Positions 1-64,000 are shown, numbered from the stretch's first letter. The stretch is 64,000 nucleotides of DNA from Pseudanabaena sp. ABRG5-3 (GCF_003967015.1 NZ_AP017560.1:3470048-3534047), one strand, 5' to 3'. Program-made: numbers and translations. Notes: a model not told the origin generated them from the sequence alone.

Positions 1-103
1 TTGGACATATTTTTAGATTTGGCTAAAACTAAGTACTAGTAATACGTACTAATACCTAATCTAAACCGTTAGCAACAACTTATAAATAATAATATGTGCT
101 CAA

Positions 104-388
104 TTAATATTCTGAAAAGCTAAGCGATCGCATGGCAATCTCCTGCATTTCTGGCATTTCTGCATGATGGCTAATTGCCAGAGTGTCATGGAGCGCGTCA
201 TGTAAAAGTGAGCTAAATTCATCAGTAGGTTGCCAAGATGGCTCAAAAGGATGAGCTGCTAAACTACATGCTTCCCATGTAGCACTGACGGGAACAGCTA
301 ATCTGCCACAAAAACCACCCCTTCTTCCTTCAGGATTGTAATGCTGACACAATTTACAAGCTGTAATGGAGTTACCTGAAGAGTCCAT
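104..388 (-). CDS. Conserved hypothetical small cysteine-containing protein
   Basis: A 94-residue protein of unknown function. The N-terminal half carries four cysteines (C11 and C14 in a CKLC pair, then C27 and C41), spaced as in a small metal-binding or disulfide fold; the second half is acidic and has no motif I know. I believe similar short proteins occur in other cyanobacteria, but I can name no family with confidence. It starts at an ATG and has no partner gene nearby, followed upstream by a long non-coding stretch. No function is assigned. Confidence 0.6.
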   Translation of the reverse strand: MDSSGNSITACKLCQHYNPEGRRGGFCGRLAVPVSATWEACSLAAHPFEPSWQPTDEFSSLLHDALHDTLAISHHAEMPEMQEIAMRSLSFSEY

Positions 389-752
389 ATATCTTATTTG
401 GCTTTGCCAAAATTACTAAAAGCAATTTATTAATTACTTCAATTATCAAGGGTAGCTTTTTGAAGTAAATTAGCTTATACATTAAGCAGAGAAAGAGTTA
501 TAGCGATCCCGAATAAAATATTAACTTAATAATGTCTTAACTGATTCCTGTAATGCTTCTATGACAATCTTCTTGGAGATTTTTGTAATTAAAAGTATAG
601 AAATCAATTATTAAGAAAATATATAGATATTTTTTGTGGATGATTTCACTGAGTATTTCTACTTTAAATCATAAAAAATATAGCAATATGATTACTTAAA
701 GTAAAAATCCTATACCACTCCAGCACATTCTTTAACGTCAGTTCGACAAAAG

Positions 753-796
753 GGCAAAATGGTAAGAATCGCAAAGCGATTCTTACCATTTTGCGC
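753..796. repeat. Palindrome with CGCAAAGCG core
   Basis: The two arms read GGCAAAATGGTAAGAATCGC and its near-complete complement around an AAA loop. The core CGCAAAGCG matches the hairpin inside rnpB and several gene-end palindromes in this window. It is a dispersed short palindrome with no adjacent gene end to terminate. Confidence 0.7.
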
Positions 797-962
797 CATT
801 TGATCTGTGCAAAGCACGGTTCATACTAATTCACGAAAGTGTTGTCACACTTTCGTGAATTGAAAACCAAACCCAGTGAGGGTTTTCAAAACTAAAAATG
901 GCACAGCCATTTTTAGTTTTGGTGTCAATATCGAAATCACATTTCTTTGGAACACGCAGAAA

Positions 963-1023
963 AATAATGAAGAGATTGTTTGTGGCGCGGCTTAGCCGCG
1001 CCACAAACAATCTCTTCATTATT
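963..1023. repeat. Perfect 61-bp palindrome
   Basis: Two 30-base arms are exact reverse complements around a single central T at 993. The inner part carries GTGGCGCGGC. It lies just beyond the 3' end of the minus-strand 7TM-HD gene and could serve as its terminator hairpin, although no U-run follows; it also resembles the dispersed palindromes elsewhere. Confidence 0.8.
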
Positions 1024-1041
1024 TGAATACTATTTAAGTAG

Positions 1042-3459
1042 CTATTTCAAGGCGATCGTTTTGGGAATAGTATTTTGCTCTGCTAAGGTATCTAGACCCT
1101 TTGGTGTACAGAGATGCTCAGGTAAAGCTGAGCCAGAAGGATCAAGTTTTTCGGCTAGATGTGGATATTTAATTCTGCCGTGATTACGCTCTTGCCAAAC
1201 TTTAATAAATACAGGGGCAATGCGGTCTAAGTCTTCCCACGTTAACGAACAATCTTGGAGTTGTCCATCATCCCATCTTGCTTTAAAAATTTGCATGAGT
1301 AAGTTCTTAGCTGCTTCTAAGGTAGTTTCCGTACCAAGCGATCGCAAAGCAGCTTCACAGGCATCCGCCAACATCACAATGCCCGTCTCGCGAGATTGAG
1401 GAATGGGGCCCGCATAGCGAAATTCTGACTCAATTACATAGTCTGATCGATTCTTGGCTTGACAATAGAAGTAGGAAATAGTGATTGTGCCTTGATGTTC
1501 TGGAATAAAAGCTTGAAGCATTTCAGGAAGGTGATGTTTTTGAGCTAGTTTGATGCCGCCAGAAACATGATCCTTGACAATTTTGGCGCTGAGCCAAGGG
1601 TCATTCAGGATGTCATGGGGATTGGTTTGCCCCATTTGATTTTCAATGAAATATTCAGGTTTGAGGGTTTTACCAATATCGTGATAGAGAGTGCCTGTTC
1701 TTACTAAAGTGGTGTCAGCTCCTAGTTCGCGAGCAGCAGCTTCAGCGAGATTTGCCACAAATAAAGTATGCTGAAAAGTGCCGGGGGTTTCGGTAACTAA
1801 ACGCCTTAATAGGGGGCGATCAAGGTTTGCAAGCTCTGCCAGTCGGAAGGGAGTTAGGGCATAGGAAATATGCTCTAGGTAAGGAATTGCTCCAAGTGCG
1901 ACGATTGCGGAAATCATGCCACCAGAGGCATATTTAAGGGCTGTAAGTAGGATTAGTATCGGTGGGGTTGTGCCGCCAATGAGGGTGATCGCGATATATA
2001 CCGCCGCTTGGATAACAGCTACTAGTAACCCTGTTGCCGCGAGATGAGATCTCGTTAGAGGGCGATCAGTAATAGCGGCTGCAATAATTGTGCCAATTAA
2101 TACAGGCATTAACGCGACCAAGTCAGCACTAATGGCAATGCCTAGTAATGCTGATGTTAGGCAGGTAATTAACAGAGCTAGACGTGAACTGTAAAAACTA
2201 CCAATGATCAAGCCCATACTGGCTAACGGCACAAAGAAAATCATGTGGGGAGCCATTAATACTGTTGCTATGGCATTGCCAGTACAAATGATGCCAAGAT
2301 TACAAAAATCTTTAATATGTAATTTGACTTTGAGGAAATATTGCCATCGCCGATTGGCATAGCCAAAGATGCCAAAGGCGATCGCAGTAGAGCCAACCAT
2401 TAAGGACAACCCCATGAGGTTGAGTTGCCTTTGCGTCATTTGGAGTTCATCTAAAATGACAAATTGCCGCTCTGTAATCTTTTCGCCCCCTTTAACAATT
2501 AGGTCACCCGTTTTAATGAAAATTTTCTGGGTTTGGACAGACTCCGATGCTTTGATCGCTCGTTCAGTTGTGCCAACATAGTCAATAGTCAGATTTGGTT
2601 TTACTGTAGAGCTGAGAAGCGAGATCGCCATAGCGCGATGCTCTTCATTGGTTGGTAGATTTCTCAGATTGGTGAGTCGAGATTGCAATATCTGATCTGG
2701 TAAACCGATCACAACTCCTGATGTTTGTAGCTCAACCAAACTGTGGCGAATGAGTTTTTTGTTGTTTTCCCATTGCTCATTGGTCATCTCTAAAAGGCGA
2801 TCGCGAAACATCGCTGGACCTTGGGCAACTTTTTCTTGAGTCATCGCATAGGCGCGACGAACCTCCGTAATCTTATTAATTAAATTTTGATAGTCTTGAG
2901 ATGGGGCATTAAGTTTGTAGAGAGATAGCTCAATAATTGCTAAAGCGGAAATGTCTTGTTCTTTGTTAATGGGGATTGCGCTAGCTTGATTATTGGGATT
3001 ACTTGCTAGCCTATAGGCTTTATCTTGCAACTGCTCCCATACTGAATCAGAAACTCGTCGCAAATATTGCTGTACTTCATCACTTAGGATTTTGCGATCG
3101 ACATAGGGTAAGTTGCCAGAAGATAGGCGTAAATTATCACCAACTCGTAACAATTCTTCTAGGTGTTTTAAAGAATTCGCGTCCATCTCAGGATTGCTGC
3201 GATAGATCGGAACCACTTGCTGTTTGGCTTGTTCTTGAGCCTGTTTAGTTGCCTCAATGTCTGTGGCTAAGAGCGTTTTAGGCGATCGCAAATCTTGGTC
3301 AACAAATTTACCAATGGTTAAGCGCGGCTCTGCATAAAAACGAATACTTAGGGTTGAAACAATACAGACAAAGGTAATTCCTATGATCGCTCGACCAGAC
3401 CACTTGCGAGATGGACGATTTTCAGGGAGCGATGTTGCTTGATTGGGAACAATTCCCAT
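1042..3459 (-). CDS. 7TM-HD family phosphohydrolase (PgpH-like)
   Basis: An 805-residue inner-membrane protein of the 7TMR-HD class, whose known members such as Listeria PgpH hydrolyse cyclic di-AMP. An N-terminal membrane anchor (about residues 22-42) is followed by a large extracytoplasmic 7TMR-HDED-type region to about 340, a bundle of about seven hydrophobic helices (350-545) and a cytosolic HD domain (565-730). The HD motif is the YHDIGK at 592-597, and further metal-ligand candidates sit in DHVSGG and EHQGT. Length and domain order match the family. It is transcribed alone, with rnpB upstream on the same strand. Cyclic di-AMP hydrolysis is inferred from the family, not shown here. Confidence 0.9.
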   Translation of the reverse strand: MGIVPNQATSLPENRPSRKWSGRAIIGITFVCIVSTLSIRFYAEPRLTIGKFVDQDLRSPKTLLATDIEATKQAQEQAKQQVVPIYRSNPEMDANSLKHLEELLRVGDNLRLSSGNLPYVDRKILSDEVQQYLRRVSDSVWEQLQDKAYRLASNPNNQASAIPINKEQDISALAIIELSLYKLNAPSQDYQNLINKITEVRRAYAMTQEKVAQGPAMFRDRLLEMTNEQWENNKKLIRHSLVELQTSGVVIGLPDQILQSRLTNLRNLPTNEEHRAMAISLLSSTVKPNLTIDYVGTTERAIKASESVQTQKIFIKTGDLIVKGGEKITERQFVILDELQMTQRQLNLMGLSLMVGSTAIAFGIFGYANRRWQYFLKVKLHIKDFCNLGIICTGNAIATVLMAPHMIFFVPLASMGLIIGSFYSSRLALLITCLTSALLGIAISADLVALMPVLIGTIIAAAITDRPLTRSHLAATGLLVAVIQAAVYIAITLIGGTTPPILILLTALKYASGGMISAIVALGAIPYLEHISYALTPFRLAELANLDRPLLRRLVTETPGTFQHTLFVANLAEAAARELGADTTLVRTGTLYHDIGKTLKPEYFIENQMGQTNPHDILNDPWLSAKIVKDHVSGGIKLAQKHHLPEMLQAFIPEHQGTITISYFYCQAKNRSDYVIESEFRYAGPIPQSRETGIVMLADACEAALRSLGTETTLEAAKNLLMQIFKARWDDGQLQDCSLTWEDLDRIAPVFIKVWQERNHGRIKYPHLAEKLDPSGSALPEHLCTPKGLDTLAEQNTIPKTIALK

Positions 3460-3709
3460 AGTTTAATTACTCTAGTTTTAACTAATCTAGTTTTAATGTC
3501 TCGGCAGAATACAAGAACAAAAACGCAGCTAGGTGCATAACCTTAAAATCTGCAATCTCATTGCTTGGCGCTGAAACTAGAACTAACATTTTTGCTGAAA
3601 GCTTTGCTTAAAGGACTTTCAAGAAAAATATTGTGGTTGTTTTGATTGCAAACAGAATAAAGAGAGTGCAGACAATAACAAGATCTAGATTTACCAGATT
3701 TCTATCAAA
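3460..3709. other. Intergenic, nothing recognised
   Basis: AT-rich DNA between the start of the 7TM-HD gene and the rnpB terminator. It should contain the promoter of the 7TM-HD gene on the minus strand, but no clear -35/-10 pair stands out. Confidence 0.4.
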
Positions 3710-3740
3710 AAAAACAAAAATCTGCTTTTTGTTTTTTGAG
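3710..3740 (-). terminator. rnpB terminator hairpin
   Basis: An inverted repeat of AAAAAACAAAAA and TTTTTGTTTTTT around TCTGC lies about 20 bases past the 3' end of RNase P RNA. On the minus strand the hairpin runs into T-rich DNA, as expected of an intrinsic terminator. Confidence 0.6.
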
Positions 3741-3760
3741 TTGGTCAAAACAATTTTTAG

Positions 3761-4221
3761 AGAAAGAGCAAGACATAAGCCGGGTTCTGTTTGAGGAGTC
3801 TTATCAACCCCCTTAGCAGTTATCTATCTGGGATATTTGTTACCAAATACCTCGTGCGGCACACACTTAATATGCGATCGCTATAAGCTTTCGCCCAACA
3901 ACCGTATTTAAGCAACAGATATAAGAGCAATTGAAGATCGAAACTCCTATATCCTCTCGCCTTGCTTCCAACTGGGGTTTACCGAGCCAGAGCCTCACGA
4001 CTCTGCTGGTGCGCTCTTAACACACCTTTGCACCCTTACCTACCAGAAATTCGCAAAGCGAATTTCTGGTAGGCGGTATTTTTCTGTGGCACTATCCTCA
4101 CGATCGCTCGCACTGGGCGTTATCCAGCAGCCTGATCTTCATGGAAGCCCGGACTTTCCTCAAAACCTATACTCAAAATAAATTTTGAGATAAGTTTCGC
4201 AACTGCACACTTACTCTTTCT
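3761..4221 (-). ncRNA. rnpB: RNase P RNA
   Basis: The catalytic RNA that trims tRNA 5' leaders. On the minus strand the 5' half contains the universal GAGGAAAGTCCGGGC (complement of 4145-4160), and the 3' half contains ACAGAACCCGGCTTA (complement of 3776-3790). Ends are set by the P1 stem, AGAAAGAGTAAG at 4221-4210 pairing with CTTGCTCTTTCT at 3772-3761. The conserved core GGTAAGGGTGCAAAGGTG and AGAGCGCACCAGCAG are also visible. The distal P12 arm is a perfect palindrome of the kind scattered through this DNA (4041-4071). Confidence 0.95.
4041..4071. repeat. Palindrome forming the P12 arm of rnpB
   Basis: TACCAGAAATTCGC, loop AAA, and its exact complement lie where P12 of bacterial type A RNase P RNA is expected, between ATACCGCC and GGTAAGGGTG. 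The CGCAAAGCG core is shared with intergenic palindromes at 753-796 and 17911-17947. Confidence 0.8.
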
Positions 4222-4239
4222 TATCTCTATTATGTACTA

Positions 4240-4333
4240 AATAGCTGGGCGCAATTAAATATAAAGCCCTAAAAGCTGTGGCGCACGCGCAGCGTGCGCC
4301 ACAGCTTTTGGTTCTATTTTTTAATAAAGAAAA
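4240..4333. repeat. Family-1 palindromic element, copy A
   Basis: Outer arm TAGCTGGGCGCAATTAAATA followed by a perfect hairpin AAAAGCTGTGGCGCACGC and its complement, then a T-rich right arm ending in TTTTTTAATAA. It matches copies at 11582-11689 and 19129-19233 in the outer arm and in the GTGGCGCACG core; the right outer arm has decayed. Confidence 0.7.
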
Positions 4334-4446
4334 CAAATAAGCCACTAATGGTAAAAGCCCTTTCTAGGATTAGTTTTTCACTATTCTATGGTTGTGTAAG
4401 TCAGTGCCGCAGTTACTTATTCGGGGTCAGAGACTAAATAAAGGAA

Positions 4447-4492
4447 CCAATTTTTTGTGGTGCAGCTTTACCGCGCCACAAAAAATTGGTTC
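4447..4492. repeat. Imperfect palindrome
   Basis: ACCAATTTTTTGTGGTGCAG pairs with CCGCGCCACAAAAAATTGGT with two mismatches. It is a dispersed-type palindrome in the gap upstream of the SpoIID-like gene; the rest of 4334-4682 shows nothing else. Confidence 0.6.
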
Positions 4493-4682
4493 TTTGTAAA
4501 TTAATAAATTGCATAATCTGAGACTAGCGATCAAAGTCTCTGTAAATAAAAGAAAAAATAATGTTTATCAAAATCGAATTGTTTTGCTAAACTATCTGGT
4601 TATTCGAGGCAACACCCAAATGCCTTAAAACGGATTACATATTTTCTACATTCTTGACTCATAGGTGTGAGTGACTAACTAA

Positions 4683-5492
4683 ATGATGAAACACTTCTCC
4701 AAAGGGATGTATACGCTATTTTTGTCCTTGATCTTGGTACTTGTTGCTGGAGTATCTCAAGCAGCCGCAGCTAACCTCTTAAGGGTTTTGGTGAAAGAAG
4801 AAAATAGCTCCAAGATGTCTGTAGCGGTGACTCAACCTGCAACTTTACAAATTTCAGGGCAAGCTAGCCGTCGTCTTGATCCTGGTAAGTGGTACACATT
4901 ACCTCTAACATCTGCCTATCGCATTACACCCAGTAACAATGGGTTAGTGCAGGTTGGCAACACTCTATACCCAGGTGAAATTGAATTACGTGCTTGGAAT
5001 AACAAAGCGATCGCAGTTAATGTTTTATCCCTTGAGGAATATCTGCGTAGTGTTGTTCCTAGCGAAATGCCTGCTAGTTGGCATATGGACGCATTAATGG
5101 CTCAAGCAGTGGCTGCCCGTAGTTATGCTGTTAATACCCAGCGTCAGCGTAAATGGGGCGAAGCTCCCTACGATCTAGTCAGTGATACTCGCGATCAGGT
5201 TTATAAAGGTTTTTATCGCTATGATCCCAAAACAGGTCAAGCGATCGCTTTAATCCATAGCCGTAGCGATCAAGCAGTTGCCTCGACCGCAGGTTATATG
5301 CTCAGACCGGGTTTTAAAGGTTACTATCGCGCTCGCCTACCGCGCAATTGGATTAGCTGGGGTGGTGGGTATATGCCCGTATCCGATGGTCAACACCTCG
5401 ATCAAGAAATGACCCAACAAATGGCTCAGAATGGCTGGAATTGGGTACAAATTCTATCTTGGTGGTATCGAGATCAACCCATCAAAAACTAA
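4683..5492 (+). CDS. SpoIID/LytB-domain exported protein
   Basis: A 269-residue exported protein with a signal peptide (residues 1-29, cleavage near QAAAA). The body matches the SpoIID/LytB family: the conserved block LEEYLRSVVPSEMPASW followed by ALMAQAVAARSYA (about 115-148), the SDTRDQVYKG segment, and a late SWGGGYMPVSDGQHLDQEM region. SpoIID is a lytic transglycosylase acting on peptidoglycan during sporulation; cyanobacterial homologues do not sporulate and probably act in wall remodelling. The conserved glutamate of the VPSEMP motif is the expected catalytic residue. The first ATG (4683) is directly followed by a second (4686), and either could be used. A hairpin terminator follows the stop. 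Confidence 0.85.
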   Translation: MMKHFSKGMYTLFLSLILVLVAGVSQAAAANLLRVLVKEENSSKMSVAVTQPATLQISGQASRRLDPGKWYTLPLTSAYRITPSNNGLVQVGNTLYPGEIELRAWNNKAIAVNVLSLEEYLRSVVPSEMPASWHMDALMAQAVAARSYAVNTQRQRKWGEAPYDLVSDTRDQVYKGFYRYDPKTGQAIALIHSRSDQAVASTAGYMLRPGFKGYYRARLPRNWISWGGGYMPVSDGQHLDQEMTQQMAQNGWNWVQILSWWYRDQPIKN

Positions 5493-5526
5493 TCAAAAAG
5501 GCGACACTAAGTGCCGCCTTTTTGAT
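5492..5526 (+). terminator. Terminator of the SpoIID-like gene
   Basis: ATCAAAAAGGCG pairs with CGCCTTTTTGAT through a short CACT/GTG inner stem, overlapping the stop codon, with a U-run on the plus strand. Confidence 0.75.
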
Positions 5527-5570
5527 CATAGGTTGGGTTAACTTTTTACTCTGTTTGGCTTACATTAATC

Positions 5571-5624
5571 AAAGCTCAAAAGAGAAGGGTGGTGCAAAAG
5601 CACCACCCTTCTCTTTTGAGCTTT
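5571..5624. repeat. Perfect 25-bp-arm palindrome
   Basis: Arms starting AAAGCTCAAAAGAGAAGGGT and its complement enclose an AAAA loop. A small open frame runs through it but is only a by-product of the palindrome. Confidence 0.75.
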
Positions 5625-5647
5625 AAGCAAAATTTGTATTGTGATAT

Positions 5648-5722
5648 AGAGGACAAATCAAAACCCAAGAATCGAGTATTAACGTAAAGTAACACCACTC
5701 GTATTCTGGATTTATGTCCTAA
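5648..5722. repeat. Family-2 palindromic element, copy A
   Basis: Outer arm GGACAAATCAAAACCCAAGA and right arm TTCTGGATTTATGTCCTA resemble the elements at 13609-13684, 24431-24545 and 32350-32414. The inner hairpin ACGAGT/ACTCGT has largely decayed. Confidence 0.55.
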
Positions 5723-5954
5723 CTAGACTAGTACGCTATAGGTTTACTTATGGCTGTCATAAGTAATGCCTGTATAAGTTTTTATAAAATATTTCTTTAG
5801 GTATATCGTAGAAAAAATGTTTGTCATGATACACTTCGTTCAATGAGTTTAAAGTATTGTTACGTTATGTTGACACGGTGACAATTATCTACTGTCAAGG
5901 AACTTTGAACCGTTGCCAAGTGTCATTTATTTTGAATTCGCTAAAGAGGTACTT

Positions 5955-6128
5955 ATGAGTGACTTACCTATCGAGAAGCAGTTTACCCACATGATGTTTT
6001 GCCAGCAAATTCAAAACATTGATCTAGATTCAGCTAAGCAACTCCTCACTGAGTTACATATGCTCTATTTAGGGCAGCAAGCTGTAATGGTAAAAATTGC
6101 TAAACAAGAGTTTTTAGGGGGAATCTAA
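5955..6128 (+). CDS. Small NblA-like protein
   Basis: A 57-residue protein resembling the NblA/Ycf18 family. NblA marks phycobilisomes for degradation by Clp protease under nutrient stress. The pattern of a short N-terminus, EKQF, then FCQQIQNIDLDSAKQLLTEL fits the NblA helix pair (typically EQEFxxxxFxxQVxxLSxEQAQxxLxELY), and the length is typical. I chose the ATG at 5955, preceded by AGAGG at 5945-5949, over a TTG-type start 14 codons earlier. It is single, preceded by about 230 bases of leader and followed by a strong terminator. The C-terminal half diverges from classical NblA, so a related adaptor is possible. Role in phycobilisome turnover is inference. Confidence 0.55.
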   Translation: MSDLPIEKQFTHMMFCQQIQNIDLDSAKQLLTELHMLYLGQQAVMVKIAKQEFLGGI

Positions 6129-6146
6129 TCTGAACTTCATATCTAA

Positions 6147-6179
6147 ACCAAAAAAGAGCGCATAGCGCTCTTTTTTGGT
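6147..6179. terminator. Bidirectional terminator
   Basis: ACCAAAAAAGAGCGC, loop ATA, and its exact complement between the NblA-like gene (plus) and the 232-aa gene (minus). A/T tracts on both sides let it serve both strands. Confidence 0.85.
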
Positions 6180-6185
6180 AACAAA

Positions 6186-6884
6186 TTATAGTAACCCTAG
6201 CTTTTTGAGTCGGGAACGGATTCCGCCTATTTGTCTTTGGAACTCAATAGCAAGTTGATTGGGTTTTAGACCCTCTCTGTACAATCGAATTAATTTCTCA
6301 TCCTCTTCTTTAGTCCAAGCTTCATAGGCACGTGGATGTTTTTTACGAATATCTGTAATGTATTTCTGAGGAGGAAAGCTGGGTTGTAACTGCTGATTTT
6401 GATCATTTAGCTGATTTTGATCATAAGCATCTGGTCGGATTACTTCAAACCTTACTTTGCCTGCATTGATTGCTTTAGCAATTGCTTGTTGCAATTGAGA
6501 CAAAGAAGCATTACCAGTTTTAACATCCAAAATTATGATTTCTAAATCACTCTCAGAGCCACTATTGTCTTTAAGCTGTGTATATCCATTGAAAATAATA
6601 TAGTCAATTGGATCACCTATAAATCTGGCATCTGATGGTAGATATTTAAAATTTGGCAAGACAGGTGCTAGTTGTTCAGCAATTTTCCCTTTAATAACCG
6701 CTCGACTACCATCGATGCTTCTGTTTCTCGCATCTTTGATATCTTGTTGATGTCTTTTTTCTAGAGTTTGTATTCTTGATTCATATTCCCTAATTGTTTT
6801 TACATGTTGTGATTTTTGTGCGATGTAGTATGTGATTGAGCTACCCAAGATAATCCCAACAAGTAATGAAACTATTATCTCCAT
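6186..6884 (-). CDS. Membrane-anchored Holliday-junction-resolvase-like protein
   Basis: A 232-residue protein with one N-terminal membrane segment (residues 3-22), a coiled coil (about 27-55) and a nuclease-like core. The core matches the family described as endonuclease related to archaeal Holliday junction resolvase (Endonuc_Holl): GKIAEQLAP, then GDPIDYIIFNG and LEIIILDVKTGNA, i.e. an E-x-D-x-K-like PD-(D/E)XK arrangement. A charged linker leads to a C-terminal helix-turn-helix of the SANT-like type, WTKEEDEKLIRLYREG to RSRLKKLGLL (about 190-232), which occurs on several cyanobacterial nucleases and helicases. It lies 3 bases after the HAD gene and is probably co-transcribed with it. Substrate unknown. 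Confidence 0.75.
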   Translation of the reverse strand: MEIIVSLLVGIILGSSITYYIAQKSQHVKTIREYESRIQTLEKRHQQDIKDARNRSIDGSRAVIKGKIAEQLAPVLPNFKYLPSDARFIGDPIDYIIFNGYTQLKDNSGSESDLEIIILDVKTGNASLSQLQQAIAKAINAGKVRFEVIRPDAYDQNQLNDQNQQLQPSFPPQKYITDIRKKHPRAYEAWTKEEDEKLIRLYREGLKPNQLAIEFQRQIGGIRSRLKKLGLL

Positions 6885-6887
6885 TGC

Positions 6888-7592
6888 TCAATTTTCTAGA
6901 ATTGTATTTATTGAGGTTGTTAAATCAGGAAGAATTTGACTTGGCTGGTATTTTTCTAGTTGAGGTTGGTTGCGAATACCACTTAGGACAGCGATCGCAG
7001 GAATATTATGACTTTGAGCCGCTAAAATATCAGCTTCAGTATCACCAATCATCCATTGTTGATCGACACTGGGTAAATTAGCTTGGGCAAGTTTCATTAA
7101 CTTGGGCTTGTCTTGAGTATCAACAGTTTTTACATAATCATCATCAAGGCAAAAAATGCGATCGCTTTTGAAAAACCGCCTTAAATTATATTGATCTAGA
7201 ACTGGTTCTAGTTCACGGCGGCGGCGCATGGTCATTACCGCCAGATCGACTCCCGCTTGTTGTGCTTTTTCTAGAGCAGGGATGGCACTTTCGAGCAGGC
7301 GATCATAGTCAAAATAGGGATTAGTATGGACTGTAGCGCGGCGGAGGTGAGCAAAGCGAATAGCTTGTTGTTCATCCTCAAAGCCCGACATTATCGCAAT
7401 TTCTTTTTCGGGAACTTGCGATCGCTTATATTCCCAAAACTCAGATTTTGATAGGGTTCTCACTACCTGCTCAGGCTGACGGATCTTGGCAAGGCAGTAT
7501 AAATAAACTTGGTAATAGCGCTCTGATACATCCATAATTGGACCATCAAAGTCAGTAAATATGCGTTTTTTCATAAAAAAAGTTTCTTGCAT
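6888..7592 (-). CDS. HAD-family hydrolase
   Basis: A 234-residue haloacid-dehalogenase-fold phosphatase of the phosphoglycolate-phosphatase type. Motif I is FTDFDGPIMD near residue 13 (first Asp nucleophile), motif II lies in AVMTMRRR, and motif III/IV in GDTEADILAA with a preceding lysine. The cap region is helical. The substrate cannot be told. The frame starts at an ATG (7592); a second ATG at 7574 (MKKRIF) puts the first strand closer to the usual N-terminus and may be the real start. Downstream is the resolvase-like gene, upstream the 91-aa gene, all on the minus strand. Confidence 0.8.
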   Translation of the reverse strand: MQETFFMKKRIFTDFDGPIMDVSERYYQVYLYCLAKIRQPEQVVRTLSKSEFWEYKRSQVPEKEIAIMSGFEDEQQAIRFAHLRRATVHTNPYFDYDRLLESAIPALEKAQQAGVDLAVMTMRRRRELEPVLDQYNLRRFFKSDRIFCLDDDYVKTVDTQDKPKLMKLAQANLPSVDQQWMIGDTEADILAAQSHNIPAIAVLSGIRNQPQLEKYQPSQILPDLTTSINTILEN

Positions 7593-7618
7593 TAAGAAAG
7601 TTGATTCTGCAAACCTTT

Positions 7619-7894
7619 TTATTCTTTGGTTTCAGAAGTCCAACTGCCGTAATGATTTAAGATATTTTCGATTAAAACCTGCGATCGCTCTGATATGTTT
7701 TGGGGGTAACTGAGCCAGAGTCCCCCAATTTGACTACCTAAATAGCTAAAATCAGTACTTTCTTGCCAAAACAACTCAGCATCAACATCGGCAATTTGTT
7801 CAAGATGTGATGCTAGTTCTCGATACATAGCTAAGGCAATATCGGGATTGAAAACAATTTTACGGCGATTAATCGATAACTCCCCGCTAAGCAC
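7619..7894 (-). CDS. Conserved hypothetical protein downstream of pedR
   Basis: A 91-residue protein without recognisable motif; predicted mostly helical and acidic. It starts at a GTG (7894) that overlaps the stop of the PedR-like gene by 8 bases, so translation is likely coupled and the two probably share a transcript. The central part (FWQESTDFSYLGSQIGGLWL) looks like a conserved core, but I cannot link it to a family. The coupling makes an accessory role to PedR worth testing. Confidence 0.65.
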   Translation of the reverse strand: MLSGELSINRRKIVFNPDIALAMYRELASHLEQIADVDAELFWQESTDFSYLGSQIGGLWLSYPQNISERSQVLIENILNHYGSWTSETKE

Positions 7895-8222
7895 TTTCTA
7901 ATTCCTGCGTATTAAGAACGTTGACACTGTTAATGGGATTAATGGGTGTTGTGTCAATGATGCAGCAGTTTACTTCATCAATGCAGACCTTGCCCCATTG
8001 CAAAGCCCAGCGTACTAGGGCAACGCGATTGTCGGTTTTGGTTTTGGTTAAAATATTACTAATGTGATTATCAACAGTTCGTTTGCTGATCGCCAGTTGA
8101 ACAGCGATATCTTGATTGGTTAAGCCCGCAGCCACTAGTTCAATCACTTGAAGTTCTCGCTCAGACAGGGCAATTGATGTGTTTGTCAAGGTGGTTGGAG
8201 TTGGTTCGGCAGGATTGGTCAT
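7887..8222 (-). CDS. pedR: PedR-like LuxR-type redox regulator
   Basis: A short single-domain LuxR/FixJ-type HTH protein. The HTH region runs from LSERELQVIELVAAGLTNQD through ISKRTVDNHISNILTKT, followed by the block ALVRWALQWGKVCIDEVNCC characteristic of PedR (Ssl0564 of Synechocystis). In that organism PedR regulates genes according to photosynthetic electron transport, and a cysteine in this block is the target of thioredoxin; here the region holds three cysteines. I start at ATG 8222 (111 aa); a TTG at 8246 would add eight residues. The stop overlaps the next gene. Assignment rests on remembered family features. Confidence 0.7.
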   Translation of the reverse strand: MTNPAEPTPTTLTNTSIALSERELQVIELVAAGLTNQDIAVQLAISKRTVDNHISNILTKTKTDNRVALVRWALQWGKVCIDEVNCCIIDTTPINPINSVNVLNTQELESA

Positions 8223-8369
8223 GATCGCGAAGGTAAATTGCGCCAATGTTTCAGAATATTACTCATTTTGGCGGTTAACTAATGAGTATAATTTCTCATT
8301 TGAGATTGTGTCAATTAATTAAGATTCTCTGAGTGAGTCTGAAAACTAGCTTAAGTGCCAGTTTCATAA

Positions 8370-8996
8370 CTAAGCTAGCAAAGATTCTATCCATTTGGGG
8401 GGAGCAGGGATGGGATTGCCAAGCCGATCAAGGACAATCCAAGCTACTAGGTGAACTAGTAATTGATAGGCAAAGTTACTAAAGACGATTGCGGCGATCG
8501 CAAAGGTTTGAATTGCGGCAAAATCTGGTTGTTCTAGCGACCCGAAAAGCTGCATCAGCCAATTGAGAAATCCTGTAATTTGCACAATTGAATAGGTCCA
8601 GAGATTCTCGCCTAATAGGATTGAGAGAAATACAAACTGAAAAGCTGTTCCTAAAGAGCTAATTACCGTAGCAATACTGAGAGAACCAGACCAAGGAAAA
8701 TCACGTTTCCATAGATACCCTAAAGTGACCCCCACCAAGCCATGCGGAATAATATATTGAATGCTGCGTGTAGGTCCCATTAGGATCGCTAGCAGTAAGG
8801 CGGTAACGATCATTGCCATCCATGCCGCTCGACCATTCCAGCGTAAATATGCTAAAGCTGTTGGCAAGGGAAATAGCATTCGCAGCAAGGGACCAAGGGG
8901 AAAGTAATAGTTAATTAAAAACAACATGGCGGTAGTACTTGCTAGAAAAGCAGTTTCTACCATAGCGCGGGGATCTTTGGATGGGAATGGAGACAT
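8370..8996 (-). CDS. DUF2232 multi-pass membrane protein
   Basis: A 208-residue protein with about six hydrophobic segments, including the stretch MLFPLPTALAYLRWNGRAAW and the closing helix LLVHLVAWIVLDRLGNPIP. This fits the DUF2232/YybS-like family of integral membrane proteins, which show ECF-transporter-like S-component topology. No ligand can be proposed. It is followed on the same strand, upstream, by lgt across a 63-base gap that holds a palindrome. Confidence 0.7.
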   Translation of the reverse strand: MSPFPSKDPRAMVETAFLASTTAMLFLINYYFPLGPLLRMLFPLPTALAYLRWNGRAAWMAMIVTALLLAILMGPTRSIQYIIPHGLVGVTLGYLWKRDFPWSGSLSIATVISSLGTAFQFVFLSILLGENLWTYSIVQITGFLNWLMQLFGSLEQPDFAAIQTFAIAAIVFSNFAYQLLVHLVAWIVLDRLGNPIPAPPKWIESLLA

Positions 8997-9021
8997 GGGG
9001 ATGGGGTATCAAGATATTTAT

Positions 9022-9054
9022 ATTATTAAGCCCCGCTATGCGGGGCTTAATAAT
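9022..9054. terminator. Hairpin at the 3' end of lgt
   Basis: ATTATTAAGCCCCGC and its exact complement around TAT, six bases past the lgt stop (minus strand). It may act as terminator or attenuator between lgt and the DUF2232 gene. Confidence 0.6.
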
Positions 9055-9059
9055 GAAGG

Positions 9060-9911
9060 TTATGTGTTTTCGGTAGGTAGTTCTTTAGAAATTGTGTCGG
9101 GAAAACGACGACGCAATCCGTATAGCCAAATTAAGCCAAAAATGCCTGCGGCGATCGCACTTAAGCTAATCATTTGGGCAGTACGCAGAGGTCCAATCAT
9201 TAGACTATCGGTGCGTAAACCTTCGATCCAAAATCGACCCAAACTATAGGCGATCGCATAGATCATCGTGATTGTGCCTGTTCGCAGTTTGGGGAAACGC
9301 AAGAAAGTAAAGATCAAAATTGCAAATACACCAACATTCCAAAGGGACTCATAGAGAAATGTGGGATGAAAATAGGACTCGTTGATTAATTCGGGAGGGC
9401 GACGGTTGATCGGAATGAATAATTTCCAAGGTAAATCCGTAGGAGCGCCAAAGGCTTCGGAATTAAAGAAGTTGCCCCAACGCCCGATCGCTTGTCCGAG
9501 GATTACCGCAGGCATGACGATATCTGCCATGAGCCAAGTGGAAATCTGTTGTCTCTTACAAAAAAGAGTTGCCGCGATCGCGCCACCGATGATTGCACCA
9601 TGAATAGCAATTCCACCTTCCCAGATGGCAAATACTTTGTACCAAGGCTGAGTCTGAAAACGCTGCCACTCAAAGAGTACATAGTAAAAACGGGCACAGG
9701 GAATTGCTCCTACGACTAGCCAGATCGCCAGATCACCAACTAATTCAGGATCAACATTGCGTTTTTTTGCAAGGGTTTGCGCCAATACCGTACCTAAAAT
9801 AATTGCCGAAGCAATCAGCAATCCATACCAACGCACAGTAATCGGGCCAAGCTCAAAGGCGATCGGTCCTGGGGAAGTAAATTCAAAAGCAAACGGCAAC
9901 AAATTAATCAC
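9060..9911 (-). CDS. lgt: Prolipoprotein diacylglyceryl transferase
   Basis: Transfers diacylglycerol from phosphatidylglycerol to the lipobox cysteine of prolipoproteins in the inner membrane. The 283 residues show the expected seven or so membrane segments and the Lgt signature [13 protein letters not shown] (143-155), containing the arginine and asparagine needed for activity; the conserved HGAIIGG (104-110) and YESLWN are also present. Start is a GTG (9911) with AGGAAAAA just upstream. Lipoproteins at 55.4 and 58.3 kb would be its substrates in this window. Confidence 0.95.
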
Positions 9912-9991
9912 TTTTTCCTGTTCCTATTTTCTTGCAAAGCCAAAATTACGGAATGTAAAGCGTTATGTAATTCCAAATTATTTATATCCAA

Positions 9992-11173
9992 CTATTTGTA
10001 CCTGATACCTGCTTGCTTGAGGCGATTTAATGCTTCACCTAAGCGATCGCAATCGGCGATTAAACTGATTCTGACATAGCCTTCACCACCTTTACCAAAG
10101 GCACTACCGGGGGTGAAGACAACACCTGTACTTTCTAACACCTTGAGGGCAAAGTCGGCGGAGGTCATGCCCACAGGTACAGGAATCCAGAGATACATCG
10201 TGGCATAGGTTTTAGGAATGTCCCATCCTAGTTCGCCCAGTCCTGCAATTAGGAAATCACGGCGCTCTTTGTAGCGATCGCAGACTGCTTCTAGATATTG
10301 GTCAGGTAGTTGTAGTGCTGTTTCTGCGGCTACTTGAATTGCCGAGAAAATACCGTAATCAAGGTTAGTTTTGAGAGTTCGTAAACCTTGGATGATGTGA
10401 CGATTACCAACGACAAAGCCGACGCGCCAGCCAGCCATATTGTAGGTTTTGGAGAGGGTGTGAAACTCGACCCCAACATCTTTTCCGCCTTCGATTTCTA
10501 GTAAGCTGGTGGGCTGATAGCCATCAAAGGCAAGTTCGGCATAGCAAAGATCATGGACTAGAAGGATCTCATACTTCTTGGCAAAGGCAACCGCTTCTTC
10601 AAAGAATTCTCGTGGCGCGATCGCCCCTGTGGGGTTAGCAGGGTAGTTGAAATACATAACCTTTGCGCGTTGGGCAACCTCTTCAGGAATAGCCGATAGG
10701 TCGATCAACCAATTATTTTCGGCAGTGAGAATCATTTCATAGATTTCGCCACCTGCGAGTAAGGGTCCCCGAAAATGGGCAGGATAGGCAGGGCTAGGCA
10801 CAAGCACCACATCCCCTGGATCGATATAGGCGATCGCTAAATGTCCTAAACCTTCTTTCGAGCCGATTAAAGGTAAGGCTTCCCCCTCAGAGTCAAGTTG
10901 CACATTGTAACGACGTTTGTACCAGTCCGTAATTGCGCGGCGAAAACTAGCAGTGCCTTCAAAGGGGGGATAGCCATGATTTTTGGGATTTTGTAAAGCA
11001 GCGATCGCAGAATCAATCACAGGCTGAGGCGTAGGTCCATCGGGGTTACCCATGCCCAAATCGATCAAATCTAGACCTTGCTCTTTCGCTCGTAACTTCA
11101 ACTCATCTAAGCGGGCAAAAACATATTGAGGGAGTTTTTCTAATCGCTGAGCGGGTTTGAGCCAAGTCTTCAT
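9992..11173 (-). CDS. Class I/II PLP aminotransferase
   Basis: A 393-residue fold-type I aminotransferase, close to the AlaC/LL-diaminopimelate aminotransferase-like group usually annotated as aspartate aminotransferase in cyanobacteria. Visible PLP residues are N180 (NYPANPTG), D208 and Y211 (VHDLCYAEL), the Schiff-base K242 in HTLSKTYNMAGWR and the C-terminal R in GEGYVRISL. Substrate specificity (aspartate, alanine or LL-DAP) cannot be decided from motifs. Monocistronic; about 80 bases separate it from lgt on the same strand. Confidence 0.9.
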   Translation of the reverse strand: MKTWLKPAQRLEKLPQYVFARLDELKLRAKEQGLDLIDLGMGNPDGPTPQPVIDSAIAALQNPKNHGYPPFEGTASFRRAITDWYKRRYNVQLDSEGEALPLIGSKEGLGHLAIAYIDPGDVVLVPSPAYPAHFRGPLLAGGEIYEMILTAENNWLIDLSAIPEEVAQRAKVMYFNYPANPTGAIAPREFFEEAVAFAKKYEILLVHDLCYAELAFDGYQPTSLLEIEGGKDVGVEFHTLSKTYNMAGWRVGFVVGNRHIIQGLRTLKTNLDYGIFSAIQVAAETALQLPDQYLEAVCDRYKERRDFLIAGLGELGWDIPKTYATMYLWIPVPVGMTSADFALKVLESTGVVFTPGSAFGKGGEGYVRISLIADCDRLGEALNRLKQAGIRYK

Positions 11174-11497
11174 TTGTGTTTTGAGAGCGTATAAGGTTTA
11201 ATGTGTTGAGTTAGTCGCTACGCGACCATAACTCAACTGGATTTATTGTAGAAACTCGATCTTAATAGAAATTGTCTCGCAATCGCACTGGTGATTGAGG
11301 CAATTGCACTGGTCAATTTTACCCCATGCTGATTTTATGCTTGAGTTTTTACGCTAAATTGAGACGCTGAATTGAGTTTCATCGCGCTCACCAGCAGAAA
11401 ATGGGTATCACAAGAGCGAACTATTTTTTGTGGGTTAGCGATCGCTATAATTAACCATACTAAAAGCCGAACAAGACGATCAAGCAAGCCTAAATGG

Positions 11498-11540
11498 TCT
11501 GAGGAAGCGCACCCATGCGGGGGTGCGCTTCCTCAGACCC
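11498..11540. repeat. Perfect palindrome
   Basis: GGTCTGAGGAAGCGCACCC and its complement around a short ATGCG centre. No gene ends here, so it is more likely a dispersed repeat than a terminator. Confidence 0.7.
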
Positions 11541-11581
11541 ACAATCTACAAATGATTTGAGACTGATATATAAAGCATGTT

Positions 11582-11689
11582 GATAAGTAGGTAGGCGCAA
11601 TTAAATATAAAACCCCAAAACCTGTGGCGCACGCTGCGCGTGCGCCACAGGTTTTGGATCTGGTTTTTAATTATGCCCAGCTACTTATC
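11582..11689. repeat. Family-1 palindromic element, copy B (most complete)
   Basis: The element begins GATAAGTAG and ends CTACTTATC. Left outer arm: GTAGGCGCAATTAAATATAA; right outer arm: TTTTTAATTATGCCCAGCTA. The inner hairpin is CCAAAACCTGTGGCGCACG and its complement. The whole 108 bp is therefore a nested imperfect palindrome, of the size of a MITE or REP-type element. Confidence 0.75.
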
Positions 11690-11764
11690 TAAACTCGCTC
11701 CAGTCCTGTTTCCAAAAACTCTGTTCACTGTAAAAATAGACAAACCATCTTTTCAAGAAATTTT

Positions 11765-13516
11765 ATGATCGAGCATGATGTCTTAATTATTGGTGGTGGA
11801 CTGGCAGGCTCTAGGGCAGCACTTTCAGTTGCCCAAAACTACCCAAACCTTAGTGTGGGATTAATTTCTAAGGTGCATCCAATCCGATCGCATTCAGTTG
11901 CCGCACAGGGAGGGATCGCCGCCTCACTCAAAAATGTGGACAATGACGACTGGCTCACCCATGCCTTTGATACGATCAAAGGCTCCGATTACCTTGCGGA
12001 TCAGAATGCGGTACAGGTTTTGACCCAATCAGCTCCCGAAGTAATTATTGATTTGGAACATTTAGGAGTTCTCTTTTCGCGTGCGGAAGATGGACGCATT
12101 GCCCAGAGACCTTTTGGTGGACATACCTATAGTCGCGCTTGCTATGCGGCGGACAAGACTGGTCACGCGATTCTCCATGAATTGGTGATGAACTTGCGGC
12201 GATTGGGTGGCACGATTTACCAAGAATGGTATGTAATGGAGTTGATCTATGAAGATGGCGACAATGGAAGAGAAGTAAAGGGAGTTGTTGCCTATAGTTT
12301 GGAAACCTCGGAAGTAGCCGTCTTTCGCGCAAAGGCAGTCTTAATGGCTACAGGTGGCTATGGGCGCGTTTTTAATACTACTTCTAATGATCTTGCTTCA
12401 ACGGGGGATGGGCTCTGTTTGACGGCAAAGATTGGCTTACCCCTGCAAGATATGGAATTTGTACAGTTCCATCCAACGGGCTTATATCCCGTTGGGGTGC
12501 TGATTTCAGAGGCAGTGCGGGGCGAGGGAGCTTACTTAATTAATGATTTAGGCGATCGCTTTATGGCGAATTATCCGATCAGCAAAAATCGCATGGAGCT
12601 TTCTCCCCGTGATATCACCTCGCGCAATATTGCCTGTGAAATCATGGAAGGGCGGGGCATCAATGGGGGCAATTATGTGTATTTAGATGTGCGGCATTTG
12701 GGAAGAGAAAAAATCCTCAGTCGGATTCCCTTTGCGCGCGAGGAAGGTTTGCGGTTAGCGGGAGTGGACTGTATCGATCATCCTCTACCTGTGCGACCTA
12801 CCGCCCATTATTCGATGGGGGGCATTCCTACGAATATTGATTGTCAAGTAATTGGTGTTGATAGTCAGCCGATCGCAGGATTTTTTGCCGCAGGTGAAAC
12901 CGCCTGTGTATCTGTGCATGGCGCAAATCGTCTGGGGGCAAATTCGCTGTTGGAATGTGTAGTTTTTGGTAAACGTGCGGGTGAGAAATTGGGAGCCTAT
13001 GTCAGCGATCGCCCCATGCCCAAACTAGTGTCGCGCCCCTATCTGATCGATGCTAACGCCAAGATCAAACAGATGTTAACGAAACAAGGTAAATCGCGCA
13101 TTGCTGATATTCGCCAACAATTGCAAGACACGATGACCGAGCATTGTGGCATTTTTCGCGATGATCAGCGTTTAAAGGATGGCTTACAGAAATTACAAAC
13201 TATTCGCGATCGCTACGAAAATGATTTGCTCGTTGATGATCACAGCTCGGTTTTTAATGTGGAACTGATGCAGGCGATCGAATTAAAGAGTTTACTTACC
13301 GTCGGCGAAATTATTATGTCGAGCGCGTTATCTCGCCAAGAAAGTCGTGGCGCACATTCTCGCGAAGACTATCCCCAACGCGATGATGTCAATTACCTCA
13401 AACATACCCTTGGTTATTTAGAAGATGGTAAGGTAAAAACCAGCGATCGCCCCGTTGATATGAGCTTACAAACCCTTGATCGTGATCGCTTTACCCCCCA
13501 AGAACGTAAGTATTAA
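11765..13516 (+). CDS. sdhA: Succinate dehydrogenase/fumarate reductase flavoprotein subunit
   Basis: A 583-residue FAD protein of the SdhA/FrdA family, catalysing succinate oxidation (or fumarate reduction) at the membrane. The N-terminal dinucleotide motif is IIGGGLAGSRAAL (8-20), the FAD-linking region is RSHSVAAQGGIAASL with H43 as the predicted covalent FAD ligand, and the substrate loop contains RPTAHYSMGGIPT and GANRLGANSLLE. The C-terminal capping domain ends at a typical place. No sdhB or membrane anchors lie nearby, as is usual in cyanobacteria where the subunits are unlinked. ATG start. Confidence 0.93.
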   Translation: MIEHDVLIIGGGLAGSRAALSVAQNYPNLSVGLISKVHPIRSHSVAAQGGIAASLKNVDNDDWLTHAFDTIKGSDYLADQNAVQVLTQSAPEVIIDLEHLGVLFSRAEDGRIAQRPFGGHTYSRACYAADKTGHAILHELVMNLRRLGGTIYQEWYVMELIYEDGDNGREVKGVVAYSLETSEVAVFRAKAVLMATGGYGRVFNTTSNDLASTGDGLCLTAKIGLPLQDMEFVQFHPTGLYPVGVLISEAVRGEGAYLINDLGDRFMANYPISKNRMELSPRDITSRNIACEIMEGRGINGGNYVYLDVRHLGREKILSRIPFAREEGLRLAGVDCIDHPLPVRPTAHYSMGGIPTNIDCQVIGVDSQPIAGFFAAGETACVSVHGANRLGANSLLECVVFGKRAGEKLGAYVSDRPMPKLVSRPYLIDANAKIKQMLTKQGKSRIADIRQQLQDTMTEHCGIFRDDQRLKDGLQKLQTIRDRYENDLLVDDHSSVFNVELMQAIELKSLLTVGEIIMSSALSRQESRGAHSREDYPQRDDVNYLKHTLGYLEDGKVKTSDRPVDMSLQTLDRDRFTPQERKY

Positions 13517-13871
13517 CCTAACCCAAAAGATTGATAGCGGCGCGAAGCACCACTATCAATCCTCACTCAAGCATTGCTCCAGCCAAATTGCCAAAAAAAG
13601 AGTTAGCTAGCACAAACCAAAACCCCAGAAGATGAGTTGCGGTGCTTTGCGACGCAACTCATCTTCTGGTTTTATGTCCTGAGCAAAACTTACTTCGCTA
13701 TAAAACCTAAATAGGCTGTATTAATGGGCGATGTAAAAATCATAGGAAAATATAAATATAGAATAGATTTTGTGATTTGCGAGTTGTTGCCGATAACTTG
13801 AAAATTACAATCAGCGCTATGCTTTATATAGACTAGAGTTTACTAAATTTCTTTGCGAGTAAAGATTAACT
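13517..13871. other. Gap with a terminator-like palindrome and a family-2 element
   Basis: An imperfect hairpin GATTGATAGC/CTATCAATC at 13528-13562 follows the sdhA stop and may terminate it; the family-2 repeat is at 13609-13684. Nothing coding. Confidence 0.55.
13609..13684. repeat. Family-2 palindromic element, copy B
   Basis: Outer arms GCACAAACCAAAACC and GGTTTTATGTCCTGAGC enclose a perfect hairpin CCAGAAGATGAGTTGCG with its complement. Same architecture as copies at 5648, 24431 and 32350. Confidence 0.65.
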
Positions 13872-14732
13872 GTGGCGATCGACGAATTTGTAAAACTGCT
13901 GGATCAGGGCGTAACTAGTTGGAACAGGTGGCGGGAATCCCATCCTGATATTCGTGGTGTTGATCTTAGCGAAATTCAGTTGGAAGGCATTGACCTATCT
14001 GGTATTGATCTCAGTATGGCGAACCTGCGTGGAGCAAAACTACGGGAGGTGAATTTGTCCTCAGCTAATCTACGGGGAGCCGACTTGAGTATGGCAAATC
14101 TTAGAGGTATAGATTTGAGTAACTCAAATCTTAGCTCATCACATCTCAGTATGATTTGCCTAAGTGAAGCTAATCTCAGTAACGCAAACTTGAGTGGTGC
14201 AGATCTGCGTGGCTCAAACCTGCGTCTGGCTAAGCTCGATCGCGCCGATCTATCAACTGCTAAGCTCAATATGTCGAGCTTAAATGGGGTGAGTATGATT
14301 GGGGCAACTCTGATTGGGGCAAATTTAAGTCGTGCAGAGTTACGTGAAGCAAATTTAGCGGGAACTGATTTTAGTAGGGCAAACTTGAGCGAGGCGGATC
14401 TGTCCCATAGTAATCTCAATGTTGCTGCTCTAGTTGGTACGGATTTAATCGGTGCAACCTTAGTAGATATTGATCTCAGTGAGTCAAATCTTTGTCGGGC
14501 GAATTTGATTGGGGCGAATCTCTATCGGGCAAATCTCTGTGGATGCGATCTCATGGGTGCAGATCTGCGTGGCACAAATTGTAGTGAAGCTTATTTTATT
14601 GGTGCAGATTTAAGTCGGGCTGATCTCAATCGTGCTGAGTTTACTAGCTCTAATCTCAGCAAAACTAATTTTACTGGCGCAAATACTGAAACCACTGATT
14701 TTCAGGATGCGATTTTACCCGACGTTTGGTAA
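13872..14732 (+). CDS. Pentapeptide-repeat protein
   Basis: A 286-residue protein made almost wholly of A(D/N)LxX pentapeptides from about residue 30 to 280, about 48 repeats predicted to form a right-handed quadrilateral beta-helix. A short N-terminal helical cap (DEFVKLLDQGVTSWNRWRE) precedes the coil, a layout common in cyanobacteria. No signal peptide or membrane segment, so it is probably cytosolic. The function of most cyanobacterial members is unknown; a DNA-mimic role as in Qnr/MfpA cannot be assumed. Start is the GTG at 13872. The long antisense open frame is a shadow of the repeats. Confidence 0.9.
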   Translation: MAIDEFVKLLDQGVTSWNRWRESHPDIRGVDLSEIQLEGIDLSGIDLSMANLRGAKLREVNLSSANLRGADLSMANLRGIDLSNSNLSSSHLSMICLSEANLSNANLSGADLRGSNLRLAKLDRADLSTAKLNMSSLNGVSMIGATLIGANLSRAELREANLAGTDFSRANLSEADLSHSNLNVAALVGTDLIGATLVDIDLSESNLCRANLIGANLYRANLCGCDLMGADLRGTNCSEAYFIGADLSRADLNRAEFTSSNLSKTNFTGANTETTDFQDAILPDVW

Positions 14733-14739
14733 GTGCATG

Positions 14740-14775
14740 AATATAGTTGTGGCGCTTTGCGCCACAACTATATTT
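14740..14775. terminator. Bidirectional hairpin terminator
   Basis: AATATAGTTGTGGCGC and its complement, between the convergent pentapeptide-repeat gene and ABC ATPase gene. TTTT follows on the plus strand. Confidence 0.7.
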
Positions 14776-14785
14776 TAGTTTTTGA

Positions 14786-15532
14786 TTAGCAAAACAGTAA
14801 TTCTTCAGAATGATCATAGTTGCTGGGTGCGATCGCGCCGCCATAGGCACTCTGAATATTTTCTGGAGTTAAGACCTGTCGAGGTGTGCCACTGGCGACT
14901 AAATGACGATTGAGTAATAGCAACTGATCGTAGCGATCGAGGGTATTGCCCCATTCATGGCAGCTAATCAATAAGGTTTTGCCCTCTTGTCTTAACTCAT
15001 TGTAGATTTGCCACATTAACGCCTCGGTCTTTTTATCAACGGCTGTCAAAGGCTCATCCAATAACAAAATATCAGCCTGTTGCGCCAAGGCTCGCGCTAA
15101 AAATACCCGTTGCTGCTGCCCCCCTGAAAGATTTTTAATCGGGCGATCGCGTAAATCATCAAGCTCAACTCGCTCTAAGGCGGCTTTGACAATTTCCTGA
15201 GATTGGCGACTTGTCCGACCAAACCAACCACTGTGCATCGTCCGTGACATCATCACCACATTCCATACGGTCACAGGATAGTCCCAATCAATTTGCGATC
15301 TCTGTGGCAGATAGGCGACTTTGTGACGTTGCTGCTTCAGAGGTCGTTCGTGATAAAAAATCTGACCGCTTTGAGCAGGAATCAATTCCAGCATTGCTTT
15401 AAGTAAAGTGCTTTTACCTGCGCCATTAGCCCCAATCAACCCCACTAATGACCCAGAATTAAGGCTAAAGGAAATATTCGATAGTGCGGTCACTTCGCGA
15501 TATTTCACAGACAGGTTTTGCACTTCAAGCAT
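14786..15532 (-). CDS. Metal-type ABC transporter ATP-binding subunit
   Basis: A 248-residue ABC ATPase of the Mn/Zn/Fe chelate (ZnuC/MntA) group. Walker A is GANGAGKS (34-41), the Q-loop follows YLPQRSQIDWDYPVT, the signature is LSGGQQQR (135-142), Walker B is ILLLDEP and the H-loop histidine is H192 in SCHEWG. The phrase PQRSQIDWDYPVTVWNVV is typical of this metal-importer group. No permease or solute-binding protein lies beside it, so partners must be encoded elsewhere. The specific metal is not determined. Confidence 0.85.
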   Translation of the reverse strand: MLEVQNLSVKYREVTALSNISFSLNSGSLVGLIGANGAGKSTLLKAMLELIPAQSGQIFYHERPLKQQRHKVAYLPQRSQIDWDYPVTVWNVVMMSRTMHSGWFGRTSRQSQEIVKAALERVELDDLRDRPIKNLSGGQQQRVFLARALAQQADILLLDEPLTAVDKKTEALMWQIYNELRQEGKTLLISCHEWGNTLDRYDQLLLLNRHLVASGTPRQVLTPENIQSAYGGAIAPSNYDHSEELLFC

Positions 15533-15576
15533 AAATTGCTCAAAAAATGATAATCGTTTTCAAAATTATACCAATA

Positions 15577-15628
15577 AAAAACCCACAAAAAAAGAGGCGC
15601 GTTGCGCCTCTTTTTTTGTGGGTTTTAT
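15577..15628. terminator. Hairpin downstream of the Hlip gene
   Basis: AAAACCCACAAAAAAAGAGG and its complement around GCGCGTTGCGC. It overlaps the 3' end of the Hlip gene (minus strand) and its arms resemble those of family-2 elements. Confidence 0.65.
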
Positions 15629-15939
15629 GAATTTCTAGTCGCTTTGACTGTGTAGTAGCCAAGCAATGTGGCGATGGTGAAACCAGTAAAGAATAGGGCA
15701 AACAAAACGCTGATGCCGCCTGTGATGCCGACTTGAGCGAGAATACCTTTGCCTGTAATCACCTCATTCGCAAAACCAGCGACTAAGCCGATCATTGCCA
15801 TGCGTCCGTTCCAAGTTTCGGCAAAGTTACTGAAACCAAATACGCCTGCCCCTGTAGGATTTACATTAAGACCGACTGGGGTAACTGCTTCGGAAGTATC
15901 GTTATCGCTGATTGGGGTCTTGGTTGGTGTAGATACCAT
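15625..15939 (-). CDS. Hlip-type chlorophyll-binding membrane protein
   Basis: A 104-residue thylakoid protein of the LHC/ELIP/Hlip superfamily. The chlorophyll-binding helix has the ExxNGRxAMIG motif at 41-51 (ETWNGRMAMIG), preceded by the typical FGFSNFAE. Hlips protect photosystem assembly intermediates and quench excess energy. Classical Hlips are 40-70 residues with one helix; this one has a 33-residue N-terminal extension and a second hydrophobic helix (about 74-97), so it has two predicted membrane passes. ATG start. Confidence 0.85.
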   Translation of the reverse strand: MVSTPTKTPISDNDTSEAVTPVGLNVNPTGAGVFGFSNFAETWNGRMAMIGLVAGFANEVITGKGILAQVGITGGISVLFALFFTGFTIATLLGYYTVKATRNS

Positions 15940-16040
15940 GATGAATTGCTTTCCTACAGAAGTTGAGTGAGTGCTAACTTTATATTAATTAACTAAACTT
16001 TACATTTTATGTAAACAAATGTAAATCTACCATCGGAAAT

Positions 16041-17531
16041 ATGCCCTACTGCCTCAACCCTAGCTGTCAGAAGCCAAACAATCCTGAAGGATGCAGATTT
16101 TGCATGAATTGCGGTAAAAATTTGCAACTTAAGGGTTTATATGAGGCGATCGCTTTAATTGGGCAGGGCGGAATGGGGCGGACTTTTCGAGCAGTCGATC
16201 GCGGACGGTTAGGGCAACCCTGCGCGATCAAGCAATTTTTGCCGCAATTTCGAGAAGCGCAGTTAATGGAAAAAGCGATCGCCCTTTTTGAAAGCGAAGC
16301 TGCCCAACTCAAAGCCCTTGGCTCGCATCCCCAGATCCCTGAACTAATCGCCTATTTTGAAGAAGAGGGATGTCTTTATTTAGTGCAAGAACTGATCGAA
16401 GGCGAGAATCTCTATAACGAGTTACAAAGTCAAGGCATCTTTAGCGAAGCCAAGATCTATCAACTCCTAGAAGAGATTCTCCCTGTCCTCCAATTCATCC
16501 ACGATCGCCAAGTCATCCATCGCGATATCAAGCCAGACAATATTGTTAGGAAAAAGGAAAAAGGAAAAAGGAAAAGAACTAAGTCCCAATCCCAAATCCC
16601 AAATTCTCCACAAAACAATCTAGTATTAGTCGATTTCGGTGCGGCTAAAGCCTTTACGACAGATACCGCAGGTCGCACAGGGACTTTAATCGGGAGTGCG
16701 GAATATGTAGCTCCTGAACAAGCAAGAGGTAAGGCTGTTCCTCAAAGTGATCTTTATAGTTTGGGAGTGACTTGTATTCATTTATTAACGGGGATTTCGC
16801 CTTTTGATCTGTATGACGATGTTAGCGATCGCTGGATTTGGCGAGAAAAGTTGCAAGCTCCGATTTCTAGTCATTTGGCAAATATTCTCGATCGCCTCTT
16901 AGCTAGAGCAATTGCCAATCGTTATCGTTCCGCTAATGAGGTCTTGCAAGATTTAAGCTCTTTAGTCAATTTATCTTCAGCTATTGCCCCTCGCTCTAGT
17001 GACTATCCGCAACACTATACACAGACCTATGTCCAAATTCGCCAACTTCAAGAATTACTCAGTTTAGGACAATGGCAAGAAAGCGATCGCCTTACAAATA
17101 AAATCATTTTGGAACTTGCGGATAAACCTAAAATCGCCGAAATCACTGCCGATGATATCGATAATATTGCCTGTGATGTTTGGATGGCGATCGATCAAGC
17201 ATGGATGGAATTTAGTAATAATCACTTCGGTTGGAGTACTCAAAAACAAATCTGGCAGAGCATTGGGGGGAAATTAATCTATAACGAAGATACCTATTGG
17301 GAATTTGCAAATATCTATGAGAAGTTTAGCGATCGCATCGGATGGCGCAGACCAAGATGGCTGAATCTCGGCTTGTCTCCAAAAGTCTGGCGCAAATATG
17401 AAAATCTGATCTTTGCGATTGCGTCTCCACGCGGGCATTTGCCGAGCCTATTTTTTTGGGAAGGCTTTAATTTAGTGGATATAGTGCTGTATCGCCTAGA
17501 AATATGCCGTCAAAGTAGAGAAAAATTGTGA
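16041..17531 (+). CDS. Ser/Thr protein kinase fused to a GUN4 domain
   Basis: A 496-residue fusion. Residues 4-27 form a four-cysteine zinc-ribbon (CxxxxC...CxxC). A Hanks-type kinase follows (about 33-310): glycine loop IGQGGMG, catalytic K64, HRDIKPDN with D162, DFG at 198-200 and the APE-like APEQ. The C-terminal part (about 328-490) matches GUN4: QLQELLSLGQWQESDRLT, then IDQAWMEFSNNHFGWSTQKQ and SDRIGWRRPRW, ending with SPRGHLP. GUN4 binds porphyrins and stimulates Mg-chelatase, so the fusion suggests a kinase controlled by tetrapyrrole level (inference). Residues about 170-191 between the HRD and DFG motifs are a lysine-rich insertion encoded by a short DNA repeat. Confidence 0.9.
   Translation: MPYCLNPSCQKPNNPEGCRFCMNCGKNLQLKGLYEAIALIGQGGMGRTFRAVDRGRLGQPCAIKQFLPQFREAQLMEKAIALFESEAAQLKALGSHPQIPELIAYFEEEGCLYLVQELIEGENLYNELQSQGIFSEAKIYQLLEEILPVLQFIHDRQVIHRDIKPDNIVRKKEKGKRKRTKSQSQIPNSPQNNLVLVDFGAAKAFTTDTAGRTGTLIGSAEYVAPEQARGKAVPQSDLYSLGVTCIHLLTGISPFDLYDDVSDRWIWREKLQAPISSHLANILDRLLARAIANRYRSANEVLQDLSSLVNLSSAIAPRSSDYPQHYTQTYVQIRQLQELLSLGQWQESDRLTNKIILELADKPKIAEITADDIDNIACDVWMAIDQAWMEFSNNHFGWSTQKQIWQSIGGKLIYNEDTYWEFANIYEKFSDRIGWRRPRWLNLGLSPKVWRKYENLIFAIASPRGHLPSLFFWEGFNLVDIVLYRLEICRQSREKL
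16547..16610 (+). repeat. In-frame repeat insertion inside the kinase domain
   Basis: Tandem GGAAAAA units (several copies) followed by CCCAATCCCAAATCCCAAAT lie in frame between the HRD and DFG motifs. The composition differs from the flanking coding DNA and encodes KKEKGKRKRTKSQSQIPNS. Confidence 0.65.
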
Positions 17532-17535
17532 ATTT

Positions 17536-17579
17536 TTAGATTGTTATACTGTCCGCGTAGCGAACGGCATAACAATCTA
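17536..17579. terminator. Hairpin after the kinase-GUN4 gene
   Basis: TAGATTGTTATACTGTCCGC pairs imperfectly with its complement around GTAGC, just past the stop. Confidence 0.6.
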
Positions 17580-17632
17580 GGTTAGGTTTATAACTATGCT
17601 GAGATACTGATTAACAATATTTAGTGAAACCT

Positions 17633-17914
17633 ATGGCTCAAAAATTATCTGAAGTGGAAATTTCTTCAGCGATCGCCCAATTAGCTGGCTGGACAGTCGT
17701 CGATCAAAAACTTCAAAAAAACTTTAAATTTAGCAATTTTGTGGAAGCCTTTGGCTTTATTAGCAAGGTCGCGATCGTTGCTGAAAAGATGGGGCATCAT
17801 CCTGAGCTTTTCAATGTTTATAACAAAGTCCGCATCGATCTCACGACCCACGATGCGGGTGGTATTAGCGCCCTTGATTTTGAACTAGCCCAAAAAATTG
17901 ACAAGCTCTTATAA
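17633..17914 (+). CDS. Pterin-4a-carbinolamine dehydratase
   Basis: A 93-residue member of the PCD/DCoH family, which dehydrates 4a-hydroxytetrahydropterin. The family hallmark [E/D]KxxHHPxxxNVYxxVxxxLxTHDxGG is visible as [18 protein letters not shown] followed by [10 protein letters not shown], with the paired histidines in place. I prefer the ATG at 17633 (MAQKL) to the GTG three codons earlier. Length is typical. In cyanobacteria without phenylalanine hydroxylase its role is unclear; some homologues recycle pterin or assist other proteins. Confidence 0.9.
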
Positions 17915-17947
17915 CAAAGGCTCGCGCAAAGCGCGAGCCTTTGTTAT
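17911..17947. terminator. Bidirectional terminator between PCD and galE
   Basis: ATAACAAAGGCTCGCG and its exact complement around the CAAAG centre, overlapping both convergent gene ends. Confidence 0.75.
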
Positions 17948-18933
17948 GAATGGCGGTTTTGATGCCATTGCCATGCGTGTTGCAAAATCAAATTAATATC
18001 AGCATATTTTGGCTGCCAATTCAAAATTGTTCGTGCTTTCTCACTACTACCCACTAAAGCGGGTGGATCTCCCGCTCGGCGATCGCCAAACACGACATTA
18101 ATCGGCTTGCCAGTAATTTGTTTTGCCGCATCGATTACTTCTTGAACTGAGAAGCCATTACCATTACCAAGATTAAAAATTTCGCTCTGGTTACCCTTGA
18201 GTAAATATTGCAAACCCAACACATGGGCTTCGGCGAGGTCATTGACATGGATATAGTCACGAATACAGGTTCCATCGGGGGTGGGATAGTCAATACCATA
18301 GACTGTAATTGCCTCACGCTTACCCAGAGCCGTTTGCAAAACTAAGGGAATCAAATGGGTCTCAGGATTGTGATCTTCACCGATTGATCCTTCAGGATCG
18401 GCTCCTGCGGCATTGAAATATCGAAAAATTACCGACTTTAAGCCATAGGCAACATCAAAGTCTTGCAAGATCCGTTCAACCATCAACTTCGTTGCCCCAT
18501 AGGGGTTGATCGGTGATTGGGGATGGTCTTCGGTGATAGGGGTTTGCTGTGGTACACCATAGGTCGCGCAGGTGGAAGAAAACACAAAACTTTTAATGTT
18601 GGCAGCAACCATCGCTTCCAACAAAGACAAAGTGCCAACCACATTGTTGCGATAGTACTTGTCGGGTTGCGTCACCGATTCACCCACATAGGCATAGGCA
18701 GCAAAGTGCATGACAGCGCTAATCTGGCGATCGCAAAATAATTTGTCTAACAAAAGGCGATCATTGGTATCGCCAACAATTAATTCTGCTCCTAAGGTTT
18801 CAGCAATATCTTTGTGACCATATACCAAATTATCTAAAATTAAAACCTCGTAACCCACCTGTTGCAGAGTCTTGACAGCATGGGAGCCGATATAGCCTGC
18901 ACCACCTGTGACTAGAATTGTTGGCTTGCTCAT
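17944..18933 (-). CDS. galE: UDP-glucose 4-epimerase
   Basis: A 329-residue extended SDR that interconverts UDP-glucose and UDP-galactose. The NAD motif is TGGAGYIGSH (9-18), the catalytic triad is S120 (FSSTCATYG), Y145 and K149 (YGATK), and the substrate region RYFNAAGADPEG is intact. The protein has the usual length for bacterial GalE. Related sugar nucleotides feed the exopolysaccharide genes at 28.9-33.9 kb, though not by operon linkage. ATG start; palindromic repeats separate it from the ylxR operon upstream. Confidence 0.93.
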   Translation of the reverse strand: MSKPTILVTGGAGYIGSHAVKTLQQVGYEVLILDNLVYGHKDIAETLGAELIVGDTNDRLLLDKLFCDRQISAVMHFAAYAYVGESVTQPDKYYRNNVVGTLSLLEAMVAANIKSFVFSSTCATYGVPQQTPITEDHPQSPINPYGATKLMVERILQDFDVAYGLKSVIFRYFNAAGADPEGSIGEDHNPETHLIPLVLQTALGKREAITVYGIDYPTPDGTCIRDYIHVNDLAEAHVLGLQYLLKGNQSEIFNLGNGNGFSVQEVIDAAKQITGKPINVVFGDRRAGDPPALVGSSEKARTILNWQPKYADINLILQHAWQWHQNRHS

Positions 18934-19051
18934 AACTTTGCTGTTGATTTCGTGATTATTTTAGAGAAAAAGGGGCTTAGCTCCCTTGTTCTGGCTCTCG
19001 TGCATTTTACTTATTTTTTAGTCACTACAGCGCTTTGCGCTTTCTCGAAAC

Positions 19052-19106
19052 CCAGATAAATTTTGAAAAAGCTTGCTTCGCAAGCTTTTTCAAAATTTAT
19101 CTGGAT
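19052..19106. repeat. Perfect palindrome between ylxR and galE
   Basis: CCAGATAAATTTTGAAAAAG and its complement around CTTGCTTCGCAAG. It lies immediately upstream of the family-1 element at 19129. Confidence 0.75.
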
Positions 19107-19128
19107 TACACAAACCCTAAATAAGCTG

Positions 19129-19233
19129 TAAGTAGCTAGGTACGATTAAATATAAAACCCCAAAACCTGCGGCGCACGCTGCGCGTGCGCCACAGGTTTT
19201 GGTTCTGTTTTTTAATTACGCCTAGTTCCTTAT
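19129..19233. repeat. Family-1 palindromic element, copy C
   Basis: Left arm TAAGTAGCTAGGTACGATTA, hairpin CAAAACCTGCGGCGCACG with its complement, right arm TTTAATTACGCCTAGTTCCT. It ends inside the last codons of ylxR. Confidence 0.75.
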
Positions 19234-19514
19234 AGCCGCGCTTTGAGGATATCAAAAATCTCAGGTGGAATATGGGTACGGAGCGATCGCCCTAAGCGAT
19301 TTTTCTTTTGAGCTATTTGCAAACAATCGAGGTTTTTGCACAAATAAGCTGATCGTCCTATCCCATCATCAAGTTGGATTTGAAATTGCTTAGAATCGCG
19401 ATCGCCCAGAATTTGATGATCCTGAGCGATCGGTACACGTACTATGCGCCAAAAACTATCTCGCAGTGCGACAGATTGGCAACTAACACAACGGCGGTGC
19501 AGCTTCAGAGCCAA
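19230..19514 (-). CDS. ylxR: YlxR-family (DUF448) RNA-binding protein
   Basis: A 94-residue protein of the YlxR/DUF448 family, a small RNA-binding fold found beside nusA in most bacteria. The family start is visible as RRCVSCQ, followed by a basic C-terminal half GRSAYLCKNLDCLQ and KKNRLGRSLR. Start is a TTG (19514) with GGAG upstream; the gene lies 15 bases after nusA and is the third gene of the operon. Normally infB follows, but here galE and repeats do. The last residues fall in a palindromic element. Confidence 0.85.
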   Translation of the reverse strand: MALKLHRRCVSCQSVALRDSFWRIVRVPIAQDHQILGDRDSKQFQIQLDDGIGRSAYLCKNLDCLQIAQKKNRLGRSLRTHIPPEIFDILKARL

Positions 19515-19529
19515 GCGAATTTACTCCTT

Positions 19530-20771
19530 TTATTCTGGATCGTCTGCATAGTCATTCTCATCATCCTGCTCAGATTGATCATAAGGTTCGATAATCCTTG
19601 CACTACTTTCCTGAATCTTGCGATCCTCTTCTTCATAATCGTACTTTGCCAAATTTTTGATATCAATCTTCCAGCCAGTTAACCGAGCTGCCAAACGGAC
19701 ATTTTGACCTTCTTTCCCGATCGCTAAACTTAACTGATCCTCAGGTACTAGCACATGGGCAATTCTCTCATTAGCATTAATTAAGCGCACTTCCTGAATT
19801 CTGGCAGGACTGAGGGAGTTGGCAATATAGGTCGAAGGATCGGGAGACCATCGGATCACATCAATTTTTTCACCACGTAACTCAGCTACTACTGCCTGAA
19901 TCCGCGCCCCTCTTGCACCAATGCAAGCCCCTACGGGATCAACATCGCGCTCAAGGGTATCTACCGCAATTTTGGTGCGGGGACCGACCGCAGGTGATGG
20001 GGGATTTGCTTCTCTAGCCACAGCTACGATCCGTACAATTTCTTCTTCAATTTCAGGGACTTCATTGGCAAATAGATAGACGACTAGCCCTGCATCTGCC
20101 CGTGAGACTAATAACTGGGGACCACGCCGTGAGCCTTCAAATACCTTTTTCAGATAAACCTTGAGGGTCATATTGGGGCGATAGGGTCTCTCCCCAGCAA
20201 GCTGTTCACGCTTCGGAAGTTCAGCTTCAACTTCAGGCTGTCCAAATCCGCTACTAACAGCAACGATTACAGAGGTGTTCTCGAAACGGAGTACACGACC
20301 TTGTAATACTGTACCTTCAACATCTTGGAATTCTTCTTGGATAATCTTACGTTGTTGATCCCGTAGTTTTTGCGCCAATACTTGCTTCGTTTGGATTGCT
20401 GCCATCCGCCCAAAGTCTCCCTGTTCAGGGGTGACATCGACAACGACAGTACCACCAGCTTGAGCTTCAGGAGCAACTTCACGCACTTCTGACAAGCCAA
20501 TTTCATGGTCAGCATCGCTGACTTCATCGACAATCATTTTTGTCGCTAAAACGCGAAATCCTTCACCTTCGAGGTCAAGTTCCACATCAAAATTATTAAA
20601 ATACTCCTCTTCAAAGGTAATTCCATCGGAACGATAGGTCTTGCGAAACCGCTCATATCCCTTGAGTAAAGCTTCACGTAAAGCATTTTGGACAGCATGT
20701 TTGGGAAGATTACGCTCTTTGCTAATCACTTCTACCATTTGTCCCAAACCAGGCAAATTCAACAATGACAT
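19530..20771 (-). CDS. nusA: Transcription termination/antitermination factor NusA
   Basis: A 413-residue NusA: N-terminal RNA polymerase-binding domain (1-125), S1 domain (about 130-200, starting DVEGTVLQGRVLRFE), KH1 and KH2 (about 220-365, with DPVGACIGARGARIQ and SLAIGKEGQNVRLAARLTGW). It lacks the E. coli C-terminal acidic repeats but ends in an acidic tail (YDQSEQDDENDYADD). It modulates pausing, termination and rRNA antitermination. It lies 41 bases after rimP in the conserved rimP-nusA-ylxR order. Confidence 0.96.
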   Translation of the reverse strand: MSLLNLPGLGQMVEVISKERNLPKHAVQNALREALLKGYERFRKTYRSDGITFEEEYFNNFDVELDLEGEGFRVLATKMIVDEVSDADHEIGLSEVREVAPEAQAGGTVVVDVTPEQGDFGRMAAIQTKQVLAQKLRDQQRKIIQEEFQDVEGTVLQGRVLRFENTSVIVAVSSGFGQPEVEAELPKREQLAGERPYRPNMTLKVYLKKVFEGSRRGPQLLVSRADAGLVVYLFANEVPEIEEEIVRIVAVAREANPPSPAVGPRTKIAVDTLERDVDPVGACIGARGARIQAVVAELRGEKIDVIRWSPDPSTYIANSLSPARIQEVRLINANERIAHVLVPEDQLSLAIGKEGQNVRLAARLTGWKIDIKNLAKYDYEEEDRKIQESSARIIEPYDQSEQDDENDYADDPE

Positions 20772-20812
20772 AAATTTTCTCGCTTTTTATTTATTTAATT
20801 TTTATTCTGTTT

Positions 20813-21274
20813 TTATTCGATTTTGGATAGCTCAACGCGATCGATTAGTTCACGAGGAATCTTGACAATTCGACCTTTAAGACTGATGGCTACATGGGTC
20901 TCGTCTCGGAATACCAAATGCCCAGTCCAACTTTGTTTGCCTTCATGAGGAACTGCTGTGCTAACTGTCACCATAAAACCTTTGAAAGCAATAAACTCGC
21001 GATCTTCCTGTAACTGACGTTCTGCACCGGGGCTAGAAATTTCCAACACATAGGCATGGGGAATTATATCAATCGCATCAAGAGTTGGCTCTAGCGCACG
21101 GCTCATTCTTTCACAGTCATCTAATCCCGTATTTTGTTCGGGATTACGAATATCGACCCGCAAAACTACAGGGTTTTTATTGGTATGCAGCACGACATCA
21201 ACAACCTCTAACCCAAGGGGCGAGGCAACTTCTTCAGCAATTTGAAAAATTTGCGGAATTAGAGGATGACTCAT
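20813..21274 (-). CDS. rimP: Ribosome maturation factor RimP
   Basis: A RimP/YhbC protein that assists 30S subunit maturation. Visible family features are the N-terminal helix with GLEVVDVV, LRVDIRNPEQNTGLDDCERMSR and LEISSPGAERQL, followed by an SH3-like C-terminal domain. The frame is open to 21343, but I start at ATG 21274 (MSHPLIPQI), which gives 153 residues and the N-terminus usual for cyanobacterial RimP; the 23 extra residues look unrelated. First gene of the operon. Confidence 0.9.
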   Translation of the reverse strand: MSHPLIPQIFQIAEEVASPLGLEVVDVVLHTNKNPVVLRVDIRNPEQNTGLDDCERMSRALEPTLDAIDIIPHAYVLEISSPGAERQLQEDREFIAFKGFMVTVSTAVPHEGKQSWTGHLVFRDETHVAISLKGRIVKIPRELIDRVELSKIE

Positions 21275-21762
21275 AGAATTTACAATGTGAGCGGATAACG
21301 TGGATGTTGCTTCGCGTGTATAAGGCGCGAGGTCTTGAGTCAAGCTTTTAAAAGCTAATGTTATAGACTAGATAGGGATTCAAGGTGTGATGCAGTGGCA
21401 TCACATCTTGAGGAATGCTAAAAACTAGTCTAAAAACAAAAAAGTGGGACGATCGCCCACTCTTTGAGTGCTTTTATCTGTAACCGAGCAACAGTTAAAA
21501 TCATCACAGTAGCGATGTCTTAGCTGTTATATACTCTAGTACCACCTGCAAAGTATGCAGCAAGTAGCAATTGAGTGTATTTCTTCGGAGCTTGTTTACT
21601 GTAGGTAAAACACTAGAAAATAAAAATATACTTAAATACAGTTTTAAATATATTTGCTTATTTTAGTGTTTATTTTTGATTGCTTGCCTACCAGTCCTGA
21701 TCTTTATCCTATCACGCGCATTCCAGATCGGGAAAAAGAAACGGCATAAAATGACTTTTGAG
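21275..21762. other. Gap with several hairpins
   Basis: Contains GATGTG/CACATC-type hairpin near 21383-21407, a compact AGTGGGACGATCGCCCACT hairpin followed by T-rich DNA (21447-21475), and a long AT-rich inverted repeat (AACACTAGAAAATAA with TTATTTTAGTGTT, about 21610-21672). No gene is apparent; a small RNA is possible but unsupported. Confidence 0.4.
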
Positions 21763-21981
21763 CTAAATCACCAGTTCTGGACGCTCTTCTGGCACAATCG
21801 CTCCTTGAATGGGACATACCTCTAGACAAACGCCGCAATCAATACAAACTGTGGCATCAATTTTAAACCAAATTGTACCTTTACTATTTGCGCCAGATCC
21901 CTGCTCAATACAGGCTACAGGACAAGCAGGTACGCAATCAGCGATCCCTTCACATATATTTGATGCGATCGTATAAGCCAT
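21763..21981 (-). CDS. Bacterial-type 2x[4Fe-4S] ferredoxin
   Basis: A 72-residue ferredoxin. Cysteines C10, C16, C20 with C56 form one cluster site, and C46, C49, C52 with C24 the other, each closed by a CP dipeptide as usual. The longer spacing in the first motif (CEGIADC) and the insert between the sites resemble the ferredoxins annotated as indolepyruvate-ferredoxin-oxidoreductase-like in cyanobacteria. It carries electrons at low potential; its partners are unknown. Monocistronic, ATG start. Confidence 0.92.
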   Translation of the reverse strand: MAYTIASNICEGIADCVPACPVACIEQGSGANSKGTIWFKIDATVCIDCGVCLEVCPIQGAIVPEERPELVI

Positions 21982-22511
21982 CGAAAAAGATTAAAGTTAG
22001 TAAAATATAACTAATGTATAACTAAATATATAACTTTTTCGTATCGAAAACACATAAGTTAGGTGTCCGACTTTATGTTTCCCATGTAATATGTACACAT
22101 CGCAAATAAATCATGAATAGCTAAGTAGACTTAATAAAGTTAGGCTTTATTGACGATGATATATTCATTGTCGCTCTATAACTCAGCTTTTCTGCTTAGC
22201 AAATTTACTTGTGATACCAAAAAAATAGGCTATTTACCATAACTTGGTCTTCCAATTAGTTGTGGTGAGTTTAGCTCTAATTAACTTCTAAAGAGTTTGA
22301 TTGGGGAGCCGACAGCAAAATCTCATGTTATTGCTGTAGCGTCTAATCTTCTCTGAAGTAGGCTTTTTGGGTAGTGATGTAGCTTAGAAGTGACGATTCT
22401 AGGTGGTGGTGGTATCGCTAAAGACCATACTCTCTATCTTTATAGTCATATAGCTTACCTGAACTTTTTATAGCTCATCTATATAAACTATCGAAAAAGG
22501 TTGACCGAGTC
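21982..22511. other. Divergent promoter region and long leader
   Basis: Lies between the divergent ferredoxin and PEP-CTERM-like genes. An ACAGCAA/TTGCTGT hairpin at about 22310-22336 follows GGGGAGCCG; no known riboswitch could be matched. No coding signal. Confidence 0.4.
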
Positions 22512-23210
22512 ATGAAAAAATATTTATCCTCTGCAATTATCTCAACTACCAGCGTACTTGCGGTTTCCTTGATCGCAGGCTCTGCTAATGCTGCTAGCAT
22601 CACGTTTACTTCCACTCCTGGGACTAACCCATTCCCAGGTCTGACTGCATTTGATGATGGGACGGCTCCTGGTTATACGTTTGAATTGGGTGGTGCATCT
22701 GCGGCATCAAATATTACGTCGGGTTCTGTTGTTAATGTAAAAGCTGCACCTTTAGGTGATACCAGTAAGTACTTAGCAGTACAACCAGATCCTTCAATTG
22801 AAGACAATGTACCAGGATTTACTTTAGGCGCTGTTTTATACAATTCACCAACCTTATTAAATACTTTTTCTATTTACTGGGGTTCGGCTGATAAGTCGAA
22901 TAAAGTTGAATTCTTTAATGGCAATACACTCATTCAAGCATTCACTGGTTTAGATGTTTTTGGTGCTAATGCTAATGGTAGCTGGACTAGTCCTAATTCC
23001 AATCGTTATGTGACATTTACTGCTAGCAGCCCAAACTATAAGTTTGACAAGATCAGGTTCTCTACGGAACAAATCGCTTTCGAGTTTGATGCTGTTGCAC
23101 CTCGACCAGTCCCTGCTCCTGTAATTATCCCTGGTATTGCTTTAGCCGCAGCATTTTTTGGTAGCAAGGCTCTCAAGAAAAAACAAACTAATGCTGGTTC
23201 CATTGCATAG
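22512..23210 (+). CDS. Exported protein with PEP-CTERM-like sorting tail
   Basis: A 232-residue protein with a signal peptide (MKKYLSSAIIS..., cleavage near SANAAS, residues 1-28) and a beta-rich body without enzymatic motif. The C-terminus has the tripartite layout of exosortase substrates: a Pro-rich motif (RPVPAPVIIPG), a hydrophobic helix (IALAAAFFGSKA) and a basic tail (LKKKQ). This is close to the cyanobacterial PTPA/PEP-CTERM variants. Such proteins are cleaved by an exosortase and linked to the extracellular matrix. No exosortase is encoded in the window. A clear terminator follows. Confidence 0.8.
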   Translation: MKKYLSSAIISTTSVLAVSLIAGSANAASITFTSTPGTNPFPGLTAFDDGTAPGYTFELGGASAASNITSGSVVNVKAAPLGDTSKYLAVQPDPSIEDNVPGFTLGAVLYNSPTLLNTFSIYWGSADKSNKVEFFNGNTLIQAFTGLDVFGANANGSWTSPNSNRYVTFTASSPNYKFDKIRFSTEQIAFEFDAVAPRPVPAPVIIPGIALAAAFFGSKALKKKQTNAGSIA

Positions 23211-23237
23211 TCGATTTTAATTGACACAATTTAATGC

Positions 23238-23278
23238 TTTAAAGCCGAAGATAGAGCCATACTATCTTTGGCTTTAAA
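23238..23278 (+). terminator. Terminator of the PEP-CTERM-like gene
   Basis: TTTAAAGCC...AAGATAG pairs with CTATCTTTGGCTTTAAA; one unpaired base in the stem. Confidence 0.75.
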
Positions 23279-23301
23279 TTTATGAATATATTATAAAACC
23301 A

Positions 23302-24435
23302 ATGAAAACATTACAGCTAGGTACAAGCTGGTTTCTGGAAGAGGCTGGTGGATTGGCTCGTGTTTACTATGGCTGTGTCAACTATTTGCCACAGATTGGG
23401 GTGGATGTAAGTGGTTTGGTGGTTGGTTCCGATCGCGTTTTTGAAAGTTCGCTCCAAAAGGTGAGGACATTTGCTTCGGCGGATAGTTCAACTTGGCGGC
23501 GATCGCGAAGTCTCCGCACAGCCGTTAATCAAACTTTAGCGAGTTCCCAAATTGATTTAGTTGCCTCACATTTTGCTCTGTACACATTCCCAATCCTTGA
23601 TCGCCTTGGTGATTTACCTTTAGTAATCCATTTTCATGGTCCTTGGGCGTTAGAGAGTAAAGCTGAGGGTGCAGGGAAGCTATCGGTTTGGGGGAAATGG
23701 TTGATCGAGAAGCTCGTCTATCAAAGGGCAAATGGATTTATTGTTTTGTCGGAGGCATTTCGCCAGATTTTACATAAAACCTATAATGTACCGCTAGACA
23801 AGATTTTTATTGTGGGGGGAGGCATTAATACATCGGAATTTAATGTGGATTTATCGATCGCTCAAGCAAGGAAAAAACTTGGGTGGCAACAGAATCGACG
23901 AATCATCCTCTGTGTGCGTCGCTTAGTGCATCGGATGGGATTGGAGAATTTGATTGCAGCGATCGCAAAAGTACGCCAAAAATATCCTGATGTCTTGCTA
24001 TTGATCGCTGGTAAAGGCGCGATCGCAGATGCCTTGAGATCGCAGATTCAAGAGCTGCAATTAGAAGATCATGTGCAGTTATTAGGTTTTGTGAGTGATC
24101 AAGACTTAGCGATCGCCTATCGTGCAGCAGAACTAAGCATTGTACCGACTGTCGCTCTAGAGGGATTTGGACTAATTGTGATTGAATCTTTGGCGGCGGG
24201 AACACCTGTTTTAGGTACACCAATTGGAGGCATTCCCGAAATTTTAAATCCATTCCATGCTGATTTGATTTTAGAGGGAAGTACCTCGGCGCATTTAGCC
24301 CAAGGCATGATCGAAGCATTGTCTGGACAAAGGCAAATTCCCAGCGCTGAAGCTTGCCAAGCCTATGTCAAACAAAATTACGACTGGCAGGTGATTGCCC
24401 GACAAATGAAATCAGTTTATGAACAGGTTTTATAG
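23302..24435 (+). CDS. Family 4 glycosyltransferase
   Basis: A 377-residue GT-B fold glycosyltransferase of family GT4. The N-terminal acceptor domain contains GGLARVYYGC and IHFHGPW; the C-terminal domain (about 200-350) has the expected LLLIAGKG and the nucleotide-sugar-binding E-x7-E element EGFGLIVIESLAAG. Likely transfers a sugar to an extracellular polysaccharide or glycolipid; donor and acceptor are unknown. It follows the exported PEP-CTERM-like gene by 91 bases, after a terminator, so probably has its own promoter. Confidence 0.88.
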   Translation: MKTLQLGTSWFLEEAGGLARVYYGCVNYLPQIGVDVSGLVVGSDRVFESSLQKVRTFASADSSTWRRSRSLRTAVNQTLASSQIDLVASHFALYTFPILDRLGDLPLVIHFHGPWALESKAEGAGKLSVWGKWLIEKLVYQRANGFIVLSEAFRQILHKTYNVPLDKIFIVGGGINTSEFNVDLSIAQARKKLGWQQNRRIILCVRRLVHRMGLENLIAAIAKVRQKYPDVLLLIAGKGAIADALRSQIQELQLEDHVQLLGFVSDQDLAIAYRAAELSIVPTVALEGFGLIVIESLAAGTPVLGTPIGGIPEILNPFHADLILEGSTSAHLAQGMIEALSGQRQIPSAEACQAYVKQNYDWQVIARQMKSVYEQVL

Positions 24436-24545
24436 CTGTAGCCATTCTTGTTAGGACACAAAACCAGAAGGTGAGTTGTGGCACTTCGCGCCACAACTCG
24501 GTTCTTGGGTTTTGATTTTGTCCTAATACAGGCGGCTACGGCTAT
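24431..24545. repeat. Family-2 palindromic element, copy C (longest)
   Basis: Begins TATAGCTGTAGCC and ends GGCTACGGCTATA, with inner arms TTAGGACACAAAACC and GGTTTTGATTTTGTCCTAA-like right arm, around the hairpin GTTGTGGCACTTCGCGCCACAAC. It overlaps the stop codon of the glycosyltransferase. Confidence 0.7.
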
Positions 24546-24552
24546 AAATCCA

Positions 24553-24583
24553 TAGAGTAATTTGCAAAGCAAATTACTCTATG
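24553..24583. terminator. Hairpin at the 3' end of the WD40 gene
   Basis: ATAGAGTAATTTGC and its complement around AAA, adjoining the stop of the minus-strand WD40 gene. Confidence 0.65.
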
Positions 24584-24584
24584 G

Positions 24585-27500
24585 CTAATTCTCCTCGATC
24601 GCACCTAAAGCAATGAGTTTCGCTTTTTGGGCAGGGGTTAAACCTGAAGCTTCGTAAATATTTAAACCTTCATAGGGACGAGGTTCGCGATAGGTTCTAA
24701 TCTTTTGTCCTGTTTTGATATCCCAAAGCTTGACCGTTTCATCACGACTACTACTAGCTAACAGATTTCCATCAGCCGAGAAAGTCACATCATAAATAGT
24801 GTCAGTATGTCCAACTAACGAACTAATAAAATCACCATTTTGCCAGTTCCAAAGGCTGATCTGTGTATCTTCGCCTGCACTAGCTAGGCATATTCCATTG
24901 GGAGCTGCGGCAATAGTTAAAACATTACTATGATGTTCGATCGGCTCAGGATATACCTCCCCATTTTTCGTGTTCCAACGATAAATCTTTTTGCCACTAC
25001 AACCAATGACAATATGGGGTTGTAAAGGCATAAACGAGACCTTGGAAACAATTGAGGAAAGATAATCTAAGGTTTGGAGACATTCTCCTGTTTGGGTATC
25101 CCAAAGCCTGACAGTTTTATCACGACTACTGCTAATAATATAGCGATCATCGGGGCTAAAGGCGATCGCCAAAATTGCCGCAGTATGTCCCTGTAAAACT
25201 CGGAAACATTTGCCTGTCACAATGTCTCTGAGCTTAATTACCTTACTAGTTTCACCCGTTGCCAATAGTTGACTGTCATTGCTAAATACAAGGGTTCTGA
25301 CTAAATCAGGATGTTCACTGATGGTGGCTAAACAGTTACCACTGCTGACATCCCATAGTTTGATCGAACAGTCTTCAGCACAACTCGCAAGCAAAGTACC
25401 ACTGGGACTAAAGGCAACTTGCCATACATGTCCTGCATGACCCTGTAATGAGCGAATCCGTTCACCTGATTGGATATCCCAAAGGCGAATGATTGAGTCA
25501 TCGCCACCACTGGCGAGGATGGTTTGCTCCAGATTAAAAGCGACGGAGCGCACAGCATTGGTATAACCCTGTAAGATCCGAAATTGCTGTCCTGACGTAA
25601 CTTCCCATAGGTTCAGCAAGTGTTCATTTGAATTATTACCACTTGAGGTTTGGCTATCACTGAGATCTGACCAAGAGCGCCCAGTATGTCCTTGGAAAGT
25701 ACGAATACAAAAACCTGTATCAATCTCCCAAAGTTTTACCATTTCATCACCACTGCTGCTGGCTAAAATCAGGCGTTCGGGATGGAAAGCAACGGAGCGT
25801 ACCCAATGGTTATGTCCTGTTAAGGTCTTAAAGCACTGAGCAGTCTTGAGATCCCACAGGCGAATTGTGCGATCGCCACTGCCTGTTGCCAGAGTAGAAC
25901 CATCATGGCTAAAGCTAACCGCAAAAACAGTATGGGTATGCCCTGTAAAGGTTTTAACACAGTTACCTGTTTCCACATTCCACAGCTTTGTGGTTTTATC
26001 TTCACTACCACTAGCTAGCACATTGCCATTGTGACTAAAGTCGAGCGACCAGATGATATCTTGATGTCCTTCTAATAGCTGTATACATTCACCTGTATCA
26101 ACATTCCATAGACGGACTGTCCCATCATCACTACCACTAGCGAGTAGATGACCCTTGGGACTAAAAGCGACAGCTTCGACAATGTCTTCATGCCCCTGTA
26201 AAACCTGAAAGCATTGCCCTGAACGCCACAATCGTACTGTGCGATCGGCATGACCACTAGCTAAAATTGTGCCATCGGGACTAAAAGCCGCAGACATAAC
26301 TGCACCAATATATCCTTGGAGCGTATTTAAACAATCTCCTGTCGATACATCCCATAACTTGATCGACTGATCGATACTACTGCTAGCTAAGACTGTCCCC
26401 GCAGGATTAAACGATACAGAAACGACCCATCCCTTATGCCCTTTATACGTGAGTAACGGTTTGCCATCGCTCACTCGCCAAAGATGGATATCGCCTTTGG
26501 TATCACCGATCGCTAATAATTTGCCATCAGCACTAAATGCAACGGATAGAACACCACCAATTACTTCAGCAAAGACGGATTTAAGTAAAGCTGTTTTGGA
26601 AAAGTTAACACGGTGTAATTTGACTTCCGATAAATAGGCTTGGCGAATGGCAAGATAGGAAAAGTCTATACCCGTTAGGTCAATGCCAAGATGACATAAC
26701 AAATTAATAATATTGCCACCACCATAACCAAAGGTAGACTTCATTTCGCCTTCAGGACGAAGTTCGCGTCGTCTTAGCTCAGAAAGAGTCTGCAATAGCT
26801 CCTTTGCTACCATTTGCCTACTGCCCAAACGTCCCAACAGCTTAGTAGCCAATGGTTCTAAAATTAAGCGAATTTGACTTTGGCGTACATAGTCTTTGGA
26901 TGTGGCTTTAATCAAGGCATAGTGACGCAAATAGAAAAGTTGGCGATTGAGTTTTGACTGGATACTGGGCAAAATTCCGAGGGGATGCTCTTGGGTAATT
27001 TCTTGATAAATTTGCTCAATTAGCAGGTTTGTCACAAACTCCATCACCACAGGTTGTTGCGTAAATCCTGCTGCTGTATGCTCAACTAGCGATCGCCGCT
27101 TGAGCGATCGCAAAGACATCATTAGATAATTTTGTTCGATTGTCGGCACAATATCGGAACGCAATTCATTGGGCTGTACTGGCTCACGGTTAATCGCCAG
27201 CCAAAGCATGATTTGTTTCTCATGAGCCGTGAGTCGCTGATATTGCTGCTCAATCAGATTACTAATGCCACTAAAAATAATCGATTTCTGCTCTAAAAAG
27301 CGATGAATACTACCCGAATAAAGATCTTTAATGGAAGTTGCCGCAATTTTTAGAGCCAAGGGATTGCCCCGATACCATTGCACTAGTCGATGCAGATCAC
27401 TCGACATAGCTCTGATGCCCTTAGCCTCAAGGACACGCTCAGCCGATGGTTCATCCAGACCATGCAGTTGTAAAGCTCTTACAGGTAAGATATCCCCTTC

Positions 27501-28316
27501 TAGTGTGGCAACTTCTTCAGGCATTTCACGGCTAGTAATCACCAAACAACTGCGATGGGAAACTTCGCCAACCCTCCTTAACAAAGCCCCATAGCCTTCG
27601 TAGTCCTTACGATATGCGCCAGTTTGGGCTTCATCTTTTAAAACTGATTCAAAGTTATCTAATACCAATAAACAACGATAGCGTTGTAAATATTCTAATA
27701 AGCGAGAGATCAAGGCATTGGGATCACTGGTATCAGGAGTCTCTCGCTGCTGTGATAGGAAATGAATAATTGTCGCCAACATTTCACTGGGTGTTTTGGC
27801 ATTATTGAGCGATCGCCACACCACAAAGTCAAATTTACCTTGCAATTGCTGAGCGAGCTTGACCGATAAAGTCGTTTTCCCTAAACCCCCCATACCCAAA
27901 ATCGCCACTAATCGACAGCGATCGTGATCAACCCACTGTTCTAACGTAGTTAGCTCTGGGGTGCGCCCATAGAAAAAAGTTACATCAACTACCTCACCCC
28001 AATCTTGGTGACTACCAGTTTGATTATTTAAATTAGGTATGGTGTTACTTAACAAAGCTTTTTTGCCTTGCATTTGACGGCGGACTACATTTTGTACCGT
28101 GCTTTTGGTTACTTTCTCGCCAAAGGTTTCCGTTAGCAAATGCCACAATTTATGACTGACTAACTTGATGTAACCTGCATCGTAGCCAGTTTGTTTTGCG
28201 ATCTCTGAGTAGGATAACCCTTGCCATACTCCTAGAAAGACAGCCTGCTCAACACGAGTTAGACTGCGCTCTTCTAACGACAACTCTATAAATGTCACCG
28301 CTTCATCAGCCGTCAT
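24585..28316 (-). CDS. NB-ARC (STAND) ATPase with WD40 propellers
   Basis: A 1243-residue signalling ATPase. The first ~85 residues form the helix-turn-helix-like N-terminal domain seen on vWA-MoxR-associated STAND proteins. NB-ARC follows: Walker A GMGGLGKT (141-148), Walker B CLLVLDN (about 215-221), and the LPVRALQLHGL and GNPLALKIAA motifs. A winged-helix/helical linker (about 350-540) and a short pentapeptide-like stretch lead to about 15 WD40 repeats (one degenerate, near GRSWSDLSDSQ), enough for two propellers, and the tail PYEGLNIYEASGLTPAQKAK common in cyanobacterial WD40 ATPases. Such proteins oligomerise on ligand sensing; no effector domain is seen, so the output is unknown. Confidence 0.9.
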   Translation of the reverse strand: MTADEAVTFIELSLEERSLTRVEQAVFLGVWQGLSYSEIAKQTGYDAGYIKLVSHKLWHLLTETFGEKVTKSTVQNVVRRQMQGKKALLSNTIPNLNNQTGSHQDWGEVVDVTFFYGRTPELTTLEQWVDHDRCRLVAILGMGGLGKTTLSVKLAQQLQGKFDFVVWRSLNNAKTPSEMLATIIHFLSQQRETPDTSDPNALISRLLEYLQRYRCLLVLDNFESVLKDEAQTGAYRKDYEGYGALLRRVGEVSHRSCLVITSREMPEEVATLEGDILPVRALQLHGLDEPSAERVLEAKGIRAMSSDLHRLVQWYRGNPLALKIAATSIKDLYSGSIHRFLEQKSIIFSGISNLIEQQYQRLTAHEKQIMLWLAINREPVQPNELRSDIVPTIEQNYLMMSLRSLKRRSLVEHTAAGFTQQPVVMEFVTNLLIEQIYQEITQEHPLGILPSIQSKLNRQLFYLRHYALIKATSKDYVRQSQIRLILEPLATKLLGRLGSRQMVAKELLQTLSELRRRELRPEGEMKSTFGYGGGNIINLLCHLGIDLTGIDFSYLAIRQAYLSEVKLHRVNFSKTALLKSVFAEVIGGVLSVAFSADGKLLAIGDTKGDIHLWRVSDGKPLLTYKGHKGWVVSVSFNPAGTVLASSSIDQSIKLWDVSTGDCLNTLQGYIGAVMSAAFSPDGTILASGHADRTVRLWRSGQCFQVLQGHEDIVEAVAFSPKGHLLASGSDDGTVRLWNVDTGECIQLLEGHQDIIWSLDFSHNGNVLASGSEDKTTKLWNVETGNCVKTFTGHTHTVFAVSFSHDGSTLATGSGDRTIRLWDLKTAQCFKTLTGHNHWVRSVAFHPERLILASSSGDEMVKLWEIDTGFCIRTFQGHTGRSWSDLSDSQTSSGNNSNEHLLNLWEVTSGQQFRILQGYTNAVRSVAFNLEQTILASGGDDSIIRLWDIQSGERIRSLQGHAGHVWQVAFSPSGTLLASCAEDCSIKLWDVSSGNCLATISEHPDLVRTLVFSNDSQLLATGETSKVIKLRDIVTGKCFRVLQGHTAAILAIAFSPDDRYIISSSRDKTVRLWDTQTGECLQTLDYLSSIVSKVSFMPLQPHIVIGCSGKKIYRWNTKNGEVYPEPIEHHSNVLTIAAAPNGICLASAGEDTQISLWNWQNGDFISSLVGHTDTIYDVTFSADGNLLASSSRDETVKLWDIKTGQKIRTYREPRPYEGLNIYEASGLTPAQKAKLIALGAIEEN

Positions 28317-28501
28317 GTATACGCCTTAAATATATAAATATAACTTTTATATAACCTTACTTTGTCATTCTAAGATGTTTTATGCTTTGTGGTATTTTGT
28401 TGTGACTTTTGGTGTCGTCATCCTCACTAGTTTGTAGAACAGCAATTCTTGATGATCTTCTCCAGATCCAAAAATCTACCTATAAATTCAAGGTTACTAA
28501 G

Positions 28502-28582
28502 TTAAGTAGACCAAATATAAAACTGAAAGACCTACGGCGCACACCTCAGGTCTTTCAGTTTTAGCTATGCCGAGGTACTTAA
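28502..28582. repeat. Family-1 element, degenerate copy D
   Basis: TTAAGTAGACCAAATATAAA at the left and GCTATGCCGAGGTACTTAA at the right recall the family-1 arms; the inner hairpin is ACTGAAAGACCT with its complement around CGGCGCAC. Confidence 0.55.
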
Positions 28583-28740
28583 GTATTTATATAGCAATCC
28601 TAATTCATTTGAGAGATAAAAATAATTCACGGTAATTTCTTGGATTATTCATAATTGCCATAACACTAGGTTATACAGCTTCTGTAGGATTTTTAAAATT
28701 GGCAAGATGTGCGACTATATCTGAGATCTCATATTGATGC

Positions 28741-28890
28741 TACTTTCAAGACCTAAAATTCAAATTAACCAGCACCTTGGCAACAAAAAGTAAATCTTTA
28801 CGTCTTTTGGCTGGGCATAATATTGATTTTTGTAAAAGCATTCATTTATATAGCTTTTATGAAAAATTAGGTTTTATGGAAAGCATATAA
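28741..28890 (+). pseudogene. Possible C-terminal remnant of a GNAT acetyltransferase
   Basis: One plus-strand frame reads without stop for about 49 codons up to TAA at 28888-28890 and ends ...KSIHLYSFYEKLGFMESI. FYEKLGF is the typical C-terminal strand-helix motif of GNAT acetyltransferases. There is no start codon or acetyl-CoA-binding segment upstream, so if real it is a decayed fragment. The rest of 28317-28923 shows only the repeat at 28502. Confidence 0.35.
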
Positions 28891-28923
28891 CGATATATTG
28901 ATACCATTTTTCAGTTGGAAATT

Positions 28924-30039
28924 ATGAAAATTGCTCTAGTTCACGATTATCTTACGCAACGGGGTGGCGCTGAAAGGGTATTTGAACAAATATGTAAGCA
29001 TTTCCCAACTGCTGATATTTATACATCGATCTACGATCCTCAAACTACAGTTGATTTAGGTGATCGCCATGTCCACACCACATTTTTGCAAAATGTCCCT
29101 GGAACCCGTAAATACTTTCGCCTATTTGCCCCTTTTTACTATGCGGCCTTTAGATCTTTAAACCTTAAGGAATATGACTTAATTATCAGCAGCAGTTCTA
29201 GTTTTGCCAAGGGTGTTCAAAAAAGACCAGATGCAATCCATATTTGTTTCTGCCACAACATTACTCGATTCCTCTGGGATACAAATACTTATCTTCGTGA
29301 ATATGGTGCATATAGCCTTCTGCAACCACTAATTGAGCTAGTTTTTAAAATTATGCGGCGACAGGATTTTGACTATGCTCAATCCCCTGATTATTACGTT
29401 GCTAATTCCACCACAGTTGCACAACGTATTCGCGATGTTTATAAAAAAGAAGCATTAGTCATTAATTATCCGATCGCTGATGGTCGCTTTACTTTCTCCG
29501 ATCAAAAAGATGAATACTATCTTGTTTGCTCACGACATATCAGCTATAAGCGTCTTGATATTATTGTTGAAGCGTTTAACTCCTTAGGCTTGCCTCTAAT
29601 CATTACAGGTGAAGGGCCAAAAATGAAGCATCTACAGTCTCAAGCCCATAGCAATATTAAGTTTTTAGGTCAAGTAAGTGATCTTGAACGCTGTAATTTG
29701 ATGGCAAAGGCAAAGTTTGTAGTAGTGTCTGCTTTAGAAGATTATGGGCTAGTCCCAATTGAGGCAAATGCTAGTGGTACTCCTGTAATTGCCTATGGTG
29801 CTGGTGGAGTATTGGATACTCAAATTTCAGGACTTACGGGTATTTTGTTTGATCAGCAAAATGCCCAATCCTTGACTAACGCCATTATCACAGCCCAAGA
29901 TATGGATTGGAACTATGCCAAAATTCGTGATCATGCGATCACAAATTTTGCCGAAGCTGTATTTTTTGATAAGGTTGATCAGCTAATAGGAGAAATTTGT
30001 AGTAGTAAAAGCACTCATCCAGAGATATTCAAAACTTAA
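28924..30039 (+). CDS. Family 4 glycosyltransferase (exopolysaccharide)
   Basis: A 371-residue GT4 enzyme. MKIALVHDYLTQRGGAERVF is the characteristic start of this subgroup, so I take ATG 28924 rather than the TTG three codons earlier. The donor domain has SRHISYKRLD, TGEGPKMKHLQ and the E-x7-E element EDYGLVPIEANASG. The gene heads an exopolysaccharide group: 59 bases downstream is the Wzc-like kinase, then the initiating sugar transferase. It probably extends a lipid-linked oligosaccharide at the cytosolic face. Sugar specificity unknown. Confidence 0.88.
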   Translation: MKIALVHDYLTQRGGAERVFEQICKHFPTADIYTSIYDPQTTVDLGDRHVHTTFLQNVPGTRKYFRLFAPFYYAAFRSLNLKEYDLIISSSSSFAKGVQKRPDAIHICFCHNITRFLWDTNTYLREYGAYSLLQPLIELVFKIMRRQDFDYAQSPDYYVANSTTVAQRIRDVYKKEALVINYPIADGRFTFSDQKDEYYLVCSRHISYKRLDIIVEAFNSLGLPLIITGEGPKMKHLQSQAHSNIKFLGQVSDLERCNLMAKAKFVVVSALEDYGLVPIEANASGTPVIAYGAGGVLDTQISGLTGILFDQQNAQSLTNAIITAQDMDWNYAKIRDHAITNFAEAVFFDKVDQLIGEICSSKSTHPEIFKT

Positions 30040-30098
30040 TCAACAGGTTAATTAGAGTTAATTTGCTTTACCATAAACATCTTCCATAGGATACAACA

Positions 30099-32303
30099 AT
30101 GAATATATCCACTGTGCAATCAAATAAACCCATGATCTCTGAGCAAGATCCTGGCTATGGGAAGATCTTGGCAGTTTTAGTTCGCAGGCGTTTTTGGCTT
30201 TTAGGTGGGCTAGGACTAGGATTAGCGATCGCTGTATTAATGAATATTATTGCTAAGCCTAAGTACACTAGTTCAATGAGATTATTAGTTGAATCAACTT
30301 ATAAATCTAATTCTTCTGCTTCATCATTTGTTGATTCTAATGTGCAAATTGATTATGCAACTCAGTTAACTCTGTTACAAAGCTCTTCGATGTTTCAAAA
30401 AGCCGCTAACTTACTGGCTACGGAATATCCTGACATCACGGTACTTGATCTGCAATCATTAAAAATTGGGATGCTAGGTGGTAAAGAAGCACCCACTAAA
30501 ATTGTGGAAGTTCAATATACATCTAAAGATCCCGTAAGAACTCGCCAAGTTTTAAGAGCTTTTCAAAAAGTATACACAGACTATAACCGAGAACAACAGG
30601 AAAAACGCTTGCAAAAGGGCTTAGCTGGTATTGATGAGCAAGTTACTAAAGTTCGTAAAAGTATTGCTGATGTAACTGAACTAATTCAAGAGTTTCGTCG
30701 TAAAAATAATTTGTTTGATGCTAGTCAGAGGGTTGCAGAAATTACATCAGCTTTAAGCGGAATTGAGCAACAGCAGCGCAATACTAAACTTGAATATGAA
30801 CAGGTAACTGCTAGGCTTGCATCTTTGCAACAAAAGCTAAATTTATCATCACAGGATGCTGTATTGATCACCCGATTAAACCAGTCACAACGTTATCAGG
30901 CTCTAATATCAGAACTGCAAGCTACAGAAGTTGCGCTTAATCGTGAGAAAGCAAGATTTACAAATGATAATCCTGTCGTTGAAGCCCTACAGCTAAGGTT
31001 TAATCAGCAAAAAGTAAGTCTTGATGAAGAAAGAAAAAGTATTTTAGGGGATGCTAACCTATCTAAATCATCTAAGTGGAATGGTGATCAATTAAGTGGG
31101 ATTGATATCAATTTAGCATCGCAAATTGTTGAAGCACAAACTCAACAAACCCTTTTACAAGCTCGGTTGACTTCTCTAGCAAATCAGGAGCAAACTCTAC
31201 GAACAGAAATTAATCGGTTGCCCAAATTGCTAGGTGAATATGAATCTTTAAAGCCAAAACTGCAAATTCAGCAGGATACTTTGCAAACATTACTGAAAAA
31301 CCGCCAAGATCTAAGCTTGGAAATTGCTCGTGGTGGTTTTGATTGGCAAGTTGTTGAGGAACCGGGGCTTGGTTTTACAGATGCGACCGAAGCATTACGC
31401 AGAAACTTATTGCTAGGTGTTGTTGCTGGCTTATTTCTCGGTGGGATTGCCGCATTTGTTAGAGATATGCAGGATGATACAATGCACACCTATGATGAAC
31501 TAGAGCAGCAAATATCTTCTCTATTTCTATTAGGAATGACTCCTCAGTATTTGCAAGCTGATGAATCAAATACTAATTTTCTGCCCCAGTTTCTCAAGGG
31601 ACAATCGGTTTCACCACTGACAATTGAGATTGTGCAGTGGATTCCTTTCCGAGAGTCTCTCGATTTAATTTATAAAAATATTCAGCTAAATACTTATTCT
31701 CAAGAAGTAACTGTGCGATCGCTTGTGATTACCTCGGCATTGCCTAACGAAGGTAAGTCAACTATTGCTCTTGGACTGGCTACTAGTGCAGCCCGATTAC
31801 ATAAACGTGTGCTATTAATTGATGCAGACTTGAGAGCGCCAACTCTGCATAAAAAGCTCAACTTACCTAATGAAAGAGGTCTATCGACATTACTTGCAAG
31901 TAAAGGTAGTATTGACAGCCGAGATGTCATTCAATCATCGAATACTACTATTGATATACTTACGTCTGGTCCAATTCCTAGTGATTCGGTCACTTTGCTT
32001 AGTTCGGAATGGATGCAAAAATTAATTTCGAGCTTTGAGCAGGAATATGACCTTGTAATTATTGACTCACCTCCAATTTTGGGAACAGTGGATACAATTC
32101 AGATTGCGTCTTGTAGTGGCGGTGTAGTAGCAGTTGCGAGGATTGATCGCATTACTCGTGGTGAGTTTTCTCAAGCTATTTCTATTCTCCAGAAACTAAA
32201 TCTCATTGGTGTGATTGCTAATGCTGTAAAGGAACTACCCCATAGTTACAAATCTGTGGCGATCGATGAGGAAGAAGAAGAAGAAGATCGTGATTCTAAT
32301 TGA
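30099..32303 (+). CDS. Wzc-like polysaccharide co-polymerase/tyrosine autokinase
   Basis: A 734-residue two-domain protein controlling chain length and export of exopolysaccharide. The N-terminal Wzz domain is bounded by membrane helices (about 32-50 and 430-450), with a long periplasmic coiled-coil region. The cytosolic BY-kinase has Walker A LPNEGKST (about 548-555), Walker A' LLIDADLRAP and Walker B LVIIDSPP. BY-kinases usually end in a tyrosine cluster; this one has a single Y717 and then six glutamates (DEEEEEED), so autophosphorylation may differ. Preceded by the GT4 gene, probably one transcript. Confidence 0.9.
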   Translation: MNISTVQSNKPMISEQDPGYGKILAVLVRRRFWLLGGLGLGLAIAVLMNIIAKPKYTSSMRLLVESTYKSNSSASSFVDSNVQIDYATQLTLLQSSSMFQKAANLLATEYPDITVLDLQSLKIGMLGGKEAPTKIVEVQYTSKDPVRTRQVLRAFQKVYTDYNREQQEKRLQKGLAGIDEQVTKVRKSIADVTELIQEFRRKNNLFDASQRVAEITSALSGIEQQQRNTKLEYEQVTARLASLQQKLNLSSQDAVLITRLNQSQRYQALISELQATEVALNREKARFTNDNPVVEALQLRFNQQKVSLDEERKSILGDANLSKSSKWNGDQLSGIDINLASQIVEAQTQQTLLQARLTSLANQEQTLRTEINRLPKLLGEYESLKPKLQIQQDTLQTLLKNRQDLSLEIARGGFDWQVVEEPGLGFTDATEALRRNLLLGVVAGLFLGGIAAFVRDMQDDTMHTYDELEQQISSLFLLGMTPQYLQADESNTNFLPQFLKGQSVSPLTIEIVQWIPFRESLDLIYKNIQLNTYSQEVTVRSLVITSALPNEGKSTIALGLATSAARLHKRVLLIDADLRAPTLHKKLNLPNERGLSTLLASKGSIDSRDVIQSSNTTIDILTSGPIPSDSVTLLSSEWMQKLISSFEQEYDLVIIDSPPILGTVDTIQIASCSGGVVAVARIDRITRGEFSQAISILQKLNLIGVIANAVKELPHSYKSVAIDEEEEEEDRDSN

Positions 32304-32956
32304 TAACTGATTGTACGTGGAACCCTTATTCTCCAAATCCTTCTTCCGCTCAAAACCCAAATAAACAAAGGCAGCGCTTCGCGCTGCCTTTGTTTATTTG
32401 GGTTTTATGTCCTAGCTATCTCTTTCATTGCTATATATCTGAGGACTGAAGTGGCGATCGCCATAACTTAGAGACTCAATCTAACTTTACTAGAGTAGTC
32501 CTAAATCCTCTGTAGGCAAGGCAAGGAGTAGTAGTGCCTTGTTATAATCCTGAGATAATGAGGATTGATTTAGGCTTGCTATATAACTTTTATATAACTT
32601 TTAGTATGACCTTTTAGTAACTTATAGTGGTTGCTATGTTCTGAGAATTAAGGGATAAGTATATTCAAGAAAAGCTAATAATATTTCTAAAATTCCAGAA
32701 GTTCTATGCAGCTCATGTTAAAGAAGTGCATCTGTACTTCTTTAATTTAGGGAATATTCCTTACTTCGACCTATCTAGTAAGTTCCCTAATCAGCCAGTG
32801 CTGTTGATATCTAGAACTCCTGTAGCTAACACTTACAGTTGTTCTCTGAATTAAGCTCAATATTCAGCTTTTCAGTTTATCTGTTACAAAGACAATCTAA
32901 TCCAAGATCTGTATTTACGAGACATCGAGACATTAAGGTTAATTGAGAGGAAAGAC
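32304..32956. other. Long gap with repeat and structured leader
   Basis: Holds the family-2 repeat at 32350-32414, two TATATAACTTTTA-like direct repeats near 32580-32607, and two hairpins in the leader of the sugar transferase: TTAAAGAAGT/ACTTCTTTAA (32717-32745) and TTAGGGAA/TTCCCTAA (about 32746-32793). No gene is evident. Confidence 0.5.
32350..32414. repeat. Family-2 palindromic element, copy D
   Basis: CAAAACCCAAATAAACAAAG, core GCAGCGCTTCGCGCTGC, and the complementary right arm ending GGGTTTTATGTCCTA. It lies 40 bases past the kinase stop and could terminate the transcript. Confidence 0.7.
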
Positions 32957-33886
32957 ATGATAGGTCTTGTTACAAATAAGCTTCAGGTAGTTCAATTTAC
33001 AAATGGTTTGAAAGAATCCATGTTTCTATCCAACTTTAAGTTTCAAGTTGAGGAATCAAAGTCTTTCGTAAACTTCATTGTTAATAAGAACTTCAAGGGT
33101 CTTAAGTTTCCAATTACCAAAGCTAACTTACTCCAAGAGAATGTTCGCAAGCATGATGTAAATACAGTCTATGTGAGACCTGAAATTGGCGAAGCAAGAC
33201 TCAAACATTTAGCTGATCTATGTCAACACTCTACAAAGTCTGTATTTTTAAAATTACCCCATGCAGATGAATTGCCCCAACAAAATAATGCGATCGCATG
33301 GAATATTAAACGTGCGATCGATTGGCTTGCCGCTTTAGTAATTTTGATCATTCTTAGCCCAGTGATGATTGTGTTGGCAGCTATCATTGCAGGTACTTCA
33401 AGTGGTTCGATTTTCTTTCATCAATGGCGTGTAGGTGAGCAAGGTCGATTATTTCGGATCATTAAATTCCGCACGATGATCACAGATGCAGATAAACTTC
33501 ATCATCTAGTCATGACTGGTCAGACTGGGCTCCATAAATGTGAAGATGATCCTCGGATTACGCCTGTAGGACGCTGGATGCGTAAGTACAGCCTTGATGA
33601 ACTCCCTCAACTATTTAACGTTCTACGTGGTGAAATGAGTTTAGTTGGTCCACGTCCTTGGGCTTTATACGATGCTTTACGCATTAGTGGCAATGGTAAA
33701 AGAAGATTAAAATCCCTACCAGGTGTAACAGGTGCTTGGCAAGTTAGCGCTCGCTCTACAATGCTTGACCTCGATGCAGTTACTGAATGCGATCTTAGCT
33801 ATCTTCGTAGTTGGAGTTTGTGGTCAGACTTAAAGATTTTGTTGATGACTGTACCTAAAGTACTATCTGGATTTGGTGCTTTTTAG
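32957..33886 (+). CDS. Undecaprenyl-phosphate sugar-1-phosphate transferase
   Basis: A 309-residue initiating transferase of the WbaP/WcaJ/HepC type (bacterial sugar transferase). After a ~110-residue N-terminal part comes a membrane helix (about 118-145) and the catalytic domain: IIKFRTMITDAD, DDPRITPVGRWMRKYSLDELPQL-type block, SLVGPRP and LPGVTGAWQVSARS. It starts polysaccharide repeat synthesis by loading a sugar phosphate onto the lipid carrier. The soluble N-terminal region without further membrane helices resembles HepC of Anabaena. ATG start with GAGAGGAAAG upstream. Its own long leader suggests separate control from the kinase gene. Confidence 0.9.
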   Translation: MIGLVTNKLQVVQFTNGLKESMFLSNFKFQVEESKSFVNFIVNKNFKGLKFPITKANLLQENVRKHDVNTVYVRPEIGEARLKHLADLCQHSTKSVFLKLPHADELPQQNNAIAWNIKRAIDWLAALVILIILSPVMIVLAAIIAGTSSGSIFFHQWRVGEQGRLFRIIKFRTMITDADKLHHLVMTGQTGLHKCEDDPRITPVGRWMRKYSLDELPQLFNVLRGEMSLVGPRPWALYDALRISGNGKRRLKSLPGVTGAWQVSARSTMLDLDAVTECDLSYLRSWSLWSDLKILLMTVPKVLSGFGAF

Positions 33887-33950
33887 GGGAAAACTTTATA
33901 TCAGTCACGTGTAAAAGGTTTGCCTATGTAAATACATGGGCTTTTCTCAT

Positions 33951-33995
33951 CAAAACAGTAAAGGCAGTGCAAAGCACTGCCTTTACTGTTTTGGG
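33951..33995. terminator. Hairpin next to the thioredoxin-like ferredoxin gene
   Basis: CAAAACAGTAAAGGCAGTGC and its complement around AAA; it overlaps the 3' end of the minus-strand ferredoxin gene and lies after the sugar transferase. Confidence 0.7.
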
Positions 33996-34276
33996 TGCAG
34001 TCGAGGATGCAGCATTGACTGTATAGGTGTATTGCCAAGTAAATGTGTGGCAATAATTGCTTGAGCTTTTTTAGGGGTAATGTGCCAGTAATAAACATTG
34101 TCTGGCAGCACCATAACTATGGGACCAGAGCCACATAAACCCAAACATCCACAGGATATTATCGTCACATTAGGGATTTTCTGCTGTTGCAATGCTGCTA
34201 AAACTTGACCTGCACCGTCTTTAGTACAGGTGCGGTATTGACATACAAGTACTTGACGTTGTGAGGGACTATCCAA
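33983..34276 (-). CDS. Thioredoxin-like [2Fe-2S] ferredoxin
   Basis: A 97-residue protein with the (2Fe-2S) thioredoxin-like ferredoxin pattern: CQYRTC near residue 12 and SCGCLGLCGSGP near residue 42 supply the four cysteines. Similar proteins transfer electrons to or from redox enzymes; partner unknown. Start is a TTG at 34276, since no ATG or GTG is available upstream of the first cysteine motif. The last few residues (LHPRLHPKQ) are encoded within a palindromic hairpin. A second palindrome separates it from the stress-protein gene upstream. Confidence 0.8.
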   Translation of the reverse strand: MDSPSQRQVLVCQYRTCTKDGAGQVLAALQQQKIPNVTIISCGCLGLCGSGPIVMVLPDNVYYWHITPKKAQAIIATHLLGNTPIQSMLHPRLHPKQ

Positions 34277-34311
34277 GGTTGGAAAACCGAAAATTAATCT
34301 CAGGGATGCTT

Positions 34312-34348
34312 TAAGTTTTTATTTTGCCGACGGCAAAATAAAAACTGC
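34312..34348. repeat. Short palindrome
   Basis: AGTTTTTATTTTGCCG and its complement; possible terminator of the universal stress protein gene on the minus strand. Confidence 0.65.
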
Positions 34349-34362
34349 CAGATACATAAACC

Positions 34363-34815
34363 TTAGCGCACAATCAAAACAGGAGAACCACAGTGATGCA
34401 CTACATAATCACTGACACTACCCAGCATCAAACGTTCAATGGAACCCAATCCCCTTGATCCAAGTACTAATAAATCTGGGCTTTCCTCTTTTGCCACGTA
34501 ACAGATTACGTCACGGGGCTGACCTGTTTCTAGTCTAGTACGACTTTCTAGTTGTGCAGACTGACAGGTATCCTGAGCCTTTTGTAATAAGGCTTGTCCT
34601 GCACTCAAGATTTTGCGCTCAAGATCCACATCAGGTAGTCCTCGCCAGCCAACCCAATCGCCTGTAGGTAACATCACTTCAGGGACATAGCTGCTGAGAG
34701 GCTCAACGACAGTTAGCAACACAATTTCGGCTTTAAGAGGTGCGGCGAGGGTCAGGGCTTTGTCAAGAGCATGTTCGCCAGCTTGAGAGCCATCAATGGC
34801 GACTAAGAATTTCAT
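34363..34815 (-). CDS. Universal stress protein (UspA family)
   Basis: A 150-residue single-domain UspA protein. It opens with the first strand MKFLVAIDGSQAGEHAL and ends with the ATP-binding loop GSRGLGSIERLMLGSVSDYV, matching the G-2x-G-9x-G(S/T) pattern of nucleotide-binding members. These cytosolic proteins accumulate under stress; the specific role is not known. ATG start, monocistronic. A small open frame upstream shows no coding character. Confidence 0.92.
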   Translation of the reverse strand: MKFLVAIDGSQAGEHALDKALTLAAPLKAEIVLLTVVEPLSSYVPEVMLPTGDWVGWRGLPDVDLERKILSAGQALLQKAQDTCQSAQLESRTRLETGQPRDVICYVAKEESPDLLVLGSRGLGSIERLMLGSVSDYVVHHCGSPVLIVR

Positions 34816-35034
34816 ATGTTTATTTTGATATTAAGAGATGATATTTGTCTGTAATGCATTTTTATTAGATCCAGTTGGTTTCGTGCGTTTATTGGCAATA
34901 AATGACGGTTAGTCGAAATAAACTGAGAAAATGCAAATTTGCGAATATCTATATAACTAATTACAGACCCAAATATACTGATATTGATCAACAAGTTGTA
35001 AATCTTTGCTGTAGTTCATTTCTTTTAATATTCC

Positions 35035-36042
35035 ATGACAAGAGATATTCGGATTGGCTTTGCAAATTCTGTGGGTAATACTCCCCTGATTGAAATTGAG
35101 TCCCTATCGGCAGCAACGGGTTGCACGATTTTAGGTAAGGCTGAATTTCTCAACCCCGGTGGAAGCGTTAAGGATCGGGCGGCTCTGTTTATGGTGTTAG
35201 AAGCTGAGAAGGCAGGGCTTCTCAAGGCAGGTGGCACAATTGTTGAAGGGACAGCAGGTAATACTGGTATTGGATTATCCTTGGTTGCTAATGCCCGTGG
35301 ATATCGTAGTGTGATTGTCATGCCTAGCAATCAATCACAGGAAAAAATTGATTTGCTGAGAACTCTGGGTGCGGAAGTGGAACTAGCTACACCTGCACCT
35401 TTTTCTAGCCCCGATAATTACTATCATGTGGCTCGCAGACGCGCCGAGGAAATTGAGAATGCTTTTTGGGCAAATCAGTTTGAGAATTTATCAAATTCAG
35501 ACGCGCATTACTATACAACTGCTCCTGAAATCTGGAGGCAAACGGGTGGTGAACTGGATGGAATCGTGATGTCTTCTGGTACTGGTGGCACAATTGGTGG
35601 TGTTACGGCTTACCTCAAAGAACAAAATTCGCAAATCTCAACCTATCTAATCGATCCCACAGGTTCAGGTTTGTATAGCTATATCACTACAGGTGAATTT
35701 AAGGCTGAAGGTAATTCGATTACTGAAGGAATTGGGATTAATCGAGCAACGGCTAATTTTAATCGCGCTAGGTTAGATGGTGCGTTCCAAGGAACTGATC
35801 AGCAGGTAATCGAGATGTCGCAATATTTGCTCAAGCATGATGGTTTATTTGTTGGTAGCTCGGCAGCGCTTAATGTGGTTGGTGCGGTGAAACTTGCCCA
35901 CAAACTAGGTAAAGGGCATACGATCGCCACCATTCTCTGCGATGGTGGTGGCAGATATCAAAGCCGAATGTATAACCCAGAATGGTTAGCAGAAAAAGGT
36001 TTAACCCCTGTGGCTAAGGGCTTGGAGTTTATTGATGACTAA
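35035..36042 (+). CDS. Cysteine synthase family (PLP, fold type II)
   Basis: A 335-residue O-acetylserine sulfhydrylase-like enzyme forming cysteine from O-acetylserine and sulfide. The PLP lysine is K46 in NPGGSVKDRAA, the substrate loop is EGTAGNTGIGL (71-81), and the phosphate-binding loop is SSGTGGTIGG. It has an insertion (about 120-150, AWAN-type region replaced by ENAFWANQFENLSN) shared with the eukaryote-like/CysK2-type enzymes. Whether it acts with sulfide or another nucleophile is open. Its stop overlaps the start of the Nudix gene by 8 bases, implying coupled translation. Confidence 0.88.
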   Translation: MTRDIRIGFANSVGNTPLIEIESLSAATGCTILGKAEFLNPGGSVKDRAALFMVLEAEKAGLLKAGGTIVEGTAGNTGIGLSLVANARGYRSVIVMPSNQSQEKIDLLRTLGAEVELATPAPFSSPDNYYHVARRRAEEIENAFWANQFENLSNSDAHYYTTAPEIWRQTGGELDGIVMSSGTGGTIGGVTAYLKEQNSQISTYLIDPTGSGLYSYITTGEFKAEGNSITEGIGINRATANFNRARLDGAFQGTDQQVIEMSQYLLKHDGLFVGSSAALNVVGAVKLAHKLGKGHTIATILCDGGGRYQSRMYNPEWLAEKGLTPVAKGLEFIDD

Positions 36043-36448
36043 TGTTGCTATACCGCCGAAAAAGTATCGACGTATTGGCGTGGGTGTGGTCTGGGATCGC
36101 GATCGCCAAAAAATTCTGATTGATCGCCGTTTACCTGAAGGTGAGCTGGCGGGATATTGGGAATTTCCGGGCGGCAAAATTGAGCCAGATGAGGATGCCG
36201 CAGCCTGTATTAAGCGTGAGTTACAGGAAGAACTAGCGATCGAGGTAGAAGTTGGTGATCACTTAATTACGGTTGATCACGAATATGAAACTTTGAAGGT
36301 GAGTTTAATCGTGCATCACTGCACCCATATTTCAGGTGAACCAAAGGCGATCGCCAGTTCAGAAATTCGTTGGGTGACTATTGATGAGTTAGATACTTAT
36401 CAATTACCTGCCGCAAATTATGAGATTGTCCAAGCTTTAAAAGCTTAA
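36035..36448 (+). CDS. MutT-like Nudix hydrolase
   Basis: A 137-residue Nudix protein resembling MutT (8-oxo-dGTP diphosphatase). The Nudix box GxxxxxExxxxxxxREUxEExGU is complete at 47-69 (GGKIEPDEDAAACIKRELQEEL...). The preceding RRLPEGELAGYWEFPGG block is characteristic of the MutT subgroup that sanitises oxidised nucleotides. I use ATG 36035; TTG 36032 is also possible. Overlaps the cysteine synthase gene by 8 bases, so the pair is an operon. Confidence 0.9.
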   Translation: MTNVAIPPKKYRRIGVGVVWDRDRQKILIDRRLPEGELAGYWEFPGGKIEPDEDAAACIKRELQEELAIEVEVGDHLITVDHEYETLKVSLIVHHCTHISGEPKAIASSEIRWVTIDELDTYQLPAANYEIVQALKA

Positions 36449-36517
36449 ATTGCCTGATCTCAGTCCCTATCCTGCGGAAAAGGTCAGAAGATTAATAATG
36501 GAGGTAAAAATTTACTG

Positions 36518-37030
36518 ATGGAAGAAATCAGTGCTGACAAAATAGCATCAGATCTATATCAACAGGGCGTTCTTAATTTTGAGAGAGGTGATTATCAAAA
36601 GGCAATCACAATGCTTGAACGCGCCCGTGCTTTAGCAATTTTAGAAACAAGCTTGGGTGGCGAAATTTTAATATGGCTAGCCAATGCCTATGATGCGAAT
36701 GGTCGTACTGAAGAGGCGATCGCCCTATGTCGCAGTCTCAAAAATCATCCTGTCGGTGATGTGCGTAAGTCCGCAAAATATATTTTGGGAATTCTCACAG
36801 CACCGCCATTGAGCAAGCTAGAGGGTGTGGTCTCAGAAGTACCGATTTTGGCATCCCCTGATACCTATCAATCAAAGCCTATTGCTAGAAGCACAGGAAC
36901 AACTAGCCAAAAGCCCTTTCGCGAAGTTTCCCTTGAAAAACCCAATACGGAAAGTAAAAATAACTTTCTTTGGTTTGCGATCGCTGTGACTCTATCGGTT
37001 TTAGCACTTTGGGCAGCCAAATCAGGCTAG
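36518..37030 (+). CDS. TPR-like protein with C-terminal membrane anchor
   Basis: A 170-residue protein. Residues about 10-95 form helix pairs with TPR character (GVLNFERGDYQKAITMLERA and IWLANAYDANGRTEEAIALC). A polar linker (100-145) leads to a single C-terminal membrane helix (FLWFAIAVTLSVLALWA), so it is probably tail-anchored with the TPR part in the cytosol. It likely serves as an interaction platform; partner unknown. 69 bases after the Nudix gene. Confidence 0.75.
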   Translation: MEEISADKIASDLYQQGVLNFERGDYQKAITMLERARALAILETSLGGEILIWLANAYDANGRTEEAIALCRSLKNHPVGDVRKSAKYILGILTAPPLSKLEGVVSEVPILASPDTYQSKPIARSTGTTSQKPFREVSLEKPNTESKNNFLWFAIAVTLSVLALWAAKSG

Positions 37031-37144
37031 AAATTAACAGTGTTACTTTTTAGCCCAACGTGACTCAAACATCAAACTCAAAAATGAATGGTATGCTAGC
37101 TTATACTTTTGTTAAGTTAATTAAAGCAAAGTTTAAACTCTAGA

Positions 37145-37184
37145 GGTTATTTAGGAGCATCGCCAAGGGCTGCAACTAATAACC
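37145..37184 (+). promoter_or_regulatory. Hairpin in the cruF leader
   Basis: GGTTATTTAG pairs with CTAATAACC (one bulged T) around a 20-base loop GAGCATCGCCAAGGGCTGCAA-like sequence, about 50 bases before the cruF start. It may be a regulatory RNA structure; no known riboswitch fits. Confidence 0.35.
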
Positions 37185-37232
37185 CTGAGATTACTATCAA
37201 GTAAATTTCAACTATTTCTGGGAGTACATGGC

Positions 37233-38129
37233 GTGATGAGGCGAGCGATCCCCGCACAATGGTTTAATTTAGGGATGCACCTAATTTCGATGGTATTTGG
37301 TCTGTTTGGCTTAGTTTTTGTACTGCCAAATAGTGCTTTTATTGAAAGCTTGTCTGAAGCTGGTTTGCAAGTCTTTTCATGGGGAATGCAAAATGGCGGT
37401 GCATCCTACATGATTTTTGGGGCGATCGCCGCCTTTCTCTACGGCAAGCAAACTATCGGTCTCAAGCGTACCCTCGCATTTTGTATCCCTGCGATCGGTA
37501 TTTCCGTTAGCAGTGAATTACTTGGCACTAGCACAGGTTTTCCCTTTGGTGCTTATTCTTACCTCAGTGGTTTAGGCTACAAAATTGCAGGATTAGTTCC
37601 ATTTACGATCCCCCTTTCTTGGTTTTATATGGGATTTTCTGCCTTCCTCATTGCCGCCACAATTATGCGCTTTGGCACAGGATGGGGTTACAGAATTGGC
37701 GCGATCGCCCTTGGCGCATTAATGCTTACATCATGGGACTTTGTACTTGATCCCGCGATGAGTCAAACTCCATATCCTTTCTGGGAATGGCATCAAGCAG
37801 GCGAATTTTATGGAATGCCTTACCAAAATTTCTTTGGCTGGTTTGGTACTGGGACATTATTTATGACAGTTGCTTCGCTCATTTGGGGCAAGAAAAATCA
37901 AGCAATCCTTAATCGTCAGCAAATACTGTTTCCCGCGATCATCTATGCAGGAAACTTTGCCTTTGCCTTAATACTCAGTTTTAATGCAGGATTTTATGTG
38001 CCAGCATCGCTTGGCATCTTAGTAGGGGCATTACCTATGGCAGTACTTTATTTCACAACACCTAGTGAAGAAAAGAGTCTTGAAAATACTTCTCCAAATC
38101 TAGTAGCAGAAACGATCGCTACTCGTTAA
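37233..38129 (+). CDS. cruF: Carotenoid 1',2'-hydratase/1'-hydroxylase CruF
   Basis: A 298-residue integral membrane protein of the CruF (DUF422) family, which hydroxylates the psi-end of gamma-carotene derivatives in myxoxanthophyll synthesis. Seven or eight hydrophobic helices are visible. The conserved segment ELLGTSTGFPFGAYSY near residue 92 and TSWDFVLDPAM near residue 168 are typical. Its usual partner cruG (2'-O-glycosyltransferase) is not adjacent. Start is GTG 37233 or ATG 37236. A hairpin terminator follows. Confidence 0.85.
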   Translation: MMRRAIPAQWFNLGMHLISMVFGLFGLVFVLPNSAFIESLSEAGLQVFSWGMQNGGASYMIFGAIAAFLYGKQTIGLKRTLAFCIPAIGISVSSELLGTSTGFPFGAYSYLSGLGYKIAGLVPFTIPLSWFYMGFSAFLIAATIMRFGTGWGYRIGAIALGALMLTSWDFVLDPAMSQTPYPFWEWHQAGEFYGMPYQNFFGWFGTGTLFMTVASLIWGKKNQAILNRQQILFPAIIYAGNFAFALILSFNAGFYVPASLGILVGALPMAVLYFTTPSEEKSLENTSPNLVAETIATR

Positions 38130-38144
38130 ATCTGATTTGCAAAT

Positions 38145-38177
38145 AAAAAAGGGAGGCACTTAGAGCCTCCCTTTTTT
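38145..38177. terminator. Bidirectional terminator
   Basis: AAAAAAGGGAGGC and its complement between convergent cruF and response-regulator genes, with U-runs both ways. Confidence 0.9.
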
Positions 38178-38183
38178 ATGTTT

Positions 38184-38879
38184 TTATTTACCTTGTAAAG
38201 CCTTGAGTTCTCGCAAAATCACCATCAAGCCTTTATTTTGATGATCAATTTGTTCAGAAATCTTATCCATACGCTGATTTAACAATTTGATCGCCTGATC
38301 TTGATGCTCAATCTTTGTATTCAACTCATTAACTCTGGCTACAACTTCACGCTGAATCAGGTTTTCAATCCCTTGGACCAACAAAGTTTCCGTCGATGTG
38401 AGTCGATTGAGGATCATTTGTAAACTAGGCTCTTCGCTGGGTGGTTGTATTTCCCTAACCACAGCAGGTGCAGATGATCTAGCATTTGCCGTCGAGACAG
38501 GCTGAGCAGGCTCAGTAGTTAAAAAGGCTTGGATCCGTGAAACTAAGACATCAGCTTCAAAGGGTTTTTCGAGAAAATCAAACTCAGTAAAGGGTTCGGG
38601 AACATGTTCTGTAACTTGTTCTTTGAGTCCCGAAATCATGATTACAGGGACTTTTTGTAACCCTTCGACACGTCGGATTGCTTGTAAAGTTTGATAGCCA
38701 TTATATTTGGGCATCACGAAGTCAAGCAAAATTAGGTCAGGAAAGCTGCGACGAGCGGCATCTAAGCCTGATTTACCGTCACTTGCTTCTAAGACATCAT
38801 ACTTGCCCGCCAAAATGCTTTTAACCATTTTGCGGATCATGATGCTGTCGTCAATTACCAGTACTTTCTTTGCAGTCAT
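38184..38879 (-). CDS. Response regulator with C-terminal coiled coil
   Basis: A 231-residue protein: CheY-like receiver (1-120) with D10/D11, phosphoacceptor D53 (LLDFVMPKYNG), S/T near VPVIMISG and K in FLEKPF; a Ser/Pro/Ala-rich linker (124-150); and a long coiled coil (150-230). No DNA-binding or enzymatic output domain is present, so signalling is probably by protein contact, as in twitching-motility or chemotaxis regulators of cyanobacteria. No kinase gene nearby. ATG start. Confidence 0.88.
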   Translation of the reverse strand: MTAKKVLVIDDSIMIRKMVKSILAGKYDVLEASDGKSGLDAARRSFPDLILLDFVMPKYNGYQTLQAIRRVEGLQKVPVIMISGLKEQVTEHVPEPFTEFDFLEKPFEADVLVSRIQAFLTTEPAQPVSTANARSSAPAVVREIQPPSEEPSLQMILNRLTSTETLLVQGIENLIQREVVARVNELNTKIEHQDQAIKLLNQRMDKISEQIDHQNKGLMVILRELKALQGK

Positions 38880-39198
38880 GGATTTGAAGAATCCGCCCCA
38901 AATAGCTATGCGAGACCATCATATTACATCACAAAACTTGTTTGGTTAAAATATTTTCGTAAAGTCTCAGTACTTTGGCATATAGCAAATCCCAAAAGGT
39001 TTGTGGAGAAATGCCCCAAAGGTTTACTCTTCCATCAATCCCCAAATAAATAAATGATGGAGGAATCGATGTGCCAAATGGTGCAATCTTTGAGGTTTTA
39101 TTGCTTAGTACTTCCCCTTCTTTTGAGACTTTATGATCTAGATGATCTAGTGGATCGCGATCGCGTTAGACTTAGAGAACTCATTTTCTTTTGGATGT
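38880..39198. other. Divergent promoter region
   Basis: Between the response regulator and rpoZ genes. A small imperfect repeat of GATCTA and a CCATCA/TGATGG hairpin are visible, but no gene or clear promoter. Confidence 0.4.
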
Positions 39199-39423
39199 AT
39201 GGCAAAACGCTACACTATTGACTCATCGCAAATTATTCGCCGTGTCGAAGAATTGATCAATGCTTCTTCTAACCGTTATCGCATTACTGTCCAAGTCGCT
39301 AATCGTGCCAAGCTCAGACGTTATGAAGATGATGATTATGACGATCGCATGATGAAGCCGATCCTCCGCGCCATTATGGAAATGTCTGACGAAATTTCCC
39401 AGCCTGAAATTCTAAGCGACTGA
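39199..39423 (+). CDS. rpoZ: RNA polymerase omega subunit
   Basis: A 74-residue omega subunit. [41 protein letters not shown] follows the cyanobacterial omega pattern, a short helical protein that wraps the beta-prime C-terminus and helps core assembly and sigma recruitment. The acidic segment [19 protein letters not shown] is also typical. It precedes DUF1818 by 60 bases containing a palindrome. Confidence 0.93.
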
Positions 39424-39429
39424 AAGGCT

Positions 39430-39473
39430 TGAATTTATAGTTTGTTGCGCGAAGCGTGACAAACTATAAATTC
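39430..39473. repeat. Palindrome after rpoZ
   Basis: GAATTTATAGTTTGTTGCGC pairs with its complement apart from one mismatch near the centre. It could terminate rpoZ or simply be a dispersed repeat. Confidence 0.65.
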
Positions 39474-39483
39474 TTAAAGGACT

Positions 39484-39870
39484 ATGTTAAATTTCACGGA
39501 TCAAAATGCAGCGAAACGGCTGCTTTGTGGTGAAGGCTGGCGGATTGGCTTTCGCTCAGATGTAGATATATATAAGGGACTAGTGGGGGCAGACAGTTGG
39601 GCGATCGAGCTAACTGAAGGTGAATTTAAAGATTTTTGTAAATTAGCATCGCAACTCGCGGAGACGATGCAGTATATGGCTACTGAGCTATCGGATGGGG
39701 AAAAAATTTGTTGTACGTTAGAGACTGAGGAGATTTGCCTTGAGGTAAATGGCTATCCTCATGCTTTTAATTTACATTTTCAGTTATTAACAGGGCGACG
39801 CTCAGAAGGCTTTTGGGATGAGTTTGCTGTCCCCTTTTTGATTGAGGCGATCGCGCATTTGCTAGATTAA
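39484..39870 (+). CDS. DUF1818 family protein
   Basis: A 128-residue cytosolic protein matching the DUF1818 family of cyanobacteria and plastid-bearing plants: an opening GEGWRIGFRSD, the phrase GADSWAIELTEGEFKDFC, and a C-terminal LLTGRRSEGFWDEFAVPFL block. The function is unknown. Its consistent presence in oxygenic phototrophs suggests a role tied to photosynthesis (inference). Next to rpoZ upstream and a Uma2-like gene downstream. Confidence 0.85.
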   Translation: MLNFTDQNAAKRLLCGEGWRIGFRSDVDIYKGLVGADSWAIELTEGEFKDFCKLASQLAETMQYMATELSDGEKICCTLETEEICLEVNGYPHAFNLHFQLLTGRRSEGFWDEFAVPFLIEAIAHLLD

Positions 39871-39905
39871 GACATAACTTGCCTAATTTGATTAGGAGCG
39901 AAAAT

Positions 39906-40493
39906 ATGACCAGTATTGCTATTGAAAAAAACGCAACTGACCCAGAGGTAAAGCAACCATTAACCTTAGAGGAGTTTTTGAATTTACCAGATATAGACGC
40001 AAGTTATGAGTTAGTTGAAGGAGAAGCCATTAAAAAAATGTCACCTAAATTTTTTCACTCCTCATTAACAACAATTTTCTGGGTTGAGCTTTCATCTTGG
40101 TGTGATGGTTTTGGGCGCGTAAGAGTAGAGTGGTCAGTAGTCTTAAAACGAAGGGGAAAAGATTGGGTTCCTGTGCCTGACTTGCTCTATGTTTCCCATG
40201 AGCGTCTTGCCGCAGATTGGCGTGAAGATGCACCTTGTCCTGTCTTGCCTGAATTAGTAATTGAGATTGTCTCGCCCGATCAAACTTTTAATCAGTTAGC
40301 CCAAAAAGCGATGGATTATTTAAGCGCAGGAGTCGATCGTGTTTGGGTAGTGTATCCACCGATGCGAAGCCTAACGGTATTTTTTGCCGATCGCCCTCCT
40401 GAGACTTATCGAGGCAATCGCTTACTAACCGATGAGTTATTCCCTAATTTAGCTGTAACTTCCGAGCAGTTTTTTGTAAAAGCGGGAATTTAG
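39906..40493 (+). CDS. Uma2-family (DUF820) nuclease-like protein
   Basis: A 195-residue member of the Uma2/DUF820 family, very abundant in cyanobacteria and with a PD-(D/E)XK restriction-endonuclease fold. The active-site pattern is VPDLLYVS then LPELVIEIVSPDQTFNQLAQKAMDYL-type block with the acidic EIVSP element and a lysine. Start is ATG 39906 with AGGAGCG upstream; the earlier TTG is disfavoured. The true function of these proteins is unclear. The gene ends 5 bases before the next one, indicating an operon. Confidence 0.85.
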   Translation: MTSIAIEKNATDPEVKQPLTLEEFLNLPDIDASYELVEGEAIKKMSPKFFHSSLTTIFWVELSSWCDGFGRVRVEWSVVLKRRGKDWVPVPDLLYVSHERLAADWREDAPCPVLPELVIEIVSPDQTFNQLAQKAMDYLSAGVDRVWVVYPPMRSLTVFFADRPPETYRGNRLLTDELFPNLAVTSEQFFVKAGI

Positions 40494-40498
40494 ATGGT

Positions 40499-41113
40499 AT
40501 GGCATACAGTGATTTTGGTCTGACTGAAGTTCGGGAAAAGCTATCTTTAGCCTTGGTTAATAATCGACTTTTTGAAAATTCATTACCAATTCAGCCTAGT
40601 AAATGGCTCAATGAAACTCTCAATCTTAGTTTGGACTTTGCTTTGAAGTCTGGCAGTGAAAAGGCTCGTTCGGAGTTTATTGTTGCGCCAATTTTGCTGG
40701 AAATGGAAAGGATTAATGATCGCAAATTTGCTATTTATTCTGGCAAGAATCTTGATGCTGATAAGGAGCGAGGCTTGACTGGAGAATGTGATTTTATTCT
40801 CAGTAAGGGGGCGATCTCCTATACTCTCGAAACACCTATTTTCGCTTTAGTAGAAGCCAAGAAAAATGATGTGGAGTCAGGGTTAGGACAATGTATTGCT
40901 CAAATGTATGGTGCACAATTAGTTAACCTTAAAAATCCCCAGCAGCAGATTGATACTATCTACGGATGTGTGACCACAGGTGAGCGTTGGCAATTTCTAA
41001 AGTTAGTTGATCAAGTTGTGAGCATTGATAGCGATCGCTACTACATCAATGAAATTGAAAAAATTATTGGTTGTTTGCAAGCAATTCTAAGTTTATATCT
41101 CACTGAAATATAA
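40499..41113 (+). CDS. PD-(D/E)XK nuclease-like hypothetical protein
   Basis: A 204-residue protein I cannot name. The segment GECDFILSKG, followed after about 10 residues by IFALVEAKKND, gives the D-x(n)-E-x-K pattern of PD-(D/E)XK nucleases, and GLGQCIAQMYGAQ resembles the helix that follows in type I restriction-related proteins. No DNA-binding domain is evident. It sits 5 bases after the Uma2-like gene; linkage of two nuclease-like proteins is notable. Similar proteins are, I believe, common in cyanobacteria. Confidence 0.7.
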   Translation: MAYSDFGLTEVREKLSLALVNNRLFENSLPIQPSKWLNETLNLSLDFALKSGSEKARSEFIVAPILLEMERINDRKFAIYSGKNLDADKERGLTGECDFILSKGAISYTLETPIFALVEAKKNDVESGLGQCIAQMYGAQLVNLKNPQQQIDTIYGCVTTGERWQFLKLVDQVVSIDSDRYYINEIEKIIGCLQAILSLYLTEI

Positions 41114-41128
41114 TTGTTTTTTAACTGG

Positions 41129-41449
41129 CTAATTCTCCAAGTACTCTGCCACTGCCATCAAATCTGCTATACCTTGGTTTAAGAGATCGCGCATAGCATC
41201 ATCAAGTTTAGGATTTTGCAAAGCAACATCTTGGATTGCTTCTAGCCACTTTGACATTGGCAAATGGCTAACGGCTTCGCGCAGCCCCATATTGGTGAGC
41301 ATAGCAAGATGAAAACCCTTGATATCTTGTCCACTGTAACCATAGAAACCATACAAAAGCTCTAGTTTTTCAGGTGTGTACTCGTGATATTGGTCGAGGG
41401 TGATGGGGGCGCGATCTAGTTGGGGTTGAGGAAGTGGAGTCGTGGTCAT
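41129..41449 (-). CDS. Conserved hypothetical protein
   Basis: A 106-residue soluble protein with no motif I can assign. The phrase EYTPEKLELLYGFYGY recalls the N-terminal part of Uma2-type proteins (EYTPEKLELIDG), but no nuclease residues follow; the rest is helical. It may be a degenerate relative or an accessory protein. Transcribed convergently to the PD-(D/E)XK-like gene, 15 bases apart. Confidence 0.6.
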   Translation of the reverse strand: MTTTPLPQPQLDRAPITLDQYHEYTPEKLELLYGFYGYSGQDIKGFHLAMLTNMGLREAVSHLPMSKWLEAIQDVALQNPKLDDAMRDLLNQGIADLMAVAEYLEN

Positions 41450-41511
41450 ACTGTTTTTTCCAAGATATTTTAGGAAGGGCGCTTAGCGCCCCAATGTCTA
41501 AACTTATGAGC

Positions 41512-41718
41512 TTATTGCATAGATTTTCGGGCAAGGCTGACTGCTTTGATAAAACTATAGACACCTACAGGTAAGCTGATTAGCAAAATTGCCCAAGTCG
41601 TCGCAAAACCAAAATCTGGTGCGCCATAGGATATTTCGTAAATGCAGCCAACAAAGGCGATCGCCGCAACGATGGAAATTAGCAAGATTAATTGAGCTTT
41701 TATATAATCGGGTGACAT
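41512..41718 (-). CDS. Small two-helix membrane protein
   Basis: A 68-residue protein with two predicted membrane helices (about 9-30 and 37-58) and a basic C-terminus (KAVSLARKSMQ). There is no family I recognise. ATG start; short hairpin GGGCGC/GCGCCC in the 60-base gap to the next gene. It is adjacent to, and divergent from, leuS. Confidence 0.6.
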   Translation of the reverse strand: MSPDYIKAQLILLISIVAAIAFVGCIYEISYGAPDFGFATTWAILLISLPVGVYSFIKAVSLARKSMQ

Positions 41719-41826
41719 AAATTAGGATTGATTAGGTTGGTTAAGTCTTAATATTTAGTATTATTGCTGAAGGTGAGTGGTACTAAGTACTGCTCACCTT
41801 CATATTCGCATATTGATTGATAAGTA

Positions 41827-44412
41827 ATGGACAGCAGATATAATCCCCAACAGATCGAACCCAAGTGGCAAAAAGTTTGGGCGGAGAAACAACTTGACAA
41901 AGTAAGCAACGATGCAATTGGTGCAGAAAGCAACAAAAAGAAATTCTATGCGCTGTCAATGTTTCCCTATCCATCGGGCGATCTGCATATGGGGCATGTC
42001 CGTAATTACACAATTACCGATGTGATTGCCCGTTACAAAAGAATGCAGGGCTATCAAGTGTTGCACCCAATGGGCTGGGATGCCTTCGGGTTGCCTGCGG
42101 AAAATGCGGCGATCGATCGCAATACCCATCCTGCTAAATGGACTTATGCCAATATCGACAATATGCGATCGCAGCTTCAGCAAGTGGGCTTGTCATACGA
42201 CTGGGATCGCGAGTTAGCAACCTGTTCGCCCGACTATTACAAATGGACGCAATGGATCTTTTTGCAATTTTTGGAAGCAGGTTTGGCTTATCAGAAAGAA
42301 GCAAAGGTTAACTGGGACCCAATCGATCAGACCGTAATTGCCAATGAACAGGTGGATAGTGAAGGGCGATCTTGGCGATCGGGCGCATTGGTGGAGAAGC
42401 GCAAGTTGCGGCAATGGTTCTTGAAAATCACCGACTATGCTGAGCAACTTTTGCAAGATTTGGACAAGCTCAATGACTGGCCTTCTAGCGTCAAGATCAT
42501 GCAGGCTAACTGGATCGGCAAATCCACAGGCGCAGAGCTAAGCTTCCCCGTCGTTGGCAGTGAAAAGAAAATCACCGTATTCACCACTCGTCCTGATACC
42601 GTTTACGGTGTGAGCTATGTCGTACTTGCCCCAGAGCATCCCTTAGTTGAGACTTTGACTACTGAGGCTCAAAAAGAAGCCGTCAGCAAATTCATCGAAG
42701 AAGTCAAAAATCTTAGTGAAATCGATCGCACGTCCGATGATCGCCCTAAACGTGGCGTAGCGATCGGCGCAAGTGTGGTTAATCCATTCACAGGCAAAGA
42801 AGTTCCGATTTGGATTGCTGATTATGTTCTCTTTGAATATGGCACTGGCGCAGTCATGGGTGTTCCTGCCCATGATGTCCGCGATTTCACCTTTGCAAAG
42901 CAGTACGATCTTCCAATTCAAACCGTTATCACCTCTAACTCCCCTCTCCCTATGGGAGAGGGGCAGGGGGTGAGGGAATCCGCTTACACCGAAGCAGGAA
43001 TCATGATCAATTCGGGTGAATTTGACGGCTTAGATTCCGTAACTGCGAAAACTAAGATTGTGGAACTTGCCGAAAAGAACCAATGGGGAACCGCCAAAAT
43101 CACCTATCGCTTGCGTGATTGGTTGATTTCGCGCCAAAGATATTGGGGCTGTCCAATTCCCGTGATTCATTGCCCTAGCTGTGGCATCGTTCCTGTTCCC
43201 CATGCAGATTTACCCGTGATCTTGCCTGAAGATGTGGAACTTACAGGACGGGGTGCATCACCTCTCGCCCAAAAGGAATCTTGGATCAATGTCCCCTGTC
43301 CTAAGTGCGGCACGGCGGCAAAGCGCGAAACCGACACGATGGATACCTTCATCGATTCCTCTTGGTATTTCTTGCGCTTTGCCGATGCGCGGAATGATCA
43401 AGAAATTGGCGATCGCAATGCCATTAATAGCTGGATGCCCGTCGATCAATATGTCGGCGGTGTCGAACATGCGATTTTGCACCTACTCTATTCCCGCTTT
43501 GTCACTAAAGTTTTGCGCGATCGCGGCTTGCTTGATTTTGATGAACCCTTTGCCAAATTGCTCACACAGGGCATGGTACAGGGGTTAACCTACATGAATC
43601 CTAACAAGGGTGGCAAGGACAAATGGGTTCCTTCGGCTTTAGTCGATCCCAAAGATCCTAAAGATCCCAAAACTGGCGAACCTTTACAAGCACTATTTGC
43701 CACGATGTCTAAATCTAAGGGCAATGGTGTATCGCCTGTAGATGCGATCGCTAAGTATGGAGCCGATACTTTGCGGATGTTCACGCTCTTCAAAGCTCCT
43801 CCCGAAAAAGATTTGGAATGGGAAGATGCCGATGTGGAAGGTCAGCAACGCTTCTTAAATCGAGTCTGGCGTTTGGTGTCTAATTTTGCCGAAACTAAGC
43901 AGAATGGTATCTCTGACAAAATTGATAAGAATCTCCGCCGAGCAATTCACATTGCTATTAAAGAAGTTTCTGAAGATTTCGATGGAGGCTATCAACTAAA
44001 TACTGCCATTTCAGAAATGATGAAGCTCAGTAATGCATTGCAAGATACTGAAGATAAGAGTTCTGCTACTTTCTTGGAAGGTATCGAAACGCTCTTAACT
44101 TTACTTGCACCCTTTGCACCGCACATTTCTGAGGAGCTTTGGTCATTGATTGGGCATACAGACTCAATCCATTTACAGCCTTGGCTTACCCACGATCCTG
44201 ATGCGCTCACCGTTGATGAGATTACCCTCGTAATTCAAATCAATGGTAAAGTGCGCGGCAGTCTTCAAGTGCCATCTAGTGCCAGCAATGATAAGCAAGC
44301 ATTGGAAGAATATGCCCGCAGTTCAAGTGCAGCCCAGAAGTATCTCGAAGGTAAGGAGATCAAGAAGGTGATTGCAGTTCCCGGAAAGTTGGTGAATTTT
44401 GTAGTTGTCTAG
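41827..44412 (+). CDS. leuS: Leucyl-tRNA synthetase
   Basis: An 861-residue class I synthetase charging tRNA-Leu. HIGH motif HMGH at 54-57 ([14 protein letters not shown]), CP1 editing domain with [10 protein letters not shown], the signature KMSKS as TMSKS at 626-630, and a C-terminal anticodon/tRNA-binding region ending in [13 protein letters not shown]. Residues about 370-385 ([16 protein letters not shown]) are an insertion encoded by a repeat, and PKDPKDPK (about 610-617) is a second low-complexity insertion in the leucine-specific region. Both keep the frame and lie in loops. A strong terminator follows. Confidence 0.96.
42938..42980 (+). repeat. In-frame repeat insertion in leuS
   Basis: ACTCCCCTCTCCC, TATG, GGGAGAGGGG form a hairpin, followed by CAGGGGGTGAGGG. 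This is a well-known type of cyanobacterial dispersed repeat, usually intergenic; here it is translated in frame after the GVPAHDVRD editing motif. Confidence 0.7.
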
Positions 44413-44440
44413 GCTTTTAAATCTGAACTTTGCCTAACCA

Positions 44441-44497
44441 ATCCCAATAATTTTGAAAGGTTTACAGAGTAAGCTTTTTGAAATTATTGGGATTTTT
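44441..44497 (+). terminator. leuS terminator
   Basis: ATCCCAATAATTT (44441-44453) pairs perfectly with AAATTATTGGGAT (44481-44493) and is followed by TTTT. The loop is 27 bases and contains a weak inner stem. Confidence 0.8.
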
Positions 44498-44555
44498 GCG
44501 TTTTAAAGGCTCTCATGTATAATATTTGTATTACAACGCATTATTTGATAATACG
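44495..44555 (+). promoter_or_regulatory. Promoter and likely operator of the toxin-antitoxin genes
   Basis: TATAAT at 44518-44523 is a perfect -10 box with TTGCGT (44496-44501) as a weak -35. An inverted repeat GTATTA (44528-44533) and TAATAC (44549-44554) covers the start region up to the antitoxin ATG, as expected for an autoregulatory ribbon-helix-helix operator. Confidence 0.5.
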
Positions 44556-44801
44556 ATGTCAGCAGCTAAGGAAACGATTACCTTTCGGCTCGATCGCACA
44601 AAGCGTGAAGCGTTAGATGCGATCGCTAAGGAACTAGATCGCGATCGCTCTTACCTATTGAATGAGGCGATCGAGAACTATATTGAAATTTATAAGTGGC
44701 AGATTGCGGAAATTAATTTAGCGATCGCTGAGGCAGATGCTGAAGATTTTGCTAGTGATGAAGATGTAGATACGATGTTTGGGCGCTTTAATGAAGGTTA
44801 G
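44556..44801 (+). CDS. Ribbon-helix-helix antitoxin (ParD/CopG type)
   Basis: An 81-residue antitoxin. The N-terminal strand-helix-helix is ETITFRLDRTKREALDAIAKELDRDRSYLLNEAIENYI, a CopG/RHH DNA-binding fold; the acidic C-terminus (AEADAEDFASDEDVDTMF) is the usual toxin-binding tail. I start at ATG 44556 rather than the upstream TTG, placing the start next to the inverted repeat. It overlaps the toxin gene by 11 bases. As in other pairs it should bind its own promoter. Confidence 0.85.
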   Translation: MSAAKETITFRLDRTKREALDAIAKELDRDRSYLLNEAIENYIEIYKWQIAEINLAIAEADAEDFASDEDVDTMFGRFNEG

Positions 44802-45063
44802 GTGGTTACGCAAAGCCCTACAAAATCTAGAAGTAATTCATGAATATATTGCTAGAGATAATCCAGAGGCTGCTTTAAAATTGGTAATCAAGATTCGCAG
44901 TGCTGTAAAGCAATTGGAAACTTTTCCAGAAATGGGACGTATTGGGAGAGTTAAGGAGACAAGAGAAATTGTGGTCAATCCTTATTTCATCGTGTATCGA
45001 GTTAATGGAAGTTTTGTTGATATTTTGCGAATATTACATTCAGCGAGAAAGTTTCCAGATTAG
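44791..45063 (+). CDS. ParE/RelE-family toxin
   Basis: A 90-residue toxin of the ParE/RelE superfamily. Family features: KVRWLRKALQNLEVIHEYI near the start, LETFPEMGRIGRVKETREIVV in the middle and YFIVYRVNGSFVDILRILHSARKFP at the end. ParE poisons gyrase and RelE cleaves mRNA; the sequence is closer to ParE (RILHSARKFP) but the target is not proved. Start ATG 44791, overlapping the antitoxin stop. Convergent with ptuB, 24 bases from its end. Confidence 0.88.
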   Translation: MKVRWLRKALQNLEVIHEYIARDNPEAALKLVIKIRSAVKQLETFPEMGRIGRVKETREIVVNPYFIVYRVNGSFVDILRILHSARKFPD

Positions 45064-45087
45064 AATTAGAAACTTCCTATTTTAAAC

Positions 45088-45726
45088 TCATGAGTATTGT
45101 TTTGAGAAATAGGTGATCGCAAAACAAAAGGCTTTGAACTTTCCATCATGTTTTTGTTCATAATCTCTAGCAAAAAGCAATATTTCTTCATCACTCGATC
45201 CAGACTCAATCATATTAATAATTGGTTCAATTGCTTTTGCTCTATCTTTTTTTAAGGTTGTGTGGTTAAGGTTTAAAGCAATTACTGTTGGGTCATTATT
45301 TGGCAAAATTTCTCCTTTGGCTGTATAACTAAACTTAGTTTCACAATTAGGATCAATTGGCTTGATTGTCAAATCAAGATTTCCGCGTTTACGTCCACAA
45401 TGTTCTTCACAGTGCGTTATTTCTCGATTTTCTGCAATAACTCGATCGGAAATTCCACAGGAAGCAAGAAGATTCATGTATTCAAGCGATAAATCAGGAG
45501 CAATACTTTGTGGAATAAGATGTTCAATATGACTTTTTTGATCGCTTATTTCCATACCGCAATAGCAGCAAATATACCCCTGTTCTTCGATTAAGGCTTG
45601 AAGTAATTCCTTACGCTCTTTACTACGCAAATACTCATATCCGTAATTAGGATCGTTAGCAGCTAGTTGCTTCCATTGCTTAACACTTTCAGGTTCACGG
45701 TTAGGATTTTTGGGAATATATTTCAT
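45088..45726 (-). CDS. ptuB: HNH endonuclease of Septu-type defence (PtuB-like)
   Basis: A 212-residue HNH nuclease of the TIGR02646/PtuB family. The zinc knuckle is YICCYCG (C53/C56), the HNH core is SHIEHLIPQ (H66, H69) with YMNLLASC, and a second cysteine-histidine group HCEEHCGRKRGN supplies further metal ligands. In Septu systems PtuB pairs with the ATPase PtuA, and the same pair serves as effector in some retrons. Its ATG overlaps the ptuA stop as ATGA, so translation is coupled. It is expected to cut nucleic acid upon phage infection. Confidence 0.85.
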   Translation of the reverse strand: MKYIPKNPNREPESVKQWKQLAANDPNYGYEYLRSKERKELLQALIEEQGYICCYCGMEISDQKSHIEHLIPQSIAPDLSLEYMNLLASCGISDRVIAENREITHCEEHCGRKRGNLDLTIKPIDPNCETKFSYTAKGEILPNNDPTVIALNLNHTTLKKDRAKAIEPIINMIESGSSDEEILLFARDYEQKHDGKFKAFCFAITYFSKQYS

Positions 45727-47060
45727 CGACCAAGTACTTCCCTGCGGCGTATGAGTACATCAGCTTTCACAAAATCAGGATCTTCTCCATTGGCAATTTG
45801 TTGCTTTAAGGATTGTTTTAATGATCGCGCTGCTTCTAAATCACCAGCATCAATATATCGAAATAATTGGAGCAGACCTTCTTGAATATCACGATTACGC
45901 TCTACAGTCTCCATATCCTCTTCTAAAATACGATTGCTATCTTTGCCATAAGTTTGACGCAATTCTGCAACGATTCCTTCATCAGTTCGGCGCAAGCGAT
46001 ATACACGACCTTGAACCTCTCCCAAAACTTGGGGTGAATGAGTAGTAAAAATGAACTGACAATTTGGGAATGTTTTCACTAATGAAGGTATTACCCTACG
46101 TTGCCACTCAGGATGTAAATGCAATTCAATTTCATCAATTAAAATTAATCCATGACCATTTAAGGGATTTTTATTAATATCGGGATTAGAGATCGCTAGT
46201 CTTCGTGCAATATCACCAACCATTGCTAAAAAGCATTTTTCTCCATCAGATAGTGACTCAAAAGATAACTCCTGATCATCTTTTAAAACCACCATATCTA
46301 AAGGCGATCGCTTAATCCTTAAATTTGTAAATTCAGGAATAATGGATGTGATAGCTTCTCGAACACTTTGCAGTTGTCTATCTCTATATTCATTATCCCG
46401 ATTTAGACGATGTTCATTCTCTAAATCTTCCCTAACCTTAAACCATTTAAAAAATCTTGGAAAATTTTGTCTTGAAACTAATTCTTCCCGATAGATTAAT
46501 AGCTGTGGGTAGAGAAGATAATCATCTTCATTACCTTCATTTTTATCATCTTCTAAAATATCGGAATCATCTAGTATTAAGCTTTCAACGGCTCTAGATA
46601 CTGGATAATATGCACAAATTGGTAGACTGGCATTAGAATCTTTCTTCAAAGTTGATAAGATCCAATCGCGATATGAAATTGATTTTTTGTTTATTTCTTC
46701 TACTTCTAGAGGTAGTAAGTATGGCTTGTCTGAATTGATTTTATAGCTTGAATTTATTTGTAAGCTTGGAAATTCTATACTTGAAAAATTAAATTCGATG
46801 CTATTACTTGCTTGCTTACATCCGTATGAAATGTCAATATTTGGTTTTAGTTTAAAGTATTTTGAGAGTATTCCATACCTTTCAGGCTCTCCTGTAAAGT
46901 TAAGAAATAGATTAGCAGCAAATCTTGCAATACTTTTTAATAAAGTTGTTTTACCTGAACCATTTTCACCTAGAAAAACAATAGGAGAATCTCCATCTAT
47001 ATCAATAAATAGATCTCGAATTCCACGTAAGTTTTGAATATGTAGATTCTTGATTTTCAT
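45723..47060 (-). CDS. ptuA: AAA/ABC-type ATPase of Septu-type defence (PtuA-like)
   Basis: A 445-residue SMC/RecF-like ATPase. Opening MKIKNLHIQNLRGIRDLFID is the usual lobe of OLD/AAA15-type ATPases; Walker A GENGSGKT (31-38), signature LSDGEK (270-275), Walker B LILIDEIE (305-312) and the H-loop histidine (THSPQ, about 341). The insert between Walker A and the signature (about 100-250) is long. With ptuB directly downstream it forms a two-gene Septu-like module. PtuA complexes are known to hold PtuB and gate it by nucleotide. No reverse transcriptase lies nearby, so this is not a retron. Confidence 0.85.
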   Translation of the reverse strand: MKIKNLHIQNLRGIRDLFIDIDGDSPIVFLGENGSGKTTLLKSIARFAANLFLNFTGEPERYGILSKYFKLKPNIDISYGCKQASNSIEFNFSSIEFPSLQINSSYKINSDKPYLLPLEVEEINKKSISYRDWILSTLKKDSNASLPICAYYPVSRAVESLILDDSDILEDDKNEGNEDDYLLYPQLLIYREELVSRQNFPRFFKWFKVREDLENEHRLNRDNEYRDRQLQSVREAITSIIPEFTNLRIKRSPLDMVVLKDDQELSFESLSDGEKCFLAMVGDIARRLAISNPDINKNPLNGHGLILIDEIELHLHPEWQRRVIPSLVKTFPNCQFIFTTHSPQVLGEVQGRVYRLRRTDEGIVAELRQTYGKDSNRILEEDMETVERNRDIQEGLLQLFRYIDAGDLEAARSLKQSLKQQIANGEDPDFVKADVLIRRREVLGR

Positions 47061-47289
47061 ATTTGCTTAGGGCTAGGAGTTAGACATTCTTTGTCATTGC
47101 ATACATTAAATACAGCTAGAAATCAAAGATGATTGAATCTACCACATTATTTCTTGAAGATATTTTATACAAATTTAATTGTAAAGGAAAAACAAACCGA
47201 TGACAAAGTAATGGTAAAATATCGCATTCCCTGCTTTTTTATTTTGTGGAGATTTACTTGATGAATCTGCGATCGCAAGGTTGGAGATC
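47061..47289. other. Intergenic region upstream of ptuA
   Basis: AT-rich; must contain the ptuA promoter (minus strand). No msr/msd-like RNA or repeats seen. Confidence 0.4.
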
Positions 47290-49122
47290 CTAGCTTGAGA
47301 GCTTTCCTATTAATAAATAAGTAATCATCTTACCCTTACCTTTAATATCGATCTCTCGACGGGAATCAAATTGGTACTTGTCTTTTAACAGGTGATAGGT
47401 TACTTCGGTAACTTGGATACAACCAGCAACACCTTGGGACTCCATACGACTTGCCACATTAACCGTATCACCCCAAAGGTCGTAAATAAACTTCTTCGTA
47501 CCAATTACCCCAGCGATCGCCTGTCCAGTGTGAATACCAATCCGCAATGAAAAGGGACTACCATCAGTACGCTTAAACTGTTGGATGGATGCTTGCATTT
47601 CCAAGGCCATTTCCGCGATCGCCTCTGCATGATCCTTACTCGGTGTTGGCAATCCTCCAACTGCCATATAAGAATCACCAATAGTTTTAATTTTCTCTAA
47701 TTCATAAACATCAACTAGACGGTCAAACTCTGAAAATATATCATTCAAACAGTTGACCAAATCACTAGCAGAAATAGCCGCCGCATATTCCGTAAAATTG
47801 ACAATATCCGCAAATAAAACTGTTACTTCATCAAAGGCATCAGCAACAACTGCCCCAGAAATTTTACCATTGGTGAGACTATCTAGCATAGGATCTACCT
47901 CTAGTAAATTGTTAGAATAAGCCTCTACAACTTTACTCGCTAAAGCTTTGGATTGAGATAGTTTTAAGCGTTCTACAATCTCTTGAGGCAAAACATTTAA
48001 TAATAAACGTTCGGATTTCATCTGTTCAATTCGCAGCTTTTCTTCAGCTCGACGACGCTCTTGAGATTCCATTCCCAATGCTAATAAATCCGCTAAAGAA
48101 CTGGCAAAACTATGCTCCTCTGGTAGCCACAAACGTTCTACATCAGTATGTTCAAAAGCAATAATACCTGTCAATTCACCATTAACTTCAAAGGGCTTAA
48201 TCAATAAAGATACTGTGTTCGCAGAGTTGAAATAATCCAAGATTTCTTGTAAATATGCTTCCTCCTGTACATCCTCAACAGAAATACTAGTTTGTGATTG
48301 AAGTGCTGCAAAAAATTGGGGATAATCTTGAGCAGTCAAAAAATTTGCTTCTGTATGAGTGTTTGTACTTTTAATATATAAATCGAGGCAATGTAGAAGT
48401 GTTTTTGCTGTATCAAACAGCCAAATACTGACCCTTTCCACACTTAAAGCATGGCTTCCTGTATAGGTAATATTTTGAACAGCACCGATAAAATCCCCCT
48501 GATTAATTGATTTATCTTTGGTTAAACCTAGTAGAAAATCCTGTTGTTTCCGAAGTTGATCTTCACGGCGACTTAATAGAAAATTTATGCGTTGAAATGA
48601 GGCTTTTGATGCGTTTAGTTCATAGCTTGTTTCTTTTAAATTTAATGTTAAGTCTTGGTTGGACTGCTCTAGTTGCAAAAGAGAATTTGCTATCATTTCT
48701 ACCATCGTATTAAATGATGCTGTTAAAACTTGAATTTCGCGAGTTCCTTCTACTGATACCCTTGTATTGAGCTTACCTTGAGTAACTGCTTGAGAAGCTT
48801 CACTTAATTTCTCTAGAGAAGAGGAAATCGATCGCCAGATCATCATGCTCATCAAGATGGCGATCGCTAATATTGCAAAGTATAGCAAAATCACTATTTG
48901 GGTATAGTCCTGCATCGAACCTGTAAATTGAGATTCAGGAATTACCACTACCATTAGCCGATTATAAAAAATAAATATGCCAACTAATCCCATCGCTAGG
49001 ATTAGCTGAAACACAAATGGAACCACTAGTACAGTTTTCAGTGGAACATTTTTTAATAACCTAGCTAAATATGAGATTTTAAACATGATGCCTAAGTAAG
49101 TAATACCTTTGCTGCTAAGCAC
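47290..49122 (-). CDS. GAF-domain adenylate cyclase with HAMP domain (class III), paralogue 1
   Basis: A 610-residue membrane cyclase: two membrane helices (about 28-53 and 71-93) bracketing a short extracytoplasmic loop, HAMP (about 93-145), coiled coil, GAF (about 205-360), linker, and a class III catalytic domain (about 430-600). Metal ligands are D439 (FADIVNF) and D483 (IGDSYM); the adenine-specifying pair is K477 and D548 (YDLWGD), and N555/R559 (NVASRM) stabilise the transition state, so it is predicted to make cAMP. The GTG start at 49122 has GAAAGGA upstream and overlaps the preceding gene by 8 bases; ATG 49086 is an alternative. Tandem with a close paralogue. Confidence 0.9.
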   Translation of the reverse strand: MLSSKGITYLGIMFKISYLARLLKNVPLKTVLVVPFVFQLILAMGLVGIFIFYNRLMVVVIPESQFTGSMQDYTQIVILLYFAILAIAILMSMMIWRSISSSLEKLSEASQAVTQGKLNTRVSVEGTREIQVLTASFNTMVEMIANSLLQLEQSNQDLTLNLKETSYELNASKASFQRINFLLSRREDQLRKQQDFLLGLTKDKSINQGDFIGAVQNITYTGSHALSVERVSIWLFDTAKTLLHCLDLYIKSTNTHTEANFLTAQDYPQFFAALQSQTSISVEDVQEEAYLQEILDYFNSANTVSLLIKPFEVNGELTGIIAFEHTDVERLWLPEEHSFASSLADLLALGMESQERRRAEEKLRIEQMKSERLLLNVLPQEIVERLKLSQSKALASKVVEAYSNNLLEVDPMLDSLTNGKISGAVVADAFDEVTVLFADIVNFTEYAAAISASDLVNCLNDIFSEFDRLVDVYELEKIKTIGDSYMAVGGLPTPSKDHAEAIAEMALEMQASIQQFKRTDGSPFSLRIGIHTGQAIAGVIGTKKFIYDLWGDTVNVASRMESQGVAGCIQVTEVTYHLLKDKYQFDSRREIDIKGKGKMITYLLIGKLSS

Positions 49123-50578
49123 CTATGCGTCCTTTCAAGAGATAGGTCGTCATTTCTCCTTTGCCTTTAATATTAATGGCACTTCGTTGTTCAAAATAAT
49201 ATTTATCTTTTAAAAGTTGATAAGTCGCTTCAGTAACTTGAATACAGTCAGCAATACCATAGGACTCCATGCGACTAGCGACATTGACTGTATCTCCCCA
49301 TAGGTCATAAATGAATTTTTTTGTACCAATTACCCCAGCGATCGCCTGTCCTGTATGAATACCGATCCGTAATGAAAATTGACTACCATCAGAACGTTTA
49401 AATTTCTTGATCGAGGACTGCATTTGTAAAGCCATTTCGGCGATCGCTTCCGCATGATCATCACTGGGTATAGGCAATCCCCCCACTACCATATAGGAAT
49501 CACCCACAGTTTTGATCTTTTCGAGGTCGTATTGTTCAACGAAGTAATCAAACTCTGAGAAGATCTCATTCAATACATTCACTAATTCACTAGCAGATAT
49601 AGCCGCCGCATATTCCGTAAAATTGACAATATCCGCAAATAACACGGTAACTTCGTCAAAGGAATCTGCCACAATTGTCCCGCTAGTTTTTAGATGCACT
49701 TGCGTCTTAAATTGCAACGACTTCAAGCGTTCAGCGATTTCGGGTGGTAATACATTCAGCAAGAGACGCTCTGATTTTTTCTGTTCAACCCTTAGACTTT
49801 CTTCGACCCGTCGGCGTTCTTGCGCTTCCATTCCGAGTGCTAATAAATCTGACAAAGAATTGGCAAAGCTAATTTCTTCCTCTGTCCATAGATGCTCAAT
49901 CTCGGTATGCTCAAAGGCGAGGATACCAATAATTTCTCCACCGACTTCAAATCTAGAGACCAAAGTAGAAACAATTCCTAAAGGCAAGCAATAGGGTAAA
50001 AATAATTCTTGAAAAATAGGATCTTCTTGGATATCTTCGATAGCGATCGCCCGATCCTTGAGAATTGCCTCAAAAAAGCTAGGATACAGTTCTGCGCTTA
50101 AAACTTCAGACTCGGTATGCAGATTTAAGCTTTTTTGATAGAGATCAAGGCAATGTAAAACTGTCTTGTTTTTATTGAAGAGCCAAATACTAACCCGTTC
50201 GACATTAAGAGCAAAACTGCCCGTTCTTGTAATATTTTGGACAGCAATAATAAAGTCACCTTGGTTAATTGCTCGATCTTTTGTTAAGGCAAATAAAACA
50301 TTTTGCTGCTTTCTGAGTTGATTTTCGCGACGGTCTAGCAAAAAATTAGTGCGTTGTAGTGAAGATTTTAACGCTTCTAGCTCATTACTTTTTTGCTGGA
50401 CTAGTAATTCTAATTCCTGATTCGATTTTTTGAGGCGCTGTGAGATCAAAAATATTGATCGCCACCAAGCGATCGCTACTACTAATGCAATTAATGCGAT
50501 GGTGAATATTTCCCAGCTCAATTTGGTAGCGTAGTTAATAATCAGGGTTCTAGACTTGCAAAATACAAATACTGACAA
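49115..50578 (-). CDS. GAF-domain adenylate cyclase (class III), paralogue 2
   Basis: A 487-residue paralogue of the next gene, nearly identical in the cyclase core. It has one N-terminal membrane helix (about 22-40), a coiled coil, GAF (about 95-245) and the catalytic domain (about 305-485) with D316, K354, D360, D425, N432 and R436, all present; cAMP specificity is predicted. Unlike paralogue 1 it lacks the extracytoplasmic loop and HAMP domain. No ATG or GTG precedes the hydrophobic helix; the TTG at 50578 is the only start I can propose, and N-terminal truncation is possible. Overlaps paralogue 1 by 8 bases, so the two are co-translated. Confidence 0.85.
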   Translation of the reverse strand: MSVFVFCKSRTLIINYATKLSWEIFTIALIALVVAIAWWRSIFLISQRLKKSNQELELLVQQKSNELEALKSSLQRTNFLLDRRENQLRKQQNVLFALTKDRAINQGDFIIAVQNITRTGSFALNVERVSIWLFNKNKTVLHCLDLYQKSLNLHTESEVLSAELYPSFFEAILKDRAIAIEDIQEDPIFQELFLPYCLPLGIVSTLVSRFEVGGEIIGILAFEHTEIEHLWTEEEISFANSLSDLLALGMEAQERRRVEESLRVEQKKSERLLLNVLPPEIAERLKSLQFKTQVHLKTSGTIVADSFDEVTVLFADIVNFTEYAAAISASELVNVLNEIFSEFDYFVEQYDLEKIKTVGDSYMVVGGLPIPSDDHAEAIAEMALQMQSSIKKFKRSDGSQFSLRIGIHTGQAIAGVIGTKKFIYDLWGDTVNVASRMESYGIADCIQVTEATYQLLKDKYYFEQRSAINIKGKGEMTTYLLKGRIGA

Positions 50579-50651
50579 ATTATAGAAATATGCTAACGCG
50601 ATCGCTAATAGTGGTCAATTCGCACAATTGCTGACATCTAAAACAATGGAC

Positions 50652-50900
50652 TTAAGCCCATTTATCATCAACTTCAGCAGCCACCACATCAATTGTGAAG
50701 CCATAACCGCTTACCGTTTGCCCTGCACGGATTTTGCAGCCCTTGCGTAGTTCGATCTGTCCATCTACCTCTACATCCCCTTCAATGATCATTAATTTGG
50801 CAATGCCGCCAGTATCAGCAACTCCACAAACCTTTAATAAATTGCTTAGGGTGATATATTCCCCCGTTAATTCAAAGGTTTCCTGAAAATTTTCTTGCAT
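50652..50900 (-). CDS. S4-domain RNA-binding protein (YbcJ-like)
   Basis: An 82-residue single S4 domain, as in YbcJ/YaaA-type proteins. The S4 core ITLSNLLKVCGVADTGGIAKLMIIEGDVEVDGQIELRKGCKIRAGQ is complete, with the basic RKGCKIRAG loop contacting RNA. Probably a translation or ribosome-associated factor; target unknown. ATG start, divergent from prfC, about 180 bases apart. Confidence 0.88.
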   Translation of the reverse strand: MQENFQETFELTGEYITLSNLLKVCGVADTGGIAKLMIIEGDVEVDGQIELRKGCKIRAGQTVSGYGFTIDVVAAEVDDKWA

Positions 50901-51080
50901 TATGCTCTCTAGTTTCTAGGATTAGGTTAATTTGCGCTAAAAAGTAAGCATAATAGATGCAGTATCGCGAAATCTCGATTCATCTAAAAATGGTTTTAAT
51001 ATGAGCAGAGCATAGCTCTACTCATCCTAAAATACTGCCATCTTTAGCACCACCCTAAAAATTAGTTCGTTAAAATTTCC

Positions 51081-52706
51081 ATGAGTCAACTGTGGCAAGA
51101 GTTAGAGCGCGAAGTCGAAAGGCGGCGCACCTTTGCAATTATTTCCCACCCCGATGCGGGGAAAACCACCCTTACTGAAAAACTATTGCTGTACGGAGGT
51201 GCGATTCACCTTGCGGGGGCGGTCAAAGCTAGGGCAGCTCAGCGTCATGCCACATCGGACTGGATGGAACTAGAGAAACAACGCGGGATTTCGATTACCT
51301 CGACGGTGTTGCAATTTGACTATATGGGCTATTGCATTAATTTGCTCGATACCCCCGGTCACAAAGATTTTAGTGAAGATACCTATCGCACCCTCGCAGC
51401 GGCGGACAATGCCGTGATGCTAGTTGATGGGGCAAAGGGCTTAGAGCCACAAACTCGGAAATTGTTTGAAGTTTGTCGGATGCGATCGCTACCCATTTTT
51501 ACCTTCATCAATAAAATGGATCGTCCCACCCGTGAGCCATTGGAACTTTTGGATGAAATCGAAAAAGAGTTGGGGATCACTCCCTATGTGATGAATTGGG
51601 CGATCGGTACGGGCGATCAGTTCAAAGGTGTGTATGATCGCGCCACGAAGACAGTGCATTTATTTCAACGGAGCGCTCATGGACAACGCGAAGCAACCGT
51701 TGATATCTATCCCTATGATGATCCCCAAGCCATTAAATTTATTGGCAATAACCTCTATAATCAACTCCTCGAAGATTTAGAAGTCCTTGATTCCCTTGGC
51801 GCGGAATGGAATACGCAGGATTTGCATCGTGGTAAGCTCACCCCGATTTTCTTTGGTAGTGCCATGACCAACTTTGGTGTGGAACTATTCTTGAAATCTT
51901 TTCTAGAATTTGGCATCACTCCCACTGTTCACGATAGTTCAAGCGGTGAAGTCTCGCCCACTGACGAAGATTTCTCAGCCTTTGTTTTCAAACTGCAAGC
52001 AAATATGGACCCACGCCATCGCGATCGCATTGCCTTTGTGCGGGTTTGCTCTGGCAAGTTTGAGAAAGACATGAGTGTGACTCATTTACGCAGTGGTAAG
52101 AGCATTCGGCTGTCCCATGCCCAAAAGTTATTTGGACAGGATCGTGAGGCGATCGATGTTGCCTATGCAGGCGATGTCATTGGTTTAAATAACCCAGGCA
52201 TGTTTGCGATCGGTGACACGATTTACCTTGGGAAAAAGCGACAATATGCGGGGATTCCCTGCTTCTCGCCAGAACTATTCTGTACGCTCCGCAATCCCAA
52301 TCCTTCTAAGTTCAAGCAATTCCGTAAAGGGATTTCTGAACTACAGGAGGAAGGCGCAATTCAAATTATGTATTCCGTTGATGAATCAAAGCGCGATCCG
52401 ATTCTGGCGGCAGTTGGGCAGTTACAGTTTGAAGTTGCTCAGTACCGACTCCAAAGCGAATACAGCGTCGAAACAATTCTCGAATCGATGCCCTATTCCG
52501 TCGCTCGATGGGTTGAGGATGGTTGGGATGCGCTCGAAGCTGTCGGTAGACTGTTTAATACAATGGTGGTCAAAGATAGCTGGAACCGTCCTGTGTTGCT
52601 CTTTAAGAACCAATGGAACTTAAATCAAGTGGAAGCGGATCATCCTAAGTTAAGGCTCAAGGCGATCGCCCCAATTGCTGAGCTAACTACTGCGGATACG
52701 AAGTAA
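51081..52706 (+). CDS. prfC: Peptide chain release factor 3
   Basis: A 541-residue translational GTPase that recycles RF1/RF2 after termination. G1 is HPDAGKTT (23-30), G2 lies in [12 protein letters not shown]3 is DTPGHKDF and G4 is NKMDRP; the RF3-specific regions [21 protein letters not shown] and a GTPase-associated C-terminal domain follow. ATG start. The next 170 bases hold a MITE-like repeat and then an IS630 element. Confidence 0.96.
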
Positions 52707-52726
52707 GTACCATTCATTTCTACAAC

Positions 52727-52843
52727 CTTGTAGTGGATAGCCACATCTAAAGTAATACAATAGATTTTGGGTTAAATACTTACTGCATAAACACGCCAAG
52801 ATTTTCCTAAAGCACTATTTTAGCTGTATCTATCCACTACAAG
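52727..52843. repeat. MITE-like inverted-repeat element
   Basis: CTTGTAGTGGATAG (52727-52740) and its exact complement CTATCCACTACAAG (52830-52843) border an 89-base AT-rich core. The 117-bp size, perfect 14-bp ends and lack of coding sequence fit a miniature inverted-repeat element. The nearby IS630 ends are different, so it is not a derivative of that IS. Confidence 0.5.
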
Positions 52844-52947
52844 ATCGGAGATCGTAATCAAACAGTTTGGTGATAATGATACAGCCTATTGAGGGAAAGA
52901 GTAGTACAAGATAAGATAGGATAGCAGAACAAAAAAGAGAGTAAAAA

Positions 52948-53316
52948 ATGGCACCTTACTCACTAGATCTTAGGCAAAAGATCGTAGCAACCTACGAAGC
53001 AGGAAATACATCGATTCGTGAAGTAGCTAAGCAATTTCAAGTCGCGACAAAAACAGTGCAAACACTGCTGAATCAATACCGAGAGACAGGAGAACTAAAC
53101 CACAAACCATTAGGGAGTCAAATCAAAAGTCCGCTCGAAGCCCATCGAGAGAAAATCCTCAAAATTGCGACAGAGCATCCAGATTGGACACTATGGCAGT
53201 ACTGTGAGGAAGTAGCAGAACAAACAGGAGTATCAGTGACCACGGGCAGTATGTGCCGATTTTTCCAGAGGCATAACATCACGCTAAAAAAAAGACCTAT
53301 CGCCATGAAAAGGTAA
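52948..53316 (+). CDS. IS630 transposase, N-terminal frame
   Basis: A 122-residue HTH part of an IS630/Tc1-type transposase: YSLDLRQKIVATYEAGNTSIREVAKQF (helix-turn-helix, DNA binding) and a second HTH-like segment near GSMCRFFQRHNITLKKRP. The frame ends at TAA 53314-53316. Between residues 113 and 115 the DNA has eight A's (53286-53293); slipping back one base there joins this frame to the catalytic part, giving KTYRHEKVKSEAV. ATG start with AGAGAG upstream. Without frameshifting this product could act as an inhibitor. Confidence 0.85.
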   Translation: MAPYSLDLRQKIVATYEAGNTSIREVAKQFQVATKTVQTLLNQYRETGELNHKPLGSQIKSPLEAHREKILKIATEHPDWTLWQYCEEVAEQTGVSVTTGSMCRFFQRHNITLKKRPIAMKR

Positions 53317-53360
53317 AAAGTGAGGCAGTACAACAGCAAAGATGTGAATTTTGGGAAGCA

Positions 53361-53894
53361 TTGCAGGGGGTAAAAGCTGAAGATCTTATTTGTATTGATG
53401 AAACGGGAGTATGGCAGGGAATGGAACGCTCTGTGGCAAGAAGTGAGTGTGGCAAGAGAGTATTCAGTCATCGTCCCTTTTACAAAGGTCAGAAATACAC
53501 AGTCATTGGGGCTATTTCGGTCGATGGTATTGTTTGCCTGAAAAAGATTCAGGGTTCAATGAAAGGGGAAGATTTTCTCACCTTTATCCAAGATGACCTA
53601 GTACCTAAATTACGTCCTGAACATAGGATAATCATGGATAACCTCAACTGCCATAAAGTTGAGGGGGTCGCAAAAGCAATTACAGAGACAGGCGCTAAGA
53701 TTTTGTACTTACCCACCTATTCTCCTGATTTTAATCCAATTGAGATGATGTGGTCGGTTCTCAAATATTTTATTAGATTGCTTAGACCTCAGTCTCAAAA
53801 ACTACTTCAGCATTTAATCAACGTTTTCCCTTACTTGTTAGAAAAAGATTTCTTCAAAAATTGGTTTACTAAGTGTTGTTACTGTACTACTTAA
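53361..53894 (+). CDS. IS630 transposase, catalytic (DDE) frame
   Basis: The second reading frame of the transposase, in -1 relation to the first. The open frame extends back to the A8 run, so the start given (an ATG-free point at 53361) is only nominal. Catalytic acidic residues: D in CIDETGVWQ, D in IIMDNLNCHK and E in SPDFNPIEMMWSVLK, the DDE triad of the family. Its stop codon lies in the right terminal repeat. Active transposase is expected as the fused product. Confidence 0.85.
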   Translation: MQGVKAEDLICIDETGVWQGMERSVARSECGKRVFSHRPFYKGQKYTVIGAISVDGIVCLKKIQGSMKGEDFLTFIQDDLVPKLRPEHRIIMDNLNCHKVEGVAKAITETGAKILYLPTYSPDFNPIEMMWSVLKYFIRLLRPQSQKLLQHLINVFPYLLEKDFFKNWFTKCCYCTT

Positions 53895-53935
53895 TCCCTC
53901 AACGGACTGTATGTGGCAAACTTAGTTACTTCTTA

Positions 53936-55063
53936 CTAATGCAATATTCCAAGTCGTTTTAAAGCCTCTACAACTGCTGTGGCTCGTGTATTTACACCCA
54001 ATTTGTGATAGATATTCTCCAGATGCTTTCTGATTGTTGCCACACCTACATGTAAAGTCTTAGCAATATCTGGATTTTCTTTGCCTTGGGCAACCCAATA
54101 CAATACTTCAGCCTCGCGTTTACTTAAGCCCAATAATTCTAAATCTTCGATGGATAATTTTGGTTGTTGTTGTTCTTCTAGTAGAAGTAAATATTGATCT
54201 TGAGCAAGGTCATAAAGAAAACGTACATTAAGCTGTTTTCCATCTTTCTCTATTATCAAAGGTACTCGGAGCTTTGATAATGTTCCTTCTTTAGAAAACA
54301 ACGACTTCTGATAGCTGACCCATCGCTGCAAGTGTTCTGGTAAAAACTTTCCTAGGTATTTGAATGAAAAATACTGCCATAATAACTGTTCAGCTTTTGG
54401 TGTCATTAACTGAACATACCCATCCTTTGATATTGCTATTCCCCCAAACCTATTTAAAGAATGCTGGAGTTGTTGATGCTCCTTTTCCTTGCGAGATAGA
54501 TTATGAGCTGTTTGCTGCGCCCGAATTAAGTGTGGCTGTAGGCAATTAAGTATTATGCGATCGCGTTCAGTAAATGTTCTCTGACTTCGACATAACTGAA
54601 TTCCTTCAATCCTTATAGTCTTTGCAAATTGGTCTTCGTTAATACTAAATGCTGTGTCAAAAGTTTGGGGTAACGCAAGTAGCATTGTATCTTCTATATC
54701 CATAAACCGTAGAAAGTTTTGATAAATCACTTCTGATTTATGAAGCTCAGCCTCACTCAAGAAATCAGACAGCTTGCAAGCACTGAAGTCTGATTTTTCT
54801 ATATGTTGAGAAACAAATGGATGCTCACAAAAATGCTGTTTTATATGTACTTCTGCATTAGGAACATTTGGCGGCTCTCCAGCCATTATATGCACTTCAA
54901 AATTTGAATAATTTGAAGATGTATATAACGGTATTTCCGATGGAATAAGTTTTGAAATTTCTTCTAGAACGTAGGTAGGAAAGTTTCTCAGGTTGTCAGG
55001 TATATACAAATCATGCAAAAAAGCCAAAACATTTTGATAGTCGCTATTTGAAAGTCTTGTCAT
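53936..55063 (-). CDS. LuxR-type transcriptional regulator
   Basis: A 375-residue protein (taking ATG 55063, MTRLSNSDYQNVLAFLHDLY, which suits this family better than the 33-codon longer frame) with a long N-terminal sensory region, a PAS/GAF-like middle and a C-terminal LuxR HTH: LGLSKREAEVLYWVAQGKEN then ATIRKHLENIYHKLGVNTRATAV. No receiver domain, so a ligand rather than a kinase may control it. It is divergent from the exported-protein genes and the obvious candidate to regulate them; this is inference from position. Confidence 0.85.
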   Translation of the reverse strand: MTRLSNSDYQNVLAFLHDLYIPDNLRNFPTYVLEEISKLIPSEIPLYTSSNYSNFEVHIMAGEPPNVPNAEVHIKQHFCEHPFVSQHIEKSDFSACKLSDFLSEAELHKSEVIYQNFLRFMDIEDTMLLALPQTFDTAFSINEDQFAKTIRIEGIQLCRSQRTFTERDRIILNCLQPHLIRAQQTAHNLSRKEKEHQQLQHSLNRFGGIAISKDGYVQLMTPKAEQLLWQYFSFKYLGKFLPEHLQRWVSYQKSLFSKEGTLSKLRVPLIIEKDGKQLNVRFLYDLAQDQYLLLLEEQQQPKLSIEDLELLGLSKREAEVLYWVAQGKENPDIAKTLHVGVATIRKHLENIYHKLGVNTRATAVVEALKRLGILH

Positions 55064-55375
55064 TTTAATTATATCTATATAGGCAATGTGAGACTGAAAC
55101 AAGATCACACATGCATTTAAAAGCATAGCAATCGTTACAAATTTCTTTAAATTAACAAGCAATATTGCTTAGGCTTAACAAAACAAGTCGTCAAATGACC
55201 CATTTACGCTCAGTTATTAAGTAGCTATTTTCAAATATGTAGTCAAGGTTTGTCAAGGTGATATGCAATACCACAAATGCAATCAAATTTATAAGGCAAT
55301 ACTCAATTAGCAATTCAGTACTGAAATGATAGTCATTCAATAGATTTAGCAATAAATGGATGGATGTATTTACTT
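55064..55375. other. Divergent intergenic region
   Basis: About 310 AT-rich bases separating the LuxR regulator and the lipoprotein pseudogene; both promoters must be here. No repeat or hairpin is prominent. Confidence 0.45.
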
Positions 55376-55777
55376 ATGATTAGAAAAAACATTTTGCTGT
55401 TACTTGTTTGATTCGGCTTGATAAGTTCAACAATAGGATGTAAAGCAGATAGAAGTCTCTCATCTACATCTTCTCCAACGCCTGACCCTCAAAGTTCAAG
55501 TGCCTTAATAGGACACTGGCGTAACACTGAGATCGAGTTTCAGGAGCCAGTTGATAGCCATTTAGTTTTGGATGCTAACGGTATTGTAGAAATATGGTAT
55601 GTGCGGGCTTCAAGTCAATCGCAAACGACAAAAGGTACATGGAGAGATGAAGGTGACAATATTGTTTTTCAGTTAGAGGGAGATACAATATCAAATCCAT
55701 TTACTTTCTATAAAGGTCAGCTCGTTTTTCCAAATACTCCGAACCAACGGAGATTTTGGGAGGAAATGTCTAATTAA
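55376..55777 (+). pseudogene. Lipoprotein gene with an in-frame TGA in the signal peptide
   Basis: Translating from ATG 55376 gives MIRKNILLLLV, then TGA (55409-55411), then FGLISSTIGC in the same frame, with a lipobox STIGC. The intact paralogue at 58288-58842 aligns over the whole length (MIKKRLLILLSFASSVSLTIGC), with F at the TGA position. The remaining 119-codon frame starts at TTG 55418 and has no signal peptide. The mature domain (GHWRNTEIEF ... NQRRFWEEM) is about 90 residues, beta-rich and lipocalin-like in pattern. It is either a recent nonsense mutation, or a sequencing error; internal reinitiation would give a cytosolic protein. Confidence 0.75.
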
Positions 55778-55829
55778 GCTATCAAGCAACAGTTTCATTT
55801 TACATCAAAGTAATACCAAGGAGAATTAA

Positions 55830-56909
55830 ATGAAAAAACTACTACTCACTACAACGTTGACTTGTTTGGCATTATCTAGTGGATCTGTTTTCGCACAAGA
55901 GGATTCCAAACAAGAAGTTGAAATGTCAATTATTAACTATAAAGAACGCGAACGCATAGCTCCGCCACAAATTCGTAAAAAGCTTGAACAGTTTCGCCGT
56001 GAAATCTCTCAGGAAAGATTGTCGTATCAAGTCGGTTATACAAGCATTGGGGATAACTCGATTCCTCCTGCTGTCAAACGCCCTTCGGAACGTACCGATG
56101 AAAGCATGAAAAAACAAAACCAAGAAGCTCAAAAAGTTATTCTTCAAGAGAAAATCCCAACGATTGAAGAATTGTTGTTAAGAATTCAGACTAGTACAAT
56201 ACCATCAAGTAATACCTCACAAACTTTATCTATCAAGCAAAGCCCTTGTGCTTCACGTCGTCAATTCAATTACAATTCCTTCCTACCCAGCATTCGTGAT
56301 CAAGGCAGTTGCGGCAGTTGTTGGGCGTTCGCAAGTGGCGGCATGGTTGATATGAACTACCGCATTCGACACCAGCGCAGTGCTAATGTTGCGGAACAGG
56401 AATTAATTGATTGTGCAGGCGGATTATTAAATTCCACGATTGATGGTTGTGCGGGCTTTTATGTAGAGTCTGTGATGTTGCATCTACAATTAGATGGTGT
56501 AGCTTCAGAATCTCGCTATCCATATCAAGCAAGAGACACAGGACGTTGTCGAAATCCGAATTATTCCTACAAAATTTCGACATGGGGTTGGGCTGGGTTC
56601 GGTTACGCAAATGTTAAGCAAATCAAAGATGCATTGTGCCGTTACGGTCCTGTTGCGACGACCTTGGAAGCTACCGATAAATTTCAATTATACACTGGAG
56701 GAGTTTTTCAAGAAAAAACTCGAAGGAGTTATGGTTTGATTCCTTCAATTAATCATGCAGTTGTGATAGTTGGATGGGATGACAACAAAGGTGCATGGCT
56801 TATTCGCAATTCTTGGGGACGCGGCTGGGGCGAAAATGGTTATGCTTGGGTGAAGTATGACCATAATGGAATTGGTTGGGATACAGTGTGGGCGGTTACT
56901 AAGAGATGA
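55830..56909 (+). CDS. Exported papain-family (C1) cysteine protease
   Basis: A 359-residue secreted protease with a signal peptide (1-22, cleavage near VFAQE), a ~110-residue charged propeptide and a C1A-type catalytic domain. Oxyanion Q158 and nucleophile C164 are in RDQGSCGSCWAFA, the histidine is H309 (INHAVVIVGWDD) and the asparagine is N327 (IRNSWGRGWGENGY); additional cysteines (C161, C195, C207, C240, C270) suggest disulfides. Papain-type enzymes are uncommon among bacteria. The propeptide shows no ERFNIN motif that I can see. It lies 50 bases after the lipoprotein pseudogene on the same strand. Confidence 0.9.
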   Translation: MKKLLLTTTLTCLALSSGSVFAQEDSKQEVEMSIINYKERERIAPPQIRKKLEQFRREISQERLSYQVGYTSIGDNSIPPAVKRPSERTDESMKKQNQEAQKVILQEKIPTIEELLLRIQTSTIPSSNTSQTLSIKQSPCASRRQFNYNSFLPSIRDQGSCGSCWAFASGGMVDMNYRIRHQRSANVAEQELIDCAGGLLNSTIDGCAGFYVESVMLHLQLDGVASESRYPYQARDTGRCRNPNYSYKISTWGWAGFGYANVKQIKDALCRYGPVATTLEATDKFQLYTGGVFQEKTRRSYGLIPSINHAVVIVGWDDNKGAWLIRNSWGRGWGENGYAWVKYDHNGIGWDTVWAVTKR

Positions 56910-56957
56910 ATTAGGGTTTCTCTACCATTACAATTCATGTAGTTGAGATATTTGTCA

Positions 56958-58151
56958 ATGATTGATCTATACAAAAAAAATGGATTTTGGATATCGCTCT
57001 GTATTAATACTGTAATTACCTTTGTATTGCCATGCTATTCAACATTAGCAGTTGATACTCCAATGTCAGGCGGTACTGGAGGAAACTCATTTACTTTGAA
57101 GTGTAATCCTAATCAAGTAGCTGTTGGTATTAGTGGGCGCTCAAGTAGTTATGTTGATAAGCTTCGAGTTATTTGTATGCATCCTTCGGATGTAAGAGTA
57201 AACAATACAAGTCCAACTCAAGAGAGTTCTAATTCAGTTGGTGGTACTGGTGGCAATCAGTTTACAAGACGCTGTGAAGCTGGCAGTGTAATTACTGGTA
57301 TATCGGGACGCGCTGGATGGTTTATAGATAGTTTGAAAATATACTGTTCTCCTTTTAATAGAAATACATTAATGGCTGAATCAGGTCTTAGAGAACTTGC
57401 TCTTATTGGTAGTAGTTCAGGACTGAGTAATTTTGGGAGATTTAATTGTCCCAATAATCTCCCTGGAGTTGGATTCAGGGGGCGTGCTTCTTGGTATATT
57501 GATGCTATTGCTTTAACATGTCAGATTCCTTCGCTTGCTCCAGGATCGTTATCTGCTAATAATTTACCTCGCGATATTACTCAGAGAAACTATCCAAATG
57601 TAATACGATTTAGCTGGACAGATAGATCACTGAACGAGACCAACTTTGTTGTAAAAATTACTAATCAAGAGACTGGGTTCGTATCTACTAACAATGTAGC
57701 GGCAGTTAGTAGTACAGGAAATCGCGTTACTCTAGATCTTCAATTACCTACTTTACCTCAAGCAACCAGATATACATTTATTGTTTGTGCAACAGTTAGT
57801 GACATTTCACTATGTAGTGATCAGTATCCATACTACAGCACTGGAAGTTTTGAAACCCCTGCTTCTCCTTTTGCTACTACATCTTCTCCGCCTACAAATA
57901 TTTCTTGGAGTAGAATTGGGGCTGGCACAGCTCGCGTATTTTACAATCATTTGGGTGGAGCGGACTTTTTTCGTTTCTATCTGACAAGTCCTGACACATC
58001 AAGCATTCTTGCTGCGACAGTTTCTGGAACTGCACGGCAAGCAGATATTGCACCACTTCTTGCGACTGTAGCTTATAGGATTAAAGTCTGTGCGGTTAGA
58101 GGAATTATAGAATTTTGTGCAAGCCCGATAACCATCCAATTTCCCTTTTGA
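56958..58151 (+). CDS. Exported protein with triplicated GG/Cys module and two Ig/FN3-like domains
   Basis: A 397-residue exported protein; signal peptide about 1-31. Residues 38-73, 95-130 and 151-188 are three copies of a ~36-residue module: GGTGGNxFxxxC, six residues, VxGIxGR, then IDxLxxxC (third copy lacks the GGTGG). Two beta-sandwich, FN3-like domains follow (about 203-300 and 305-397), each with a Cys pair. I cannot assign the module to a known family; jacalin-like or VMO-I-like folds share the glycine-rich beta character and could be considered. It lacks catalytic motifs, so a binding or adhesive role is plausible. ATG 56958 is preferred to an upstream TTG. Confidence 0.7.
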   Translation: MIDLYKKNGFWISLCINTVITFVLPCYSTLAVDTPMSGGTGGNSFTLKCNPNQVAVGISGRSSSYVDKLRVICMHPSDVRVNNTSPTQESSNSVGGTGGNQFTRRCEAGSVITGISGRAGWFIDSLKIYCSPFNRNTLMAESGLRELALIGSSSGLSNFGRFNCPNNLPGVGFRGRASWYIDAIALTCQIPSLAPGSLSANNLPRDITQRNYPNVIRFSWTDRSLNETNFVVKITNQETGFVSTNNVAAVSSTGNRVTLDLQLPTLPQATRYTFIVCATVSDISLCSDQYPYYSTGSFETPASPFATTSSPPTNISWSRIGAGTARVFYNHLGGADFFRFYLTSPDTSSILAATVSGTARQADIAPLLATVAYRIKVCAVRGIIEFCASPITIQFPF

Positions 58152-58287
58152 CATAGAAACCAGCTAGTCAATCTGACACAAAATCTCTAATAGGAACATT
58201 CTCATTCAATAGACTTTCGTCAAATTCAAGATAGTTGCCATAATTTTTGCACAATAAATTTTGCACAATAAATAATGGAGGCATACA

Positions 58288-58842
58288 GTGATAAAAAAAA
58301 GATTACTAATTTTACTTTCTTTCGCTAGTTCAGTAAGTTTAACTATAGGATGTAAACAAGATGTAGCTTTGGAAAAAGACTTAAAATCTCCACCTCCATC
58401 TTCGACAGCATCTCCATCCTCGACTGTATCTCCATCTTCATTAGTTTCTCCATTTCGCTCATCTTCAGTAGCTTCTCCATCTTCAACATCATATTTATCT
58501 AGTAAAAATGAAAAAGTTTCTTCGCCGTCACCAAAAGCAGAAACAATCAATGAAAATCCTCGCTTTCTTGTAGGTCACTGGCGTGAAACCAGCGTTAATT
58601 ATGATGTCTCTAAAGATGTACATTTAGTTTTAGCTGCTAATGGAACTGCGGCAAGATGGAGTGCAACAGTTGCTGGTCGATCTCCTAAGGAGGTTGGCAC
58701 TTGGAAAGTGAAAGGAAAAAATCTTATCTTAGAATTAGAAGGATATGAGAAGCTATCTCGCCCGTTTACTATACACGAAGGGGATCTTGTTTTCCCTAAC
58801 ATAAGCAACAAGCGTCGTTACTGGGAAAAAATACGCAATTAA
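58288..58842 (+). CDS. Lipoprotein with Ser/Pro linker, intact paralogue
   Basis: A 184-residue lipoprotein. GTG start (58288) with a strong GGAGG at 58277-58281. Signal peptide ends with lipobox SLTIGC22. A low-complexity Ser/Pro/Thr linker (residues about 33-85, repeated SPSS units) holds the globular domain away from the membrane. The C-terminal ~90 residues (LVGHWRETSVNY ... NKRRYWEKIRN) match the domain of the pseudogene at 55.4 kb. The GHWR opening and RRYWE end suggest a small beta-barrel, but I know no function. Substrate of Lgt. Confidence 0.8.
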   Translation: MIKKRLLILLSFASSVSLTIGCKQDVALEKDLKSPPPSSTASPSSTVSPSSLVSPFRSSSVASPSSTSYLSSKNEKVSSPSPKAETINENPRFLVGHWRETSVNYDVSKDVHLVLAANGTAARWSATVAGRSPKEVGTWKVKGKNLILELEGYEKLSRPFTIHEGDLVFPNISNKRRYWEKIRN

Positions 58843-59020
58843 TTTTGCTTTCCCCTTAGTTTAGAGGAAAATCATCCCGATTTGAATCTTAATCGCTTAT
58901 GCTATCTCTTCTATCAAAACTAGCCAATATCAATAACAATCAAGCCTTAAAGTTAAATTTTTTAGAACTAATACGCTTATTCTCGGAAATGCAATTCAAT
59001 AGTTAACAAGGTTGTCAGAA

Positions 59021-60112
59021 ATGTTTTCAAGAAATTATTTGCAAAAATATCAGTTCAGCTTTTTTACCACAAGCTTACTTTTATTTGCAACGCCAACACC
59101 AGTTTTAGCCAAAATCGATACTTTTACTATTACTAATTTTAGATCTGGAGTTTGCAGACATGTTGAGTTTAACTCAAATCACTTCGATTGGGATACGCGC
59201 AGTCGTATTTCGATTGCTTCAGGTGAAACTATTACTGTCACTTTGTATGGACATGGAGCGGACTTTGCTCAAGATGCTATGGGCTACAACATTTATGAGT
59301 CTATAACGGGCAGAGGAACGACGACAGACTACAATGCTCCAATTTTTTTTGGTAGTAAATTAGCTAAGGGGTATGTCCATATAGACGTTAGAGCTGATCC
59401 ATCTCTTGGACTCGGTAACCGTAAAATAATAGTTAAATATCCGACTGGTCAAGAGAGTTTTACCCTTAGGGTCGTGGCTAACTGTGATGATTTAAGAAAT
59501 GCTCGCTATCGTAATCTTACAAACGCATCTCCATCTCCCCGACCTCCATCTCCCCGACCTCCATCTCCCCGACCTCCATCTCCCCCTAGTGGAGGATCTC
59601 CACGACAACCAGACTTGCAACCAGTTCTTATCTCCGCTCCATCTCCTATTACACGCTCGTTTAATGTAATATCCACACCAAGGGGAAATATGAACCAGGT
59701 TAGCAGTTTTTTCTGTAGTAATCTGCTAGTAAATACTCCAACTAATGTTGCTGTGCCAGATTTAACTTGGGGAGTGGTGGGTGTAAATCCTGAATTAGCA
59801 AATACTAGATTTCATGTGCAGTTGATTGATGCTCAAAGCAATAGCATTCTTGATACCTTAACTCTACCGCAGGGGTTCCCAGCAAATACTCCATTGGTTC
59901 AACGCAAAAATTATCCAGGTAGGGCTACATCACTTCGAGTCGTCTTAAATCCTAGATTTCAGTCTGGAGGAAGCGTACAAACGCCCATAGGTTGCTTTAC
60001 TGAACCTAATAGTACTCAGTCTTTAGATCCCAATGTGTTTTTGCTCAAAGTTGATCCTGATAACTTGATTAACGAAGGTGATAGAGAAAATAACAATGAA
60101 TTAACATTTTGA
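59021..60112 (+). CDS. Exported protein with SPRPP repeats
   Basis: A 363-residue exported protein. Signal peptide (about 1-30, cleavage after VLAK), a beta-rich N-terminal domain (about 33-170), a hinge of three SPRPP pentapeptides (PSPRPPSPRPPSPRPPSP), and a second beta-rich domain of about 170 residues, ending LINEGDRENNNELTF, similar to the acidic end of CARDB-type domains. It has two Cys in each half, consistent with disulfide pairs. No enzyme motif. I take ATG 59021 (MFSRNYL) over TTG 59012. Last gene of the exported group. Confidence 0.75.
   Translation: MFSRNYLQKYQFSFFTTSLLLFATPTPVLAKIDTFTITNFRSGVCRHVEFNSNHFDWDTRSRISIASGETITVTLYGHGADFAQDAMGYNIYESITGRGTTTDYNAPIFFGSKLAKGYVHIDVRADPSLGLGNRKIIVKYPTGQESFTLRVVANCDDLRNARYRNLTNASPSPRPPSPRPPSPRPPSPPSGGSPRQPDLQPVLISAPSPITRSFNVISTPRGNMNQVSSFFCSNLLVNTPTNVAVPDLTWGVVGVNPELANTRFHVQLIDAQSNSILDTLTLPQGFPANTPLVQRKNYPGRATSLRVVLNPRFQSGGSVQTPIGCFTEPNSTQSLDPNVFLLKVDPDNLINEGDRENNNELTF
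59526..59586 (+). repeat. Tandem 15-bp repeat coding for SPRPP
   Basis: Three complete and one partial copy of CCATCTCCCCGACCT. Such tandem repeats change length readily by slippage, altering the hinge without loss of frame. Confidence 0.8.
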
Positions 60113-60259
60113 CTTTTTTCTCAATTTTTCTATTGCATTAATTTAGATGAAATAGTTTCATTTAGTCTTAACAAGTTTTTAATAAGTTAACTAATGCACT
60201 ATTCTTAGATCTGTTTGTTTACTACGAGTTCATAAATTTATTGATTATTACTGAGACCT
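60113..60259. other. Intergenic, nothing recognised
   Basis: 147 AT-rich bases between the exported group and the Coq4-like gene, marking the right edge of the group. Confidence 0.4.
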
Positions 60260-60916
60260 ATGACTGATTCATTGGATGCTAAACAACAAAGAGAAGAAGC
60301 TCTGTTATCGGCATTTCTAGAAATGGTGCGATCGCCTGATGGTGATTTTGGTGTAATTGATCGCCTTGCGGCGGCGAGTGCAGATCTAGAAAGCTTACAG
60401 TTAATGATTCAGTATTTATCTAACCATCCTCAAGGGAAACTTGCTTTTGAGACCTATCCCCGTGTTGGTGAAGTTGATTTAGAACAACTTGCCCTTTTGC
60501 CAAGCTATACCCTTGGTTATGCCTATGCTCAGCATATGCGCCAAAACAATCTTAAGCCATTGCAAATTAAGCCTAGTACCAATGACTATGAGTTTTTAGG
60601 CGCACATATTACCGAAACCCATGATATTTGGCATGTGATTACGGGATTTGAAACCAATATTGTTGGTGAGATTCAGTTAGAAGCTTTCTATGTGTCCCAA
60701 ATGCGTTTCAGTCGATTCTGGTTAGCTTTAATCACCAAAAATCTCTTGAAAACTGTGGTCTATGATATTGAACGTTCTACGGAGTATATGGATGCAATTT
60801 CTCAGGGATGGCTTTTGGCAAAACATGCTAAACCTCTATTTGGGATAGATTGGAAACTTCTGTGGGAGAATCCTCTAACTGAGCTTCGCGATTCATTGAA
60901 TATCAAGATTTTATAA
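60260..60916 (+). CDS. Coq4-family protein
   Basis: A 218-residue Coq4-like protein. The conserved zinc-site motif HDxxHx(n)E is present as HDIWH (121-125) with E137 (IVGEIQL). In ubiquinone biosynthesis Coq4 acts in C1 decarboxylation-hydroxylation and organises the complex; cyanobacteria make plastoquinone, so its substrate here may be a quinone precursor or something else. No membrane segment except a weakly hydrophobic helix (FWLALITKNLL). Standalone, ATG start. Confidence 0.85.
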   Translation: MTDSLDAKQQREEALLSAFLEMVRSPDGDFGVIDRLAAASADLESLQLMIQYLSNHPQGKLAFETYPRVGEVDLEQLALLPSYTLGYAYAQHMRQNNLKPLQIKPSTNDYEFLGAHITETHDIWHVITGFETNIVGEIQLEAFYVSQMRFSRFWLALITKNLLKTVVYDIERSTEYMDAISQGWLLAKHAKPLFGIDWKLLWENPLTELRDSLNIKIL

Positions 60917-61323
60917 AATAATCATTTTGTAGAAGGCAAAATACTATTGTGATCGTCGCGATCGCACTATCTCTTTAGAAATAATTCTTTAGTATCATTT
61001 TTTAATCTCTATAAACGAAGCATATTGCAACTGTATTTAACAATACTTTACATAATCGTAAAATCAATGTAATGTTGTCTCCATGTTAAAAGTTGGTATA
61101 AATTTCCTTTTCGCTACTGTCCAGATCATGATTACTAATGGAGGTAATGTCATGACAGAACTAGGTACGCACTCGCAAAACTGATAAATGGCTTCATCGC
61201 GAGTTGTTAGGATTTTAGTCTCACAAAATTTACATTGCGAAGATTCGTACTAACGGCATAGGTTAGAGAATCTGCATCAGTTCCAATCGTAAAAAATAGT
61301 GAGACCTCAACATTGGAGGTTTT
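60917..61323. other. Leader region of the SDR gene with tiny open frames
   Basis: No conventional gene. A 10-codon frame (61152-61184, ATG with GGAGG at 61140-61144) and a 21-codon frame (61188-61253) follow one another. A weak stem ACCTC (61304-61308)/GAGGT (61316-61320) overlaps the Shine-Dalgarno of the SDR gene. Confidence 0.4.
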
Positions 61324-62097
61324 ATGAATGTACGAGGAAAAACGGCTCTGATTACAGGAGCTTCGAGGGGTATTGGTCGAGCGATCGCCTTAGAATTAGC
61401 TCAACAGGGTGTAAAGTGCTTGATTCTGGTTGCCCGCGATCAAGAACGCTTAAATTATCTAGCTTCCGAAATAGAAGATCTAGGAACAGAAGCTGTAAGT
61501 CTACCTTTAGACCTATCGCAAACGATTGAAGTAAATATTGCAATCGCCCAAGTATGGCGTGATTTTGGTCCAATCGATATTTTGATTAACTGTGCTGGCG
61601 TGGCGCATCAATCCTCATTTTTGCGATCGCGCTTTCAAGATGTACAGTCCGAAATCGAAGTCAATCTACTCGGTATGTACGCCATCACCAGAATGGTAGC
61701 GCGACGAATGGCAGTGCAGCGTCGAGGCAGCATCGTCAACGTGTCTAGCCTCATGGGTAAAGTCGCCGCCCCAACGATGGCGACCTATTCTGCGACCAAA
61801 TTTGCGATCGTTGGCTTCACTCAAGCTCTACGAGGAGAGTTAGCTGCTTACAACATCAAAGTATCGACTTTACTTCCCTCTCTCACAGATACGGACATGG
61901 CACAGGATTTGGAGTGGTTTCGCTGGGTTTCTCTCATGACTCCTAAGCAAGTCGCGAAGGCTCTCATCTCTGGATTAGAAAGAGAAGCGCCCGAAATTCT
62001 GGTTGGTTGGCAGAGCCATCTTGCAGTTTGGTGTCATCGACTCTTTCCATTCCTAATGGAAAAGATCTTGCTCATGGCTGCACCTAAAGTGATCTAA
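61324..62097 (+). CDS. Short-chain dehydrogenase/reductase
   Basis: A 257-residue classical SDR. Cofactor motif TGASRGIG (about 12-19), NCAG with the structural NNAG-type element (about 88-91), catalytic S-Y-K as VSSLMGK, YSATK (Y and K). The NADP preference is suggested by RDQE after the second strand (LILVARDQE). Substrate is unknown. The C-terminal region LAVWCHRLFPFLMEKILLMAAP is hydrophobic and may associate with membranes. GGAGGTTTT precedes the ATG. Confidence 0.88.
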   Translation: MNVRGKTALITGASRGIGRAIALELAQQGVKCLILVARDQERLNYLASEIEDLGTEAVSLPLDLSQTIEVNIAIAQVWRDFGPIDILINCAGVAHQSSFLRSRFQDVQSEIEVNLLGMYAITRMVARRMAVQRRGSIVNVSSLMGKVAAPTMATYSATKFAIVGFTQALRGELAAYNIKVSTLLPSLTDTDMAQDLEWFRWVSLMTPKQVAKALISGLEREAPEILVGWQSHLAVWCHRLFPFLMEKILLMAAPKVI

Positions 62098-62099
62098 GC

Positions 62100-62135
62100 A
62101 AAATGGATATCGCAACGCGATATCCATTTTGCTTA
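62100..62135. terminator. Palindrome after the SDR gene
   Basis: CAAAATGGATATCGC and its complement, directly after the stop. A second palindrome, CACAAGAAGCCTTTTGAAAT with its complement, follows at 62146-62202. Together they fill the gap to the convergent GNAT gene. Confidence 0.7.
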
Positions 62136-62224
62136 GGAAAAGAATCACAAGAAGCCTTTTGAAATCATTGCAAAGCAACGATTTCAAAAGGCTTCTTGTG
62201 GATTTGAGCGCAAAGCGCTCTACT

Positions 62225-62785
62225 CTAGAGAATAAAATCAAGCGATCGCGTAATTGCATACATCTTTACATCCCAAGGACGATTTTTTGTGAATACATAA
62301 TTATGCAGAATCCCTTCAAACTGCATTCCAGATTTTTCTAAAACTCTTGCTGAGCCAATATTATCAACGGCACAATATGCCTGAATCCTGAGCAAATGCA
62401 TCACATGAAACCCGAAAGCGATCGCTGCTTGTGCTGCTTCTGTCATTAATCCCTGTCCCCAATATTCCCTTGCTAGCACGTAACCCAATTCGGCACGGCG
62501 ATGGATTGACTCGGTGTGCAAACTACAAGTTCCGATTAGTTTGCCACTTTCTTTCTCAATGATTCCCCACTTCATGCCTCTGCCAGAACGATACATTTTA
62601 AAAGCTATGTTATTGAGATACTCGTAAGTATCCTGAATGGATTGATGATGATCCCATAGTGTGTACCTTGTCACTTGTGGATCGCTGGCATAGGCAAAAA
62701 TATCTTCGGCATCTTCAATGGTGATTTTCCGAAGCATCAGTCTTGGGGTTTGCAAAGTTAGCATTTGATCTGGCAGATCTAGCAT
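62225..62785 (-). CDS. GNAT N-acetyltransferase (RimJ/RimL-like)
   Basis: A 186-residue acetyltransferase of the RimJ/RimL type. TPRLMLRKITIEDAEDIFAYASDPQVTRYTLW is the common opening, the acetyl-CoA-binding stretch AELGYVLAREYWGQGLMTEAAQ has the [RQ]xxGx[GA] signature, and IQAYCAVDNIGSARVLEKSGMQFEG is the C-terminal motif. The acetyl acceptor is unknown; members modify ribosomal proteins or small amines. ATG start, monocistronic. Confidence 0.92.
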   Translation of the reverse strand: MLDLPDQMLTLQTPRLMLRKITIEDAEDIFAYASDPQVTRYTLWDHHQSIQDTYEYLNNIAFKMYRSGRGMKWGIIEKESGKLIGTCSLHTESIHRRAELGYVLAREYWGQGLMTEAAQAAIAFGFHVMHLLRIQAYCAVDNIGSARVLEKSGMQFEGILHNYVFTKNRPWDVKMYAITRSLDFIL

Positions 62786-62932
62786 GGTGATAGCTCTATA
62801 AATTTTCTACACAATGCTTTACATTTCACCTAGCATTACAGACTAAATGTAAAGTATTTATTTAGTGATAAACGCTTATAACAAATCCTCAGTCCAATTT
62901 CTGAAATATTTAGTAATTACAAAGAAACGATT

Positions 62933-63955
62933 ATGACTATCGCTCCTGTTGCTCCTAGTAAGGTTTTACCAAAAGTTCCTGTTGATTCTAAGACTCGTGT
63001 GAAACAATTCATGCAGAACTTACAAGACAGCATTTGCCAAGGCTTAGAGGAATTAGACGGCAAAGCTAAATTTAAACAAGATCAGTGGGAAAGACCTGAA
63101 GGCGGCGGCGGCAGATCTCGTGTAATTACTGATGGTGACTATTTCGATAAGGGTGGCGTAAATTTTTCTGAGGTGTTTGGCTCTCAATTGCCCCCCACCA
63201 TTTTGCGCCATCACCCAGAAGTTGCAGGCGAAACCTTCTACGCAACGGGTACTTCGATGGTGCTGCATCCCAAGAATCCCTATGCACCAACAGTCCATTT
63301 AAACTATCGTTATTTTGAAGCAGGTCCAATCTGGTGGTTTGGTGGTGGACTTGACCTCACCCCCTATTACGGTTTTGGCGAAGATGCTAAGCATTTGCAC
63401 ACTACACTCAAGGCTGCTTGCGATCGCCATAATCCTCATTACTATCCTGTGTTCAAGCAATGGTGTGATGATTACTTTTTCCTCAAGCACCGTGGTGAGA
63501 CTCGTGGAGTCGGTGGTATTTTCTTTGACTACCAAAATGGTGAAGAGGGACTTTATAAAAACAGTAATGACTCGACCACTGCTCAGGTCATGAGTGACGA
63601 GATCGGTGATGTGCCTCGTACTTGGGAAGAAATTTTTGCCTTTGTTCAAGACTGTGGTCATGCTTTCTTGCCTGCCTATACCCCGATCGCTAACCGTCGC
63701 CGCAATATGGAATTTGGCGATCGCGAGAAGCAATGGCAACTCTACCGTCGGGGACGCTATGTCGAATTTAACCTTGTCTACGATCGCGGTACTATCTTTG
63801 GTCTACAAACCAATGGACGTACTGAGTCAATTTTGATGTCACTTCCTCCTCTTGTACGTTGGGATTATGACTATCATCCTGAACCTAATACCCCTGAAGC
63901 TGAATTACACACAACCTTCTTAAAACCCCAAGACTGGGTTAACTGGCAAGCTTAA
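62933..63955 (+). CDS. hemF: Oxygen-dependent coproporphyrinogen III oxidase
   Basis: A 340-residue HemF, converting coproporphyrinogen III to protoporphyrinogen IX with O2 in haem and chlorophyll synthesis. Features: [13 protein letters not shown]-type N-terminal block, [10 protein letters not shown], the highly conserved [30 protein letters not shown] and [20 protein letters not shown]. All expected catalytic-site residues appear present. ATG start; stop TAA at 63953-63955 with a terminator right behind. Confidence 0.96.
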
Positions 63956-63976
63956 TTTAATCGTTGGCTGATATAA

Positions 63977-64000
63977 AAAAGCACCCTAACGGGTGCTTTT
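63977..64000 (+). terminator. hemF terminator
   Basis: AAAAGCACCC, TAAC, GGGTGCTTTT at the window edge, right after the hemF stop; the U-run continues to the last base shown. Confidence 0.85.

Follow-up and report, generated by a model that had tools for sequence, protein, structure and literature searches.

An insertion between prfC and coq4 in Pseudanabaena sp. ABRG5-3 that carries a LuxR-type regulator gene and genes for exported proteins

Introduction

Beside a LuxR-type regulator gene and an insertion sequence, the genome of Pseudanabaena sp. ABRG5-3 holds a row of genes whose products all appear to be exported. The stretch analysed here (the window, 64,000 nucleotides, NZ_AP017560.1:3470048-3534047) had been described in a first-pass annotation as containing a cassette of five consecutive plus-strand genes that might form an outer-surface or released processing machine. 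Like that annotation, we found no described system of this make-up. The locus thus raises the question of whether these genes act as one fixed machine, or whether something else holds them together.

Results and discussion

Layout of the locus

The regulator gene luxR (53936-55063) lies on the minus strand, divergent from five plus-strand genes designated B (55376-55777), C (55830-56909), D (56943-58151; likely start at ATG 56958), E (58288-58842), and F (59012-60112; likely start at ATG 59021). Strand and order are as first annotated, but B is interrupted by an in-frame TGA within its signal peptide, so that four intact exported genes (C, D, E, and F) rather than five adjoin luxR. Similarly, the compact spacing noted earlier holds for B-C-D, with gaps of 52 and 33 bp, but not for E and F, which are preceded by 136 and 169 bp. 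Because tight spacing is confined to B-C-D, the arrangement favors three transcription units (B-C-D, E, and F) over a single one. The 9-mer ATTCAATAG occurs on the plus strand before B (55335-55343), E (58204-58212), and F (58994-59002), with a single further copy in the rest of the window. The upstream regions of B and E have 12 bases in common at this site and that of F nine, and of 5000 simulations with a first-order Markov model, 11 yielded any 9-mer common to three upstream regions. The motif is a weak lead to a candidate regulatory site common to the three genes, and its likeness between B and E could stem from gene duplication.

An insertion between prfC and coq4

The cassette is flanked by prfC (51081-52706) and, after F, by coq4 (from 60260). 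These two genes are adjacent, about 15-132 bp apart, in five congeners, and in a sixth (G002) they are separated by one different gene, which by eye resembles a histone-deacetylase-like reading frame. The downstream gene order sdr, gnat, hemF is kept both in G002 and in G021, one of the five. At the left edge of the slot lies a MITE-like inverted repeat (52719-52851) with 45-nt arms that are 76% complementary, and at its right edge, just before coq4, a partial MITE end (60190-60231); the gene in the G002 slot is likewise flanked by MITE copies, which are related to the left-edge element of the window. Given the adjacency of prfC and coq4 in five congeners, the different gene in the sixth, and the MITE-edged slot, the cassette is an insertion between prfC and coq4.

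Within the insertion, an IS630-family element (52879-53912, plus strand) with a two-frame transposase (52948-53316 and 53361-53894; PF01710 and PF13358) and inverted ends (52879-52908 and 53883-53912) precedes luxR. These transposase profiles and ends, together with the GerE profile match of LuxR, agree with the annotated position of an IS630 element and a LuxR gene beside the cassette. A close copy of the element is present in G002 at another site. The third-position GC content (GC3) of the cassette is low (0.21-0.33), but because some other window genes share values down to 0.27-0.33, composition was dropped as proof of foreign origin. An origin from a plasmid or phage was dropped as well, as D, E, and F had no match on plasmids and D none in phages; neither D nor the lipoprotein was matched on viral contigs.

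The regulator and its recurring neighbors

The LuxR protein (375 aa) combines a C-terminal GerE DNA-binding domain with an N-terminal part of about 310 aa that belongs to a cyanobacterial family, and on this domain composition it is a solo LuxR-type regulator. GerE was the sole significant profile match, no autoinducer-binding domain was found, and no NCBIfam cut-off for autoinducer regulators was reached, so that a quorum-sensing receptor was rejected. PADLOC matched only the generic DNA-binding parts of LuxR, and a defence system was likewise rejected. Relatives were searched with the N-terminal part alone, as this keeps out the common DNA-binding domain of LuxR proteins. Counting the genome of the window, they occur in 30 of the 390 cyanobacterial genomes searched, and none was found elsewhere in the genus. 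The closest relatives, from G144 (55% identity), G051 (55-59% over residues 59-375), and G087 (46%), form a clade with the window's LuxR (support 100/99).

Two members of this clade have neighbors of the kinds encoded in the insertion. In G144, luxR is divergent from a gene whose product is a jacalin lectin (PF01419, 1.2e-10); the search found no other jacalin in this genome. Jacalin matches were obtained in at least 3 of the 145 genomes searched, a lower bound since the same search missed the window's own D, and the jacalin genes of the two other genomes do not adjoin a luxR of this clade. In G051, the start of luxR is divergent from a gene for an exported GDSL/SGNH hydrolase, and the next gene encodes a lipoprotein 52-54% identical to B and E, which is the only homolog of these two in 390 cyanobacterial genomes even when profile searches are included. 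Here luxR is split between two contigs, with residues 59-375 on one and a 47-residue start on the other, and the adjacency to the lipoprotein gene depends on the 47-aa fragment alone. The G087 contig stops 334 bp short of the informative side of luxR. In both the G144 and the G051 case, a rough estimate gives less than 1 in 1000 as the probability that a particular rare gene lies no more than two genes from a particular luxR. Pairs of genes of the types seen in the window, namely luxR with a jacalin gene (G144) and luxR with a lipoprotein gene and an exported hydrolase gene (G051), therefore do occur together in other genomes, and the annotated picture of surface-acting, exported products encoded next to a LuxR gene is supported.

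The wider family has neighbors of similar character. Among 20 genomes searched, three of four full-length SpvB/TcB genes lie beside a luxR of this family, in one case with one intervening gene. Other family members adjoin genes for RTX-repeat proteins (two genomes), a tail sheath, a DUF4347 protein, and an FG-GAP/hydrolase protein (one genome each), and the neighbors of several distant members gave no family match. Enrichment of exported or toxin-like neighbors across the wider family is an impression, and it is a firmer claim only for the SpvB genes and the four-member clade. In a published survey, GerE/LuxR genes adjoined 25.8% of extracellular contractile injection system (eCIS) loci (PMC8213781). 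The present locus resembles such cases in that a luxR of this family adjoins exported or toxin-like cargo, but differs in that this cargo comprises a protease, a lectin, and a lipoprotein without an injection apparatus: profile searches found no sheath, tube, or TcB gene between luxR and coq4, so that a contractile injection system or TcB locus was discarded. Taken together, gene order in these genomes supports the linkage of the regulator to a lectin and to a lipoprotein, and points to the regulator as the conserved link of the island.

This recurrence bears on the simplest alternative, that IS and MITE activity gathered unrelated genes without a joint function at a prfC-coq4 hotspot. The MITE-edged slot with its different gene in G002, the IS630 element inside, the uniqueness of the gene set, the candidate pseudogene B, and the occurrence of C homologs elsewhere in other genomes would all be expected of such a pile-up. 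It would not account for the repeated association of one LuxR clade with members of two rare families, the jacalin lectins (G144) and the lipoproteins (G051), nor for the fact that the intact products are all exported and encoded on a common strand. We regard a chance assembly as unlikely, although it deserves serious consideration.

A papain-type protease gene and two lipoprotein genes, one of them broken

As annotated, C encodes a papain-type protease. The protein matches PF00112 (3.3e-46; 158.6 bits against a cut-off of 20.7), and the catalytic residues Q158, C164, H309, and N327 are all present in alignment with the cathepsin-type structure 3qt4. C is a member of papain family C1A by these criteria and is predicted to be proteolytic. 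It shares the fold signature, the catalytic Gln/Cys/His/Asn, and the signal peptide with bacterial C1A peptidases, but its pro-region of about 115 residues, which follows the signal peptide for Sec export, matched no known pro-domain, including the I29 type. The nearest relative in the genus and family search is only 29-32% identical, and relatives in three other genomes have gene contexts different from that in the window.

B and E are paralogs, as had been proposed, but the lipoprotein reading frame of B is interrupted. Translated from ATG 55376, it reads MIRKNILLLLV, then the stop (TGA at 55409-55411), then FGLISSTIGC; the frame downstream is open and aligns with E across the whole domain (43% identity). 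Translation from TTG 55418 would give a product that lacks the signal. The TGA marks B as a recent pseudogene, unless it is a sequencing error. As read, the interruption suggests that at least part of the island is decaying or dispensable. E is intact: a lipobox (SLTIGC, identified by inspection) is followed by a linker rich in Ser and Pro and then by a C-terminal, lipocalin-like domain that spans about 95 aa. It scores 22.6 bits against Lipocalin_4 (cut-off 22.4; E = 0.0002) and B 16.8 bits. The structural model of E is confident in the domain core alone (pLDDT 70-85), and this core has NlpE, TP0435, and YedD-type lipoproteins as fold neighbors with probability near 1 and weak E-values (0.02-0.7). 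The B/E domain would accordingly be a small, lipocalin-like barrel. These weak profile and fold matches are what links E to Lipocalin_4-like, NlpE, and YedD-type lipoproteins, whereas B and E form their own family of domains of about 95 aa, which has no member of known function and occurs in 2 of 390 cyanobacterial genomes and also in Nitrospira and Verrucomicrobia. E had no convincing match among the congeners searched.

The position of B directly before C, and the divergent arrangement, in a Verrucomicrobia MAG (L107), of a homolog and a gene for an exported protease of papain fold (C70/C39-like), make it attractive to see B and E as guards. Staphostatins are cytoplasmic beta-barrel inhibitors that are encoded beside the papain-like staphopains. 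By analogy, B and E could be cognate inhibitors or chaperones of C, with D and F as separate cargo. The likeness consists in a papain-fold protease gene next to a small lipocalin-like protein; it is strengthened by the 52 bp between B and C and by the predicted small barrel, for which E matches Lipocalin_4. B and E are, however, extracytoplasmic envelope lipoproteins unlike the cytoplasmic staphostatins, their inhibitory function is putative, and B is broken. Moreover, a B/E-type gene adjoins a papain-fold protease at two loci only (the window and L107), as the homologs in G051, one Nitrospira locus, and three further Verrucomicrobia loci have no papain-type neighbor. We therefore consider a dedicated protease-inhibitor set rather improbable.

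A lectin-like protein and an SPRPP-repeat protein

The triplication observed earlier in D is real, with modules at residues 41-82, 98-140, and 155-198 (period about 58 residues), while their description as GG/Cys modules can now be corrected: the Gly/Cys modules are, from profile and motif matches, jacalin-lectin motifs. D matches PF01419 across partial stretches (7e-10; 39.9 bits against a cut-off of 22), phmmer found jacalin lectins in the PDB, and a profile of the three modules retrieved the lectin 1zgr (2.8e-14) as well as the jacalin lectin 4mq0 and, weakly, griffithsin. Both sugar-binding loops are complete in module 2 (GGTGG and GWFID), and glycan binding is predicted; in modules 1 and 3, Ser replaces Gly in the GxxxD motif, and the GG loop is missing from module 3. 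Each module contains one Cys pair (54/78, 111/135, and 169/193), as expected for an exported protein, and two more Cys pairs lie in the following part of about 200 residues, which appears FN3-like from its general look and a beta-strand-rich model, not from a profile. D thus has the GG-x-GG and GxxxD-type loops of jacalin-related lectins and griffithsin, but its modules are spaced, Cys-paired, exported, and followed by FN3-like domains. The AlphaFold model, made from a single sequence, gave no usable fold (mean pLDDT 42.9) and did not confirm the beta-prism of three-fold lectins such as griffithsin.

In F, the annotated SPRPP-type repeats are evident in the sequence; they form a linker between an N-terminal domain and a C-terminal domain that ends in a CARDB-like stretch, a weak match below threshold. 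A conserved operon comprising the whole set was ruled out, since D had no match in the genomes of 58 relatives and F had weak, partial matches at most in 390 genomes, with none convincing among the congeners searched.

Lectin, adhesion-like, and protease domains would also suit the remodelling of the cell's own sheath or matrix, and profile searches found no toxin domain in the cassette genes. Such a housekeeping surface set, not directed at other organisms, would hardly be expected to be absent from the congeners searched, or to have a regulator whose family elsewhere lies beside TcB/SpvB and contractile-tail genes, and we deem it quite improbable.

A proposed regulator-linked island with changing cargo

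The proposed processing machine was not borne out, as the five-gene combination is conserved nowhere among the genomes searched. Since C, D, and F also have no orthologous neighborhoods and one lipoprotein is broken, the locus is better explained as an island with a linked regulator and changing cargo than as a fixed machine. The best explanation, for which we put the chances at about even, is a lineage-specific island between prfC and coq4 whose stable core is a solo LuxR of a clade repeatedly found beside exported, surface-acting, or toxin-like genes. Against it count that the full gene combination has been seen only once and that the neighbors of C, D, and F are not conserved. New in this account are the insertion itself, the identification of the D modules as lectin motifs, the interruption of B, and the fact that lectin and lipoprotein genes recur with one LuxR clade.

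In such an island, the N-terminal domain of LuxR would sense a signal of the cell's state, and the regulator would switch on B-C-D, E, and F as units divergent from its own gene; their products would be exported through Sec. D, with its jacalin modules and FN3-like part, and the CARDB-like F may bind glycans or surfaces, and C, a secreted zymogen, could then cleave proteins at the surface to which D and F are bound. E, together with its now-broken paralog B, would stay attached to the envelope and serve there in binding or as a guard. The benefit might lie in how the cell deals with competitors, grazers, or the matrix. A bolder version, which we think improbable, would make the LuxR clade the fixed control unit of small islands in which lectins, proteases, hydrolases, and a dedicated, lipocalin-like guard lipoprotein are swapped among cyanobacteria, and the locus a kit for contact- or secretion-based antagonism without an injection machine, acting by lectin-guided proteolysis with an envelope-anchored inhibitor.

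The exported weapons and adhesins of cyanobacteria have so far been charted poorly. Should the LuxR clade prove to be a marker of islands with exported cargo, such sets could be found by neighborhood instead of by sequence. The pair of protease and lipoprotein, in turn, would offer a simple and direct test case for whether a lipocalin-like lipoprotein can guard against a secreted papain-type enzyme.

Island Insertion Site and Neighboring Genes

The gene for B, one of the two paralogous lipocalin-like lipoproteins of the island, is interrupted within its signal peptide by an in-frame TGA (window 55409–55411), and since the remainder of the gene is intact, this codon reflects either a nonsense mutation that arose recently or an error in the sequencing. 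The island lies between prfC and coq4, a slot that is occupied by a different gene in the congener G002 (L044:5461–6847), histone-deacetylase-like as judged by eye, with MITE copies on both flanks. The slot thus looks like an insertion hotspot. Adjoining prfC, paralogous GAF plus adenylate/guanylate cyclase genes stand in tandem (window 47290–50578); in several congeners this tandem has grown to at least three copies.

Relatives in Other Genomes

Homologs of the LuxR regulator lie beside TcB/SpvB-type genes in three cyanobacterial genomes (L088:674–8221, L094:11932–17501, and L095:9905–17001); 20 genomes contain four full-length SpvB genes, of which three have such a homolog beside them. In G285, a divergent tail-sheath gene (L100:3900–6095) lies near a LuxR homolog, and the two may mark a locus for contractile injection that is controlled by this same family of regulators.

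The lipoprotein domain shared by B and its paralog E also has relatives in Nitrospira: one metagenome-assembled genome encodes an exported protein with 54% identity (L105:9824–10309), as close as the relative in G051, a member of another cyanobacterial family, and a second contains a shorter match (L111:10001–10123; 66% over 41 residues). These similarities suggest that the domain has moved between phyla by transfer.
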